From a virus: a DNA stretch of 43,130 bases. The stretch lies in IMG/VR virus record IMGVR_UViG_3300044993_000266, positions 1-43,130 of that record; one strand, given 5' to 3'. Below, piece by piece: positions 1 through 43,130 of this stretch. Positions within the stretch are counted from its first letter, which is position 1. Every line of letters begins with the position of its first letter. Below the pieces are notes generated by a model. That model ran no database searches and had not been told where the DNA came from. It was given only the letters and a program-made list of their open reading frames with translations. Made by a program: the position numbers and the translations under genes.

Positions 1-127
1 TCCGCGCGGCGGCGGCGGTCGTGGCCCCCGTGCCGCCGTTGGCGAGGGGCACGGTGTTCTGCGTAGCCACTGCGCCGAGGCCCAGGTTGCTCCGCGCGGC
101 GGCGGCGGTCGTGGCCCCCGTGCCGCC
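1..127. repeat. Left copy of the 127-bp terminal direct repeat
   Basis: Bases 1-127 match 43004-43130 base for base. The window is therefore a circular or circularly permuted molecule written with overlapping ends. The length, 127, is the largest k-mer used by common de Bruijn assemblers, so the repeat is most likely an assembly overlap and not a physical phage end. It lies within tail-fibre coding sequence made of 90-bp tandem units. Confidence 0.9.
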
Positions 128-889
128 CCGGTTCACGGGCAAGACACCCGTGACCTGCGCGCTGTCGGCAAGGTCCAGCGCGATGAAGCCATTCGCCCAG
201 CCGGTGGGCGTCAGGACCCGGATCACGGCCGGCGTGACCGACGTGTCGAGATACTGCGCCCCCACCGCCGCCCCAGTCGGCGGCGTCGCTCGCGCGCCAT
301 ACCAGACGGACTGAAAAGCCGACAGATCGGCCGCCGTCGTCGTGGCCGCCGCCGTGGCCGCCGCCGCCGCAGCCTCGGTCGCCGCGCGCAGCTCCGAGAT
401 GTCGTCCGTGCTGGCGACTGGCCCGATGGTCCAGTCGCTATAGGTGCCCGACCCATAGGCCACATCCGCGACGATCGTCAGCACACCCGTCGCGACGTCA
501 TAGCTCGACAGCCGCCCGACCATCGACTGCCCGTAGTCGCCGCCCGCCGCCGCGATCAGGAACGGCACCGGCGCGAAAGCCTGCCGCTGCGACGGCGCCA
601 CCGTGAAGACCCGCACGCCGGTGCCGATGGTGGCCTCCGTCGCCGACTGCGCGACAAAGAACCCGAGTTTCGCCAAGTCGGCAATCTGCTCATAGGCCGG
701 CCGAAGCGCCTCGTTGATGCGCTGCAGACCGATCCCGATCAGTTGCTGCTCGTATTCCTCTAGCGTGGCACGCTTCTCTTCGAGCCCGACGAGCCTGGCG
801 TCGATCTCGCGGAAGATGCGATTCCACCATTCGGGTGTGATGACCGTGTCGCCGTCCACCCGGTACTGGCGGTCAAACCTGCTGAACAT
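1..889 (-). CDS. Tail fibre protein, N-terminal part (continues across the junction)
   Basis: The frame opens with ATG at 889 (MFSRFDRQYR) and runs off the left edge with no stop. After removing the terminal overlap it continues at 43003 and ends at 42138, giving 584 residues. The N-terminal 60 residues look helical and probably attach to the baseplate. An Ala/Thr-rich stretch and a YLDTS-type fibre-shaft segment follow, then units of the fibre motif GGTGATTAAAARSNLGLG. The start overlaps the preceding 65-residue gene by 17 bp. It probably forms the trimeric host-binding fibre; that role is inferred from the repeats and from its place at the end of the baseplate genes. Confidence 0.85.
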   Translation of the reverse strand, partial: MFSRFDRQYRVDGDTVITPEWWNRIFREIDARLVGLEEKRATLEEYEQQLIGIGLQRINEALRPAYEQIADLAKLGFFVAQSATEATIGTGVRVFTVAPSQRQAFAPVPFLIAAAGGDYGQSMVGRLSSYDVATGVLTIVADVAYGSGTYSDWTIGPVASTDDISELRAATEAAAAAATAAATTTAADLSAFQSVWYGARATPPTGAAVGAQYLDTSVTPAVIRVLTPTGWANGFIALDLADSAQVTGVLPVNRGGTGATTAAAARSNLGLGAVATQNTVPLANGGTGATTAAAAR

Positions 890-1070
890 CGGTATATGCC
901 TCCAGCGGCAGTTCCATCAGGATGCGGCCCGTCACGACGTGGCGGTGCATGGGCGACATGATCCGGCCCCTGCGCTCAATCGGCCGGGTCACGGTGATCT
1001 CATAGCGCGCGTCGGGGTCGATGCTGCTCGCGGCAGGGGCTGATGCCCCCGCCTCTGGTGCCTTTGCCAT
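873..1070 (-). CDS. Small conserved structural-region protein (65 aa)
   Basis: A 65-residue protein beginning MAKAPEAG with a low-complexity Ala/Pro start. It then has a compact stretch (YEITVTRPIERRGRIMSPMH) that reads like a small beta-rich domain, and ends LPLEAYTDVQQV. It sits between the DUF4815-like baseplate protein and the tail fibre, and its end overlaps the fibre start by 17 bp, so translation is probably coupled. I do not recognise a family. Its position suggests a fibre or baseplate accessory such as an attachment peptide or chaperone, but nothing in the sequence shows this. Confidence 0.7.
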   Translation of the reverse strand: MAKAPEAGASAPAASSIDPDARYEITVTRPIERRGRIMSPMHRHVVTGRILMELPLEAYTDVQQV

Positions 1071-1090
1071 CTGAAAGCTCCTTGCTGGAC

Positions 1091-3367
1091 TCAGCTCGCG
1101 CGCGCAGTGTCGACGCGCTCGGCGACGTGGAAGGTCACGAGGACGTTGTCGGTCTCGCCCTCGATCTTGATCTTGTAGGCGCTGACCGGCGTGCCGAGAT
1201 CGAAGTAGAAGCGCCGCTCGATCGTGTTCGCCTCCAGCATGACCCGGTCCTCAACCTGATCGGGCGTGACCGTCGTGGCGAAAGACGCCCCGGTCAGCAG
1301 CGTGCAATCGCAATCGTGCCGGGCATCGTCCCAGGCCTCCAACCGCAAACGGACCTCGACCAGATCGACCGGCGCGGGCATCGTCCGCACCGTCGAGACA
1401 TGCGTGAAATCCGCCCGCGGCCGCCAGGTCGTGACCCGCGATGCAGCGCCAAAGGTCAGGCCGGGCATCAGCTCGGTCGTCCCGACAAAGACCACCCGCG
1501 CCGGCACCAGCGCCGGCAGGCCCGACAAGATGTTCGTCTCGTAGAAGGCCAGCGGCCGCCAGACCCCGGCGATCTGGATTTCCCACACCAGCTCGCAGCC
1601 GTCGGGGACGTAGCATTCGGCGAGGACGTCGATGTTGGCGATGCCGTTAGCCAGCTCCCAGGGCTCGATCTGCACCTCCGCGCGCGGCGCATCGAAGCGC
1701 GCGTAATTGATCCGCATCGCCAGATCGCGCGTCAGGTCGCCCTGGAACCACGCCCCGCCATCGCCAGAGTAGAACAGCGTGCCCTGGCCGTATTTGTTGC
1801 CAGCGACGAAGGCCACCAGATGCGCGCCCGGCGTGATCAAGACAATGCCATACCGCTGACCCTTCCTGAGGTAGACCGGCCCGAGCACTGCCTTCGTCGC
1901 TACCGGGGCGACCTTCAGGTCGGCCTGGTTGATGACGGTCTTGGCGATGACCCGCTCCAAGTCCGGCTTGCCGTGCGTCGCCTCGCAGACCAGCACGCGC
2001 ACGTTCCCCGCCGCTGCGACCTGCGTGAAAAACAGCTCGATGCTGGTGCACCAGCCGTCTTGCGAATTCAGGAAAGTCTGCGCCAGGATCGCGCCGGAGA
2101 TGTTCTCCGTCACGATCACGTTCTGCCAATAGGGCTCCTCCACGTCGTCGTACCAGACTTGCCGGATGCGCACCATCTTGGGCACCCCTCCGGGGGACAG
2201 CACGCCTTGGTCGATCACCTCGAAGGTGTCGCCGCCCCGCATGAACAGGCCGGCGGTCTGGTCGAACCGCCCGGATCGCCACCAAGCGTTGTTCGTGCAC
2301 ACGAGGAAGGACGACCCGTAGCGGACGCGCCGCCGCGTCATCGTCAGCATCCGCGTCGCTACCGTTTGATTGGGATATTGCGAAATCGGAATTTCGCCGT
2401 CGCGCCCCAGTACGCTGATCCGGGGCTCCTCGACATACCGCGGCAGCGCGAAATTGCCGTGCATCCGCACCCGGTCTTCCAGCGGGTTCAGAAGGTTGAT
2501 GTTGGCTTCGCGCTGCTGCGCCGCCGGAAACCGGATTCCCTCCTCGACCCGCGCCAGCCAATCGGGATGGTCAGTGTCGCTGTCCGATTGATCCAGCACG
2601 AGAAAAGGGTCCTGCCCATAGGACGTCAGGTCGTCGCTGATGTCCAGCGCCCGTTTTGTCCTGGCCACGTCCCGCTGCACCTCGAAAAGCTCGTCCTGCC
2701 GCACCGTCCCGCGCAGACGGGATGCCAGCGCCGAAAGGTCGGTCCGCAGCGTGTCGAGCTGCGTCCCCGCCTGGCCCCGGAACGTCTCCAGCGCGGCGGT
2801 GCGCTGCGCGACGGAGGCCACCGAGTGCAGCCGATTCGGCGTCACCATGTCGATCCGCTCGATCCCCGCGGTCGTCAGCGTCACATAGGCCACCGCGAGG
2901 ACATTCGCATCCAGCGCCGGCGGCAGAGGGTTTGCGTTCTCCACGCCCGGGATCGCATTGACTTCGGCCTGCCGGCGCCGCTCGGTCGCGACCGCCTCTG
3001 CCTCGGTCTGCAGCGTCTCGGGATCGACCAGGAAAGTCCGCGGTTCGATCGCCGTGTTGATCTCGTTTCCCCAGACCGCGATCGTCACGATCCGGCGCGT
3101 GACCAGCGGCAGGAAGTCTCCGAGCTGGATCGACACCCCGCCCTCGTCGTCCCGGCGGTGGACGCGACCCGCGCGGTAGAGGCGCCCGGGCGCAACGATG
3201 ACCTCCAGAGGACCGCCCGCGACAACCTGAAACCCGGTGAATTTCAACCCGCTCTCGATCCCGTCGGCAACGATGTTGTCGAGGGAATTGGCGGCAAAGT
3301 CGCCCATCCGGTTGAAATCGGTGTGGGTGCTTTGCTGGTTTTCGTAGAATTGGACGCGCCGTTCCAT
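1091..3367 (-). CDS. DUF4815-like baseplate/tail fibre-network protein (758 aa)
   Basis: Starts MERRVQFYENQQSTHTDF, close to the N-termini of DUF4815-type phage structural proteins. These contain a beta-rich domain that reads like R.VTIAVWGNE in the first 120 residues, a helical region around residues 210-260, and a large beta-rich C-terminal half. No catalytic motif is evident. The gene follows P2-type tail protein I and precedes the fibre, where large baseplate-wedge or fibre-connector proteins usually lie. It is probably part of the baseplate periphery that joins fibres to the wedge. The DUF4815 assignment is from recognition by eye and should be treated as tentative. Confidence 0.75.
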   Translation of the reverse strand: MERRVQFYENQQSTHTDFNRMGDFAANSLDNIVADGIESGLKFTGFQVVAGGPLEVIVAPGRLYRAGRVHRRDDEGGVSIQLGDFLPLVTRRIVTIAVWGNEINTAIEPRTFLVDPETLQTEAEAVATERRRQAEVNAIPGVENANPLPPALDANVLAVAYVTLTTAGIERIDMVTPNRLHSVASVAQRTAALETFRGQAGTQLDTLRTDLSALASRLRGTVRQDELFEVQRDVARTKRALDISDDLTSYGQDPFLVLDQSDSDTDHPDWLARVEEGIRFPAAQQREANINLLNPLEDRVRMHGNFALPRYVEEPRISVLGRDGEIPISQYPNQTVATRMLTMTRRRVRYGSSFLVCTNNAWWRSGRFDQTAGLFMRGGDTFEVIDQGVLSPGGVPKMVRIRQVWYDDVEEPYWQNVIVTENISGAILAQTFLNSQDGWCTSIELFFTQVAAAGNVRVLVCEATHGKPDLERVIAKTVINQADLKVAPVATKAVLGPVYLRKGQRYGIVLITPGAHLVAFVAGNKYGQGTLFYSGDGGAWFQGDLTRDLAMRINYARFDAPRAEVQIEPWELANGIANIDVLAECYVPDGCELVWEIQIAGVWRPLAFYETNILSGLPALVPARVVFVGTTELMPGLTFGAASRVTTWRPRADFTHVSTVRTMPAPVDLVEVRLRLEAWDDARHDCDCTLLTGASFATTVTPDQVEDRVMLEANTIERRFYFDLGTPVSAYKIKIEGETDNVLVTFHVAERVDTARAS

Positions 3368-3385
3368 TCTGTTGTCTCCGGATGG

Positions 3386-4630
3386 TTAGAGCCTGAAAGG
3401 CAACCGCGATTTGAAGCTGACCGACCCGTCCATCGGGATGCGATCACCGAAGCGCCGGGAGCGCGTCAGCTTGTGGGTGACAAGATGCCGATCCCGTGCC
3501 GCCTTCGAGACGATGACCGACCGCGCGACATCGCGCTGCCGACGACCGTCCTCGGGGCGGAAAAGCCCGAAGCCGACGAAGCCGCTGCCGAAAAACAGGG
3601 CTCGCCCGGGGCTGCCCTGTCGCAGGTCGATGACCGACTTCGCCGTGAACGGCGCAAGGCCCAGCCGGGCGGCGCCCAGAAAGGACCAGGCCGCGACCCG
3701 CGGCGCCGCGCGCGCAGGGTCGTGCAGCACGATCCGGTCGTACATCATCCACGCGGCGTCATCCCGGCCAAGGAAAGTCCAGCCGATGATCCGCCCGGCG
3801 AACAGCGCCGGCCCGGCATTGCCCCGGTCGCTGATCCGCTCGCTGCGCACGTCCACCGGCGCGAGGCCCGTCGCCACCGACCGCAGCGACAAGGCCGAGA
3901 CGCTGTGCTCGTAGCGGACGTCCTGCCGCCAGGTCGCGATGCGCGCCTGCCGGACGCCCGCGCCGAAAAACGCCGCTCCCAGGGCCGAGCGGCCCAGAAA
4001 CGCCGCGCCCCGGCCGTCGCCGGGCAGTGAGACGCGCTCGACGCGCACCCCGGCGCGCTCTTGCCGCGCGCTGGTCAGATCGACCTGCCGAAGCCTGACC
4101 TCCGACCCGCCGTCCCACAGCCGGGCCGCGCGGCCGTAGAGGCCGCGTCCGGCGTCGAATCGCGAGAACCCGTGCCCGAAGAACGCCCGCCCGGTGAAGG
4201 ACAGGCCCGCCCCGCTGCCCCGCTTGCGCGCGAAATAGACCCTGATCTGCGGCATGGTCCGCAGCCATGCGTCCATCGCCGCCTTCGACAGCGTGCCCGA
4301 CAAGAACATCCCCTGCGGGGGCGCAACGATCTGCGTGACCTCGCCGCCAGCGATGCGCACATGCGCGCGCAGACCGGCCGCCGTGCCTTTCAGACGGTGC
4401 AGCTCAACGCTGCGCGCCGCCACATTCCGACGCTTTTCCAGCGGCCAGGCCTGATCCCACAGATCGGCCGACAACCCCCAGGCCAGAAAGGGCAGGACGG
4501 CCTCCGGCGTCCGCAGCGGATTGCCGACATCCGCGAGCGGGACCGGAACCGCGCCGATCCGCGCCATCACTTGCTCGATCGCGCGCTCGACCGGCGTCGA
4601 GGCCGGAGGCAGAAGGCTCGGGACGCTCAC
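3386..4630 (-). CDS. P2 gpI-like baseplate wedge protein with long C-terminal extension
   Basis: I chose the GTG at 4630, which overlaps the stop of the gpJ-like gene by GTGA. Residues 1-130 match phage tail protein I: S.LLPPASTPVERAIEQ, then LRTPEAVLPFLAWGLSADLWD with the AWP.E.RR.... motif and LKGT.AGL. P2 gpI is about 176 residues; this protein has 414. The extra 240 residues repeat short Gly/Phe motifs (GRAFFGHGF, LGAAFFGAG, AAWSFLGAARLG, GRALFFGSG), suggesting a solenoid-like or beta-helical extension. It acts in the baseplate wedge together with W and J. The role of the extension is unknown; it may decorate the wedge or bind fibres. Confidence 0.88.
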   Translation of the reverse strand: MSVPSLLPPASTPVERAIEQVMARIGAVPVPLADVGNPLRTPEAVLPFLAWGLSADLWDQAWPLEKRRNVAARSVELHRLKGTAAGLRAHVRIAGGEVTQIVAPPQGMFLSGTLSKAAMDAWLRTMPQIRVYFARKRGSGAGLSFTGRAFFGHGFSRFDAGRGLYGRAARLWDGGSEVRLRQVDLTSARQERAGVRVERVSLPGDGRGAAFLGRSALGAAFFGAGVRQARIATWRQDVRYEHSVSALSLRSVATGLAPVDVRSERISDRGNAGPALFAGRIIGWTFLGRDDAAWMMYDRIVLHDPARAAPRVAAWSFLGAARLGLAPFTAKSVIDLRQGSPGRALFFGSGFVGFGLFRPEDGRRQRDVARSVIVSKAARDRHLVTHKLTRSRRFGDRIPMDGSVSFKSRLPFRL

Positions 4631-5505
4631 TGGTCGCGCCCCGTCACGGTGAGCGTGATATCCGGTACCCGGACGCACTGGCCAGGCCCGACGATGACAT
4701 CATCGGCGGGGCTGATCAGCGTCACGCTGTGGACGCCATCGACGTGCAGCCGCCCGAACACGGCGCTGCGCCGCAGATCGAAGCCCAGGCGGCGGGACCG
4801 GTCCACCAGATCGCGCAGCGCCGCCTCCGCCTGCGCGACCACGAGCCCGGCGTCCGGACCTGGAAAAAGCGTCATCGTCGCGACGATCGGCACCACCACC
4901 GGCACGACCTTGACGACCGCCACGCTGTCGGTCAGCGGGCGAACGCGCTCGTCCGACAGCGCCGCACGCACCGCCGTGACCTCTGCGTCGGTCGGAACCG
5001 GGTCGTCGCGATCCGCCAGCAGCGCCACCGTGACGCTGCCCGGGGCCGTGCTGTAGGCCGAGGCATCGCGCAGAGTCGGCGCGGCCGTCAGCGCGTGGAA
5101 GACATAGGCGCCTGCCGGGCCGGCCGAGGAAAAGGCCTCCGGCGCCAGCTGGACGCGCCGGCGCAGGCGCTCGTCGTCTTCCATGACCGCCGGCTGCCCG
5201 TCGGACGCCGGGGTGACGACGAGCCTGCGGACGCCGAAAAGCGCAGCGAGGTGGTCGAGATCGGCCCCGCGCGCAAATGCCAGCAGCACCCCGCGCGCGG
5301 CATCGTTGATCCGCGCCCGGAGCAGCGTCTCGCGGAAAGCCGCCACCTGCAAAACCTTCGCGACGACCGTGCTTTCCAGCGCCAGCGTCGGCGCGATCTC
5401 GGGGTGCCGCGCGACCAGGTCGGCCTTCATCGCCGCCACAATGGCCTCAAAGGACAGCGTTTCGACGACCGCCGGAGGCGGCAGCGACGACAGGTCAATC
5501 GTCAT
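4627..5505 (-). CDS. P2 gpJ-like baseplate wedge protein (292 aa)
   Basis: Starts at ATG 5505 (MTIDLSSLPPP), overlapping the gpW-like gene by 11 bp. Family features are the N-terminal FEAIVAAMKADLVARHPE segment, the GADLDHLAALFGV..R motif, the DDERLRRRVQLAPEAFS motif and the SVTVALLA / RPLTDSVAV core of baseplate J (gp47) proteins. It is a wedge component that makes up the outer baseplate with W and I. The length agrees with P2 gpJ (about 300). Order V-(87 aa)-W-J-I is as in P2 except for the small insert. Confidence 0.93.
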   Translation of the reverse strand: MTIDLSSLPPPAVVETLSFEAIVAAMKADLVARHPEIAPTLALESTVVAKVLQVAAFRETLLRARINDAARGVLLAFARGADLDHLAALFGVRRLVVTPASDGQPAVMEDDERLRRRVQLAPEAFSSAGPAGAYVFHALTAAPTLRDASAYSTAPGSVTVALLADRDDPVPTDAEVTAVRAALSDERVRPLTDSVAVVKVVPVVVPIVATMTLFPGPDAGLVVAQAEAALRDLVDRSRRLGFDLRRSAVFGRLHVDGVHSVTLISPADDVIVGPGQCVRVPDITLTVTGRDQ

Positions 5506-5905
5506 TGTTGCGCGCCTCCCAGGACTGCGCACCGGCAGCAATGACGACCCGCCGCGCGCCCTCAGGCGTCAGGTCGCCGAGCAGCGCGCGGGGGCGGTAT
5601 TCGACGTCCATCGCGATTGCCAGGCGCCCGTCGCGGCCCAGGCTCTCCGGCGTGATCTGGACGACCCGCAGCCGCGGCTCCCACTGTTCGATCGCGGAAG
5701 AGATCGCGGCGAAAAAGGGCAGGATGGTCTGCCGGTTCATGCTCTCGCCCAGAAACCGCGGCACGGCGCTCCCGAACCATTCGCGCATCACCCGATCCCC
5801 GAACCCGGTCGCAAAAATTTGCTCGACTGACTGCAGGACCGACCGGAAGCCCCGCAGGTCCGCGCCGGTCGCCGCGTCGATGTCAAGGGAGGGGTCGGTG
5901 GCCAT
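5495..5905 (-). CDS. P2 gpW-like baseplate wedge protein, GPW/gp25 family
   Basis: 136 residues. The gp25 fold is indicated by the N-terminal helix (RGFRSVLQSVEQIFAT), the RVMREWFGSAVPRFL motif and the C-terminal EPRLRVVQITPES...LAIAMDVEYRPR strands. Family members contain a lysozyme-like relic fold without activity and join the baseplate wedge to the sheath. The end overlaps the gpJ-like start. No oddities are visible. Confidence 0.93.
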   Translation of the reverse strand: MATDPSLDIDAATGADLRGFRSVLQSVEQIFATGFGDRVMREWFGSAVPRFLGESMNRQTILPFFAAISSAIEQWEPRLRVVQITPESLGRDGRLAIAMDVEYRPRALLGDLTPEGARRVVIAAGAQSWEARNNDD

Positions 5906-5917
5906 GACTGGCTTGAA

Positions 5918-6181
5918 TTACGACCGCGCCCGGCGCGGCGCGCGCGCAGGCTTGGCTGCAGCCTCGGGCGAGGCCTCCACCTCCGGGGGTGCATCCGACG
6001 CAAGCTCCGGCGTCACGACCACGATATCGTTGCCGCGCACCCGCAGCCGGATGCGCCCGAGATCGCCGATCTGCCCGAAATCCAGAAAAACCCGGTCCGC
6101 GTTGATGTTCAGGGCGGCGGTCATCGCGCGGGTGTCGTTCAGGCGCGCGCGCAGCAGCATCTCCAGCGTGGCGTCGGTCAC
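5918..6181 (-). CDS. Small hypothetical protein between baseplate V and W genes (87 aa)
   Basis: Starts MTDATLEMLLRARLNDT. The middle is a short beta-like segment (RVFLDFGQIGDLGRIRLRVRG), followed by an Ala/Pro/Arg-rich tail. I do not recognise a family. In P2, W follows V directly, so this is an insert in an otherwise conserved block and may be a baseplate assembly accessory. Starts and spacing to both neighbours are normal, so it is probably expressed with them. Confidence 0.7.
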   Translation of the reverse strand: MTDATLEMLLRARLNDTRAMTAALNINADRVFLDFGQIGDLGRIRLRVRGNDIVVVTPELASDAPPEVEASPEAAAKPARAPRRARS

Positions 6182-6206
6182 AGGCTACTCTCCTTGAATG
6201 GCTGTA

Positions 6207-6740
6207 TCAGGGGTTCGGCGGCAGCGTGTCGGCGATGCCGGGCAAAATGCCGCCGTGCGTATGGCTCGACCCGATGTTCAATCCGTCGTGCTCGACCCGG
6301 CCACCGGACACCGACAGGCCGGCGCCGGTGATCGCAATCGTGACGCCGCCGATCGACAGGGTCAGACCATCGTCGCGCAGATCGATCCGGACGCCGCCAA
6401 ACGTCAGCGCCACGTCCGCACCGTCTCCGGGCGAGGCCACGGCGTCCGACCAGGTGAGGGGCATCGCTACGCCCTGCATCATGTCGCCAGTCGGCGCGAA
6501 CACGGTCATCTGCTGCCCCACGCTGGGCGGCGCATGAATGCGCAACGCCCCGGCGGTCTGGGCGTAGGGTATCCGCGGCGACAGGAGCCGACCCTCGTCG
6601 GCCGGACCCAGATCGAGCCGCACCCAGCCCTCGGCCGGGTCGACCTCTGCCACCGTCCCGTGCCGCATGGCGCCCGCCCGGCCGCGCTCTAGCGCGGAGA
6701 CGCGGGACGCAAGCTCGACAAGCGCTTGGGTCAAATGCAT
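6207..6740 (-). CDS. P2 gpV-like baseplate spike protein (177 aa)
   Basis: The start at 6740 overlaps the preceding stop. Residues 1-20 form a helix. Residues 25-100 give an OB-like domain (GTVAEVDPAEGWVRLDLG, then SVGQQMTVFAPTGD). Repeating short strands (GVRIDLRDDGLTLSIGG) form the spike shaft. The SSHTHGG motif near the end matches the His-x-His metal site at the apex of contractile-tail spikes. It forms the trimeric membrane-piercing spike. Length is slightly shorter than P2 gpV (211). Confidence 0.93.
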   Translation of the reverse strand: MHLTQALVELASRVSALERGRAGAMRHGTVAEVDPAEGWVRLDLGPADEGRLLSPRIPYAQTAGALRIHAPPSVGQQMTVFAPTGDMMQGVAMPLTWSDAVASPGDGADVALTFGGVRIDLRDDGLTLSIGGVTIAITGAGLSVSGGRVEHDGLNIGSSHTHGGILPGIADTLPPNP

Positions 6741-7576
6741 CAGTCCTCGTCCTCTTCGGCCGTAGCGGGCGGCAACAGGGCGTCATCCTCGATCACGAAG
6801 CCGCCCCAGTCGCCAGCCAGTTCGATGGCCGCCAGCGGCGGCGGTTCGGCCTCGGGTTCCAGCAGACGGATGCCCAGCGCCTCCGCCTCCGCCTCGGTAT
6901 AGCCGCCCAGAACCGCGCCGGCGGTCCAGATCGCGGGCCAATCCAGCGGGACGCCCTCGGCCGCCTCGCGGATCGCGCGCGCCAGCGGCTGCGTCGTCTC
7001 GTCGGCCTCCGCCTGCGTCAGGAAAGCCGCGAAAGGGCTCTGCGGATCGACCGGCGCCGCAAAGGGCGGCTCGGCCAGCGTGTGCAGCGTGAGGAGCGTT
7101 TGCCGCGCGCAGAACCGCGCACCGTCGCCGGCCGATGTCGCTCTCCGCGAGACGACCTCCTTGATCTGCGCAGCCAGACCCCGAAACACGTCGCCCCAGG
7201 CGCCGCCGCCGCGCCCGAACAGGCAGGCCATTACCTGCCGCTCCAAGATCGCGAGCGATGCCTCCAGCCCTGCGTCCGTCTCGACCAGCGCAAGCTCGAT
7301 CCGGTCCTGGCCGTTCGGGACGGACACGCGGATCGCGCGCGTCAGCCCGATTTCAATCAGCAGCTCGACCTCGCGCTGCCCCGTGTTCAAGTCGCGCCCG
7401 GTCGGCGTCGTCGTGATCGTCTCGACCGACACGATGCAGAAAGGTTCCGTGGCGCCCTCGACAACTCGGTCCACCGGCAGGAAATGGCTGTCGAACACGC
7501 GCCCCGGCGGCAGGATGCCCGCGGTCTCGACCGCCCGCGTTGCTGCGATGCGCAGGGCCATGCCGATCAGGCTCAC
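6740..7576 (-). CDS. Putative tail terminator/completion-type protein (278 aa)
   Basis: Lies between the head-tail connector and the spike gene, the usual place for tail completion proteins. Residues 1-140 resemble the alpha/beta fold of tail terminators: an N-terminal helix, PFCIVSVETITTTPTGRDL, then GQREVELLIEIGLT with alternating strands. The remaining half is helical, with an acidic tail ending EEDED. No exact family is recognised. The likely role is sealing the tail tube at the neck or joining heads to tails, based on position and fold impression only. The C-terminal acidic extension is unusual for this class. Confidence 0.6.
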   Translation of the reverse strand: MSLIGMALRIAATRAVETAGILPPGRVFDSHFLPVDRVVEGATEPFCIVSVETITTTPTGRDLNTGQREVELLIEIGLTRAIRVSVPNGQDRIELALVETDAGLEASLAILERQVMACLFGRGGGAWGDVFRGLAAQIKEVVSRRATSAGDGARFCARQTLLTLHTLAEPPFAAPVDPQSPFAAFLTQAEADETTQPLARAIREAAEGVPLDWPAIWTAGAVLGGYTEAEAEALGIRLLEPEAEPPPLAAIELAGDWGGFVIEDDALLPPATAEEDED

Positions 7577-7582
7577 GGTCGA

Positions 7583-7990
7583 TCACTCGTCCGCTGCGGT
7601 CAGGGATGCGAGCAAAAGCCGCGCGTCGCCCTGGTCCGTGATGAAAACAGCAGTGATCGTATAGCGCGGCTCGCCAGCGTCTTCGGTCAGGGCGATGACG
7701 TCGCCCTTGCGCAGCGCGTAGCCCAGGCCCGCCAGCGCTGCGGCGGCAAGCCATGCCTCTGTCGGTCCGGCCGCCAGTTGCGCGGATTTCCGGTTGGTCG
7801 ACGGAAAATTGGTGGCAGCGGTCTGTGGCGCGCGCGAAACGACCGCGCGCGCCGTGCAGGCCAAGCGAACCGGGTCCGGCGCGAAGGCGTAGTTCCCGGT
7901 CGCCATCGGCTCGATGCGGATGTCCTCGCCGAAAGTCGCATCCATCGCCGTCTGCACAACGGCGTCCAATGCGTCGAATGGCGATGGCAT
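7583..7990 (-). CDS. Lambda gpFII-like head-tail connector protein (135 aa)
   Basis: I placed the start at ATG 7990 (MPSPFDALDAVVQTAMDATFG); the longer in-frame start upstream lies within the capsid gene end and has a basic, non-family N-terminus. Features shared with the lambda FII class are an N-terminal amphipathic helix, a short beta domain around residues 30-60, and a C-terminal KGDVIALTEDAGEPRYTITAV segment. Lambda gpFII is 117 residues. It is expected to bind the gpW-like ring at the portal and present the platform for the tail. Assignment rests on order and the pattern of motifs. Confidence 0.7.
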   Translation of the reverse strand: MPSPFDALDAVVQTAMDATFGEDIRIEPMATGNYAFAPDPVRLACTARAVVSRAPQTAATNFPSTNRKSAQLAAGPTEAWLAAAALAGLGYALRKGDVIALTEDAGEPRYTITAVFITDQGDARLLLASLTAADE

Positions 7991-8007
7991 GCGCTCAGGC
8001 TCCGTCG

Positions 8008-9042
8008 TCAAGCGCCGCGCCGGCCGCGCAACAGCGCGTTCGGACGGGTGCACAAGTGCAGCTCGTTCATCTGCACTTCGCCCTCGATCCCCTTGCCATT
8101 GCGCATTTCCATCTGCCGCGCGTAGAGACGCGTCCCCATCGTGTTGACGGTCTCGGTGTAGTCAGCCGGCGCGTAGTAGGTCTGGAATAGCTGATCGACG
8201 CCCAGCGGGACAAAGCGCACCTTGTCGGTGTGGATCCCCATCAGCGCACCGTCGCCCGTGGCCTCGACGGCCCCGTAGTTCTCCCAGACGATCCCCCCGA
8301 ACATAAAGATCGGGTTCGCGCCGCGGTTCGGCCCGACGTAGCTGTCGCGCAGGATCGCGGCCTCGCTCTGGCCCTTGTAGGTATCGCGGACCTCCGGGTG
8401 CTGGAGCAAGTCGTCGAAGAAGTTGTCGCCGCAGAAGGCGTGGACCGAGGCGAACGGAACGCCCCCCAGCGCCGCGCGCATGCCGCGGATCGTCTCCGCC
8501 GCTTTGCGGCGCAAGTCGCCGTCCACGGGCGAGACCGCGGTCAGGTCCCAGGCCGCCTCAGCGGGTTCCGGCACGTCGAAGAGCGTGTACAGGTCGAGCT
8601 GCGAGCTGTCCTTGTACAGCACGCGGCCCTGGATCGCCCCGATCCGGCTGTATTCCGTGGTCAGGTCGAAGTCGGCGGTCTCGGCTTGGATGCGCTCCAT
8701 GACCTTGCCCATCACCGTCTCGGTCGTGCTCTCGGTGCCGAAGGCCCTGACGTTCTGGACCTCGTCCGCAAGGACCGACCAATCCCGCTGGAAGTGCGGG
8801 ATATTGACTGCGCGAATGTTCCGCTTCGGCATGTCACGCGTCTCGCCGGGCGCGCCGCGCGGCGACGGGGCCACCAGCTTCAGGATGTCCCCGATCCGCT
8901 CGATGCTGATCGTGGTGGTGGCGACCGATCGGGCCTGAAACAGGCCCAGATCGCCCAGCCGCGACGGACGGGGCTTGATGTCGCGCAGCGCATTCGTCAG
9001 CGAGACGAGGCTGAACGCGTCGGATTTGAAGATGTCGAGCAT
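8008..9042 (-). CDS. Major capsid protein, lambda gpE family (344 aa)
   Basis: Length equals lambda gpE (341) within a few residues. Family marks include the start MLDIFKSDAFSLVSLT, the N-arm residues before RSVATTTISIE, the PHFQRDWSVLADEVQN motif, and the C-terminal LFQTYYAPADYTETVNT...YAR segment. Many copies form the icosahedral shell around a scaffold core, with the decoration protein at trimer axes. It directly follows the gpD-like gene, as in lambda. It probably has the strongest ribosome site of the late operon; the leader region reads GAGAGGAC. Confidence 0.96.
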   Translation of the reverse strand: MLDIFKSDAFSLVSLTNALRDIKPRPSRLGDLGLFQARSVATTTISIERIGDILKLVAPSPRGAPGETRDMPKRNIRAVNIPHFQRDWSVLADEVQNVRAFGTESTTETVMGKVMERIQAETADFDLTTEYSRIGAIQGRVLYKDSSQLDLYTLFDVPEPAEAAWDLTAVSPVDGDLRRKAAETIRGMRAALGGVPFASVHAFCGDNFFDDLLQHPEVRDTYKGQSEAAILRDSYVGPNRGANPIFMFGGIVWENYGAVEATGDGALMGIHTDKVRFVPLGVDQLFQTYYAPADYTETVNTMGTRLYARQMEMRNGKGIEGEVQMNELHLCTRPNALLRGRRGA

Positions 9043-9067
9043 GGCTTGTCCTCTCGTGCGCCGCGGA

Positions 9068-9451
9068 TCAATACCGGACGATGATGCCCTGCGTGGCCAG
9101 CTGCGCGACCTTCGTCGCCCGCTTGCTCGCGTCGTTGACAGTCGAGTCGAAGGTCAGCGTGTGGCCGTTCCACTCCGCGTCCCGCCGAATGATTGCGATG
9201 TCCTGAGCCGCGGTCGTCGCGTCGCAGCCGTTGAGCGCGATCGCGACCGCAACCTCCGCGCCCTCCTGGCCCTCAGCCACGGCGTGCGGCGACGGAACGA
9301 AACTCCCGGTTGCCGTCACCCGCCCCAGGACGGTGCCGGGGACGATGACGCCGGTCCCCGAAGGAATGGTCGCCCGCTCGCGCGACCGATTGCCGTTGGC
9401 TTCGGACAGCAGACCCTCGCTGGTGTGCCGGCCTTCCGTGAAAACAGTCAT
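9068..9451 (-). CDS. Capsid decoration protein, lambda gpD family (127 aa)
   Basis: Starts MTVFTEGRHTSEGLLSE, nearly the family signature (T.EGRHAGEFILSEAN), followed by SR..ATI, SGTGV..PGTVLG and a C-terminal DAEWNGHTL / LATQGIIVRY. It forms trimeric knobs that stabilise the expanded gpE shell on DNA filling. Length is slightly above lambda gpD (110). It sits between the protease/scaffold and the capsid gene, matching lambda C-Nu3-D-E order. Confidence 0.95.
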   Translation of the reverse strand: MTVFTEGRHTSEGLLSEANGNRSRERATIPSGTGVIVPGTVLGRVTATGSFVPSPHAVAEGQEGAEVAVAIALNGCDATTAAQDIAIIRRDAEWNGHTLTFDSTVNDASKRATKVAQLATQGIIVRY

Positions 9452-9479
9452 GATGGTCTTCCTCGTTCAGGGGCCGCGC

Positions 9480-9917
9480 TCAGCGGGCCGCGTTGATCTG
9501 TGCGACGATCTTGCTCCAGGAGCGCCGCGCCGCCTCTGCGCCGTCCGTGCCGCCACCCATAGGCGCTGCGCCGATTTCAGCGCCAGCCGACCGCTGGCCG
9601 ATCGACGGCACCGCAGGAACCGCCGCCGGGCGCTCCTCCGGCAAGGCGCCGAGCAGCTTGATCGCCGTCTCGGCCTTCGGGCTGTCGTCGGCCAGCGCCA
9701 GCGCCAGCGCCGCCGCCGGACGCGCCTTGCCCTCGGCCGAGCCCATGATCGCCGCGATGCGCGCGCGCTCCGCCGCCACGCCCTCGGCATGCCCCTCCGC
9801 GCGGCCCTCCGCGCGGCCCACGGTCGTGCCCGCTGCCTCGCCCTCAAGCCGCGCGGCCCGCAGGGCCGTCTCCGTCACGTCGCCCGCGCTCGCGCCGGGC
9901 ATGTCATTGCGGTCCAT
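9480..9917 (-). CDS. Nested in-frame scaffold protein, lambda Nu3-like (145 aa)
   Basis: An internal ATG at 9917 (MDRNDMPGASAG) lies in the protease frame, preceded by AGAGGAGACTTCAGG, a strong ribosome site with good spacing. The product would be the Ala/Glu-rich helical C-terminal third of the protease gene, with a repetitive GRAEGRAEGHAEGVAAER segment. In lambda, Nu3 is made in the same way from inside gene C and shapes the prohead before being degraded. The internal start is directly visible; the function is inferred from lambda. Confidence 0.72.
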   Translation of the reverse strand: MDRNDMPGASAGDVTETALRAARLEGEAAGTTVGRAEGRAEGHAEGVAAERARIAAIMGSAEGKARPAAALALALADDSPKAETAIKLLGALPEERPAAVPAVPSIGQRSAGAEIGAAPMGGGTDGAEAARRSWSKIVAQINAAR

Positions 9918-10841
9918 CCTGAAGTCTCCTCTGGATTGTCGCCCCGCAGCCCGAGCGGGGCGGGATAGGGTCGCCAGCACGTCGTCGAGCGAGCCCAGCC
10001 GGTCGGCCAGGCCGATCCGGATCGCCTCCTCGCCGATGTACGTATCGGCCTCGGTGGCGCGCGCCTGCTCGGCCGTCAGCCGGCTCCTGCGGCGCGCGTC
10101 CATGTAGCCCCGCCCGGCTTCGACCGTCGCGAGAAACTGCTCATAGAAGGCCATCACGTCCTTCTGCATGTCCGCGCGGACATGGTCCGGCAGCGGGCCG
10201 AAGGGATGGCCGTCGACCTTCTTTGCGCCCGCGTGGATCAGCGTGGGCTTCAGGCCCAGCGCCTCCATCTCCCGGCTGCGGTCCATGTGCAGCATGACGA
10301 CGCCGATCGAGCCCACCACGCTGGTCGGGCTGACGACGATCTCGTCCGCCGCGCTCGCGATCCCGTAGCCCGCCGACGCCGCCACGTCGTTGACCACCGC
10401 CACGACATGCTTCCGGTCGCGCAGCCCGCGAATCCTGGCGGCAAGCCCGGCCATGCCGGTGGCCTCGCCCCCGTAGCTGTCGATGTCCAGCACCACGCTT
10501 CGAATGGTTGCGTCGTCCGCGATCTCGTCGATCTGCGCCGCGATCCCTTCGTACGACGTCAGGCCCGAGGCTGCGCCAATCCAGGCGCCGCGGTTGACCA
10601 GCGAGCCGACCACCGAGACGATCGCCGTGTCGCCGGCGATCCGGGTGTATTGCGTGCGCTGACCGTCCGGCCGGGTCTGCCCGCCCTTGAAGCGCGAGGC
10701 GTCCGGCGCCACCGCCGCATCCGTGCCGTCGAGCGTGATCCGGCCTTCAAGGACTGACAGGATCGTCAACGCCTTGGCCGGATGGATCAGCAGCGGCCGA
10801 TTCAGCAGCCGATCCGCCAGAAGCGGAAGATGTCGGCTCAC
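9480..10841 (-). CDS. Prohead protease, peptidase family S49 (453 aa), with scaffold at C-terminus
   Basis: The GTG at 10841 overlaps the gpW-like stop by GTGA and gives VSRHLPLLADRLLNRPLL, the usual family start. The S49 domain spans about residues 70-290. The nucleophile is probably Ser156 in AASAGY, and the general-base Lys is probably at 207-208 (GAKKVDG). VVLDIDSYGGEATGM is the family motif around residue 117. From about residue 309 the sequence becomes Ala/Glu-rich and helical, like the lambda Nu3 scaffold. It cleaves the scaffold and portal-associated proteins in the prohead. Its place (portal, then this, then gpD, gpE) is as lambda gene C. Confidence 0.94.
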   Translation of the reverse strand: MSRHLPLLADRLLNRPLLIHPAKALTILSVLEGRITLDGTDAAVAPDASRFKGGQTRPDGQRTQYTRIAGDTAIVSVVGSLVNRGAWIGAASGLTSYEGIAAQIDEIADDATIRSVVLDIDSYGGEATGMAGLAARIRGLRDRKHVVAVVNDVAASAGYGIASAADEIVVSPTSVVGSIGVVMLHMDRSREMEALGLKPTLIHAGAKKVDGHPFGPLPDHVRADMQKDVMAFYEQFLATVEAGRGYMDARRRSRLTAEQARATEADTYIGEEAIRIGLADRLGSLDDVLATLSRPARAAGRQSRGDFRMDRNDMPGASAGDVTETALRAARLEGEAAGTTVGRAEGRAEGHAEGVAAERARIAAIMGSAEGKARPAAALALALADDSPKAETAIKLLGALPEERPAAVPAVPSIGQRSAGAEIGAAPMGGGTDGAEAARRSWSKIVAQINAAR

Positions 10842-11080
10842 GGTCGGCCCCCGATGACCATCCGCCGGGGGCGGCCGGCGCACAGCGCCTCGGCCTCGGC
10901 GATCAAGGCGTTGATCTCGCGCAGATTGGCAGCGCCGTAGCGCACCCGGCGCGCGGTGCCGTTGCCGGCGGTGAACTGGACCTCCTCCGCCTGCCCGCCG
11001 GTCACGATCCGGTCGCGCGCTGCCCGCAGCGCCGTCGCACGACCGCAAGGGTCGTCACTCAGCGTCGGAATCGTCGTCAT
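10838..11080 (-). CDS. Head-tail joining protein, lambda gpW family (80 aa)
   Basis: I take the ATG at 11080 (MTTIPTLSDDPCGRATALRAARDRIVTGG), because upstream starts lie inside the portal frame. The gpW features are an N-terminal helix (ALRAARDRIVTGGQAEEVQF), a short hairpin (RRVRYGAANLREINALIAE) and a C-terminal tail that inserts in the portal. Lambda gpW is 68 residues. It binds the portal after packaging and recruits gpFII. It overlaps the portal end by 26 bp and the protease start by 4 bp. In lambda, gpW lies before the portal; here it follows it. Confidence 0.85.
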   Translation of the reverse strand: MTTIPTLSDDPCGRATALRAARDRIVTGGQAEEVQFTAGNGTARRVRYGAANLREINALIAEAEALCAGRPRRMVIGGRP

Positions 11081-12695
11081 CCTCGCCTCCGTCCGGGCGA
11101 CCCTGATTGGCCTGGATCGTCGCGACCCGGGCATTTTCCGGCAGGCCGTAGCGCTGCCGCAGCGCCGCCTCGCGGGCGCGCTGTGCATAGACGTCCTCAA
11201 TATCGACGCCCAGATCGTCCGCGATCATCTGATCGGACACGACGCCCATCGCCTGGAAAAGCTCGGCCGCCTTCGCCGCCTTCAGATCGTCGGCCACCGG
11301 CTTCGGCGCACCCGCCCAGGACGCGCGACACGCCGCCGCCCGGTTGGCCAAGAAGCCCGCGATCCCGCCCGGAAAAGGGATCAAGCCGCGCTCGATCTGC
11401 TCTTCCAGCCAAGCCTCGTAGATCGGCTGCAGGAAGGGCCCCAGCACGAACTTCCTGCGCGCCTTCGTGATCGCGTAGATCTCGTTGACTGCCATCCGCA
11501 CCGACGAATAGGTCGCCCCCTCATAGTCCCCGGTCGCACTCTCGTAGGTCAACCCCAGACAGCGCGCCATCTCGCGCAGCAGATGCAGCGCGAACTCCCG
11601 GTAAGCCGTCGAAGGCTGCGACGGGCTGTGGAACTCCAGCTTCTCGCCGGGAAACAGGTGCGTGATCCGACCGGCGATGCCGACGTCGATCGGGTGCGCC
11701 TCGGCCCAGCCCGTTTGCGCCTCGAACCAGGCGTCGAAGGGCGACATGCCGGCGGCCAGCGCCCGGGCGTGTTCCTGCGGCCCCAAAAGCGTTCGCAGCG
11801 TCTCTTCGGTCGGCCCTTCCGCCTGGATCGACGCCGCGAACACCGTCTGGATGATCGACGCCAGAAGGGTCGCATCGGACAGCTGATCGAACTGCTTGGC
11901 CACCCGCAGCACCGGCACCAGGATCGTGATGCCCCGGCGCTGCCCGGGCGTCCCAGTGAAGACGTGGATCACGCGCGGGCGCCCCATTGCGTCCCGCGCC
12001 GGCACCTCGTACTCGATGTCGCCGCCGGCATGATCGTCCGCGCGGCGCGCCAGAAAGGCCACCGGCATCCCGTCCGCGTCCAGCCGCACCCCGCCGTAGA
12101 TGCGGCGGTGCTTGTCCGTGCGGTTGACCAGCCGCGTCGCCGGCAGCAGCCGGACCTTCGTGCCGGTGATGCTCTGCGCCCGCTCTCGCCAGACGATCTC
12201 GGCCAGGATTTCGCCGGTCGCGATCCAGTGCCGGAACGCTGCGTCCTGCATCTGCGCCAGGCTGCGCGTCCCCTCAATGTCGCATTCCAGTGCGTTCTCG
12301 GCCCAGAGCTCCCACCGCGCTTCCACCAGCTTCCGCCAGTCTTGCGCCTGCGCTTCGCTCATCCCGATCAGATCGTTCTCGGGCATCGACCGCAGCCGCA
12401 GCCCGAGCCCGACCGTGTTGGCCGTCGCCTGGTCGATCATACCCGCGATCCAGCCCGAGTTGTGGGCCAGATCGAGCGTCCGGGCGGTCGCCTTGTCCCA
12501 CGCGATCGCAACCTCGTCCTGCGCCGAGCGCAGGCTGGGTGTCCAGCGCGCAAAGACCGTCCCCCGACCGTCCCGCATGTAACCCGCGCGCGGCACGGGC
12601 GCGACGATCCCGCCAGACCCTGTGCCGGTCGGGGCCGGAACCCCCGCAGAAGCAGCGCCGCCGAGCAAACGCTTGATTGTCGCCAGTGCGCTCAT
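11055..12695 (-). CDS. Portal protein, lambda gpB family (546 aa)
   Basis: Starts MSALATIKRLLGG. Family segments are ARTLDLAHNSGWIAGMIDQATANTV (about residues 70-95), the clip/stem region around residues 240-320, and LGLTYESATGDYEGATYSSVRMA, the hallmark of phage lambda portals (residues 385-410). An acidic tail ends EDDDDSDAE. Lambda gpB is 533 residues. It forms the dodecameric vertex used for packaging and ejection. It lies directly after TerL, with 6 bp between. Confidence 0.96.
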   Translation of the reverse strand: MSALATIKRLLGGAASAGVPAPTGTGSGGIVAPVPRAGYMRDGRGTVFARWTPSLRSAQDEVAIAWDKATARTLDLAHNSGWIAGMIDQATANTVGLGLRLRSMPENDLIGMSEAQAQDWRKLVEARWELWAENALECDIEGTRSLAQMQDAAFRHWIATGEILAEIVWRERAQSITGTKVRLLPATRLVNRTDKHRRIYGGVRLDADGMPVAFLARRADDHAGGDIEYEVPARDAMGRPRVIHVFTGTPGQRRGITILVPVLRVAKQFDQLSDATLLASIIQTVFAASIQAEGPTEETLRTLLGPQEHARALAAGMSPFDAWFEAQTGWAEAHPIDVGIAGRITHLFPGEKLEFHSPSQPSTAYREFALHLLREMARCLGLTYESATGDYEGATYSSVRMAVNEIYAITKARRKFVLGPFLQPIYEAWLEEQIERGLIPFPGGIAGFLANRAAACRASWAGAPKPVADDLKAAKAAELFQAMGVVSDQMIADDLGVDIEDVYAQRAREAALRQRYGLPENARVATIQANQGRPDGGEDDDDSDAE

Positions 12696-12701
12696 GCGCC
12701 A

Positions 12702-14711
12702 TTACCTCCGGCCGCGCGCCCCCATCTGCCGAAAGCGATCGCGGATTGACATCTGCGGCGGCGGGGACGACGGCGCCGCAGCATCCGACGGATCGCTCCG
12801 CATCGCCGAACCGACCGACGCCCGCTCGATCCCCTCAGGGATGGCCTGGACGTTCAGCGAATAGGCCGCCGCCGCCGCCAGGCTCTCGGCATCGAGAAAA
12901 TGGTTGTCCCGCTGCCGCTTGACCCACTCGGGCTTCAGCCTGTCGTTTAGCACCCGGGTCTCCGACACCAGCTGCCGCGCATAGTCCTCGTCGATCTCGT
13001 TGTGGACGAAAAACGCCCCCGGCTGGTCCAGCCGCGCCTTCAGGCGCGAGTGCACCATCGACTTGAAGAAGTCGGAATTGATGTGCACCAAGTTGATCGA
13101 CCAGGGCAGCCGCGACCCGTCCGGCCGCACCTCGATCTTCGACACGGTGTAGGGCCGGCCGCCCAGCGTGTCCCGGCCCTTCGTCGGAAAGGCCAGATAG
13201 GCATGCCGGTGCGCCCATTCGTAGACCCGGTGCTCGTCGCCCGCGTCGGTCTTCCCCGGCCGGTAGCCGCTGTCGATGAAGACGCGCTCGATCAGCATCT
13301 CGGACATCGGATTGGTCATCAGCACCGTCAGGTCGTCCCAGACCTGCGGCGCGCTCGTGTCGCCGTAGAGATACCCATGGTCGAGCAGCCAAGACGTCCC
13401 GCGCGCGCCGAAGCCGCGGATGACATAGACCAGCGACCGGCCCTGCACATCGACGCCGGCTACGACCCGCAGAACCCCCGCCGGGGCCTTCGTCGGACGA
13501 CGCGGATAGCCGACCCGGTTGTTCAGCACCTCCTGCCATTGCGGCAGATCGCCGCCAGCGCCTGCAGTGTAGAGCTCGCCGAAAGCGGCGTTCATCACCG
13601 TCTGGACCTTGTCCTCCTCGCCCGAAAGATAGGCCGACAGATACCGCTCGGCCCGCTCGCCGAATGAGACGAAGGGCGAACACAGGCCGCTCGTCCAGCT
13701 CGACCATGTGCTGTTTTCGGGCACGTTCCGGTCGGCCCGCGCGTCCTCGATGGTCTGCCCCGGCGCGATCATCACCCCGCGCGCGATCATCTCGGGCTTG
13801 TGGTCGTCCCGGATGACCCCGCCGCAGCTCGGGCAGGCCAGATAGGCGTCCCGCCGGGCCTGCGCCGGCGTCGCGCCCTTGGGCCATTTCAGATGCCGAA
13901 ACCGCGGCACGAAGAACTCGTCGCAATGCGGGCACGGCCATGCGAAATGGTGCCGCGTCCCCTGCTGGAACAAGCGCCAGATCGGCGAGGCGATCTGCGC
14001 CGGATCGCCGACCTTCCAGAACTCCAGCCCGCTCACCGGGTCGAGCTCGGTCTCCGCGACCCCCTGCGAACAGGTCGAAACGACCGCCGTCACAAAGTCG
14101 GCATAGGTCTCGCCGCGCGCCTCCACCAGCCCCAGCGGGTCCCCCTGCCCCTTGATGTTCGCCACCATCTCGTCGTATTCGTCCACGATGCCCAGGGCGA
14201 AAGGATCGGACTTCAGCGCGATCGAACTCGCCGCCGAGGCCAGCCGGACGCGGACCCCGGCCACCAGCTTCAACGACTTCTTCATCCGCCGGCCGCGCAC
14301 GACCTTGTCAGCAAGGGTCGGGGCCTCGTTCAGCAGCGCCATCAGGCGCGGCTCGAACTGGTCGGTCACAAACTCCTTGCTCGGCCCGACATAAAGGATC
14401 GGCGCCGGGCGCTGGTCCAAGCGCGCGCCGATCACGTCGAGCACGGTGTCGGTCTTGCCGGACTGCGCAGCCGTCACCGCCACCACGCGGCGGTATCGAC
14501 CATCATGCACCGCCCTGGCGAAGGGGATCATGTAGCCGGTCAATTCGGGGTCGCGCGGACCCGGCCTGCCGGCAGACGCCGGATAACGGCGGTGCGCCGC
14601 AGCCCATACGTCAGGGGTCGTCAGCGGCGTCGGCGTAAGGAAGCTCGCCGCCCTGCACAACAAAGTCCGCCATTGATCGGAGGCTTTCCGCAATTCGGCG
14701 CTGCGCTTCAT
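12702..14711 (-). CDS. terL: Terminase large subunit, GpA type (669 aa)
   Basis: The ATPase domain has Walker A TAAQSGKT (residues 80-87) and Walker B LGIVDEYDE (D177, E178). Two zinc-type pairs (C260-PH-C263 and C293-PS-C296) lie between the ATPase and the nuclease, as in lambda gpA. The RNase-H-like nuclease begins around VVAGVDVQG (D421) and runs to the ESLAAAAAY region near 620. Lambda gpA is 641 residues. It packages DNA through the portal and cuts at cos. The ATG at 14711 lies 101 bp inside TerS, but the conserved N-terminal region (SFLTPTPLTTPDVWAAAHRR) needs this start. Confidence 0.96.
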   Translation of the reverse strand: MKRSAELRKASDQWRTLLCRAASFLTPTPLTTPDVWAAAHRRYPASAGRPGPRDPELTGYMIPFARAVHDGRYRRVVAVTAAQSGKTDTVLDVIGARLDQRPAPILYVGPSKEFVTDQFEPRLMALLNEAPTLADKVVRGRRMKKSLKLVAGVRVRLASAASSIALKSDPFALGIVDEYDEMVANIKGQGDPLGLVEARGETYADFVTAVVSTCSQGVAETELDPVSGLEFWKVGDPAQIASPIWRLFQQGTRHHFAWPCPHCDEFFVPRFRHLKWPKGATPAQARRDAYLACPSCGGVIRDDHKPEMIARGVMIAPGQTIEDARADRNVPENSTWSSWTSGLCSPFVSFGERAERYLSAYLSGEEDKVQTVMNAAFGELYTAGAGGDLPQWQEVLNNRVGYPRRPTKAPAGVLRVVAGVDVQGRSLVYVIRGFGARGTSWLLDHGYLYGDTSAPQVWDDLTVLMTNPMSEMLIERVFIDSGYRPGKTDAGDEHRVYEWAHRHAYLAFPTKGRDTLGGRPYTVSKIEVRPDGSRLPWSINLVHINSDFFKSMVHSRLKARLDQPGAFFVHNEIDEDYARQLVSETRVLNDRLKPEWVKRQRDNHFLDAESLAAAAAYSLNVQAIPEGIERASVGSAMRSDPSDAAAPSSPPPQMSIRDRFRQMGARGRR

Positions 14712-15132
14712 ACACCTCAGCCTCGATCTGCCGGCGCACCACCATGTCGCGCGTCACCCGGGCGGCCAGGCCGTTCATCTCTTCGCGGACCCGGCTGACG
14801 ACGACGTCCATCGCCGCCGTCGCATCCTCGACCGGGATCAGCTCGCGCAAGCGAACCTGATTGCGCAGCTCGATCTCCTTCGCCCGCGCCTCGCGCACCC
14901 GGCTGTCGGCCTGGGTCTTCGTATCCTTGCGCGTGTCGTCCTTAAGGAACCGGATGTAACCTTGGACCGCCCCGGCCAGCGTCGTCCGGCCCCGGACCGG
15001 AATCTCGATGTAGCCCATCTTCGACAGCTGCCGGATGCGCTCCGGCCCGATCATCAGCAGCCGACCGGCGTCCTCAAGGCTGATGGGCTCCCCCCAAGCA
15101 TCCGCCCCTCGTACTGGCATCGACGTCTCCAT
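14611..15132 (-). CDS. terS: Terminase small subunit, Nu1-like (173 aa)
   Basis: The N-terminal winged helix-turn-helix is visible as ISLEDAGRLLMIGPERIRQL...GYIEIPVRGRT, the DNA-binding part that recognises cos in the Nu1 family. A short linker and a long charged helix (residues 75-140) follow, for oligomerisation and contact with TerL. Alternative starts exist at 15132 and at Met 5 (15120). Nu1 is 181 residues. The 170 bp upstream hold a possible cos region. Confidence 0.88.
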   Translation of the reverse strand: METSMPVRGADAWGEPISLEDAGRLLMIGPERIRQLSKMGYIEIPVRGRTTLAGAVQGYIRFLKDDTRKDTKTQADSRVREARAKEIELRNQVRLRELIPVEDATAAMDVVVSRVREEMNGLAARVTRDMVVRRQIEAEVYEAQRRIAESLRSMADFVVQGGELPYADAADDP

Positions 15133-15303
15133 TTCCGCATGCCCCGGCGGCGGCCAAGATCAACCGGAAAAGCTGTCCGGTCAAAAACGCAGGCCTATCG
15201 GGCGGCCGAGGCACCGCATGTCGGCGCCCCCAGAGCGGCCCCTGAACCCCCGGGGGGGGTCTGCCGACGCATCTCGCCGCTCCTCCGGGTCCCCAGCGCG
15301 GGC
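15133..15303. other. Candidate cos region upstream of terS
   Basis: No convincing gene lies in these 171 bp. Lambda-type terminases cut at cos just before the small-subunit gene, and this is the only non-coding gap there. It contains a run of five C followed by eight G (15247-15259), a small inverted repeat (CCGGA...TCCGG type near 15165-15180), and a very short potential ORF starting near 15269 with GGAGGAG before it. The cut site cannot be fixed from sequence alone. The packaged ends are probably here, not at the window edges. Confidence 0.35.
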
Positions 15304-15870
15304 TCAGCCGGCCAACAGGCGGCCGAGCTCGTGCTGGATGCGCTGCGGCAGGTGCGAGGCCACGACTTCCTCGAAAGCGCGCTGCGACGCGGCGCGGGTC
15401 AGCGCCTCGGGGACGGCGGGGCCGTACTGGCGCTCGATCGGCAGGCGGGCGCTGCTCATCCGGGTGTACACATGCCCGCCCAGACGGGGGGCGATCACCC
15501 CGGGCGAAGGGCCCATGAACGCGCCGGGAAAACGCTGCCAGGCCCCGAAGACCTTGGCGCGCACGCCGTAGGACAGCTGCGTCGGGCGGAAGTGCTTCAG
15601 GCTGATCGGCCGGCCGGTGGCGGTCACCCCGGCAGAGAGATCGCCCTCGCCGCGGTGCGCGGCCAAGACGGTGCGAACGGCCCGCGCAGCCATGGCGCGG
15701 GGAATGGAGGTATCGGCGACGATGGCGCGGACCACGCGGGTCTTTGCCATTCGGGCGACGCGATTCAGCGCGCGGGCGAGCGCGGGTCTGGCCGCGCCCT
15801 GCCCAATGGCGGCAATCTGGTTATGGTAGCGGCGCAGGATGTCGTCGCCAAAGTCGATCTGGATGGACAC
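15304..15870 (-). CDS. Minor tail protein Z-like protein (188 aa)
   Basis: Length and pattern fit the prophage minor tail protein Z family: long N-terminal helices with ALARALNRVARMAKTRVVRAIV, then SIPRAMAARAVRTV, a beta segment (ISLKHFRPTQLSYGVRAKVFG) and a C-terminal helix. In lambda, gpZ (192 aa) is needed for a proper tail end that positions DNA. Here the gene is placed before the terminase genes and not between head and tail genes, and it belongs to a siphovirus-type family in a contractile-tail phage. It may serve as a neck protein. Ribosome site GAGGAAAG precedes the ATG. Confidence 0.7.
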   Translation of the reverse strand: MSIQIDFGDDILRRYHNQIAAIGQGAARPALARALNRVARMAKTRVVRAIVADTSIPRAMAARAVRTVLAAHRGEGDLSAGVTATGRPISLKHFRPTQLSYGVRAKVFGAWQRFPGAFMGPSPGVIAPRLGGHVYTRMSSARLPIERQYGPAVPEALTRAASQRAFEEVVASHLPQRIQHELGRLLAG

Positions 15871-15932
15871 GGGCGGCTTTCCTCTGCACGCAAAGACCCG
15901 GCGCTGTTTCCAGCCCGGTCCGCCGCCAATAC

Positions 15933-16046
15933 TCAGGAAAACGCTGCCAGCGGGTTTCTGGCGCGGTCATAGCTGCCGCCGTTGCGACCCTTGCGGCGCG
16001 GGTCGTCATATGGCGACGTCGCGGCCGGGCTGGGTGAGGGCCCGAT
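15933..16046 (-). pseudogene. Start-less reading-frame remnant between NusG and gpZ genes
   Basis: A frame opens after a stop at 16047-16049 and runs to the TGA at 15933 with very good third-position GC. It encodes a clean C-terminal-looking peptide (SPYDDPRRKGRNGGSYDRAR followed by NPLAAFS). There is no ATG, GTG or TTG. It looks like the 3' end of a once longer gene whose 5' part is lost, now lying under the NusG gene end. It could also be a leader peptide using a rare start. Confidence 0.4.
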
Positions 16047-16054
16047 CTACCGGC

Positions 16055-16082
16055 AGACTACCACATTTTGCGCAGATCGCAA
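16055..16082 (-). promoter_or_regulatory. Candidate leftward promoter before gpZ and the packaging genes
   Basis: On the minus strand, TTGCGA (16077-16082) and TAGTCT (16055-16060) are separated by 16 bp, with TGG just before the -10, giving an extended -10 character. It lies in the only sizeable gap before the late head genes. Plausible but unproven; the hexamers match consensus at 4 of 6 each. Confidence 0.35.
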
Positions 16083-16089
16083 CAGGTTG

Positions 16090-16677
16090 TCATTTTGCCA
16101 GCCGAGACACCTCAATCTCGACGGCGATGTTGCCCAGGAAGGGTGCGATGAACTGCGCGATCCCGGCATGGATCGACTGCACCTCGACGACCCAGCCACG
16201 CATGGCGCCGTCGCGGATCGTCACCCTGTCGCCCACGCGGATGCGGCGGCGCTCCTCCTCGCGCTGGCGGATTTCGGCGATCCGCGCGGGCACGCCGCGC
16301 ATCTGGGCCAGCACCAGATCGGTGATCGGCAGCGGGCGCCCGCTGTGCCCGACCACGCCGGTCAGATAGGGGCAGTCGCGCAGGACGTGCCACTGCGGCT
16401 GGCCGAGGAAGCGCGCGAAGATGTAGCGCGGCACGACGGCGGCCTCGTAGGGGACGCGCTTGACTCTGGCGCGCGGGATGGTGCGCCAGCGCTGCTCGGT
16501 CGGATACCAGCTTTCGACGCCGCGCTGGGCCAGCCAGGCCTGGGCCGAGACTTCGCGGCGCGGGGGCGTCATGAAGGCGAACCACTGCGGCGCCGAAAGG
16601 GCCTCGCCCTGGACGGCGGCAACCGCGGCGCGGGGCGCGGCGACGGACTGGCCGATCCGGTAGGGCGCGGCGGTCAC
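16090..16677 (-). CDS. Phage NusG/RfaH-type transcription factor (195 aa)
   Basis: GTG start at 16677, overlapping the preceding stop by GTGA. The NGN domain spans about residues 30-125: WFAFMTPPRREVSAQAWLAQ, the ESWYPTE motif and YIFARF, which matches the VPLFPGYVFV-like strand of NusG. The KOW domain is at about 146-195: RVGDRVTIRDGAMRGWVVEV and IEVSRLAK. NusG binds the RNA polymerase clamp helices and promotes processivity. Its place right before the late genes suggests it keeps polymerase going along the long leftward late transcript (inference). NusG paralogues such as RfaH work at defined DNA elements; none is identified here. Confidence 0.85.
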   Translation of the reverse strand: MTAAPYRIGQSVAAPRAAVAAVQGEALSAPQWFAFMTPPRREVSAQAWLAQRGVESWYPTEQRWRTIPRARVKRVPYEAAVVPRYIFARFLGQPQWHVLRDCPYLTGVVGHSGRPLPITDLVLAQMRGVPARIAEIRQREEERRRIRVGDRVTIRDGAMRGWVVEVQSIHAGIAQFIAPFLGNIAVEIEVSRLAK

Positions 16678-16844
16678 AGCAGCGCCCCTTGCGTCGGCGA
16701 TGGAGCTGGCGAGTCGATCAGCAGGTCTGGCTGACGCGCGGCTTCATCTATGCAGCGGCTGGCGATGCGGCGGGATCGCCAAGGGCAGGAACTGCAGGCA
16801 ACTAGCAGGCGATGCGGCGCTACGGGATCGGGCGCTTTTGTCAT
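16674..16844 (-). CDS. Small cysteine-motif protein (56 aa)
   Basis: ATG at 16844 overlaps the HD-protein stop by ATGA, and the stop overlaps the NusG start by GTGA. The product has CSSCPWR near residue 16 and another Cys at about residue 30, suggesting a small metal-binding knuckle; the CxxCPW pattern resembles DUF6283-type phage proteins. Function unknown. The coupled position suggests it is made together with the HD and NusG proteins. Confidence 0.6.
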   Translation of the reverse strand: MTKAPDPVAPHRLLVACSSCPWRSRRIASRCIDEAARQPDLLIDSPAPSPTQGALL

Positions 16845-17308
16845 GCTGCGCCCCTTGTCGCGACCAGCACGACGAATTGCGCGTCGAGCCATGCGCGCGC
16901 CTTGCGCCAATCCGGCCTGTCCATCAGGTGCGGGGCGTTGTGCTGCGCCCAGAGGTATGCGTCCAGCCGGTCGAGGTATTTCAGTCTGTCGCAGTCTTGT
17001 GCGCTCAGATGCATGTTGATGCCCATGTCTGCCAGCGCCTGCGCTTCAATGCGGTCAAGCGCGCCTTTCAACTTCGGGTCCGACTTGGCGGATAGCGGCG
17101 CGTCACCTGCGAAGGCTTCGCCCAGATCGTGCACGATGCAGGCCCAGATCACGGCCGGGCTCGCGTCTGGCCATGTGAGCCGTGCAAGGATGGCCATTCG
17201 TGCGCCGTGGGCGCCGGTGGTGTCGCCTGAGCGGGCCAGCCACGGTGCGCTGTCGCCGGCGTGCCAGCGTGGGGTGAGGGTTGCATACCATGCGGCGGGC
17301 GGGGTCAT
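16841..17308 (-). CDS. HD-domain phosphohydrolase-like protein (155 aa)
   Basis: ATG at 17308 overlaps the previous stop by ATGA. The HD signature is visible as His34 (TGAHGARMA), His60-Asp61 with Glu64 (IVHDLGEAF), and Asp113 or Asp116 (YLDRLDAYLW), a typical H...HD...D metal site. The GDAP/P-type segment after HDLGE is as in YfbR-like 5'-nucleotidases. It may hydrolyse (deoxy)nucleoside monophosphates to change host nucleotide pools during replication; substrate is not shown by sequence. Confidence 0.8.
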   Translation of the reverse strand: MTPPAAWYATLTPRWHAGDSAPWLARSGDTTGAHGARMAILARLTWPDASPAVIWACIVHDLGEAFAGDAPLSAKSDPKLKGALDRIEAQALADMGINMHLSAQDCDRLKYLDRLDAYLWAQHNAPHLMDRPDWRKARAWLDAQFVVLVATRGAA

Positions 17309-17680
17309 TTCCCCTCCTCCTTCGCCAGATACGCCCGGCCTGCATCCGTGATGCGCCAGAGGGTCGTGCGATAGCGGCCGCGGACGCCCTTGCCGCAATT
17401 CTGGATGAGCCCGTTGCGATCCAACCGCCGGAACGACTCGGCAAGGCTGTCTCGGTTTTTTTCAAGCCCGGCCTCGCGGGCGTCGATGTTGTCGGTCGCG
17501 CTGCGGCTGGCGATCAGGCGCAGCAAGTTGATCTGGTCGGCGGACAGCAGCGGGACGTAGGGGTGTTTTTTCGCCGGCGATGCGCGGCTTGTGTCCGGAA
17601 TTCTTCGAGTTCCAGGTCAGGGCGAACCACCCTGCGGCGCGGGCGGCGCGGTTCGATGCGGCGGCGGATTCGGGCGTCAT
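17305..17680 (-). CDS. Winged-helix protein, frame broken at a six-A run
   Basis: Two partial frames together look like one protein. The first starts at ATG 17680 (MTPESAAASNRAARAAGWFA) and stops at 17462. The second, without ATG, continues from 17570 to 17305 with a MarR-like winged helix (ADQINLLRLIAS, then DSLAESFRRLDRNGLIQ, then LWRITDAGRAYLAKEE). They join at a run of six A on the minus strand (17566-17571): removing one A would give one frame of about 124 residues. Start and stop are both coupled by ATGA to neighbours, so the gene is probably meant to be whole. A TTG at 17526 could start the C-terminal domain alone. It may be a replication-region regulator. Confidence 0.6.
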
Positions 17681-17889
17681 CCGCGATCCTTTCGCGTGTC
17701 TGCGTGGCGCAGGACGGGGTCGTGCGTCCAGCTCAGAGCGCCCCGGATGGGCGCGGTTTGCGGGGCGGTTTCCCGGCGGTCGGAGATGTCCAGCGCGCCC
17801 CACGGAGGGGCTGGCAGGGTGACGGAATACAAGCCGCACGGGTTGCTCGGCGATCCCGTGGCGAGAACGGTGTGCTTGACCCGGTCCAT
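17677..17889 (-). CDS. Small hypothetical protein (70 aa)
   Basis: ATG at 17889 (MDRVKHTVLATGSPSNPCGL) is preceded by AGGAGGAAA, one of the best ribosome sites on this strand, and its stop overlaps the next start by ATGA. The same frame is open upstream to an ATG at 18165, which overlaps the initiator stop by ATGA, so a 162-residue version is possible. The upstream part has weak codon bias, so I prefer the short form. Function unknown; no motif recognised. Confidence 0.55.
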   Translation of the reverse strand: MDRVKHTVLATGSPSNPCGLYSVTLPAPPWGALDISDRRETAPQTAPIRGALSWTHDPVLRHADTRKDRG

Positions 17890-18161
17890 GCGACGTTTCC
17901 TCCTCGTTCTGTCGGTGTTGTGGCGGGCGCGCGCCTGGCGGCCGGAACGTTTGTCGGCGGTCGGCATGACAGCCTGATCCCGCCCCTGCGTGTGCTGCTG
18001 GACGGTCTTCGAATGCCGGTCACCCCGCAACAGGCCCGCAGAGGCCCACAGATCGCCGGAAAATGGCCTCTCGCCATTTTTCCGACCCAGGGTAGCCGAG
18101 ACCACGAACGGGCCTCTGGCGGCCGTCCTGTGAAGCCGGGTGGTGTTCCTCGTTCCCCGGG
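17890..18161. other. Gap with weak coding signal between initiator and 70-aa gene
   Basis: No confident gene is seen. It is open in the minus frame of the 70-aa gene (possible N-terminal extension, see there) and holds a strong inverted repeat at 18057-18084. Confidence 0.4.
18057..18084. promoter_or_regulatory. Perfect-arm hairpin downstream of the replication initiator
   Basis: CGGAAAATGGC at 18057-18067 and GCCATTTTTCCG at 18073-18084 pair across a 5-base loop, with one extra base in one arm. In leftward RNA it lies about 80 nt after the initiator stop. There is no U tract, so it is not a standard terminator. It may be a protein-binding operator or an RNA stability or antitermination element. 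Confidence 0.5.
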
Positions 18162-19034
18162 TCATGCCATGCCTGCCATTCGCTTCCACTGGCTGCGCTT
18201 GCGGTCGACGTCCGCTGGCGCCGCTGCGGGTCCGGTCTTGGGCGTGACGACGTCCTGCATGGCGGCGGTGAAGTATCCGAACCGTCTGGGCTGCCAGTCG
18301 GGTTGCTTGGATCGCTGGCGGCGGCACACGTCGCCGATCACCCTGCACTGCGCGTCGAGGGACAGGCCCATGGCGGCCCAGCCTCGGGCCTCGGCCATGT
18401 CGGCCATGGTTCCGAGGAAGCTCGCCGGTCCGGCGACGCCATCCGGTCCCAGGCCCATTGCCGCGAGGAGGCGCTCGCGGGTCGTGTCGTCCGGGACGGC
18501 ACCCGGTCGTGGTTCCGGGACGGCACCCGGTTTGTTTTCCCCAGGCAGCGCAGCAGCCTCGCGCGCTTGCGCGCGCGACTGCGCTGAGGGTTCTATGGGG
18601 GTTCTTTTGGGTTCGGGTGCATCTGCTGCGGGGTTTGACCGCAGCAAATGCGGGGTATGAGCGCACGTGCTGCGGGGTTTCGGATCGGATACGGCGCACG
18701 TGCTGCGGGGTTTCGGATCGGATACGGCGCACGTGCTGCGGGGTTTGGTGGGCTCATTCACCGTAGCTGCTGCGGGGTTCGGGCACACCGTGTAGACGTT
18801 TGTCTTGCGCTTTCCGCCCCCGCCAGAGACGCGCAGATAGCCCGCTTTCTGCAGCGCCCGGATGTTCGTCTGGACCGCCCGCTCGCTCAGGCCGGTCCGC
18901 TTGCACAGTCTCTCGATGGAGGGAAAACAGCGCCCTTGGTCATCGGCGTGGTCGGCCAGTGCCAGCATGATCAGTCGCTCGGTCGGTCCGAGCGCGGCAC
19001 TTTCGAATATCGCGGTAATCAGCCTGTTACTCAC
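18162..19034 (-). CDS. Winged-helix replication initiator, lambda O-like role (290 aa)
   Basis: GTG at 19034 (VSNRLITAIFESAALGPTERL) with AAGGGG 7 nt upstream. Residues 10-80 are a winged helix: LIMLALADHADDQGRCFPSIERL, GLSERAVQTNIRALQKAGYL, typical of phage replication proteins that bind the origin. Residues about 80-160 are a low-complexity linker with an 11-residue tandem repeat (PRSTCAVSDPK). The C-terminal domain ends RRFGYFTAAMQDVV. It is next to DnaB, so it probably loads that helicase. The linker DNA holds repeated iteron-like sites, as in lambda O. Confidence 0.82.
   Translation of the reverse strand: MSNRLITAIFESAALGPTERLIMLALADHADDQGRCFPSIERLCKRTGLSERAVQTNIRALQKAGYLRVSGGGGKRKTNVYTVCPNPAAATVNEPTKPRSTCAVSDPKPRSTCAVSDPKPRSTCAHTPHLLRSNPAADAPEPKRTPIEPSAQSRAQAREAAALPGENKPGAVPEPRPGAVPDDTTRERLLAAMGLGPDGVAGPASFLGTMADMAEARGWAAMGLSLDAQCRVIGDVCRRQRSKQPDWQPRRFGYFTAAMQDVVTPKTGPAAAPADVDRKRSQWKRMAGMA
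18624..18779. repeat. Iteron-like repeats in the initiator gene, candidate replication origin
   Basis: The 12-mer TGCTGCGGGGTT occurs at 18624, 18668, 18701, 18734 and 18768, with a degenerate copy at 18646. Spacings are 22, 22, 33, 33 and 34 bp, close to whole turns of the helix. The copies are read in different protein frames, so DNA-level constraint is likely. The middle copies are part of a 33-bp tandem repeat from 18661 to 18746. Lambda's ori has four iterons inside gene O; this arrangement is analogous. Confidence 0.65.
18661..18746. repeat. 33-bp tandem repeat (2.6 copies)
   Basis: Units begin at 18661, 18694 and 18727 (last one partial) and are exact. On the minus strand each encodes the 11-residue unit PRSTCAVSDPK. 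Each carries one iteron-like core. Confidence 0.9.
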
Positions 19035-19074
19035 GAAAATGCCCCTTGGATATCGATCCGAGCTTTGAACTGCG

Positions 19075-20481
19075 TCACAGTCGATCCTCCCAGACCAGGT
19101 TGGTGGCCGGATTGAAGCGGGCATGCGCGGTTCCGATCTCGCCCTGGCGCTGCTTGGCGACGATCAGTTCGAGGCGATTGCGCACCGCGTTCATGGCCGC
19201 AGTCCAGTCGGCCAGCGCCTCGGGATCATCCGGACCCGGGCGATCTCGTTCAAGGTAGTATTCGTCGCGGTAGCAGAAGATCACGCAGTCGGCGTCCTGC
19301 TCCAGCTGGCCGGACTCGCGCAGGTCCGACAGCATGGGGCGCTTGTCGTCGCGGGTTTCGACCTGCCGCGACAGCTGCGACAGCGCGACCACCGGCACGT
19401 TCAGACTGCCCGCCACTGCCTTGAGCGCGATGCTGATTTCGGTGATCGCCTCGTAGCGCGTCCGGGCGGTCGAGCGCAGCAGCTGGGCGTAATCGACGAT
19501 CAGGAGGCGCATGTTGTTGCCCATCGCGCGCTTGGCCTGCTGCGCGCCGGCCAGCAGCGCGCCGATGTCGGCGTAGCTCCGGGGCAGGAACGTGATCGGC
19601 AGCCTGGCCACCGCTTTCGCCTGCGTGACGGCGTGGTGCCACTGCGGCTCGGTCATGGTGCCGCGCCGGATGTCGGCGTAGGCAATCCCCTGCCCCGCCT
19701 GCGCGGTCGCCTCGGACAGCGCGCGCAGAGCCATCGCCTCGGGATTCATCTCCAGGCTGGCGATCACCACCCCGTGCCCGGCGCGGGCGGCGTTGAGGGC
19801 CGCGGCCAGCGCGACGGCGGTCTTGCCCATGCTTGGGCGCCCGGCGATCAGCGTCAGCTCGCCGGGGTAGAACCCGCCGATCAGGCTGTCCAGGCTGGCG
19901 ATGCCGGTGGGGACGGAGCCGTCGTCGTCGCCCAGGTAGGCCGCTTGGGCCATGTCCACGGCCTTGCGCAGCGCCGCCGCCATGCTGACCGGCCGGGCAG
20001 AGTTCTGGGGCATGTCGAGGGTCAGGAGCGCGCCCTCGATGCGCTGCGCGATCGCCGCGGCCGGCTCCTCGTTGCGCGCGATGGCGGCCTGCCCCTCGAT
20101 CAGCACTTGCGACATCTGGCGCTTGACGCGCAGGTCGGCCAGCATCTCGGCGAAGGGCCGCACGGCCTCATGCGGCGCGCCGGCCGCGGCGAGGCGGGCC
20201 AGATAGCCCACGCCGCCAAGCTCGGCCAGCCCGGCCTCCTCGCGCATCGCGGCGGCGACGGTGACAGGCGAGACGAGATGCCCCGCTGCGTCTTTCTCGC
20301 GCGCAGCGGCGAAGATGCGCGCGTGCACGGGATCGAAGAAAAGCGCCTCGCCCCCCAGAGCGACGATGGTCGAGATGTGCCGCGGGTTCAGCAGCACCGC
20401 GCCCAGTAGCTGCTGCTCGGCCTCGACGCTGTGCACGGCGTCGTCTGTGGTCGAAAACCGCAGGCGGTGGACTTCAACCAT
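19075..20481 (-). CDS. dnaB: Replicative DNA helicase DnaB (468 aa)
   Basis: I take ATG 20481 (MVEVHRLRFSTTDD). The N-terminal domain (SVEAEQQLLGAVLLNPRHI) is the primase/loader interface. The RecA-like domain has Walker A GRPSMGKT (residues 214-221), Walker B LLIVDYAQLL, and the LSQLSRQVE motif with arginine-finger region near the C-terminus (ADCVIFCYRDEYY). Length matches E. coli DnaB (471). It unwinds the fork and recruits host primase. The stop lies 40 bp before the initiator GTG. The phage has no primase or polymerase here, so host enzymes must do synthesis. Confidence 0.96.
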   Translation of the reverse strand: MVEVHRLRFSTTDDAVHSVEAEQQLLGAVLLNPRHISTIVALGGEALFFDPVHARIFAAAREKDAAGHLVSPVTVAAAMREEAGLAELGGVGYLARLAAAGAPHEAVRPFAEMLADLRVKRQMSQVLIEGQAAIARNEEPAAAIAQRIEGALLTLDMPQNSARPVSMAAALRKAVDMAQAAYLGDDDGSVPTGIASLDSLIGGFYPGELTLIAGRPSMGKTAVALAAALNAARAGHGVVIASLEMNPEAMALRALSEATAQAGQGIAYADIRRGTMTEPQWHHAVTQAKAVARLPITFLPRSYADIGALLAGAQQAKRAMGNNMRLLIVDYAQLLRSTARTRYEAITEISIALKAVAGSLNVPVVALSQLSRQVETRDDKRPMLSDLRESGQLEQDADCVIFCYRDEYYLERDRPGPDDPEALADWTAAMNAVRNRLELIVAKQRQGEIGTAHARFNPATNLVWEDRL

Positions 20482-20740
20482 GGGCGTCTCCTGCGCGGCG
20501 CGCCACGAGGCGCGCGGCAATGGTTCCGAGGGGTTCGAATCCGCCGGTCGAGTCCAAGTCGCGATCCGGGGCCAGCGCGTGCTTCATGACCCGATCCACG
20601 ACGCGGGCCTGCGCGGGGCTGAGCTCGCGTCCGCGGCGCAGAGTGGCGGCGGCTCCGATCAGCGCGCCGCGCTCCCAGCCGGTCAGGTGCGGCAGGCGGA
20701 TCAGGGCCGCGACGGCCTCTGGGGAATGGCGGGCGGTCAT
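20474..20740 (-). CDS. Small hypothetical protein upstream of dnaB (88 aa)
   Basis: ATG at 20740 (MTARHSPEAVAALIRLPHLT) with GGAGGAAATC before it; the stop overlaps the dnaB start by 8 bp. Mostly helical, with a TGWERGALIGAAATLRRG segment and a second helical half (AQARVVDRVMKHALAPDRD). Possibly a DnaB partner or loader from its place, but no family is recognised. Confidence 0.7.
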   Translation of the reverse strand: MTARHSPEAVAALIRLPHLTGWERGALIGAAATLRRGRELSPAQARVVDRVMKHALAPDRDLDSTGGFEPLGTIAARLVARRAGDAHG

Positions 20741-21165
20741 GCTGATTTCCTCCAAAAGCAAGCCTTTTGCACGCGCGCCGCCTCGGCGCGCATGCGCTCG
20801 GCCAGCTCGACCTGCCAGAACTCGGCGATGCGGATCGTACGAACCCGGCCCGGGCCGCGCCTGGGCAGGCCGAACCGCTTGACCGCTTGGCGAAGGGTGT
20901 CCGGCGCGGCGCCGAAGTGGGCGCAGATGTCCGCCCCCAGGACGCCGGCGGTCCACATCCGGCGCAGCAGGTCGGGATCGTGCCAGACGGTCAGACGCTC
21001 GACCGGGAAGCCACGCGGCGGCAGGCCGCGCTTGCGGGCGCGCAGGCAGACGGCCTGCTGGGTGATGCCCAGCATCGCGCCGATCTTGGTGGTGGACAGG
21101 CGCGTGTCGAGCCAGAGCCGCCGGAACTCGGCCAGCGTGACGGTCCTGCTGCGCTTGCCGCTCAT
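20737..21165 (-). CDS. Double helix-turn-helix DNA-binding protein (142 aa)
   Basis: ATG 21165 overlaps the rusA stop by ATGA. Two helix-turn-helix-like blocks are visible: LSTTKIGAMLGITQQAVCLR followed by ARKRGLPPR, and GVLGADICAHFGAAPDTLRQ followed by AVKRFGLPRR. Both end in basic residues with a GLP-type turn. Such tandem blocks suit an operator-binding regulator. Which operator is unknown. Confidence 0.7.
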   Translation of the reverse strand: MSGKRSRTVTLAEFRRLWLDTRLSTTKIGAMLGITQQAVCLRARKRGLPPRGFPVERLTVWHDPDLLRRMWTAGVLGADICAHFGAAPDTLRQAVKRFGLPRRGPGRVRTIRIAEFWQVELAERMRAEAARVQKACFWRKSA

Positions 21166-21563
21166 GCCGGCACCACATGGACGCAAGTGCCCTCGATCTC
21201 GCCCCAGACCTTGCGGACGGCCAGGTCGGCGACCTGGGCGTCGTCGCCCCAGGCAATCCGGTTCAGACCGTCCTTGATGGCCTTGGCGACATTGTCGCTG
21301 TCCGGCTTCTGGGTGTGCGGCCGCCCGATCATCTCGGCCCGCTTGCGCTTGGACCACGACGCGGGCGGGGCGAATGTGGCGATCACCGTCAGCCGGACCG
21401 GGCCCTCGATCGGCGCGGGAAAAAGCGGCGCTGCGATGGTGCGCACCACGTCCTCGAACCGGGCGTTTTCGGCGGGGTTGAAGGCCCGCGCGCGACCGCG
21501 CACCGCGCCGACGCGATGGCGCTTCTTGGCGTACGGCTTGCCGGGGATGGTGAGGATTGTCAT
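21162..21563 (-). CDS. rusA: RusA-family Holliday junction resolvase (133 aa)
   Basis: The catalytic aspartates are visible in QKPDSDNVAKAIKDGLN (D88, D90) and WGDDAQV (D107, D108). N-terminal IPGKPYAKKRHRVG with the Lys-Arg cluster, and the VWGEIEGTCVHV end fit the family (E. coli RusA is 120 residues). It resolves four-way junctions formed by replication and RecT-type recombination, needed for clean packaging of concatemers. Both ends are coupled by ATGA. Confidence 0.93.
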   Translation of the reverse strand: MTILTIPGKPYAKKRHRVGAVRGRARAFNPAENARFEDVVRTIAAPLFPAPIEGPVRLTVIATFAPPASWSKRKRAEMIGRPHTQKPDSDNVAKAIKDGLNRIAWGDDAQVADLAVRKVWGEIEGTCVHVVPA

Positions 21564-21982
21564 GCGACACCCGGCAGATCGCCCTGATCCGGGGCGGCAT
21601 CGACGGGGCGGCGGCTGGCCATGAAGGTCTCGGAATCGACCATCAGGACCGTGATCATCTGGCCGACATGCTCGCCCAGCACCGCGCGGTTGTGGTCGAT
21701 GTTGGCGCAGGTGATCATGGCCTCAATGCCCTTCTCGCCCTTGATCTTGACCTCGCCCAGCGTGACGGCGGTGTGCGGGAACTCGTGGGCGGTCAGCAGC
21801 CGCACGGTGCCGCGCACCAGCTCGCGCGCGGCCATGTCCATGGCGGCGATCTTGTCGCGCTGCTCGGCCTCGGTCATCATGGTCCAGGGGCGCTTCATGT
21901 CGCGCAGGTGGCCGACGAGCGCGGCGTGGAGGTCGCCCGCCAGCGTGTCGATCGCGAGTTCGGTCTGAGTGTCGGCGGTCAT
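21560..21982 (-). CDS. Hypothetical replication-region protein (140 aa)
   Basis: Starts MTADTQTELAIDTLAGDLHA. Helical in the first half (RDMKRPWTMMTEAEQRDKIA), then strands (FPHTAVTLGEVKIKGEKGIEA and VDHNRA region) and an acidic tail. Similar small proteins occur next to RusA genes in related prophages, but I do not know the function. A DNA-modifying or nuclease-inhibitor role is possible. Stop overlaps the RusA start. Confidence 0.65.
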   Translation of the reverse strand: MTADTQTELAIDTLAGDLHAALVGHLRDMKRPWTMMTEAEQRDKIAAMDMAARELVRGTVRLLTAHEFPHTAVTLGEVKIKGEKGIEAMITCANIDHNRAVLGEHVGQMITVLMVDSETFMASRRPVDAAPDQGDLPGVA

Positions 21983-22036
21983 CGGTCATCTCCATTGCCG
22001 TTATGCCCCTGAGCGCGCCGGGGCCGCGCATTCCGG

Positions 22037-22318
22037 TCAGATCAGGGTGCCCTGCCGGCCATCAGCGTCCGGTGCACGTCCGGGTACCGGGCGATCAGGC
22101 GCGGGTTGCGGTTGCACAGCCGCTCCGCTCGGGCGCGCAGGTCCACCGAGGGCGGCGGCGCGGGCGGCGCGGACGATGGGCTCGTGCCGTGCGCAGGCCC
22201 AGACATGGCCGCCGACGGCGGGCCAGTCGGCGCCGCGCCAGACGGCCCAGCCGCGGCTACCCCAGGTGCTGCGGCCGTCAGCTGCGCAAACCACGCACGG
22301 ATGGACGAGCGGTGCCAT
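22037..22318 (-). CDS. Zinc-finger-like small protein, with apparent frame change near its middle
   Basis: ATG 22318 gives MAPLVHPCVVCAADGRSTWG with a CxxC pair, then W.CARHEP (Cys and His), a typical short zinc knuckle. Third-position GC is high to about 22160, then falls. From about 22150 down the neighbouring frame shows strong codon bias and encodes VDLRARAERLCNRNPRLIAR followed by YPDVHRTLMAG, ending at 22042. The two parts make sense as one protein joined by a +1 change within 22141-22171, a GC-rich run. An ATG at 22368 in the second frame overlaps the previous stop. Function unknown. Confidence 0.5.
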   Translation of the reverse strand: MAPLVHPCVVCAADGRSTWGSRGWAVWRGADWPAVGGHVWACARHEPIVRAARAAALGGPARPSGAAVQPQPAPDRPVPGRAPDADGRQGTLI

Positions 22319-22364
22319 GGTCGGAACGGGCCTCTGGGCGCGAGGTCGGGGCGGGACGGGTGCC

Positions 22365-22574
22365 TCATGCGTCGCGCCCCAGGTCGTGGCACATCAGGAT
22401 CACCCGGACCGAAGCGCCGGTCCGCATTTCCAGGATCATCCGGTCCCGCTCGGCCTCGGGCTGCGGCTGCGCGATGAAGCGCCGGCACGCTGCCATGTCG
22501 CTGAAGGGCGCGCGCCAGGCCGACGCGCCCACGGGCACGTCGTTCGCGATGAAGACCGCCAGCGCCAGGATCAT
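22365..22574 (-). CDS. Small hypothetical protein (69 aa)
   Basis: ATG 22574 overlaps the upstream stop by ATGA. A hydrophobic start (MILALAVFIANDVPVGASAW) may be a signal or anchor. It continues RAPFSDMAACRRFIAQ with paired Cys residues. Function unknown. Confidence 0.6.
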   Translation of the reverse strand: MILALAVFIANDVPVGASAWRAPFSDMAACRRFIAQPQPEAERDRMILEMRTGASVRVILMCHDLGRDA

Positions 22575-22942
22575 CCTGTCGGCCCCGTGATGGCGCGCCG
22601 GATCGGCACGGTGGCGTCCTGATCGTCCGGCAGGATCATCTCGGCCGGGTCGGCGACATAGCCGGGCGGCACCACGACGCGAAACCGGTCGGGTACGGCG
22701 CGCGGGCCTGGATCGTAGAACACCAGCACCTCCTCGTGATCGATGACCAGGCGGCAGGGCCGGTCGGGATGGCCGCTGCGCCCGGCCAGGCGGTTGCGGA
22801 TCGTCACCACTGCCCAGATGTCGGGATTGTCGGAGAGCGCGATCTCGACGCTGGTCTGGACGGCGGGCGGAAAGCCGAAGCCGCAGTAGACCTGCGCGGC
22901 AGCGGGGCTGGCGAGCAGGGCCAGTGCGGCGGCGCGGATCAT
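22571..22942 (-). CDS. Secreted hypothetical protein with signal peptide (123 aa)
   Basis: MIRAAALALLASPAAAQ is a clear signal peptide with an AxA cut site. The mature part has three Cys and beta segments (SVEIALSDNPDIWAVVTIRN, RLVIDHEEVLVFYDPG). It is exported to the periplasm; the function is not evident. Exclusion of other phages or a change to the host envelope is possible but not shown. Coupled by ATGA at both ends. Confidence 0.65.
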   Translation of the reverse strand: MIRAAALALLASPAAAQVYCGFGFPPAVQTSVEIALSDNPDIWAVVTIRNRLAGRSGHPDRPCRLVIDHEEVLVFYDPGPRAVPDRFRVVVPPGYVADPAEMILPDDQDATVPIRRAITGPTG

Positions 22943-23163
22943 CGCCGCCCCCGCACGCCGAGGCGGCGCATGGCGCGGTAAAGGCTCACCCGCTGCAATC
23001 CGGCCAGCTGGACGGCTTCGGAGGGGTTTCCGCCGGTGCGGGCCAGATAGTCGGCGATCACCTCCCGCTCGAAGCGGTCCCGGGCCTCATCCAGCGGCAG
23101 CGTGGGGTAGGCCTTGACGTGCAGCAGGACCGCGCGCGCGGCAGACCAGTCGCGGGCGGTCAT
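22939..23163 (-). CDS. Fis/NtrC-type helix-turn-helix protein (74 aa)
   Basis: ATG 23163 overlaps the methyltransferase stop by ATGA. The C-terminal half is the HTH_8 (Fis) pattern: RFEREVIADYLARTGGNPSE, AVQLAGLQRVSLYRAMRRLG. Fis-type domains usually end NtrC-like activators; here it is alone, so it probably bends or organises DNA or regulates a promoter. Confidence 0.82.
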   Translation of the reverse strand: MTARDWSAARAVLLHVKAYPTLPLDEARDRFEREVIADYLARTGGNPSEAVQLAGLQRVSLYRAMRRLGVRGRR

Positions 23164-24527
23164 GCTGCGGCCTCCGGCGGCGCGCCAGTCATAGCAGCAC
23201 CTCTTGTAGCGGCTCCCGCGCTTTTGCCTGCGGCGGCGCCCAGATCCACGGGCCCGAGGCCATGGGCAGCTGCGAGAGCGCGCCACGCATGAGCTGCTGC
23301 CAGCGGATGAACTCCGTTTCCGAGCAGGCGCAGAGCGCGTGTCCGATGGGCCAGCCCATCAGCCATCCGACGAAGAGCGGGTTCAGCCGCCGCCGTGCCC
23401 GGCCCTTCCACAGCCGCAGCCAGGTCGCGCGCCCATGAGACGCAATCAGCGAGGCTCGTAGCGGGCGCCAGATCAGGCGCAGTTGCGAGAGCGTCGGCCC
23501 ATCCGGTGGCGTCGCTTGGGCCGGGTGGGAAAAGCCCTGCTCGGCCCGGTAATGCAGCAGGTCCATCCGGCTCTTGCCGTCCGCGCGGACCAGGCTGTCC
23601 GGGCTGCTGCCCTTGACGTTCTGCGCCGCTGGCGTCGGCCATTGCGCTGCCTGCGCCGGAAGCGGCGGCATCCCGCCCGATCCGTAGACCTGGGCCGGGC
23701 CGCCCTTCTCCCCGTCCGATCCCTTCGGGGTGGACCATGAGCAAGCTTGCCCTTCCAGCGTCAGCCTTTCGGCGCTCTTCCGGCCCCCGTCCCGGGTGTA
23801 TTCCCCCGTGGACACGCGTGGCGTCATCCACGGCGCCCCCGCCAATACCATCGTCCGTCGGGTAAAGTCGTTGTTCCCCGCCGCGCTGTTCCCGTTCTGC
23901 GCCGGAGTGCCCGCCATCGGGGTGGGCCATTGCAATGCCAAGTCTTGCAGTGTCGGATTTGTGCGCTGCCCCAGCAGGGGGCCGTCTGGCGCCTGCCGAT
24001 TGCTGACCGTCGCTGTCGCGGTAGGCCACGCAAAACCAGCGCAATCGTTCGTGCGGCGCGCCGACTTCAGCCGCCGAGAATGCGCCAGCCGCAGGCGTCC
24101 AGCCCATATCCCATAGCTCTCGCAGCACGGTTTCAGCGCCGAGGCTGATGTGGCCCGCAACGTTTTCGAGGAACACCCATCGGGGTTCGACCTCGCGGAT
24201 GATCCTGGCCACCTCAGGCCACAGGTGCCGCTCGTCGTCGGCTCCCTTGCGCTGTCCGGCTGCGCTGAAAGGCTGGCACGGGTATCCGGCAAGGATGGTA
24301 TCAAAGGCGCCGCGGAAAGGTCGCCCGTCGAAGGTGGTGACATCATCCCAGATCGGGGCGGGGGCGAAGTATCCGGCCCGCTGGGCGGCGATGAGGACGG
24401 TGCGGGGCCATTCCTCCCACTCGACGAAGCAGCGGGTGTGGAATCCCGGCTCGGCAAGCATGAGGCCCATATCCAGGCCTCCGCCGCCTGCGCAGAGGGA
24501 CAATCCGTTCCGGGGACGTAGCACCAT
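23160..24527 (-). CDS. C5-cytosine DNA methyltransferase (455 aa)
   Basis: ATG 24527 (MVLRPRNGLSLCAGGGGLDM). Motif I is GLSLCAGGGGLD (8-19), motif IV is GYPCQPFS with catalytic Cys84, motif VI is ENV (121-123), and motif VIII-like is EVGAPHERLRWF. Motif X GNGVHPLAAAHAW is near residues 403-415, so this frame is complete from I to X. It methylates cytosine C5, probably to escape host restriction. The part from about 24030 to 23189 is also open and well-formed in a second frame (separate entry). Stop overlaps the Fis-type start by ATGA. Confidence 0.85.
   Translation of the reverse strand: MVLRPRNGLSLCAGGGGLDMGLMLAEPGFHTRCFVEWEEWPRTVLIAAQRAGYFAPAPIWDDVTTFDGRPFRGAFDTILAGYPCQPFSAAGQRKGADDERHLWPEVARIIREVEPRWVFLENVAGHISLGAETVLRELWDMGWTPAAGAFSAAEVGAPHERLRWFCVAYRDSDGQQSAGARRPPAGAAHKSDTARLGIAMAHPDGGHSGAEREQRGGEQRLYPTDDGIGGGAVDDATRVHGGIHPGRGPEERRKADAGRASLLMVHPEGIGRGEGRPGPGLRIGRDAAASGAGSAMADASGAERQGQQPGQPGPRGRQEPDGPAALPGRAGLFPPGPSDATGWADALATAPDLAPATSLADCVSWARDLAAAVEGPGTAAAEPALRRMADGLAHRTRALRLLGNGVHPLAAAHAWRALAAAHGLGPVDLGAAAGKSAGAATRGAAMTGAPPEAAA
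23189..24031 (-). other. Alternative reading frame over the methyltransferase C-terminal half
   Basis: This frame has stronger third-position GC than the methyltransferase frame and carries motifs usual for the C-terminal region of phage cytosine methyltransferases: WPTPMAGTPAQNGN, SWSTPKGSDG, WPTPAAQNVKGSS, RRLNPLFVGWLMGWPIGHA and CSETEFIRWQQLMRG. It is +1 relative to the methyltransferase frame; a run of four T on the minus strand (24032-24035) is a possible shift site. Either a frameshifted longer product, or a truly dual-coding stretch, would explain it. Confidence 0.5.
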
Positions 24528-24528
24528 G

Positions 24529-24819
24529 TCACGCTCCGCTCCCCATGTATGGGCGCCCCTTGGGGGCTGGCGGGCACGGCATGACACCGCGCCCGCCGTG
24601 GCCCCGGCCAGGCAATGCGGATGCCGGAGGCAGAGCCGCAGACGGGTCGAGCGCGGGTGCGGGGGCGTGGCGCCCACGGCGGGTTCCGCACTGTGCTGAC
24701 AATGCCGCCGCGCTCGGGTGGTGCATCCGGCGCTTGAACCGCTCTGTCCCGGCCTCTGAGCAAAGGTCGCGCGGGATGGATGCACCGCCGGAAAGCGGCA
24801 AAGGGTCGAGGACGCTCAT
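24529..24819 (-). CDS. Small hypothetical protein before the methyltransferase (96 aa)
   Basis: ATG 24819 overlaps the upstream stop by ATGA and the stop lies one base before the methyltransferase ATG, which supports translation through it. The N-terminal 35 residues have good codon bias (MSVLDPLPLSGGASIPRDLC); the rest is Ala/Pro/His-rich without structure. Possibly only a short coding part or a coupler for the next gene. Confidence 0.5.
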   Translation of the reverse strand: MSVLDPLPLSGGASIPRDLCSEAGTERFKRRMHHPSAAALSAQCGTRRGRHAPAPALDPSAALPPASALPGRGHGGRGVMPCPPAPKGRPYMGSGA

Positions 24820-25049
24820 GCTGCGACCTCGGCTTGTGCAGTGGTGCCCGCGCTGTCCTTCGGCGGGTTCTGGATGCGATACCGGGCGACCGGATCGCCC
24901 GGGCTAAACCAGTCGAAGTCTTCAGCCGGAAGCGGCCCGACGAAATCGCCGCTACAAGCGAAGCCCATTTCGCAAATCACCAATGTATGCCCCGGAACGG
25001 GCCTCGCGCCCGGCCAGTGCAGTATCCAAGGCCCCCATTCCTCGCTCAT
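24816..25049 (-). CDS. Small conserved phage protein, WGPWI type (77 aa)
   Basis: Starts MSEEWGPWILHWPG, and the PARY/RYRI segment (DPVARYRIQNPPKD) near the C-terminus fits a small family of phage proteins with N-terminal WGPWI and C-terminal YRI/RI motifs. Beta-rich; function unknown. It begins 4 bp before the stop of the regulator gene. Confidence 0.68.
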   Translation of the reverse strand: MSEEWGPWILHWPGARPVPGHTLVICEMGFACSGDFVGPLPAEDFDWFSPGDPVARYRIQNPPKDSAGTTAQAEVAA

Positions 25050-25249
25050 GCGGCGCCCCTGTCGGCATACTTGAAGGTGAACACCTCGCGCGGCAGGTCA
25101 TGCCCGGCCAAGTCGCATAGGGCGGCATACCAGAGCGCGGGCAGCCGATCTTCATTTGCGGCGCGCTGGACGCGGCGCATATCGACGCCGATGGCAGCGG
25201 CGACACGCTCGCGACCCAGGCTGTCAAGGATGTCTGCGGGTTTCATCAT
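25046..25249 (-). CDS. Cro-like helix-turn-helix regulator (67 aa)
   Basis: First gene of the leftward transcript. ATG 25249 or 25246 (MMKPADILDSLGRERVAAAI) then GVDMRRVQRAANEDRLPALW is a compact helix-turn-helix of the XRE/carph-isopro type, followed by YAALCDLAGHDLPREVFTF. Its predicted -10 lies 7 bp before the ATG, so its mRNA is probably leaderless, as for lambda cI from PRM. It is the best candidate to bind the three operators beside it and control both promoters. It could act as a Cro/CI-like switch; no second repressor is present. Confidence 0.75.
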   Translation of the reverse strand: MMKPADILDSLGRERVAAAIGVDMRRVQRAANEDRLPALWYAALCDLAGHDLPREVFTFKYADRGAA

Positions 25250-25255
25250 GCCTGG

Positions 25256-25284
25256 ACGATAGCGCGAAAAAAATATCCCGGCAA
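25256..25284 (-). promoter_or_regulatory. Leftward early promoter
   Basis: TTGCCG (-35, 25279-25284) and TATCGT (-10, 25256-25261) on the minus strand with 17-bp spacing. The expected start is at or next to the regulator's ATG (25249). One operator copy sits inside the spacer. Confidence 0.6.
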
Positions 25285-25319
25285 GCACATTTTTCGCTTG
25301 CGCGGTGAACATTTTTCGC
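25264..25319. promoter_or_regulatory. Three operator repeats of GCGAAAAA type
   Basis: GCGAAAAAAAT at 25264-25274 (plus) and ACATTTTTCGC at 25287-25297 and 25309-25319 (reverse orientation of the same motif, 22 bp apart). The first lies in the leftward promoter spacer, the third in the rightward promoter spacer and the second between them. This is the layout of a phage switch. Confidence 0.62.
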
Positions 25320-25326
25320 GCATAGT
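25298..25326 (+). promoter_or_regulatory. Rightward early promoter
   Basis: TTGCGC (-35, 25298-25303) and CATAGT (-10, 25321-25326) with 17-bp spacing. The start would be near 25333, 35 bp before the first rightward ATG. One operator copy fills the spacer. Confidence 0.55.
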
Positions 25327-25367
25327 CACTCCAAGGCGCCACGGTGGTGCCGCAGGGAAAGACGAAG

Positions 25368-25598
25368 ATGACCCTTGCAGAGAAGATCAACGCCGCTTTG
25401 GACGCTGGCAAAACCGTCACCATTGCCAACTACCTGCGGATCACCCAGGTGAAACCCAAGCATCGCAAGATGTGGCGTGATGCTGGTCATGAGTTTTTCA
25501 AGACCGACGCCAAGGGCGCGACCCTGATGATCGACGGCCAGTCCAAGGGAAAGCCGCGTTACGCTTGCATCGACGGCACCAAGATCACCGCCGCCTGA
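25368..25598 (+). CDS. First rightward early protein, hypothetical (76 aa)
   Basis: ATG 25368 (MTLAEKINAALDAGKTVTIA) with GGGAAAG upstream; a GTG at 25344 is possible but less likely. Compact alpha/beta sequence with Lys-rich middle (ITQVKPKHRKMWRDAGHEFF) and GATLMIDGQSKGKPRY. Small, basic, expressed first, so it may be a host-takeover or DNA-binding protein. I recognise no family. Confidence 0.75.
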   Translation: MTLAEKINAALDAGKTVTIANYLRITQVKPKHRKMWRDAGHEFFKTDAKGATLMIDGQSKGKPRYACIDGTKITAA

Positions 25599-25602
25599 CT
25601 CC

Positions 25603-25683
25603 CGCGCCCTTCGGGGCACACTACCCTCACACCCGAGAGACGCCATGACCCGCTACGAGACGATCCTGCACCGCAACGCGCCC
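25603..25683. repeat. Duplicated start cassette, copy 1
   Basis: About 80 bp including the intergenic stretch, ribosome site (CCGAGAGACGCC) and first 13 codons of the next gene are repeated at 25911-25990 with scattered differences. Confidence 0.8.
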
Positions 25684-25905
25684 TTCGACTTCGACCTGAA
25701 CGCGCCGCGCCTGGACGCGGATCGGCGCTGGACCGTTGCCGGGGTGCAGGCCGTGCTTCTGGACGGCAACCCGGTCGTGCCTGTGGGGCAGTTGTCCAAG
25801 GCCGCCGCCGCTTGGCTGCGCCGCGCCGAAAAGGCCGGTCAGATCGAGGCGTTCGCCTGCCACAGCTTCCCCGCGCCGCGCACCGCTTACCGGCTCGCCG
25901 CCTGA
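25645..25905 (+). CDS. Hypothetical early protein, YETIL N-terminus (86 aa)
   Basis: MTRYETILHRNAPFDFDLNA, then AVLLDGNPVVPVGQLSKAAA and a C-terminal helix. The N-terminus is shared with the gene at 25952 by duplication of the start cassette. No recognised family. Confidence 0.72.
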   Translation: MTRYETILHRNAPFDFDLNAPRLDADRRWTVAGVQAVLLDGNPVVPVGQLSKAAAAWLRRAEKAGQIEAFACHSFPAPRTAYRLAA

Positions 25906-25910
25906 CCGCC

Positions 25911-25990
25911 GCGCCTTACGGGGCGCACCACCCTCACACCGGAGAGACGCCATGACCTGCTACGAAACCATCCTGCGCCGCCACGCGCCC
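25911..25990. repeat. Duplicated start cassette, copy 2
   Basis: Second copy of the segment at 25603-25683. Both lead into proteins beginning MTxYETILxRxAP that differ after residue 13. Confidence 0.8.
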
Positions 25991-26143
25991 GAGATGAACG
26001 CGACCCACATGGAAAGCCTTGCCATCGGCCTGCACTCGACGCTGAATAGCCTGCCCGACGAGGCGTTCCGCGAGATCGCCGAACTGGCCCGCCGGATGGG
26101 CGCGGATCGGCTGGCCGCGTTCCATCGGGGGATGTGCGCATGA
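25952..26143 (+). CDS. Hypothetical early protein, YETIL N-terminus (63 aa)
   Basis: Starts MTCYETILRRHAPEMNATHM at ATG 25952. After the duplicated N-terminus the protein is helical (LPDEAFREIAELARRMGADR). The stop overlaps the next start by ATGA. Function unknown. Confidence 0.7.
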   Translation: MTCYETILRRHAPEMNATHMESLAIGLHSTLNSLPDEAFREIAELARRMGADRLAAFHRGMCA

Positions 26144-26472
26144 CCCTGCCCGCATCCTACGACGCATGGCGCACCACCGCGCCCGAGGCCCCGCCGCTGC
26201 ACCCCGGCCCGCACCGCAACGAGCTGTTGATCGAGGCGCCGGACCTGACCATCGACGCATACGGATGGTATGACGGCGAGGGCAACCTGCTGTCAGTGCA
26301 GATCGGCAAGCTTAACATCAAGCCCGAGAACGTGGCCCGCGCGCTGGCGCTGTTGGGCGCGACTTGCTCCACTTGGGCCGATCCGCTGGACGCCGACACG
26401 CTGGCCGGCTTGTCGCGGGCCGCCTTTGAATACGAGGCCGAACTGGAAGCCGAGGCGCGGGGGACTTGGTGA
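26140..26472 (+). CDS. Hypothetical early protein (110 aa)
   Basis: ATG 26140 overlaps the stop before it (ATGA), MTLPASYDAWRTTAPEAPPL. A beta segment (ELLIEAPDLTIDAYGWYDGE) and a helix follow, with an acidic end. Codon bias is normal. I do not recognise a family. Confidence 0.72.
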   Translation: MTLPASYDAWRTTAPEAPPLHPGPHRNELLIEAPDLTIDAYGWYDGEGNLLSVQIGKLNIKPENVARALALLGATCSTWADPLDADTLAGLSRAAFEYEAELEAEARGTW

Positions 26473-26639
26473 TGGCGTCCGCTGACGACATCCGACTGCT
26501 TGAGCGCATTCGGAACCTGAAAGTCATCTGGCAGGTCGAAATGCTGCCTGTGGGCGACTTGATTGAGCTGGCCCACATGGTGCGCCGTGGCGACCTGCGC
26601 CACGTCGATGAACCTTCGCTGGAGGAGGCCGAGACATGA
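26472..26639 (+). CDS. Small acidic hypothetical protein (55 aa)
   Basis: ATG 26472 overlaps the preceding stop by one base (TGATG). MASADDIRLLERIRNLKVIW, then a short helical stretch ending EEAET. The stop overlaps the next ATG (ATGA), so it is a real link in the coupled chain though too short for many gene finders. Function unknown. Confidence 0.6.
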   Translation: MASADDIRLLERIRNLKVIWQVEMLPVGDLIELAHMVRRGDLRHVDEPSLEEAET

Positions 26640-26959
26640 CCACCACCCCGCGCCCTTGGGCTGTCGCCCTTGCGGCTGCCGGCATGCGCCGCGCGGCCGA
26701 GCGCACGCAGATCGACGCCGACGCAATGGAGGTGCCGCCGCCGCAGCGCGCCGATCTGGACAAACTGGCTGAGGCTGCCAAGCGGTTTCGCGCCGGCAAG
26801 CGCAGTCTGACGCTGACCGAGGCGAAGGACATCGCTCGCACGCTGGTGAACAAGCATGACGCCGAGAGCGTGCGCATGATCCACAGCGCGATCCTCGATC
26901 TGCTGGCCGAGGGCTACAGCACCCCGCCCGAGGCGCTGCGCAAGGGGGGCGGGCTGTGA
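26636..26959 (+). CDS. Hypothetical early protein (107 aa)
   Basis: MTTTPRPWAVALAAAGMRRA, then a helical region (LDKLAEAAKRFRAGKRSLTL) and a C-terminal Gly-rich end. Basic and Ala-rich. No family recognised. Confidence 0.72.
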   Translation: MTTTPRPWAVALAAAGMRRAAERTQIDADAMEVPPPQRADLDKLAEAAKRFRAGKRSLTLTEAKDIARTLVNKHDAESVRMIHSAILDLLAEGYSTPPEALRKGGGL

Positions 26960-27066
26960 CCCTGACCGACGCCGTTTTCGCCCTGTTCTTCGGCCTGGTC
27001 GCGGTCTGGGTCGGCCATCACATCGCTGCGGCGCTCGCCCGCCCGCCTTTGGAGGTCTTGCTGTGA
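26956..27066 (+). CDS. Very small membrane protein (36 aa)
   Basis: GTG 26956 overlaps the previous stop (GTGA). VTLTDAVFALFFGLVAVWVG is one hydrophobic segment, followed by HHIAAALARPPLEVLL. The stop overlaps the exonuclease GTG (GTGA). It may target the inner membrane; a superinfection or regulatory role is possible. Confidence 0.5.
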   Translation: MTLTDAVFALFFGLVAVWVGHHIAAALARPPLEVLL

Positions 27067-28019
27067 CGCTGGCGCCCGGACTGCACACCGACATCCCCGA
27101 GGCGCTCTATCACGCCGATGCCCTGCTCGATGCGCCCACGCTGTCCAGCACCGTCGCCCGGCTCATGCTGCGCAGCCCGCTGCACGGCTGGACTGCGCAC
27201 CCGCGCCTGAACCCGGATTACGAGCCGAAGGACAGCGCCGCCTTCGACGTGGGCCGCGCCGCGCACCGGGCGGTGCTGGGCCGCAGCGGCGATTACGTCG
27301 CGATCCCGGACGATCTGCTGTCCGAAGACGGCGCGATCCGGTCGAAAGCAGCGCGCGAATGGGTGGCCGAGGCGCGCGCGAAAGGCCGGACGCCGCTCAA
27401 GGCACCCGTGGTCGAGCGGATCGACGCCATCGCATCAGCGGTCCGGTCGCGGCTGTCCGCGATGGGCATCCGCCTCGACGCCGACCGCAGCGAGATCACT
27501 GCGCTGGCCGAGGTGGACGGGGTGTGGTGCCGGGCGCGCTTCGACAACTTGCCTGAGCGCGGGACGGTCTTCTACGACCTCAAGACCATCACCGACGCGA
27601 GCGCCGACGCGGTGATCCGTGCGGTGGAGTCCTATGGCTACGATCTGCAGGTGGCGCACTACCAGGCGGTGCTGGAGGCCGCCACCGGGCAGCGCCGCCG
27701 TGCCCGGCTGATCTTCGTCGAAAAAGACCCGCCGCACGAGGTGGCGGTCGTCGAGCTGGTGGACGATCCCAGCGCCGAGTCCGACTGGATGGCGGCCGCC
27801 CGGTCCAAGGCTGCAGAAGCGCGCCGCCTGTGGGCCGAGTGCCTGCGCACGGGCGTTTGGCCCGGCTATCCGGCGGCGGTGCAGATCATCGGCGCGCGCG
27901 GCTGGGAGCAGGCCCGGTGGGAGCAGCGGATGGCGGAGCGCGCCGATCCGCCGAAGCCCAGCAAGCCCGCGCTCCGTGCGGCCTACGACGCCCAGGCGCC
28001 GTGGGGAATGACCCCGTGA
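27063..28019 (+). CDS. RecE/RecB-type exonuclease, PD-(D/E)xK fold (318 aa)
   Basis: GTG 27063 (coupled by GTGA). Start LAPGLHTDIPEALYHADALL matches the DUF3799-type exonuclease N-terminus. Key residues visible are H68 (GRAAHRAVL), E150 (TALAEVDG), D161 (RARFDNLP), and D172-L-K174 (YDLKTITDA), the usual H...D...DxK set. It degrades one strand of double-stranded DNA from ends and feeds the RecT-type protein that follows. RecE core length is similar. Together with RecT it gives recombination that is independent of host RecA. Confidence 0.9.
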   Translation: MTLAPGLHTDIPEALYHADALLDAPTLSSTVARLMLRSPLHGWTAHPRLNPDYEPKDSAAFDVGRAAHRAVLGRSGDYVAIPDDLLSEDGAIRSKAAREWVAEARAKGRTPLKAPVVERIDAIASAVRSRLSAMGIRLDADRSEITALAEVDGVWCRARFDNLPERGTVFYDLKTITDASADAVIRAVESYGYDLQVAHYQAVLEAATGQRRRARLIFVEKDPPHEVAVVELVDDPSAESDWMAAARSKAAEARRLWAECLRTGVWPGYPAAVQIIGARGWEQARWEQRMAERADPPKPSKPALRAAYDAQAPWGMTP

Positions 28020-28054
28020 CCCGCGCGCAAGACCCATCACCATCAGGAGAAACC

Positions 28055-28834
28055 ATGACTGCCGAACCGTCGCCCCCCGTGCCCCCCGTGCCCGCCGTCC
28101 CTGCGCCGCAGCCCGCCGCCTCGCGCGCTCCCGTCACTGTGGGCGGCCCGCTGGCGGCACTCGTCCCCGACAGCCTCGACAGCGCGTATCGCCTTGCCAA
28201 GGCGCTGGCCGCTGCGGGCGACATGGTGCCGGCGGCGTTTCGCGGCAATCCCGAGGCCACGCTGGCAGCGATCCTGCGCGGGATGGAAGTGGGGCTGGCG
28301 CCGATGCAGGCGCTGTCCAGCATCGCGGTCATCAACGGCCGCGCGACGCTGTGGGGCGACGCGATCCCCGCGCTGGTGCAGCGCGCCGGGCACCACATCG
28401 ACGTCGAATACGAGGGCGCCGGCGACCGGCTGGTTGCCGTCGCGACGCTGATCCGGGGCGACAGCCGGCGCAAGATCGTGCGGCGCTTCGGCATGGAGGA
28501 CGCCAAGCGGGCGAAGCTGCTGGACAAGTCCGGGCCGTGGCAGCTCTACCCGCAGCGGATGCTGGCGCACCGCGCCCGGTCTTGGGCGGTCCGCGACGGG
28601 GCGGCCGACGCGCTGATGGGTCTCGCCATCGCCGAGGAAGTGCAGGACTACGGTCCCGACCGCGCGCGCGACGTGACGCCTGCGGCGACCGCAGCCCCGC
28701 GCCGCGGCGGCGTGATGCTGGCGTCGCCGGACGCTGAGGTGGACGAAATCATTGAGGCCCGGCCGACCGACGCCGAGCTTGAGGCCGCGATGGCGGCGGC
28801 GGCCGAGGCTGCGCGGGCGCAGGGGGCGGCGTGA
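28055..28834 (+). CDS. recT: RecT-family single-strand annealing protein (259 aa)
   Basis: ATG 28055 (MTAEPSPPVPPV) with CAGGAGAAACC; a GTG at 28016 overlaps the exonuclease stop and adds 13 residues. The N-terminus is Pro-rich, then family motifs: FRGNPEATLAAILRGMEVGL, APMQALSSIAVINGRATLWG, DAIPALVQRAGH, and QLYPQRMLAHRARSWAVRDG, which is the RecT core. The C-terminus is acidic. It anneals the overhangs made by the exonuclease. Confidence 0.93.
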   Translation: MTAEPSPPVPPVPAVPAPQPAASRAPVTVGGPLAALVPDSLDSAYRLAKALAAAGDMVPAAFRGNPEATLAAILRGMEVGLAPMQALSSIAVINGRATLWGDAIPALVQRAGHHIDVEYEGAGDRLVAVATLIRGDSRRKIVRRFGMEDAKRAKLLDKSGPWQLYPQRMLAHRARSWAVRDGAADALMGLAIAEEVQDYGPDRARDVTPAATAAPRRGGVMLASPDAEVDEIIEARPTDAELEAAMAAAAEAARAQGAA

Positions 28835-28959
28835 TGTCGCCCGCCGCAGACCCGCGCCTTGTTCCGTTTCCGCCGCCACCCCACGTCACCCCGTCCAGAG
28901 TTTCCCGCGCAACGCCCCGCCGCGCAGCGCGGCGCCTCGCCCCGCAACGCAACGCCTGA
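28834..28959 (+). CDS. Short Pro/Arg-rich ORF over the first CGC array (41 aa)
   Basis: ATG 28834 overlaps the recT stop (TGATG). MSPAADPRLVPFPPPPHVTP, then a basic tail encoded by the CGC-rich array. It might be a leader ORF rather than a functional protein. Confidence 0.35.
   Translation: MSPAADPRLVPFPPPPHVTPSRVSRATPRRAARRLAPQRNA
28908..28955. repeat. CGC-rich array 0
   Basis: 48 bp made almost only of C and G triplets ending CGCAACGCAACGC, before the AAAGGAG of the next gene. It resembles the three arrays at 29571-29892. Confidence 0.6.
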
Positions 28960-28975
28960 TCAGAAAGGAGACACC

Positions 28976-29560
28976 ATGATCACCTCGAAAGCTTCCGTCA
29001 CCTTGGCCAGCATTTCCCCCTACAGCCAGTCGCGCCAGCACGACGAGCCGCGACTGGCGGGGGAAAGCCACGACGACTACGACGTCCGCACCTGGCGGTC
29101 GAAGCTCAGCATCGGGCCGAAGGGCACGGTCGTCATTCCCGCGCACGGGATGCATCAGGCGCTGATGGCCGCTGCCAAATACTCCGGCAAGCAGATTCCC
29201 GGTCAGGGCAAGAAGACGTGGACCGCCAAGATCACCACCGGCCTCATGCTCATCGAGGACATCGATCTCGGGATCAAGCCTGAGGCGGTGGGGCAGGTGG
29301 CGATCTCGGCCAATGCGGACGGCGTGCGCGGCTCCGGCAAGCGCGTGCTGCGGCGCTTCCCGATGATCCCCGAATGGCGGTCCACCTTCGACATCTATGT
29401 GCTGGACCCGATCATCACGAAGGACGTGCTGAAGGAGATGCTTGAAATCGCCGGGATGTTCATCGGGATCGGTCGCTTCCGCCCTGAAAAGGGCGGCACC
29501 AATGGGCGTTTCCGCCTCGACCGCCTCGGCTGGGACGACGGCCGACTGGCGGCGGCCTGA
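28976..29560 (+). CDS. Conserved phage protein near recombination genes (194 aa)
   Basis: ATG 28976 with AAAGGAG. MITSKASVTLASISPYSQSR, then YDVRTWRSKL, GMHQALMAAAKYSGKQIPGQ, and a C-terminal FIGIGRFRPEKGGTNGRF. The family recurs beside RecT in related phages. The Gly-rich end after FRPE resembles the loop of RNA-binding RAMP (Cas7-like) folds, but this is only a visual impression. It may bind single-stranded DNA or RNA and help RecT. Confidence 0.8.
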   Translation: MITSKASVTLASISPYSQSRQHDEPRLAGESHDDYDVRTWRSKLSIGPKGTVVIPAHGMHQALMAAAKYSGKQIPGQGKKTWTAKITTGLMLIEDIDLGIKPEAVGQVAISANADGVRGSGKRVLRRFPMIPEWRSTFDIYVLDPIITKDVLKEMLEIAGMFIGIGRFRPEKGGTNGRFRLDRLGWDDGRLAAA

Positions 29561-29643
29561 CAAGATTCCGACGCTCCGCGCCGCCGCGCGCCGCGCCGCA
29601 ACGCTGCGCCACGCAACGCACCGATCCTGACCGAGAGATACCG

Positions 29644-29667
29644 ATGTCCCGCCCCCGTCCGCCCTGA
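29644..29667 (+). CDS. Mini-ORF MSRPRPP in repeat unit 1
   Basis: GAGAGATACCG precedes the ATG. Seven codons end Pro-Pro-stop (MSRPRPP), and the TGA starts the next unit. Consecutive prolines before a stop slow termination in bacteria, so it may be a translational leader. It could also be a passive by-product of the duplication. Confidence 0.35.
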   Translation: MSRPRPP

Positions 29668-29797
29668 CAAGATTCCGCCGCGCTGCGCTGCGCCTCGCAC
29701 CGCCCCGCTCCGCTGCGCCTCGCGCCGCCCCGCTCCGCTGCGCCTCGCGCCGCCCCGCAACGCAACGCAACGCACCGATCCTGACCGAGAGATACCG

Positions 29798-29821
29798 ATG
29801 CCCCGCCCCCGTCCGCCCTGA
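29798..29821 (+). CDS. Mini-ORF MPRPRPP in repeat unit 2
   Basis: Same layout as the mini-ORF at 29644 with Ser changed to Pro. The change keeps the Pro-Pro-stop end. Confidence 0.35.
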   Translation: MPRPRPP

Positions 29822-29915
29822 CAAGATTCCGCCGCGCCGCAGCGCCACGCGCCGCACCGCGCCGCAGCGCGCCGCCCCGCAACGCACCGCACCGATCCTG
29901 ACCGAAAGGCCTACA

Positions 29916-30431
29916 ATGACCCTTGATCTGTCCCTCAAGACCGAAACTCGCCTGCTGATCGACGCCCTCCGCGCCGTGCCGCTCGGCCAGATCGTCGATT
30001 TCGGCACCCTGTCCGCCGCCTGCGGCCTCGACGTGACCGGGAAAGGCCGCAGCCTGCTGTCCTCCGCGCGCAGCATCGCGGCCCGCGACTACGGCGCTGT
30101 CTTCGTCAGCGAGCGCACCGTCGGACTGCGCCGCCTGCGGCCGGACGACGCCCCGACGCTCGGACAATCGGCCCGCAAGCGGATTCGCTCCACCTCGGGC
30201 GCGGCCATGAAGAAGATGGTCACGCTCGCCGAGGCGTCGAACAGCCTGGCGCCGGAAGCGCAGCGCCAGCTGAATGCCGAGATGGCGATCCACGGCCTGC
30301 TGCGCGAGATCGCGACCGATCGCACCACCGAAAGCATGCAAAAGGATACCGTGAAGCCGCCCGCGCTGGTCGCGCAGAGCTTCCTGGAGCATCTCGGGCT
30401 GGACCGCGCAGGCGATGCCCCCACGCAATGA
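29916..30431 (+). CDS. Hypothetical early protein with wHTH-like start (171 aa)
   Basis: MTLDLSLKTETRLLIDALRA, then VDFGTLSAACGLDVTGKGRS with the look of a winged helix, ending in a long helical tail (LAPEAQRQLNAEMAIHGLLR). The CGC-array leader is immediately upstream. It might bind DNA. No family name. Confidence 0.75.
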   Translation: MTLDLSLKTETRLLIDALRAVPLGQIVDFGTLSAACGLDVTGKGRSLLSSARSIAARDYGAVFVSERTVGLRRLRPDDAPTLGQSARKRIRSTSGAAMKKMVTLAEASNSLAPEAQRQLNAEMAIHGLLREIATDRTTESMQKDTVKPPALVAQSFLEHLGLDRAGDAPTQ

Positions 30432-30444
30432 AAGGCCCTCCGCC

Positions 30445-30732
30445 ATGACCCTCACGACCCGCGACGAAGCCATCCGCGACCTGGCCGACCATGCGTCGGA
30501 CCAGTGCGAGGCGCTGGCGAACAAGATGACCGCCGTGATTGACGGCGAGGACGACGACGGCGAGACCGAGCCCGAGCGGCTGTGCGGCATCGCCCGCGAC
30601 AAGCAGGGCCGGGCGGTGCTGGTATTCGCCGAGCCGGGCGTCACGAACCGCCGGACGCTGGTCTACGTCGATGCGATCCTGGCGCTGGCGAAGCTGCTGA
30701 ACGGGGAAGTGGGGGTGAACATTGATGCCTGA
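30445..30732 (+). CDS. Hypothetical early protein (95 aa)
   Basis: ATG 30445 (MTLTTRDEAIRDLADHASDQ) follows AAAGGCCCTCCGCC. Acidic middle (DGEDDDGETEPERL), then RAVLVFAEPGVTNRRTLVYV strands. Not recognised. The end overlaps the next start by 8 bp. Confidence 0.72.
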   Translation: MTLTTRDEAIRDLADHASDQCEALANKMTAVIDGEDDDGETEPERLCGIARDKQGRAVLVFAEPGVTNRRTLVYVDAILALAKLLNGEVGVNIDA

Positions 30733-31111
30733 CAAGCCCATCACCACAGCCGCTGAGATGCGGGAAGCGGCTGCGAAAGCAGTTGGCAACCTGCGCGGGC
30801 GCGACATCCCCAAGTCCGACGCCGAGGACGCTGGCGAGGGATACGACCTGGCCATCGACGAGGCGCAAGAGGCCATCCGCGCCCTGCCCGTCGCGGCGCC
30901 CGATCCTTTGGACGATCCGAGGGTGCGGGCGCTGGTGGACTTGATGAAAGCAGCACGGCTTGATCTTGCTTTATACGTAGCCAGAGATTGGCCCGAACCG
31001 CAGCGCTCGCAGTATCCGCACATCGAGAAAAAGTATCGGCTCGACATGGGCCTCTGTTACCAGATCGACGCCGCCCTTGCCGCTTTGGAAAAGGGCCGCG
31101 CCAATGACTGA
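30725..31111 (+). CDS. Hypothetical early protein (128 aa)
   Basis: ATG 30725 (MPDKPITTAAEMREAAAKAV). The first half has VGNLRGRDIPKSDAEDAGEG and is acidic; the second half is helical (DPRVRALVDLMKAARLDLAL), with less biased codons. The whole gene lies antisense under the open frame of the last leftward gene. I recognise no family. Confidence 0.68.
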   Translation: MPDKPITTAAEMREAAAKAVGNLRGRDIPKSDAEDAGEGYDLAIDEAQEAIRALPVAAPDPLDDPRVRALVDLMKAARLDLALYVARDWPEPQRSQYPHIEKKYRLDMGLCYQIDAALAALEKGRAND

Positions 31112-31355
31112 CAGCATGGCCGACAAGATCACCGACGCCTGACGCACGCTGATCGCTTGGCGCGTTCGGCCAGTGCTGCTCGCAGTGCCACAGCCACGAG
31201 CGCCGGCAGTGATCCGCGCCGAAGACGATCACCCGCTGCCGCCAAAAGCGCGACACCTCCTGCCTGTCGTAGGCGCGGGCACACAGGGACATGCTGGCGT
31301 CGGCATAGATCGCGTCGTGCAGGACGCGCGAGACATTCGACAGCCGGCCGATCAT
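30741..31355 (-). CDS. Last leftward gene: small phage protein with run-on antisense tail
   Basis: ATG 31355 overlaps the o-spanin stop (ATGA). The first 60 residues (MIGRLSNVSRVLHDAIYADA, then SMSLCARAYDRQEVSRFW, then FGADHCRRSWLWH) match a small family common next to lysis genes in related phages; members are about 60-100 residues. Here the frame stays open to 30741 and runs antisense through the whole gene at 30725-31111. The functional product is probably the N-terminal part. Confidence 0.5.
   Translation of the reverse strand: MIGRLSNVSRVLHDAIYADASMSLCARAYDRQEVSRFWRQRVIVFGADHCRRSWLWHCEQHWPNAPSDQRASGVGDLVGHAVSHWRGPFPKRQGRRRSGNRGPCRADTFSRCADTASAAVRANLWLRIKQDQAVLLSSSPPAPAPSDRPKDRAPRRAGRGWPLAPRRWPGRIPRQRPRRRTWGCRARAGCQLLSQPLPASQRLW
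31104..31142 (+). pseudogene. Truncated ORF at the end of the rightward block (12 codons)
   Basis: ATG 31104 overlaps the previous stop. MTDSMADKITDA then TGA. Probably the start of a longer gene cut off where the two blocks meet. Confidence 0.35.
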
Positions 31356-31609
31356 CTCGACCCGGCCACCGCCTGGCCCCACTCGGCAAGCGCCGCATGA
31401 CGCGCGACGCAATCGGTCAGCGCGGTGCGGTCGCGGCGCCAATGGACCACCACCTCCGCCTCGGTCAGCGCCCGCACCAGCAGCCTCTGCGGCAGCGCAC
31501 ATGGCACCACCAGCGCTGCTGGCGGCGGGTCAAGGCGCGCATCAACGCCCGAGCAAGCGGCGCACAGCGTCAGCGCCGAGACATGGGCGATCAGCGGTTT
31601 CGCTCTCAC
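31352..31609 (-). CDS. o-spanin-like lipoprotein (Rz1 type, 85 aa)
   Basis: GTG 31609 (VRAKPLIAHVSALTLCAACS) starts inside the i-spanin gene in another frame, as Rz1 inside Rz. LCAAC resembles a lipobox, although position -3 is not ideal. The remainder is Pro-containing and helical. It would link the outer membrane to the i-spanin and complete lysis. Confidence 0.62.
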   Translation of the reverse strand: MRAKPLIAHVSALTLCAACSGVDARLDPPPAALVVPCALPQRLLVRALTEAEVVVHWRRDRTALTDCVARHAALAEWGQAVAGSR

Positions 31610-31850
31610 GGTCGCGTGCCTCCATCCCTGCCAGCAGCTCCGCGCGTTCGGCCGCGGCGCGGGCGATGATTTCGGCCTGTCCGGCCGCGCGCGCCTGCGC
31701 GATGGCCCGCTGCGCGGCCAGCGCCGCCGTGCGGGCCTGCCAGCGCTCGCGCTCGCCTTCGCGGCCGGTCCACCAGCCATGCACCCAGACCGCGCCCAGC
31801 ACGAGCGCCGCAGCCAGCACGCGGTTCTGCCAGACAACAAGGCTCCACAT
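31542..31850 (-). CDS. i-spanin-like protein (Rz type, 102 aa)
   Basis: ATG 31850 (MWSLVVWQNRVLAAALVLGA); a GTG at 31871 adds seven residues. One N-terminal membrane segment, then a coiled coil (REGERERWQARTAALAAQRA, AERAELLAGMEARD). Gene order holin, (50 aa), i-spanin, o-spanin is typical. Confidence 0.75.
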   Translation of the reverse strand: MWSLVVWQNRVLAAALVLGAVWVHGWWTGREGERERWQARTAALAAQRAIAQARAAGQAEIIARAAAERAELLAGMEARDRESETADRPCLGADAVRRLLGR

Positions 31851-31852
31851 CG

Positions 31853-32005
31853 TCAGCGGGCTCGTGCGCACCGATCTTGCCGCACGGCGACGGATGGGCG
31901 CGGAAATCCGGCACTCCCGACAGGCCGGAACCTGCCGGGAGGCCGCGTTGCGACCGGCGGCACCGCCCAGCCCGCCGGGAACGCGATCTCGTAGGGAGCG
32001 CGCAT
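31853..32005 (-). CDS. Small hypothetical protein in the lysis block (50 aa)
   Basis: ATG 32005 follows the holin stop directly. MRAPYEIAFPAGWAVPPVAT then an Arg/Pro-rich end. Its stop is 2 bp before the i-spanin ATG. Function unknown; it could be a lysis accessory. Confidence 0.5.
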   Translation of the reverse strand: MRAPYEIAFPAGWAVPPVATRPPGRFRPVGSAGFPRPSVAVRQDRCARAR

Positions 32006-32212
32006 TCAGCGCTTGCCCCAGATGCGATAGACGCCGCCCGAAAGCACAAGGGCGCCAAGGATCGCGCGCACCAGAGCCTCGACTTCGATCACGATCACGC
32101 CGTCCTGGATCATGACGCCCCAGCCCGCCATGGCCTCCAGCGCCGCCAATGGCAGCAGCGAGAGCGCGTAGATGATGATCCGAACGGCGACGTAGTGCAG
32201 GGGATTGGTCAT
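32006..32212 (-). CDS. Holin-like protein with two membrane segments (68 aa)
   Basis: MTNPLHYVAVRIIIYALSLL and IEVEALVRAILGALVLSGGV are two hydrophobic helices joined by a short loop; the C-terminus is basic (YRIWGKR). Typical class II holin size. It starts right after the endolysin stop. It should permeabilise the inner membrane so that the endolysin reaches the wall. Confidence 0.8.
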   Translation of the reverse strand: MTNPLHYVAVRIIIYALSLLPLAALEAMAGWGVMIQDGVIVIEVEALVRAILGALVLSGGVYRIWGKR

Positions 32213-32213
32213 G

Positions 32214-33257
32214 TCACACCTCGTTTGTGGAAAGGGCCAGATTGCCCGCTGCTCGCTGCGGCAGGTGGATCGGTCGGGCAGGAAAGGTCGCGGGCCAGCG
32301 CGCGGCCAGAAGGCGCGACCTGGCGATCCGGGTCACGCTGACGGTGTCGCCCTGATTCCCGCCCAGGACGTGAAAGGCGCTGGCGTCTTGCCCGACCGCG
32401 AATCCGACGTGCCCGCCGGAGCCGCGCGAGAAGACCAGCACGCAGCCGAACGTGGGCTCGGTCGGCACGCCGAACAGCGCCCAGTTGCGCGCCCAGTAGG
32501 GGTTCGCTCCCAGCGCGCCGGGCCAGGGCTCATTCGGCAAGCCCAGCCGGATCGCCGTTTCGGCGAAGTCGCCGCACCACGGCAGCGCCTTGGGGTCGCC
32601 CAGCGTCCGCCCGTCCGACTGCAGCCAGGCGCGCAGGCGGGCGTTGTCGCGCACCTCGTGCCAGCCGTAGGGCACCATCGCTGCCGCCATCCAGGGCAGG
32701 CCGCTGGTCGTCGTCGCGGGCGCGGTCGGCACGGTCGGCGCGGGCACCCCGGCCATGGCCAGCGCGCTGCGCCGCACATCGGCCACGCGATTGGTCCAGC
32801 CCTTGCCGAAGGTCGCCCAGCCGCGCATGCGCTGCAGCGCTGCCATGCGGTTCGAGGTGGCGCGGGTGATCACCCCCGCCCGGTCGGTCGCCCCCTGCGC
32901 CGCCCGCAGCGTGACCGGGCCGATGGACCCGTCGGCCAGCACGCCCAGCGCCGCCTGCAGCCACCGCGCGCCGGTCGCGGGCCCGCTGTTGACGCCTGCG
33001 TCGAAGGCCACCAGGTCAAGGCCGGGCGGCAGGTCGTCGCCGCGCACCTTGTCCCAGTACCAGCGGCGGTAGATCGTCTGCACTTCGTCGTCGGTGATCC
33101 GGCGCAGCTCGTCCTTGGTGACACGCCGCCCCTTCCACCGTGCATAGACGCCGATGGTGATCCCCTTCATGGTGGCGCCGCCGGGGTCGTCGGGGTGCTC
33201 GGACCAGCCTCCCTCCCATCGCAGCGTGACAGCCAGGCATCGCTCGAAAGCGGTCAT
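32214..33257 (-). CDS. Two-domain endolysin: GH108 muramidase and CHAP-like amidase (347 aa)
   Basis: ATG 33257 overlaps the upstream stop (ATGA). Residues 1-165 are a glycoside hydrolase 108 domain with catalytic Glu15 (LRWEGGW) and DPGGATMKGIT, followed by a peptidoglycan-binding stretch (GILADGSIGPVT-like). After a Pro/Thr linker (170-186), residues 187-347 are a TIGR02594-type CHAP-like domain with Cys228 (PWCGDF), His283 (GGHVGF) and Asn301 (GGNQGD). It would cut both glycan and peptide bonds. No signal peptide, so it needs the holin. Confidence 0.9.
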   Translation of the reverse strand: MTAFERCLAVTLRWEGGWSEHPDDPGGATMKGITIGVYARWKGRRVTKDELRRITDDEVQTIYRRWYWDKVRGDDLPPGLDLVAFDAGVNSGPATGARWLQAALGVLADGSIGPVTLRAAQGATDRAGVITRATSNRMAALQRMRGWATFGKGWTNRVADVRRSALAMAGVPAPTVPTAPATTTSGLPWMAAAMVPYGWHEVRDNARLRAWLQSDGRTLGDPKALPWCGDFAETAIRLGLPNEPWPGALGANPYWARNWALFGVPTEPTFGCVLVFSRGSGGHVGFAVGQDASAFHVLGGNQGDTVSVTRIARSRLLAARWPATFPARPIHLPQRAAGNLALSTNEV

Positions 33258-33856
33258 GGGTCGGTCCTTTCGATGAGAGTGTAGACGACGGTATCCGTCC
33301 GGTCGTGCGTCCTGACCCCGTTGCAGTCGTAGTCCAGCGCCAGGTGAAGCTCGATCCGCCCCGCCTGCAGGTTCGGCGGTTGCGTGAGCACAAGGCGCAG
33401 CCGGGTCGGCTCGGTGGTGATCTGCCGCGCGCCCGGTATGGGGTTTCCCGGAGTCGTGATCCCGGTGTAGTCCGTGAACAGGGGCGTCGTCTCGATCAGC
33501 CGGCACTGCGCCCCAAGGCGGGTGCGCTGCGCCACCAGATAGAGGACCACCGGTCCGCCACGAACGACCGGCTCCGCAACATAGGACAGGCCGGGAATCT
33601 GCCGGATCACCCGGTCCTCGCCTGAGGCCCGCGCCACGTCCGCGCGCAAATCGCTGATTGCCTCCTGCACCGCATGCAGATCATTGCGGATCGCCGCGAT
33701 GTCCTCGGATGCGCGCCATGTCGCCTTGATCTGCGTCCAGAGCGGCGTCAGGGTGAAGATCAGCACCGCAAGAACCGCCCAGATCAGAGCGCGCGCGGCT
33801 GCCTTCTTGGCCTCTTCGACGATGAATTTGCGGGTCGATGCGAGCTGTTCGTTCAT
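33254..33856 (-). CDS. Membrane-anchored hypothetical protein before the endolysin (200 aa)
   Basis: MNEQLASTRKFIVEEAKKAA, then a membrane helix (ALIWAVLAVLIFTLTPLW), a short coiled coil (IAAIRNDLHAVQEAISDLRA) and a beta-rich C-terminal domain (RTRLGAQCRLIETTPLFTDY). Its topology puts the large domain in the periplasm. It could be a lysis regulator or a pinholin partner; not recognised. Confidence 0.7.
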   Translation of the reverse strand: MNEQLASTRKFIVEEAKKAAARALIWAVLAVLIFTLTPLWTQIKATWRASEDIAAIRNDLHAVQEAISDLRADVARASGEDRVIRQIPGLSYVAEPVVRGGPVVLYLVAQRTRLGAQCRLIETTPLFTDYTGITTPGNPIPGARQITTEPTRLRLVLTQPPNLQAGRIELHLALDYDCNGVRTHDRTDTVVYTLIERTDP

Positions 33857-33884
33857 GGTTCTGTCCGGCTGAAGTCGGGGGCGG

Positions 33885-34907
33885 TCAGCGCCGGGTATCC
33901 CGGCCCGCCGCGCCCTTCGGCTGCTTGAGCGTGAGGGTCGTCAAAAACCCCGACGACCGGCCGTATTCGTGTGTCACCGCCTCGATCCGGTAGGTGCCGT
34001 CCACGCCCGGCCGGCACCCCGTGACGCGGCACAGGCCCTCGGGCTGCGCCGCGATATTGCCCTCGATCACGACCTGGCCTTCGCCGGATTTCCGGTCGGC
34101 CTCCTGCGCGTCCGAGCGCGCACGCGCTTGCGCCGTCTCCGCATCTGGCGCCGGCATGATCGCAGTGCGGATTGTCCGGGCGCCCTCGGTCCCGGTCGCC
34201 GCCTCAACAAGGCGCCAGGCGGCGGCGCGCAGGTCGTAATACCGGACCGCGACCTTTTCCTCGGCGTTCCGGCCCAGGATCGGGGCGATGTCGTAGCGGT
34301 GCAAGTTCTCGCCCCAAACCGCCCGGATTTCCGGCAGCGCGGCGCCGCCCACCCCGACCCCGCCGTTGCGCAGGGCCAGGATCGCACGGGTCCCCACGAT
34401 CTTGAAAGTGCCGCCGACCTCGCGCGCGATCCGCTCGCCAAAGGCGGCGAAGCTCTCGTCGTCGAGCGCCAGGTAGCGCCGCGCAAGCGCCGCAAGCGCG
34501 GGATCGACGCGGACCTCGATGCCCGCCAGGCGCCCCGCGCGGGACATGGCCTCGCCGATGGTCGTGTCGTCGAGGTGCAGACGCCGCGGCTCCTTCGCGG
34601 GCCCGCGGGTGTCCATGCCCTTCGCGCCGACGGTCAGGGTCCGCCCCTCGCGCCCGCCGGAGGCGCTGATTTCGTCCACGACGCCCGTAAAGGCCGGGCC
34701 GACCCCGCGACCCTCCCATCCCAAAAAGACCTCGACCTGGGCGCCCGGCTGCGGCATGACGATCTGGCCGTCGGTGTCGTCCAGCACCAGCGACGCCGTG
34801 TCGCTCGTCTGCCCCGCCTGGTCGTTGACGGTCAGGCTGATCAGGCGCGACAGCAGCCGATCGGTGATGTCGGTCCCGCCGACCACGACCTTGACGATGG
34901 CGCGCAT
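33885..34907 (-). CDS. P2 gpD-like baseplate hub protein (340 aa)
   Basis: Family marks: MRAIVKVVVGGTDITDRLLS, then LISLTVNDQAGQTSDTASLV, LDDTDGQIVMPQPGAQVEVF, LGWEG, and the C-terminal IEAVTHEYGRSSGFLTTLTL. This is the hub that carries the spike (gp27-like fold) and closes the tube. P2 gpD is 387 residues. It follows gpX, as in P2. Confidence 0.92.
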   Translation of the reverse strand: MRAIVKVVVGGTDITDRLLSRLISLTVNDQAGQTSDTASLVLDDTDGQIVMPQPGAQVEVFLGWEGRGVGPAFTGVVDEISASGGREGRTLTVGAKGMDTRGPAKEPRRLHLDDTTIGEAMSRAGRLAGIEVRVDPALAALARRYLALDDESFAAFGERIAREVGGTFKIVGTRAILALRNGGVGVGGAALPEIRAVWGENLHRYDIAPILGRNAEEKVAVRYYDLRAAAWRLVEAATGTEGARTIRTAIMPAPDAETAQARARSDAQEADRKSGEGQVVIEGNIAAQPEGLCRVTGCRPGVDGTYRIEAVTHEYGRSSGFLTTLTLKQPKGAAGRDTRR

Positions 34908-34911
34908 GGCC

Positions 34912-35145
34912 TCAGTCCCAGAGCCGGGTCAGCCGCACGTCCGGCTCGCGGCCCCGCGCTGCCGGGATCGGCAGGCGCACGACCGTGCCGACCGGCAGGT
35001 ATGCCCCCAGAGCCGCAAGGCCTGGGTTGGCGTCCAGCACCGCCTCGACGAGGCCCGGCATCGGGCGACGAAAGCGCCGCCAGACGATCCGCGGGACCGT
35101 CACGCCCTCGCTCTCGACCGTCACAGTTTCGAACGTGCCGCTCAT
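34912..35145 (-). CDS. P2 gpX-like tail protein (77 aa, LysM-type)
   Basis: Family motifs are EGVTVPRIVWRRFRR, PGLVEAVLDANPGLAALGAY and LPVGTVVRLP, the LysM-like gpX pattern. It sits between U and D, as in P2-type phages, and links the hub with the wedge. Start overlaps the U stop by ATGA. Confidence 0.9.
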   Translation of the reverse strand: MSGTFETVTVESEGVTVPRIVWRRFRRPMPGLVEAVLDANPGLAALGAYLPVGTVVRLPIPAARGREPDVRLTRLWD

Positions 35146-35564
35146 CGCACCAGCGCCTCCATGATCCCGGCGAAGGCGCCAAGGCTCGGACCCGGCGCCT
35201 TGCGCAGCCGGATCGTGACGTCGAGCTTCTTGCCCACCCCGCGCGCGTCGAGAAACTCCGATCGGACATCGACCCCGAGGATCGCGTGCCAGCCGTAGGG
35301 CCGGCCGTCGCCGCGGATCAGGTATTGCGGCTGTCCGCTCGCCTGCATCGCCGCCAGGACTGCGAGACCGCTCCGGCCGCCCAGCGCTTCGGGGAACAGC
35401 CGCCCGGTGAGCGTGATCTCGCTCGTCCCCGGCCCGACGTATTCAAGCGGCGCCGCAGTCCCGACCACTGGCTTGACGACGAAATCGGACTCGCTGCGCT
35501 CGTCCGTCTCGTGAACGTTGAATGGCGCGACCTCGATCCGCAGGGCTCCGAGCAAATACAGCAT
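35142..35564 (-). CDS. P2 gpU-like tail completion protein (140 aa)
   Basis: MLYLLGALRIEVAPFNVHET, then GPGTSEITLTGRLFPEALGG and PYGWHAILGVDVRSEF are the gpU pattern. It binds the tail tip and closes the tube at the baseplate side. Start overlaps the tape-measure stop by one base. Confidence 0.9.
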   Translation of the reverse strand: MLYLLGALRIEVAPFNVHETDERSESDFVVKPVVGTAAPLEYVGPGTSEITLTGRLFPEALGGRSGLAVLAAMQASGQPQYLIRGDGRPYGWHAILGVDVRSEFLDARGVGKKLDVTIRLRKAPGPSLGAFAGIMEALVR

Positions 35565-38500
35565 CAGGATCGGACCCCCATGTCGGCGTTGATGGCCCGC
35601 AGCATGGTCGCGATTTCGCGGTCGAGCATGGCACGGACCTGGCGTGCGGCCTCGGCGGGGTCGGAGACGCCATTGACCACGATGTCGCCGAAAGACACGG
35701 TGACCGGCGCGGGCGTTCGGCTCGCGCTGCCCATGCGCGCAAAGAGGGTCTCGACGCGCTGGTCCAGATCCGACAGCGGCGTGATCCGCCCAGCCGTGTG
35801 CGGCGTGAACAGCTCCGGCTCGCGCTCGCCTACCAGGAACGACCCGCTCGGCCAGACCGGGCCGCCGGTCGCGCGCCCGCCCGACCGCGGGCGCGGGTTG
35901 ATCCCGCGGCTTGGATAGCGGGGGCTGTCAGCCGCCAGACGCGGCGTCCCGACCCGGTCGAGCGCGGCGTTGAGCCGTCCGACCGCGGCTGCGGCCGAGT
36001 CGATGGACGATGTGTCCACGACCGGCGTGACCGTCACCGCCAAGGCGTTGATGATCTCCGTGCCCAGTCGGTCGGCTTCCTGCTGCGCCGCGACGCCGCC
36101 CTGGGCGATGGCCGCAACATAGGCATCCAGATCGGCGCGAACGGCGTCTGGCAGGCCTTCGGTCATCCGGTCCAGCTCCGCCTCGGCCTCGGCAACCGCT
36201 TGGCGGAAGGGCGCAAGCGCCTCGGGCCCGACGCCCGACCGCTGCGCCTCAGTCGCGGCTGCCGCCCGAATCCGAGCCACCTCGCGCGCGGCGTCGAGAG
36301 TCGCGGCCGCGTCAGCTGCGCTGCGCAGCGGCGCCGGGGCGGTTGGGTTGAGCGCGGCGTTGAGCCGTCCGACCGCGGCTGCGGCCGAGTCGATGGACGA
36401 TGTGTCCACGACCGGCGTGACCGTCACCGCCAAGGCGTTGATGATCTCCGTGCCCAGTCGGTCGGCTTCCTGCTGCGCCGCGACGCCGCCTTGGGCGATG
36501 GCCGCGACATAGGCGTCCAGATCGGCGCGGACGGCGTCCGGCAGGCCTGCGGTCATCCGGTCCAGCTCCGCCTCGGCCTCGGCAACCGCTTGGCGGAAGG
36601 GCGCAAGCGCCTCGGGCCCGACGCCCGACCGCTGCGCCTCAGTCGCGGCTGCCGCCCGAATCCGGGCCACCTCGCGCGCGGCGTCGAGAGTCGCGGCCGC
36701 GTCAGCTGCGCTGCGCAGCGGCGCCGGGGCGGCCGGGTCGGCCTCCTCCATGCCCAGAAGGCGCCGGATCGGCGCGGGGATTTCCGGCCAAGTGATGATG
36801 CTGCTGAGGTCGATGCTGCCGACGGCGTCGATGATCCGGCCGGGCAGCCCGGCGAACCAGTCGACGATGTCGAAGAACGGCGCAATGAACGCTTGCGCGA
36901 ATTCGTAGCCTTTCTGCTCGAACGCCGCCTTTTCCTCGTCGGTCAGCGTTTCCTGCGTGAAGAAGGCCGAGATCGCCGCGCCCAGGCTGCTAAATATGTT
37001 GGCCAGCCCGCCCCAGGCATCGGCAATCAATTGTCCCAGAGGCGCAAACCACTCAAGGATCGGGCGAGCAGCTTCCAAATAGGGCTGAAGCCGTTCGCCC
37101 AAGGCCCGCCCGACCCCCGCAAAGACCGCCGAGATGCGGTCCCAGTAGCGCCAGATCACAACGCCTGCGGATGCAATCGCACCGACCGCGGCGCCGATCG
37201 CGGCCAAGGCCGGCGCGCTCAAGCCGCCGACCGCCGCCCCCAGTGCGGTTATGCCAGCGGACAGCATCCCGAAACCCGGGATCGACCGGACAAGCACGGC
37301 AATCGCGTCGCCGATTCGCGCCAGGATGCCCGGCATCTGGCCGGTCGCTCGGGAGGCCAGCAGGGCGCGCAGCTGCAAGGTCGCGAAGAAACCCGCAACG
37401 GGCGTGCCCAGCGCCGTGATGGCGCGCAGGCCCCCAGCGAGCATGTAGAGCGCGCCGCCCTTGCCCAGCAGACCGATGAAAGTCAGCCCGGCCGCCGCGA
37501 CGCGCAGACCGATCAGCGCCGCCGTCGTCCCGATGACGGCCTTGGTCAGCTCTGGATTCGCCTCAATGAAGCTCGTCACGGGCAACATCAGCCTGGTGAA
37601 CTCGCGCACCAGCTGCGTCAGCGTGGGCAGCAGCGCCGTGCCGATCGCTATCTGGACGCCCTCGACCGCCGACTGGAACGCCCGCATCTGGCCGTTGAAG
37701 CCGGCCATCCGCACGTCTGCAACGCGCTGGGTCTCGCCGTCCAGCGTGGAGAGCTCCGCTGTCAGCGCCTCAACGCTTCTCGCCCCCTGCCGCAGCAGCG
37801 AGGTCATTGCCGGCCCGGCGCGCTGACCGAAAAGTTGGGTCATCAGACCCGCGTCATCGGCATGGCCTTCGAGCTGTCGCATGATCTCGACGAAGGGCAG
37901 CATCCGCCCCTCGGCGTCGGTGACCTGCAAACCGATCTGCTCCATTGCTCGGGCGCTGGCGGCCAGGCTCTCGTCGAGGTCTTCGCCGTCGGCCACCAAA
38001 TCCCCGACGCTGACGTCGAGAGCCTCCATGGCCGCCTGCGCGCCCGACGTCGGCGCAAGCAAACGGACGATCGCGCCGCGCAGGGCAGTACCCCCGAGGC
38101 TGCCCTGAAAGCCCGCATCGCCCATTCGGCCGAGGATTGCGGCCGTCTCGGCAAAGTCCATCCCCGCCGCCGCCGCAAGAGGCCCCGCATAGGTGAAGGC
38201 GGTCCCGAGTTGCTCCAGGTTGGTGTTCGTGCGCGTGAAAGTCCCGACCAGGATGTCCGAGACGCGGGTCAGATCGCTGACCTGCAGCCCGTAGCCGGTC
38301 AGGATGTTCGAGACGATGTCGGCCGACCGCCCCAGGTCCATGTTTCCGGCGGCGGCCAGCGCAAGGGTCTGCGGCATGGCGCCCATGACCTGCTCGGCGT
38401 CGAAGCCGGCCATCGCCAGAAAGCCCATCCCGTCGGCGACCTGCGAGGCCGTGAACGTCGTCGTCCGGCCCAGCTCCATCGCCTGCTGGCGCATCGCGGC

Positions 38501-38842
38501 CAGTTGCTCTGCGCTCGCGCGCGAGACAACAGCGACGCCGTTCATCGCCTCCTCGAAGTTGGCCGAGGTCCGCACCGCCCGACCGACGGTCCGGTCGAGA
38601 ACGTAGTAGCCGGCCACGGCGTCGATCAGGCCCATGCGCGCTACACTGAGCGCGGCGTTGTTGCGCTCAATCGCGGCGCCGACGCGGGCCTGCGCCACGG
38701 CCATGTTGTCGGCCCAGGACGGCGCGGTCCCCGATGCGGACCCGGCACGGGTGATCCGGCGCAGGCTGTCCTCAATCCCGCGCGCGGGACCGGTCACCTG
38801 GTCGATCAGCCGGACGATCAGCGAAGATGTCAGGGTGCTCAT
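35564..38842 (-). CDS. Tape measure protein, TP901 family (1092 aa)
   Basis: ATG 38842 overlaps the E' stop (ATGA). The core (GLIDAVAGYYVLDRTVGRAV, EEAMNGVAVVSRASAEQLAA, GMGFLAMAGFDAEQVMGAMP) is the TP901 region. Hydrophobic helices (residues about 410-560) may act in membrane passage of DNA. A 130-residue segment near the C-terminus is duplicated (residues about 690-960). It sets tail length, so this duplication should lengthen the tail unless it is outside the ruler part. Confidence 0.94.
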   Translation of the reverse strand: MSTLTSSLIVRLIDQVTGPARGIEDSLRRITRAGSASGTAPSWADNMAVAQARVGAAIERNNAALSVARMGLIDAVAGYYVLDRTVGRAVRTSANFEEAMNGVAVVSRASAEQLAAMRQQAMELGRTTTFTASQVADGMGFLAMAGFDAEQVMGAMPQTLALAAAGNMDLGRSADIVSNILTGYGLQVSDLTRVSDILVGTFTRTNTNLEQLGTAFTYAGPLAAAAGMDFAETAAILGRMGDAGFQGSLGGTALRGAIVRLLAPTSGAQAAMEALDVSVGDLVADGEDLDESLAASARAMEQIGLQVTDAEGRMLPFVEIMRQLEGHADDAGLMTQLFGQRAGPAMTSLLRQGARSVEALTAELSTLDGETQRVADVRMAGFNGQMRAFQSAVEGVQIAIGTALLPTLTQLVREFTRLMLPVTSFIEANPELTKAVIGTTAALIGLRVAAAGLTFIGLLGKGGALYMLAGGLRAITALGTPVAGFFATLQLRALLASRATGQMPGILARIGDAIAVLVRSIPGFGMLSAGITALGAAVGGLSAPALAAIGAAVGAIASAGVVIWRYWDRISAVFAGVGRALGERLQPYLEAARPILEWFAPLGQLIADAWGGLANIFSSLGAAISAFFTQETLTDEEKAAFEQKGYEFAQAFIAPFFDIVDWFAGLPGRIIDAVGSIDLSSIITWPEIPAPIRRLLGMEEADPAAPAPLRSAADAAATLDAAREVARIRAAAATEAQRSGVGPEALAPFRQAVAEAEAELDRMTAGLPDAVRADLDAYVAAIAQGGVAAQQEADRLGTEIINALAVTVTPVVDTSSIDSAAAAVGRLNAALNPTAPAPLRSAADAAATLDAAREVARIRAAAATEAQRSGVGPEALAPFRQAVAEAEAELDRMTEGLPDAVRADLDAYVAAIAQGGVAAQQEADRLGTEIINALAVTVTPVVDTSSIDSAAAAVGRLNAALDRVGTPRLAADSPRYPSRGINPRPRSGGRATGGPVWPSGSFLVGEREPELFTPHTAGRITPLSDLDQRVETLFARMGSASRTPAPVTVSFGDIVVNGVSDPAEAARQVRAMLDREIATMLRAINADMGVRS
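35960..36733. repeat. 390-bp direct duplication inside the tape measure gene
   Basis: Copies start at 35960 and 36350 and each extends about 384 bp to the GCGCCGGGGCGG end near 36343 and 36733. They differ at only a handful of bases, so the duplication is recent. Each encodes about 130 residues (NAALNPTAPAPLRSAADAAA, ending near AVTVTPVVDTSSIDSAAAAV). Confidence 0.92.
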
Positions 38843-39353
38843 CGGTGGGGCCTCGTGGCGCGGGCGATCCGCTCAGCCTGCCGGTACATCCGCAGCAGCA
38901 GCAAGATCGGCGTGCGCCGGCAGGTGTCGAAGGGAGTGTGCAGGATCGCCGCCGTCACCGCGACGATGGCGTCGCCGTGGCGGGCCACCATGCCGCTCAG
39001 CTCCCAGAGGATTGCGGCGCGGCTGCGGCGCCCTGCAGAAAAGGGGCGATGGCCTCCGCGATCCGGGCGAAGTCGCGTGCATTGATGCGCCGGATCACCT
39101 CGTCGGGCTGGCGCGACAGGGCTGCGGCGATGGCGCGCAGGTGGCGGACCTTGATCTGCTCGCCCTCGGCCGCATCGACGGCTTCGATCTTTTCGAGCGC
39201 CTCGACGTCGGGCTCGCGAAAGGTCAGGACGCGGATTTCGGCGCCGTCGGCGCCGGTGATCGGATGGGTCAGGGTGACAGACGTCTCAGGCCAGGACGCC
39301 GCGTTGGCGGCAGGCTCCGGGGCGATGGGGGCGGCTTGGGCAGTAGCGGTCAT
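38839..39353 (-). CDS. Tail chaperone E-E' fusion by -1 frameshift (about 171 aa)
   Basis: Slipping back one base at the heptamer 39039-39045 joins the first 105 codons of E to 66 more codons ending at 38839: SAGRRSRAAILWELSGMVAR, then HGDAIVAVTAAILHTPFD, RRTPILLLLRMYRQ. The E' frame has strong codon bias and ends at the tape measure start by ATGA, as in P2 E+E'. The longer product binds the tape measure during tail assembly. Confidence 0.8.
38997..39353 (-). CDS. Tail assembly chaperone, P2 gpE-like (118 aa)
   Basis: MTATAQAAPIAPEPAANAAS, then strands TVTLTHPITGADGAEIRVLTF-like and a helical LSRQPDEVIRRINARDFARI region, matching the phage tail assembly E family. It is read without a frameshift. 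The ratio with the fusion controls the assembly. Confidence 0.88.
   Translation of the reverse strand: MTATAQAAPIAPEPAANAASWPETSVTLTHPITGADGAEIRVLTFREPDVEALEKIEAVDAAEGEQIKVRHLRAIAAALSRQPDEVIRRINARDFARIAEAIAPFLQGAAAAPQSSGS
39039..39045 (-). promoter_or_regulatory. Slippery heptamer for -1 frameshift
   Basis: On the minus strand, C CCT TTT lies in frame (last base of GCC, then CCT TTT) and fits X XXY YYZ. It is about 40 bases before the E stop. Confidence 0.7.
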
Positions 39354-39388
39354 GGCGGCGATCCTCTGGCGGTGGGGCGGCAGATGGC

Positions 39389-39415
39389 GCGGCGCCCCGA
39401 TCTCGGGGGCGCCGC
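39389..39415. promoter_or_regulatory. Strong stem-loop between tube and chaperone genes
   Basis: GCGGCGCCCC and GGGGCGCCGC form a 10-bp perfect stem with a 7-base loop, in the 85-bp gap after the tube gene stop. No U tract follows in leftward RNA, so partial attenuation or mRNA protection is more likely than full termination. Confidence 0.55.
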
Positions 39416-39438
39416 AGAAGTCGGTCGTGCGCGCCGGA

Positions 39439-39972
39439 TCAGCCGGTCACGCGCAGAATGCGGTTCTCGACGGCGAGCTGGTCAGCGCCGTTGACCCGCC
39501 ACGTGTTGGTGAAGAAATCCCACTCGACCCGCGGCGCGCCGTCAAACCAAAGCTCATAGCGGACGACGCCGTTGATGGCGTATTCGTGTCCCTGCATCTC
39601 GCCGCGCTGAAATGCGTCCGGTGCGACGCGCCCCAGGCGCCCCTCCATGATCGCCTTGCTCTCGATCGCCCGGCCCGTCCGCTGGTCGCGGATCACGCCG
39701 TAGGCCGAGAAGACGTTGCGATAGCGCGACGACAGGCCGAACTCCGCCAGCAGGTCGGGGTCGTACCCGTTGAGCTTGAAGGTGGGCTCCAGCTTCTGGA
39801 TGCCGACCGCGAACTCGACCGCCACCGGCGCGCCGCCGGCATTGTGGTCGACGAACTGCTCTTGCAGGTCGGGCAGCTTCAGCTCGGCCAGGGTCAGATG
39901 CTTCGACTTCGTGGGGTCGTGGTCGCCGCAGAACAAGTTCGCGGATTCCATCAGGTAGAAGGTGCCGGACAT
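39439..39972 (-). CDS. Major tail tube protein, P2 FII family (177 aa)
   Basis: MSGTFYLMESANLFCGDHDP, then TLAELKLPDLQEQFVDHNAG, APVAVEFAVGIQKLEPTFKL, YGVIRDQRTGRAIESKAIME and NRILRVTG fit FII (P2: 172). It forms the inner tube of the contractile tail. Confidence 0.94.
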   Translation of the reverse strand: MSGTFYLMESANLFCGDHDPTKSKHLTLAELKLPDLQEQFVDHNAGGAPVAVEFAVGIQKLEPTFKLNGYDPDLLAEFGLSSRYRNVFSAYGVIRDQRTGRAIESKAIMEGRLGRVAPDAFQRGEMQGHEYAINGVVRYELWFDGAPRVEWDFFTNTWRVNGADQLAVENRILRVTG

Positions 39973-39984
39973 GGTCTATCCCCG

Positions 39985-41457
39985 TCAGTTGGCGTTGATC
40001 TGCGCGACGAGCTCGTCCAGGAGCGCGTCGAGGGCGGGCCGGTAGCGCGACGAGCGGACGCCGAGCTGCCGCAGGACCGGCGCCTCTTCGGCCGCGAAAT
40101 TGACCACGAAGCGGCCCGCCCGCAGGTTTTCGGGGCTGTTCAGGTCCCGCTCGAAGAAGACCCGGTAGCCCAGGATGTGGCCCTCGGCCTGCAGGTCGCG
40201 CAGCGCGGTCTTCATGGTGTTCGTCACCGCTTCGATCGTCTGCCCAGTGATGTTGAACCGGCCGAGGTAGAAGCGCAGGGTCCGCAGCATCAGCAGGTGG
40301 ATGTAGTCCCGCCCACGGGTGACGTTGTAGAACCGCCACAGCTCGTCCTCGCCTGCAGTGTCGGTGCCGACGAAGACGAAGCCGCCCGAGGCGATGGCGC
40401 CCTCGACCCCGGCCTGACCCCGCACGATGATCCCGCCGTTCTGCGACAGGATCGTCTGCCCCTCGGTCGCGCCGTCGGTCAGCGAGAAACCGATGTCGCG
40501 GCTGGGGCCGACGATGCCCTGCACGGGCTGGTTGGCCCAGGACCGGAACGGAGCGCCACCGAACTCGTGGTCGCGCCGGACCGCAATGCCCAAGACCGCG
40601 CCGACGCTGTCGATCTCGACCGCCGGCGAGCCGACCTTGACCCAAGTCTCCACCGGGATCAGCCGCTCGCTCTGGATCGTCTCGCGCCAGTCGGTCCAGG
40701 CCTGCAGCGTGCTGTGCGGGCCGGTGACGACCGCATGCGCCAGAAGCGCCGAGCAGACCGACGGCAGCGCCGCGCAGATCGGATTGGCCAGGTCGCTGAC
40801 CGTCGCGGTGATGACCGCGCTTGCGCCCAGCGCCGAGGTGACGGCAATCGTCGGGGCACCAGTATAGCCCGATCCGGGGGTGGTGATCGAGACGCCCGTG
40901 ATCGCGCCGCCAGCGCCGACCGAGGTGACGACCCCGGCAAAGCCGGTCCCGCCGCCGCCCGATCCGGTCAGCACATCGCCGACCTCGTAGCCCGTCCCCG
41001 CCGAGCCGATCGCGAGCGCCGTCACGCCGGTTTCGCGCTGATGCGTGTAGCCGGGCACGCCCAGGAGCCGCGGCACGACACCCAGCTGCGGCCCGGCGTC
41101 GCGCAGCGCGTGGATGCCGGTGCGCAGCGCCGCATCGCCGGCAAGGTTGGCCAGCGTCTCGGCGGTGCCCGCTCCTGCGGCGACGCGGACGATGACGACG
41201 CGCGCCGCGACCTGGAAATCGCCGAGCTGTGCGTTGATCAGCGCCAGCTGCCCAACCAGCGAGCCGGTCTGGCCGAGGTCAGCCGCGGCGCTCCGGTCGT
41301 CCGAAAAGACCAGGACCGGCGTGTTGATCGGGAAGCGATCGACGTCCGCGTCAGGCGCGGTCCCGACCAGGCCGATGATGGCCATGTCGGCCTTGGTCGC
41401 CGGCCGCGGTTCATTGTCCTGGCGCTGGATCGCGATGCCGAAGGTAGGGCTAGACAT
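39985..41457 (-). CDS. Tail sheath protein, P2 FI family with inserted domain (490 aa)
   Basis: ATG 41457 (MSSPTFGIAIQRQDNEPRPA) with GGAGAGAGCAGC. Family parts: IGLVGTAPDADVDRFPINTP, EVDRFPIN-like start, then TDWRETIQSERLIPVETWVK, GGFVFVGTDTAGEDELWRFY and the C-terminal GYRVFFERDLNSPENLRAGR. P2 FI is 396 residues. The extra sequence is a beta-rich insert at residues 144-222 (GTGYEVGDVLTG, GAITGVSITTPGSGYTGAPT), a fold seen in structural proteins, which probably decorates the outer sheath. Confidence 0.93.
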   Translation of the reverse strand: MSSPTFGIAIQRQDNEPRPATKADMAIIGLVGTAPDADVDRFPINTPVLVFSDDRSAAADLGQTGSLVGQLALINAQLGDFQVAARVVIVRVAAGAGTAETLANLAGDAALRTGIHALRDAGPQLGVVPRLLGVPGYTHQRETGVTALAIGSAGTGYEVGDVLTGSGGGGTGFAGVVTSVGAGGAITGVSITTPGSGYTGAPTIAVTSALGASAVITATVSDLANPICAALPSVCSALLAHAVVTGPHSTLQAWTDWRETIQSERLIPVETWVKVGSPAVEIDSVGAVLGIAVRRDHEFGGAPFRSWANQPVQGIVGPSRDIGFSLTDGATEGQTILSQNGGIIVRGQAGVEGAIASGGFVFVGTDTAGEDELWRFYNVTRGRDYIHLLMLRTLRFYLGRFNITGQTIEAVTNTMKTALRDLQAEGHILGYRVFFERDLNSPENLRAGRFVVNFAAEEAPVLRQLGVRSSRYRPALDALLDELVAQINAN

Positions 41458-41653
41458 GCTGCTCTCTCCATGTGCAGACGGGCCCGGCACAGGTGCCGAG
41501 CCAAGGCTTCGGGGGCGGCGCGCGCGGCGCCGCAGGGTTGGGATCAGGAAGGCGCCGGGTCGGGTCCTGGCGCCGGGTTGTCGCGGCCCGGCCCCGCCTG
41601 GCGAGGCCGTGTCAACGCCCGGGGTGGGGTTGCGAGGATTTCCGTCTAGATCG
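41458..41653. other. Gap before the sheath gene
   Basis: No gene is visible in this 196-bp stretch. It holds the hairpin 41481-41502 and, on the minus strand near 41608-41613, a consensus TTGACA without a convincing -10. A weak promoter cannot be excluded. Confidence 0.5.
41481..41502. promoter_or_regulatory. Near-palindromic hairpin in the sheath leader
   Basis: GGCCCGGCAC and GTGCCGAGCC pair with one mismatch and a 2-base gap, about 24 bp before the sheath ATG on the minus strand. It may protect the sheath mRNA or mark a processing point. Confidence 0.45.
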
Positions 41654-42136
41654 TCATGCTGCCGCGCCGCCGGGCCAGCCGCTTTCGATGTCTGGCGCCT
41701 CCCCCGCGTCGATGGCGTCGCGCAGGTCGGCCTCGCGGTCGAAGCACGCCTGCACATGGGCGCGGACGGCCTGCGCGATGGCGATCACGCTGGCCGCGTC
41801 GAGGGTGACGAAGGCGCCGTTGCCGACTTTCCAGCGCACTTCCAGCGTCGGGTCAAGGCTGGCGGCCAGCGCGGCCCCGGTGATCCGCTGTTGCGACAGA
41901 TCGTCGGTCTGCACGGGCAGGCCGTCGATCACGATCCCGGCGGCGATGGCTTCGTCGCGGCGGGCCTTGACCTGCGCTTTCAGCCGATCCCACGCGGTCG
42001 GCCGCACGGCCTCCGCCTCGGCCTCCGTCAGGAAGCGCTGGCTTCGAGACAGCCAGATTTGCCCGTCGTCCATGATCGCGCTGTCCTCGCCGTAGGCGGC
42101 CCGGACGCGGGCGTGGATCGTGCTCAGGTCGTCCAT
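41654..42136 (-). CDS. DUF4376-like tail fibre-associated protein (160 aa)
   Basis: ATG 42136 (MDDLSTIHARVRAAYGEDSA) one base after the fibre stop. The C-terminal 110 residues (AQVKARRDEAIAAGIVIDGL, then a helix and AFVTLDAASVIAIAQAVRAH) match the DUF4376 pattern, found with tail fibres. The role is often fibre assembly or chaperone; not proven. The 196-bp gap follows. Confidence 0.8.
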   Translation of the reverse strand: MDDLSTIHARVRAAYGEDSAIMDDGQIWLSRSQRFLTEAEAEAVRPTAWDRLKAQVKARRDEAIAAGIVIDGLPVQTDDLSQQRITGAALAASLDPTLEVRWKVGNGAFVTLDAASVIAIAQAVRAHVQACFDREADLRDAIDAGEAPDIESGWPGGAAA

Positions 42137-42137
42137 G

Positions 42138-43130
42138 TCAAAGGTCCCTGATCCAGCGCCCGTCAAGGCGGATGGTCCTGATGGTGGCGGTGCCGCCGGT
42201 CGCCGTGCGCGAGGCTTGGAGCTCGACCGTCGTTGCGACAGGCAGATTGATATAGGCCGACCTGCCGAGCGCGGGGGTAAACACGTCGAAGCCGGGCGTG
42301 ATTTCCATCAGAGATGCAGAGGTATCCGTGCGGATGACCCGCACCCGGCCGGGCACCGTCCCTAATACGCCTGCATGAAGCGAGACATGCCAGAGCCCTG
42401 GGTCCAACGTGGCGCTGGTGGCCTGTGTGTCATAGGTGTTCGAGCTCGTCGAGACCGACTCCACCGCCAGGGCGAGGGTGCGTCCGGTGCCGCCCGGCGC
42501 AATCTCCACAGACGGCAGAACAATCCAGTTCGATCCGTCGTAGACTGCGACCGTCTCGAAATACCCAGCCCCCGCAGCGCCGGCGCGGATGTAGCCCGCC
42601 GGCAGCGCCGCGCCGGTGACCGTCCGGCAAGCGATGGGCGTGCCGCCGTCCAGCGCGATGGTGGTCGCGCCGGTATTGGCCGCCGTCGCGCGGAACCGCA
42701 GCTGCAGGCCCGTGGGCGGGGTGCCGGTAAAAACAGGAGACGGGCCGGTCTGCAGGGTGATGGCATCGGCGGTGCCGCCGATGTTCATGCGCCGCGACGG
42801 GCTTGCGGACAAAATATTCGCGCTGTCGCCCGTCTTCAGCAGCCGACCGGCGGTGTTGTCGGTCGCGCTGGTCGTCACGGTCGCGGTGGCCGCCGTGCCC
42901 AAGCCCAGGTTGCTCCGCGCGGCGGCGGCGGTCGTGGCCCCCGTGCCGCCGTTGGCGAGGGGCACGGTGTTCTGCGTAGCCACTGCGCCGAGGCCCAGGT
43001 TGCTCCGCGCGGCGGCGGCGGTCGTGGCCCCCGTGCCGCCGTTGGCGAGGGGCACGGTGTTCTGCGTAGCCACTGCGCCGAGGCCCAGGTTGCTCCGCGC
43101 GGCGGCGGCGGTCGTGGCCCCCGTGCCGCC
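42138..43130 (-). CDS. Tail fibre protein, repeat region and C-terminal part
   Basis: This is the downstream half of the fibre gene that begins at 889. It carries 30-residue repeats (VPLANGGTGATTAAAARSNLG and following), then a Gly/Thr-rich beta-structured region with no recognised enzymatic motif, ending ...RLDGRWIRDL. The repeat GGTGATT..AR.NLGLG is common just before receptor-binding C-terminal domains of phage fibres. The stop is immediately followed by the ATG of the DUF4376-like gene at 42136. The C-terminal domain, about residues 330-584, is the likely receptor-binding part (inference). Confidence 0.85.
   Translation of the reverse strand, partial: GGTGATTAAAARSNLGLGAVATQNTVPLANGGTGATTAAAARSNLGLGAVATQNTVPLANGGTGATTAAAARSNLGLGTAATATVTTSATDNTAGRLLKTGDSANILSASPSRRMNIGGTADAITLQTGPSPVFTGTPPTGLQLRFRATAANTGATTIALDGGTPIACRTVTGAALPAGYIRAGAAGAGYFETVAVYDGSNWIVLPSVEIAPGGTGRTLALAVESVSTSSNTYDTQATSATLDPGLWHVSLHAGVLGTVPGRVRVIRTDTSASLMEITPGFDVFTPALGRSAYINLPVATTVELQASRTATGGTATIRTIRLDGRWIRDL
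42901..43130. repeat. 90-bp tandem repeats in the tail fibre gene
   Basis: Units begin near 42911, 43001 and 43091 and continue at 1 and 91 after the wrap. The second and third are nearly identical; the outer ones have diverged. Each encodes 30 residues. After merging the ends, three units remain. Because the assembly overlap (127) is longer than one unit, the true copy number could be higher than assembled. Confidence 0.85.
43004..43130. repeat. Right copy of the 127-bp terminal direct repeat
   Basis: Identical to bases 1-127. Merging the two copies keeps the tail-fibre reading frame: base 1 and base 43004 both fall on the first position of a codon in the minus frame. The implied circle is about 43,003 bp. 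Confidence 0.9.

Follow-up and report, generated by a model that had tools for sequence, protein, structure and literature searches.

A cluster of repeats inside the replication initiator gene of a virus (IMG/VR record IMGVR_UViG_3300044993_000266, of which the 43,130 nucleotides analysed are hereafter called the window) very probably marks the sites where the phage replication protein binds within its own gene to start copying of the genome. The evidence lies in properties of the sequences themselves: the repeats are dyads, they are phased along the helix, they are independent of the reading frame and conserved across a family, the least stable DNA of the gene has a set position next to them, and their sequence covaries with the recognition helix of the initiator. 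From these we infer, with high confidence, a lambda-like intragenic origin. In this scheme, the winged-helix domain of the initiator, probably as a dimer, would bind six dyad iterons (CCGCA-N5-TGCGS), which the 22/22/33/33/34 bp spacing would align roughly along the same face of the helix so that an O-some-like complex could be built. The complex would strain the adjacent, weakly paired stretch bearing a decayed AACCRTCA triplet until it opens, and the phage DnaB encoded next door would then be loaded at the opened stretch. Iterons and triplet are translated as what is predicted to be a flexible linker, so the constraint on the DNA would outweigh that on the protein and the repeats could take any frame.

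The initiator gene (18162-19034, minus strand) encodes 290 residues and runs from a GTG start at 19034, set from homologues, to a stop at 18162. The protein combines an N-terminal HTH_36 domain (Pfam, 1.9e-18) with a match to PHROG 391, "replication initiation O-like" (2e-22), the two marks of the HTH_36/PHROG 391 O-like initiators, and it also matches PHROG 1032 (1e-21). Its AlphaFold2 model, in which pLDDT exceeds 90 for most of residues 1-90, contains a helix-turn-helix and a beta wing; the winged-helix DNA-binding domain spans residues 1-85 (18780-19034, minus strand), and the recognition helix, as placed by the model, residues 51-64 (ERAVQTNIRALQKA; 18843-18884, minus strand). Comparison of the whole model by Foldseek is weak (TM to the query of about 0.2) and was used solely to confirm the winged-helix fold, the matches including wHTH, DnaD N-domain, MarR and Fur-type folds. 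Directly upstream and in the same direction lies the gene of a phage DnaB-type replicative helicase (19075-20481, minus strand; DnaB_C 1.3e-71, DnaB N-terminal domain 4.7e-18, PHROG 19 8e-82), so that the winged-helix gene beside dnaB described in a first-pass annotation of this DNA is indeed present; no separate helicase loader was identified. A RusA-like Holliday junction resolvase (21162-21563, minus strand; PHROG 140, 4.5e-36) is also encoded near this dnaB-initiator module.

The 12-mer TGCTGCGGGGTT occurs exactly at 18624, 18668, 18701, 18734 and 18768 (plus strand). The rest of the window has no exact copy, and matches with 2 mismatches stay at chance level there. Its core TGCGGGGT is also found at 18649, a sixth copy that is incomplete by the 12-mer and that we count mainly because the resulting series in gene order (34, 33, 33, 22 and 22 bp) fits the spacing rule of the family. 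Exact matches thereby bear out the five copies, the degenerate one and the spacings (22, 22, 33, 33 and 34 bp) of the first-pass annotation, and the offsets within the gene (255, 289, 322, 355, 377 and 399, in frames 0, 1, 1, 1, 2 and 0) agree with its two or three reading frames, two being used without the degenerate copy and three with it. Other parts of that description need amending. The 12-mer is a real repeat but not the complete unit: when the copies are aligned with their flanks, this proves to be a 15-bp dyad, CCGCA-N5-TGCGS, whose two arms and centre measure 5 bp each (p=0.01 for the symmetry of the window iterons, column shuffles). The degenerate copy does belong to the array, but it is the only perfect palindrome among the six (CCGCATTTGCTGCGG). 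The whole feature, at 18589-18775, reaches slightly beyond the proposed limits of 18624-18779. On the minus strand, the dyads are iteron 1 (18761-18775, CCGCAGCAGCTACGG, frame 0), iterons 2, 3 and 4 (18727-18741, 18694-18708 and 18661-18675, all CCGCAGCACGTGCGC and in frame 1), iteron 5 (18639-18653, frame 2), which is the palindromic copy and occupies the conserved 22+22 position, and iteron 6 (18617-18631, CCGCAGCAGATGCAC, frame 0), the last ahead of the putative unwinding element.

Could the repeats be selected as protein, for instance as a repetitive linker (NPAA, KPRSTC), with the DNA similarity as a by-product? Three of the six copies do share a frame: iterons 2-4 are part of a near-exact tandem duplication of 33 bp (18668-18745, no strand assigned), that is of 11 codons encoding KPRSTCAVSDP, and because they are inside it the copies at 18668, 18701 and 18734 are not independent. 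Taken over the three frames, however, the copies encode dissimilar peptides (NPAA, KPRST and TPHL), and the stretch that they encode falls in residues ~91-180, for which AlphaFold2 confidence is low, as for a disordered linker. Moreover, shuffling synonymous codons with protein and codon usage fixed never reproduces the observed counts: AACCCCGCAGCA is present in 5 copies against at most 2 in 3000 shuffles, and the gene contains 32 out-of-frame pairs of identical 9-mers against a maximum of 15 in 3000 synonymous shuffles. Homologues also change the frame while keeping the DNA word: relatives with 32-43% protein identity retain AACCCCGCAGCA in other frames, where it encodes other peptides. The first-pass annotation, which had already discounted protein repetition, had proposed this comparison with related phages on the reasoning that a peptide kept while the 12-mer is lost would speak against iterons; the opposite is found. 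Selection on the peptide is thus scarcely credible, and we retain the reading of the repeats as DNA sites.

The layout is general. Homologues were gathered from viral and bacterial contigs, yielding 114 distinct genes from many phyla, and 83 of these (73%) contain out-of-frame repeats beyond what synonymous shuffles produce (p<=0.01). In neighbouring genes, used as a control, the figure is 7 of 150 (5%), which rules out that GC-rich phage genes show such repeats in general; lambda O, the positive control, passes the same test (0 of 500 shuffles). About a quarter of the homologues have no significant out-of-frame repeats, and some of these may be real absences. A second set of homologues, found via the triplet pattern described below and tested for repeats only in the DNA 5' of the triplet, gives significance in 50 of 60 cases. 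The iteron sequence itself differs from group to group (CCCCGCAG, CCCCGAAC, GGGTGACA, GGGTGCAA and others) while the layout is stable: the 468 spacings between neighbouring copies peak at 17, 21-23 and 33-34 bp, 74% of them cannot be divided by 3, and most homologues end the array on about 22+22. Dyad symmetry is likewise shared, being detected at p<=0.05 in 49 of 74 related genes (column shuffles). In mEp044, a phage of E. coli K-12 of the same type, the iterons (GGTAGTGACAC) follow each other at 23/22/23 bp. For family spacings of 19 bp or more, the best zero-phase period is 11.1 bp; a period of ~11.1 bp rather than 10.5 looks as if the sites were set for slightly underwound DNA.

Iteron sequence varies with the recognition-helix residues of the product of the same gene, which argues for self-recognition. 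Covariation was scored from the pairwise similarity of iterons between genes after regressing out winged-helix identity, and in this analysis, in which relatedness is only partly removed, helix positions 50-58 stand out from all other columns (p=5.5e-4). The columns most tied to iteron sequence are 56, 55 and 52, followed by 41 and by 72 in the wing; this ranking sets aside residues 87-89, which are themselves encoded by the iterons, and one insert column that the window protein lacks. Among 90 representatives with less than 70% identity, T, N, G or Q at position 56 goes with CGCA half-sites in 17 of 17 cases, the choice being between CGCA and GAAC, and K or A with GAAC in 10 of 12; R56 goes with GTGAC in 16 of 33, a half-site seen in 2 of the 57 that lack R. 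These associations point to an initiator that reads sites in its own gene, and across the family iterons and initiator protein appear to have changed together. They also bear on the idea that a host factor or another phage protein reads the iterons and that the initiator gene merely hosts them. That idea draws on the near invariance of AACCRTCA over many host phyla, since the reader of this motif could be something other than the variable part of the initiator, but the covariation of the iterons with the recognition helix encoded by the same gene runs against it, and we consider it very unlikely. For the iterons, recognition by the initiator itself is therefore the reading that we keep.

Whatever their iteron sequence, most homologues have three AACCRTCA copies, spaced at 10-12 bp, immediately 3' of the last iteron. 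The motif occurs 167 times in the 114 genes, against a mean of 25.5 and a maximum of 40 in 200 sets of synonymous shuffles, and 58 copies, where ~14 are expected, are off the main frame, which reads Glu-Pro-Ser (EPS). In most genes some 20-25 bp separate the first copy from the start of the last iteron. AT content in the family peaks by 14 points at the triplet, and in 62 of 72 homologues the triplet stretch ranks among the 10% of the gene with the lowest stability. In the window, the corresponding DUE-like element (18589-18614, minus strand) consists of three GAACCC copies at 10 and 11 bp, which we take for a decayed AACCRTCA triplet: one copy is within 1 mismatch of AACCRTCA, and as a triplet it is weakly above chance (123 of 5000 synonymous shuffles). 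The stretch nevertheless belongs to the least stable ~1.4% of 36-bp stretches in the gene.

The set position of this easily melted DNA also helps to distinguish an origin from a cluster of operators. Autoregulation, and not replication, might in principle be the role of dyad sites that lie in the gene of a winged-helix protein, here one with MarR and Fur-type folds among its weak structural matches. The sites, however, lie ~260-400 bp inside the coding sequence and not at a promoter, the least stable stretch of the gene comes after them at a fixed distance, the gene adjoins dnaB here and P in MD8 and D14E, and the protein matches PHROG families of replication initiation. We therefore regard autoregulation as very unlikely and an origin as the much better account of the array and of the stretch that follows it.

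The triplet is also found when it alone is sought. A scan of 2.9 million viral contigs in IMG/VR returned at least 80 loci, and 61 of the 80 matches listed closely follow an initiator winged helix on its 3' side and share its strand, while none of these 80 is antisense to one. Of the remainder, several are truncated by contig ends and most others are simple repeats. Microsatellite repeats of the AACCGTCACCG type (L172, L192, L197, L198, L203 and L211), other simple repeats (L145, L177, L209 and L222), matches at contig ends and matches in unrelated coding repeats were not scored as positives. The triplet at 10-12 bp is nearly invariant, while the iterons vary, in phages whose hosts differ widely (loci L063-L142 and L145-L224). 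At one locus (L179, 7161-7190 in reverse-complement coordinates), AACCATCAAGC repeats at 11 bp encode a TIKQPSSNHQ-like peptide in a protein that may resemble primosomal or DnaD-type proteins of Gram-positive phages; the AACCRTCA element may reach beyond the HTH_36 family.

Intragenic origins as such are not new: they are known from lambda O and from gene 38 of Bacillus phage SPP1. Ori-lambda, in lambda as in the lambdoid phages P27 and 933W, comprises four to six iterons with an unwinding stretch immediately 3', and the lambda iterons are imperfect inverted repeats bound by O dimers (PMC7466680). The window has the same elements: repeated sites (six, within the range for lambda) in the middle of the initiator gene, a dyad in each site and an easily unwound flank immediately 3'. 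This substantiates the likeness to lambda ori within gene O drawn in the first-pass annotation, as phased dyad iterons in a winged-helix initiator gene are followed by an easily melted stretch. Annotated lambda iterons are spaced by 20, 24 and 23. The proteins, as was also claimed, show no evident similarity, in spite of the "O-like" name of PHROG 391: lambda O matches PF04492 (5.7e-36) and not HTH_36, the window protein, an HTH_36 member, has no PF04492 (Phage_rep_O) match at E<=1, which excludes it from the lambda family, and a profile comparison between the two, with O represented by a single lambda sequence, reaches an hhalign probability of 4.7%. Two further differences are that the AT-rich stretch of lambda lacks AACCRTCA, unlike the family of the window, and that lambda O adjoins a P-type loader whereas the window initiator adjoins a phage DnaB gene.

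Pseudomonas phage MD8, with an initiator of the HTH_36 type, is closer: CACCCCCGCAG occurs seven times at 17, 17, 17, 21, 23 and 22 bp in several frames and is followed by AACCRTCA copies, although here, unlike in the window, a P-like loader follows the initiator and there is no phage dnaB. Repeats inside this O-like gene have already been remarked upon (PMC8508860), in passages that do not deal with frames, phasing, dyads, the triplet or covariation. SPP1, with oriL in gene 38, resembles the window in its intragenic origin but is a Gram-positive system with a loader (gp39), a helicase (gp40) and a second origin (oriR), while no second iteron array was found elsewhere in the window. For what the triplet could do, iteron plasmids offer the best model: at the origins of RK2 (TrfA) and F (RepE), phased double-stranded iterons stand beside repeated, sequence-specific DUE motifs that Rep binds as single-stranded DNA (PMC10797057). 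By analogy with these plasmids, the AACCRTCA triplet may be the part that opens. Unlike in the plasmid Rep proteins of this comparison, the one confidently predicted domain of the window initiator is a single winged helix.

The first-pass annotation had neither the dyad nor the DUE-like AACCRTCA triplet, and it did not note how general the layout is or that the iterons covary with the recognition helix. In the literature that we searched, whose coverage of subscription journals is thin, we found no description of family-wide frame-independent phased dyads, of the AACCRTCA element or of the helix covariation. A search for AACCRTCA itself returned no paper on origins, as judged by title, and in one of the papers returned the motif is a ribosome-binding-site coincidence. 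The chances seem evenly balanced that a very widespread class of phage origins, with hosts from proteobacteria to actinobacteria and cyanobacteria, has one two-part, frame-independent design within the initiator gene: (i), fast-evolving dyad iterons read by a 52/55/56 helix code; (ii), a slowly evolving element, AACCRTCA three times at intervals of one helical turn, read as duplex or single-stranded DNA by a conserved partner that opens the DNA or positions the helicase. Few uncultured phages have a known origin; should the design hold, scanning one gene would pinpoint the origin to the base pair in a very large group of phages, and a few residues would suffice to predict the specificity of the initiator. 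This bears on replicon interference and on the joint evolution of an initiator and an origin that share a gene. It also raises the question of what reads AACCRTCA, conserved as it is while the iterons vary. The array is, besides, a clear case of selection at the DNA level overriding the reading frame within a coding sequence.

Some further features of the region deserve mention. No switch in GC skew is seen at 18.6 kb in the window; cumulative GC skew turns near 16 kb (14000-17000), ~2.5 kb off the proposed origin, in a stretch that holds the terminase small subunit, a tail-completion protein and an antiterminator-like gene. Finally, the 3' half of the initiator gene contains an exact direct repeat of 18 bp (TCCGGGACGGCACCCGGT; 18490-18531), spaced by 24 bp, which is in-frame and encodes the peptide PGAVPxPR.

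Follow-up and report, generated by a model that had tools for sequence, protein, structure and literature searches.

A probable frame-split, two-chain m5C methyltransferase encoded by two overlapping reading frames of a phage

Does a stretch of phage DNA in which two reading frames remain open almost end to end encode one protein or two and, if two, what might the second one contribute? The question is raised by the window, the whole 43,130-nucleotide stretch analyzed, which comes from an IMG/VR virus record (IMGVR_UViG_3300044993_000266) carrying terminase, portal, tape measure, DnaB-like helicase, and RusA genes. Two of its minus-strand frames, A and B, contain no stop before their own ends, compared with 11 stops in the third forward frame over the same stretch. 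Frame A (24527–23160, minus strand, 455 residues) starts with an ATG (24527–24525) and was recognized as an m5C methyltransferase catalytic chain from its matches to PF00145 (residues 8–173, E = 1e-31) and phrog_363 (residues 8–420, reaching motif X). Frame B, in the +1 register, is open from far upstream down to its stop at 23189 and would yield a protein of 447 residues (24532–23189, minus strand) if the GTG at 24532–24530 is used, a start suggested by the start codon kept at position −8 in relatives and lying 5 nt from that of A. The sequences ggggag and ggag upstream of these GTG and ATG codons were judged by eye to be ribosome-binding sites. B matches phrog_27243 (E = 3e-71), phrog_1008, and phrog_31772; at the thresholds applied, Pfam, NCBIfam, and PADLOC contained no family matching it. 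The view of the earlier note, made from the letters alone, that both frames are open and family-like is borne out by these matches.

Within A, the catalytic loop PCQPFSAAG (24255–24281, minus strand) and the sequence GAPHERLRWF (24033–24062, minus strand) are located in what we take to be motifs IV and VIII, respectively, the latter adjoining the site (24032–24035) at which a programmed +1 shift had been proposed. Motif X, previously claimed for the 455-residue frame, is present as LGNGVHPL (23324–23301, minus strand) and overlaps the CSETEFIRW sequence of B (23326–23300). The third-position GC content over 23189–24035 is indeed higher in B, as had been noted (0.82 versus 0.60 in A), with values of 0.71 (B) and 0.76 (A) in the catalytic core. 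The ORF of a Fis-type HTH_8 protein (22939–23286, minus strand, E = 3.5e-8) overlaps the ends of both A and B.

The register between the two frames is conserved far beyond the window, with B found in +1 to A at 314 of 315 scored loci (158/159, 77/77, and 79/79 in three sets) at GC contents of about 33–71%. The first set, the window's group, was obtained with the window's B as the query, which identified 80 viral loci and another 80, mostly of Rhodobacteraceae, in genomic sequences; with the window it comprises 161 loci, of which 159 were scored after L042 and L079, where one frame had no match, were dropped. Its sole exception (L117) looks like an indel. Queries with the B proteins of Paenibacillus phage Shelly and Xanthomonas phage PhiXhv-5 led to the second set of more distant loci (GC 33–69%, including four annotated records), in four of which (L216, L218, L219, and L233) the B frame closes within 16–38 codons where the B match begins. 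A profile of the distant B proteins then added 79 loci (GC 35–71%, median overlap 250 codons). In a phage collection, tblastn found 75 records with the Shelly B and 214 with the Xanthomonas B, the register being checked for part of these. As loci L001–L324 were chosen by likeness to B or as hand-picked phage records, the counts are silent on the share of m5C methyltransferases that lack B.

Both coding sequences have been deposited for phages Shelly ("internal gene"), PhiXhv-5, and Escherichia K1ind2 ("Mte8-like"), all three in the same +1 arrangement as in the window, and the records seen give no functional reading. Only A is annotated in Erwinia phage EhrS_59 and only B in Synechococcus phage Ssp-JY39 and Pseudomonas phage phPA-G; in Escherichia phage Bas72 the B frame is open.

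Selection was assessed by classing single substitutions between independent sequence pairs by their effect in both frames, the first letter of each class referring to A, the second to B, and N denoting a residue change. Values are given as NS/SS and NN/SN for A and as SN/SS and NN/NS for B, under a simple model (kappa 2, no codon bias) in which the SS counts are small in places. For the window's group, 59 pairs were drawn from the 123 of 152 sequences kept at <93% identity, with codons numbered by A of L007 and seven loci (L019, L022, L075, L078, L105, L117, and L142) excluded from the codon alignment. Over A codons 1–130, A alone is constrained (A 0.23/0.06, B 2.68/0.66), and confident constraint on B in this group begins only at about codon 131 (codons 131–165, A 0.12/0.09, B 0.56/0.41). 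The pattern is reversed over codons 166–270, where B alone is constrained (0.04/0.05) and A is nearly neutral (0.70/0.81). Codons 271–288 give an NN/SN of 0.20 for A and an NN/NS of 0.60 for B, and both frames are constrained over codons 289–345 (A 0.30/0.17, B 0.15/0.09), followed by A 0.78/0.19 and B 0.60/0.15 over codons 346–372. Codons 166–270 correspond to the region between motifs VIII and IX, located at 23529–24028 of the window (minus strand) by likeness to the relatives, which contains the WPTP-type repeats of B at 24028, 23932, 23830, 23737, and 23644. Comparison of the window with its four nearest relatives mostly fits this map, with an NN/NS of 0.08–0.19 for B in the middle region.

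The same test on 56 distant pairs gave A 0.09/0.04 and B 2.98/1.36 before B, A 0.15/0.10 and B 0.55/0.35 between the point where B opens and the first WPTP, A 0.63/0.36 and B 0.35/0.20 from WPTP to LNP, A 0.19/0.14 and B 0.19/0.14 from LNP to the end of B, and A 0.19/0.05 and B 2.32/0.66 after B. In this distant set, B is therefore selected inside and not outside its own frame, and the C-terminal part is shared between the two. The alignment to relatives and the test of each frame that the earlier note had called for thus show a kept register and purifying selection on both frames, and its suggestion of genuine dual coding holds, over A codons 289–345 and again in the distant pairs. The two-frame use that it placed in the C-terminal half is real, but the double use extends beyond that half. 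It is highly improbable that only one frame is real, the other being either open by chance in GC-rich DNA or an artefact of a frameshift. The high GC content of the window's group and the near-neutrality of each frame in parts would fit such an origin, but the same arrangement occurs at 33–45% GC and both frames are constrained over the C-terminal part; a chance open frame was rejected on register, GC range, and constraint.

The methyltransferase motifs are partitioned between the two frames. In pattern counts over 308 loci, motif IV was found in A at 296 and motif X in A at 292 and in B at 5, whereas motif IX was found in A at a single locus (L178, an indel case) and in B at 281. In the window, the motif IX-like element of B, RRLNPLFVGWLMGWPIGH, was located at 23339–23392 (minus strand) by pattern and profile alignment; the A residues opposite to it, AEPALRRMADGL, are also constrained. 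The conclusion of the earlier note that the 455-residue frame is complete by virtue of its motif X does not hold, as A has no recognizable motif IX. The motif IX pattern was composed after inspection of B, and an independent alignment therefore matters. This was provided by Gordonia phage JKSyngboy gp4, which carries a methyltransferase core, the motif IX element, and LGNGVVP in one frame; two B profiles, A1 and A5, align with its LSPVFVEWMMGLPRGW (E = 8.8e-6 and 7.5e-6, respectively). Against two standard methyltransferases the B profile reached E = 0.34, and the aligned part was motif IX. Mycobacterium phage DarthPhader gp79, in +1 to the core-bearing gp80, matches phrog_1008 (E = 5e-73) and holds PTP repeats, EWMMGWPEGW, and GNGV together in one chain. 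Taken at the level of motifs, these alignments indicate that B in the window's class has the motif IX that is missing from A.

Two further features of these relatives were observed. In JKSyngboy gp4 (L405:1438–2502) the +1 frame is still open over a long stretch, with PTP repeats and without motif IX, and the DarthPhader gp80/gp79 pair (L244:1501–2512) has a short +1 overlap with motifs IX and X in the second chain, as in M.AquI.

The m5C methyltransferases have a variable recognition region between motifs VIII and IX (PMC3404938), and the VIII–IX region of B is probably the target recognition part. The evidence points to A and B being complementary parts and not the two C-termini of different target recognition suggested in the earlier note, because B has the VIII–IX region and motif IX and A is nearly neutral in the VIII–IX region.

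How B is started bears on the programmed +1 frameshift near motif VIII, which would produce an A–B fusion besides full-length A. Among 122 sequences of the window's group, 112 have a start-capable codon 8 nt ahead of the reference codon of A (ATG in 109; GTG in the window), and this position usually lies directly after a TGA (110/122). Only 4 B-frame stops were seen over A codons 1–130, whereas 100 synonymous shuffles gave 154 on average and never fewer than 127, and the B frame is stop-free there in 121 of 123 genes, where 29.8 would be expected; the +2 frame had 253 stops against 315 expected. The sequences are related and not independent, so that this depletion is strong yet carries no formal probability. 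For 69 distant loci, the observed count of 0 stops is true by construction, the stretch having been defined as open, so that information there comes solely from the expected numbers and the per-locus chances. At 140 distant loci, the first B start lies a median of 2 codons past the frame-opening stop, and pairing with the 16S tail at these starts was −5.7 kcal/mol compared with −2.8 kcal/mol at control positions, with 40 of the 140 starts within the best 5% of controls.

Independent starts for A and B are likelier than a programmed frameshift, because B-frame stops are depleted, the −8 start is kept, and ribosome-binding sites accompany the internal B starts of the distant members. In the window's group, constraint does pass from one frame to the other around motif VIII, and two singletons (L117 and L178) have indels joining the A core and B; both points speak for a frameshift. 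On the other hand, the B frame is already poor in stops upstream of the proposed site and begins with a conserved start or ribosome-binding site of its own; in the distant members, where B is constrained only within its own frame, that constraint begins before the first WPTP. The programmed shift, which the earlier note had put forward, is accordingly judged quite unlikely and was set aside as the main model on these grounds. L117 and L178, in which A core and B lie in one frame, may be real fusions or sequence errors.

Two close known systems are M.EcoHK31I and M.EaeI, and the genes of M.EcoHK31I are nested in different frames. Like A and B, M.EcoHK31I has two m5C chains with motifs I–VIII and X in the larger and motif IX alone in the smaller, a likeness of described motif layout (PMC3404938). 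The predicted target recognition domain of M.EcoHK31I is said to lie in the larger subunit (PMC3404938), whereas in the present pair A is nearly neutral and B constrained over codons 166–270. M.AquI, also a two-chain m5C methyltransferase (PMC3404938), has motifs IX and X in the smaller chain and an overlap that is not end to end, in contrast to B, which has motif X at only 5 of 308 loci; the DarthPhader pair looks nearer to M.AquI than does that of the window.

A total overlap of two C5 methyltransferase products has been described for Streptococcus thermophilus 5093-group phages and earlier for S. pneumoniae phage MM1 and Tn5252 (PMC5601072), likewise two products of one DNA in different frames. 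The second product is in +1 in both MM1 and P0093. Unlike the window's class, these streptococcal-type loci have motif IX in A (74/79) and none in the nested frame (0/79). Such constrained nested frames exist where A has all motifs, and nested proteins therefore need not supply motif IX, which would favor B being an independent nested product that acts in regulation or counter-defence and is not part of a methyltransferase. We regard this as unlikely for the window's class, where motif IX is in B and not in A and where one-frame and split relatives carry the same element as methyltransferase sequence.

The streptococcal-type nested +1 frame (L325–L404; MM1, L242:7631–8056) lies over the core, and spans at least 130 codons at 78 of 79 loci, with constraint within the frame (0.53/0.29) and none past its end (1.45/1.51). 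Residues 82–134 of the MM1 nested product (L242:7631–8053) show a weak match (E = 0.001) to positions 239–291 of 407 in a type II methyltransferase profile from PADLOC, as would be seen if this segment belonged to the main frame elsewhere.

Structure prediction gave poor models of B alone. AlphaFold2 produced a mean pLDDT of 59 for the B protein of L176 (47 alignment rows) and 54 for the C-terminal 303 residues of the window's B (41 rows). Fold searches of the PDB with these models returned no match at E ≤ 0.001, and a viral fold library gave three at that threshold (one named as a methyltransferase, one uncharacterized, and one unnamed), all with low TM scores. A PDB profile search with B yielded only weak matches to unrelated proteins. 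Assignment of B to a known fold was set aside, as the models were poor and the PDB fold searches empty. Such models might fit a protein that needs its partner in order to fold.

Collectively, the locus is best read as a frame-split, two-chain m5C methyltransferase like M.EcoHK31I with separately started chains, an interpretation from sequence comparison that we consider probable. It is favored by the conserved register, the regional constraint, the stop depletion and starts, the presence of motif IX in B and not in A, the JKSyngboy alignment, the joint occurrence of PTP repeats, IX, and X in DarthPhader gp79, and the lack of motif IX in nested frames whose A has its own, and by the precedent of M.EcoHK31I, in which only motif IX is described for the smaller polypeptide (PMC3404938). 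Against it stand the poor B models, the lack of a PDB fold match, the first ∼130 residues of B, which look unconstrained in the window's group, the motif IX pattern having been composed with B in view, and the stated placement of the predicted M.EcoHK31I recognition domain in the larger subunit (PMC3404938). In the frame-split reading, one DNA stretch would give two proteins in two frames from independent starts, 5 nt apart in the window's group; A would be the catalytic chain, with motifs I–VIII and X, and B would add the missing VIII–IX region (probably for target recognition) and motif IX. The two would associate into one active methyltransferase that may mark the phage DNA, probably as a shield from host restriction. 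Each frame would be largely filler, kept open, in the stretches where the other is at work.

An enzyme of two chains with a separately placed motif IX is already known and overlapping phage methyltransferases are in print; what is new is how widely the pair is spread, how nearly end to end it overlaps, and how constraint alternates between the frames. Neither the breadth nor a constraint map of the overlap was found in the open-licence papers searched. It is uncommon for a long overlap on one strand to have selection demonstrated in both of its frames. The balance tips slightly toward a standing class of phage m5C methyltransferase spelled across two frames, in which the order VIII–recognition–IX–X is kept while the working text switches frame. 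By the same reading, and with the same slight preference, the two nearly end-to-end overlapping proteins would be one enzyme with alternating filler, and the arrangement would have been retained over time by phages of Bacillota, Pseudomonadota, and cyanobacteria. If so, gene callers that allow one coding sequence per stretch would, across many phage genomes, lose half an enzyme, and assaying A by itself for activity would be misleading; the family would also offer a natural series of one methyltransferase element changing frame, with motif IX in A, motif IX in B, and motifs IX and X in B.
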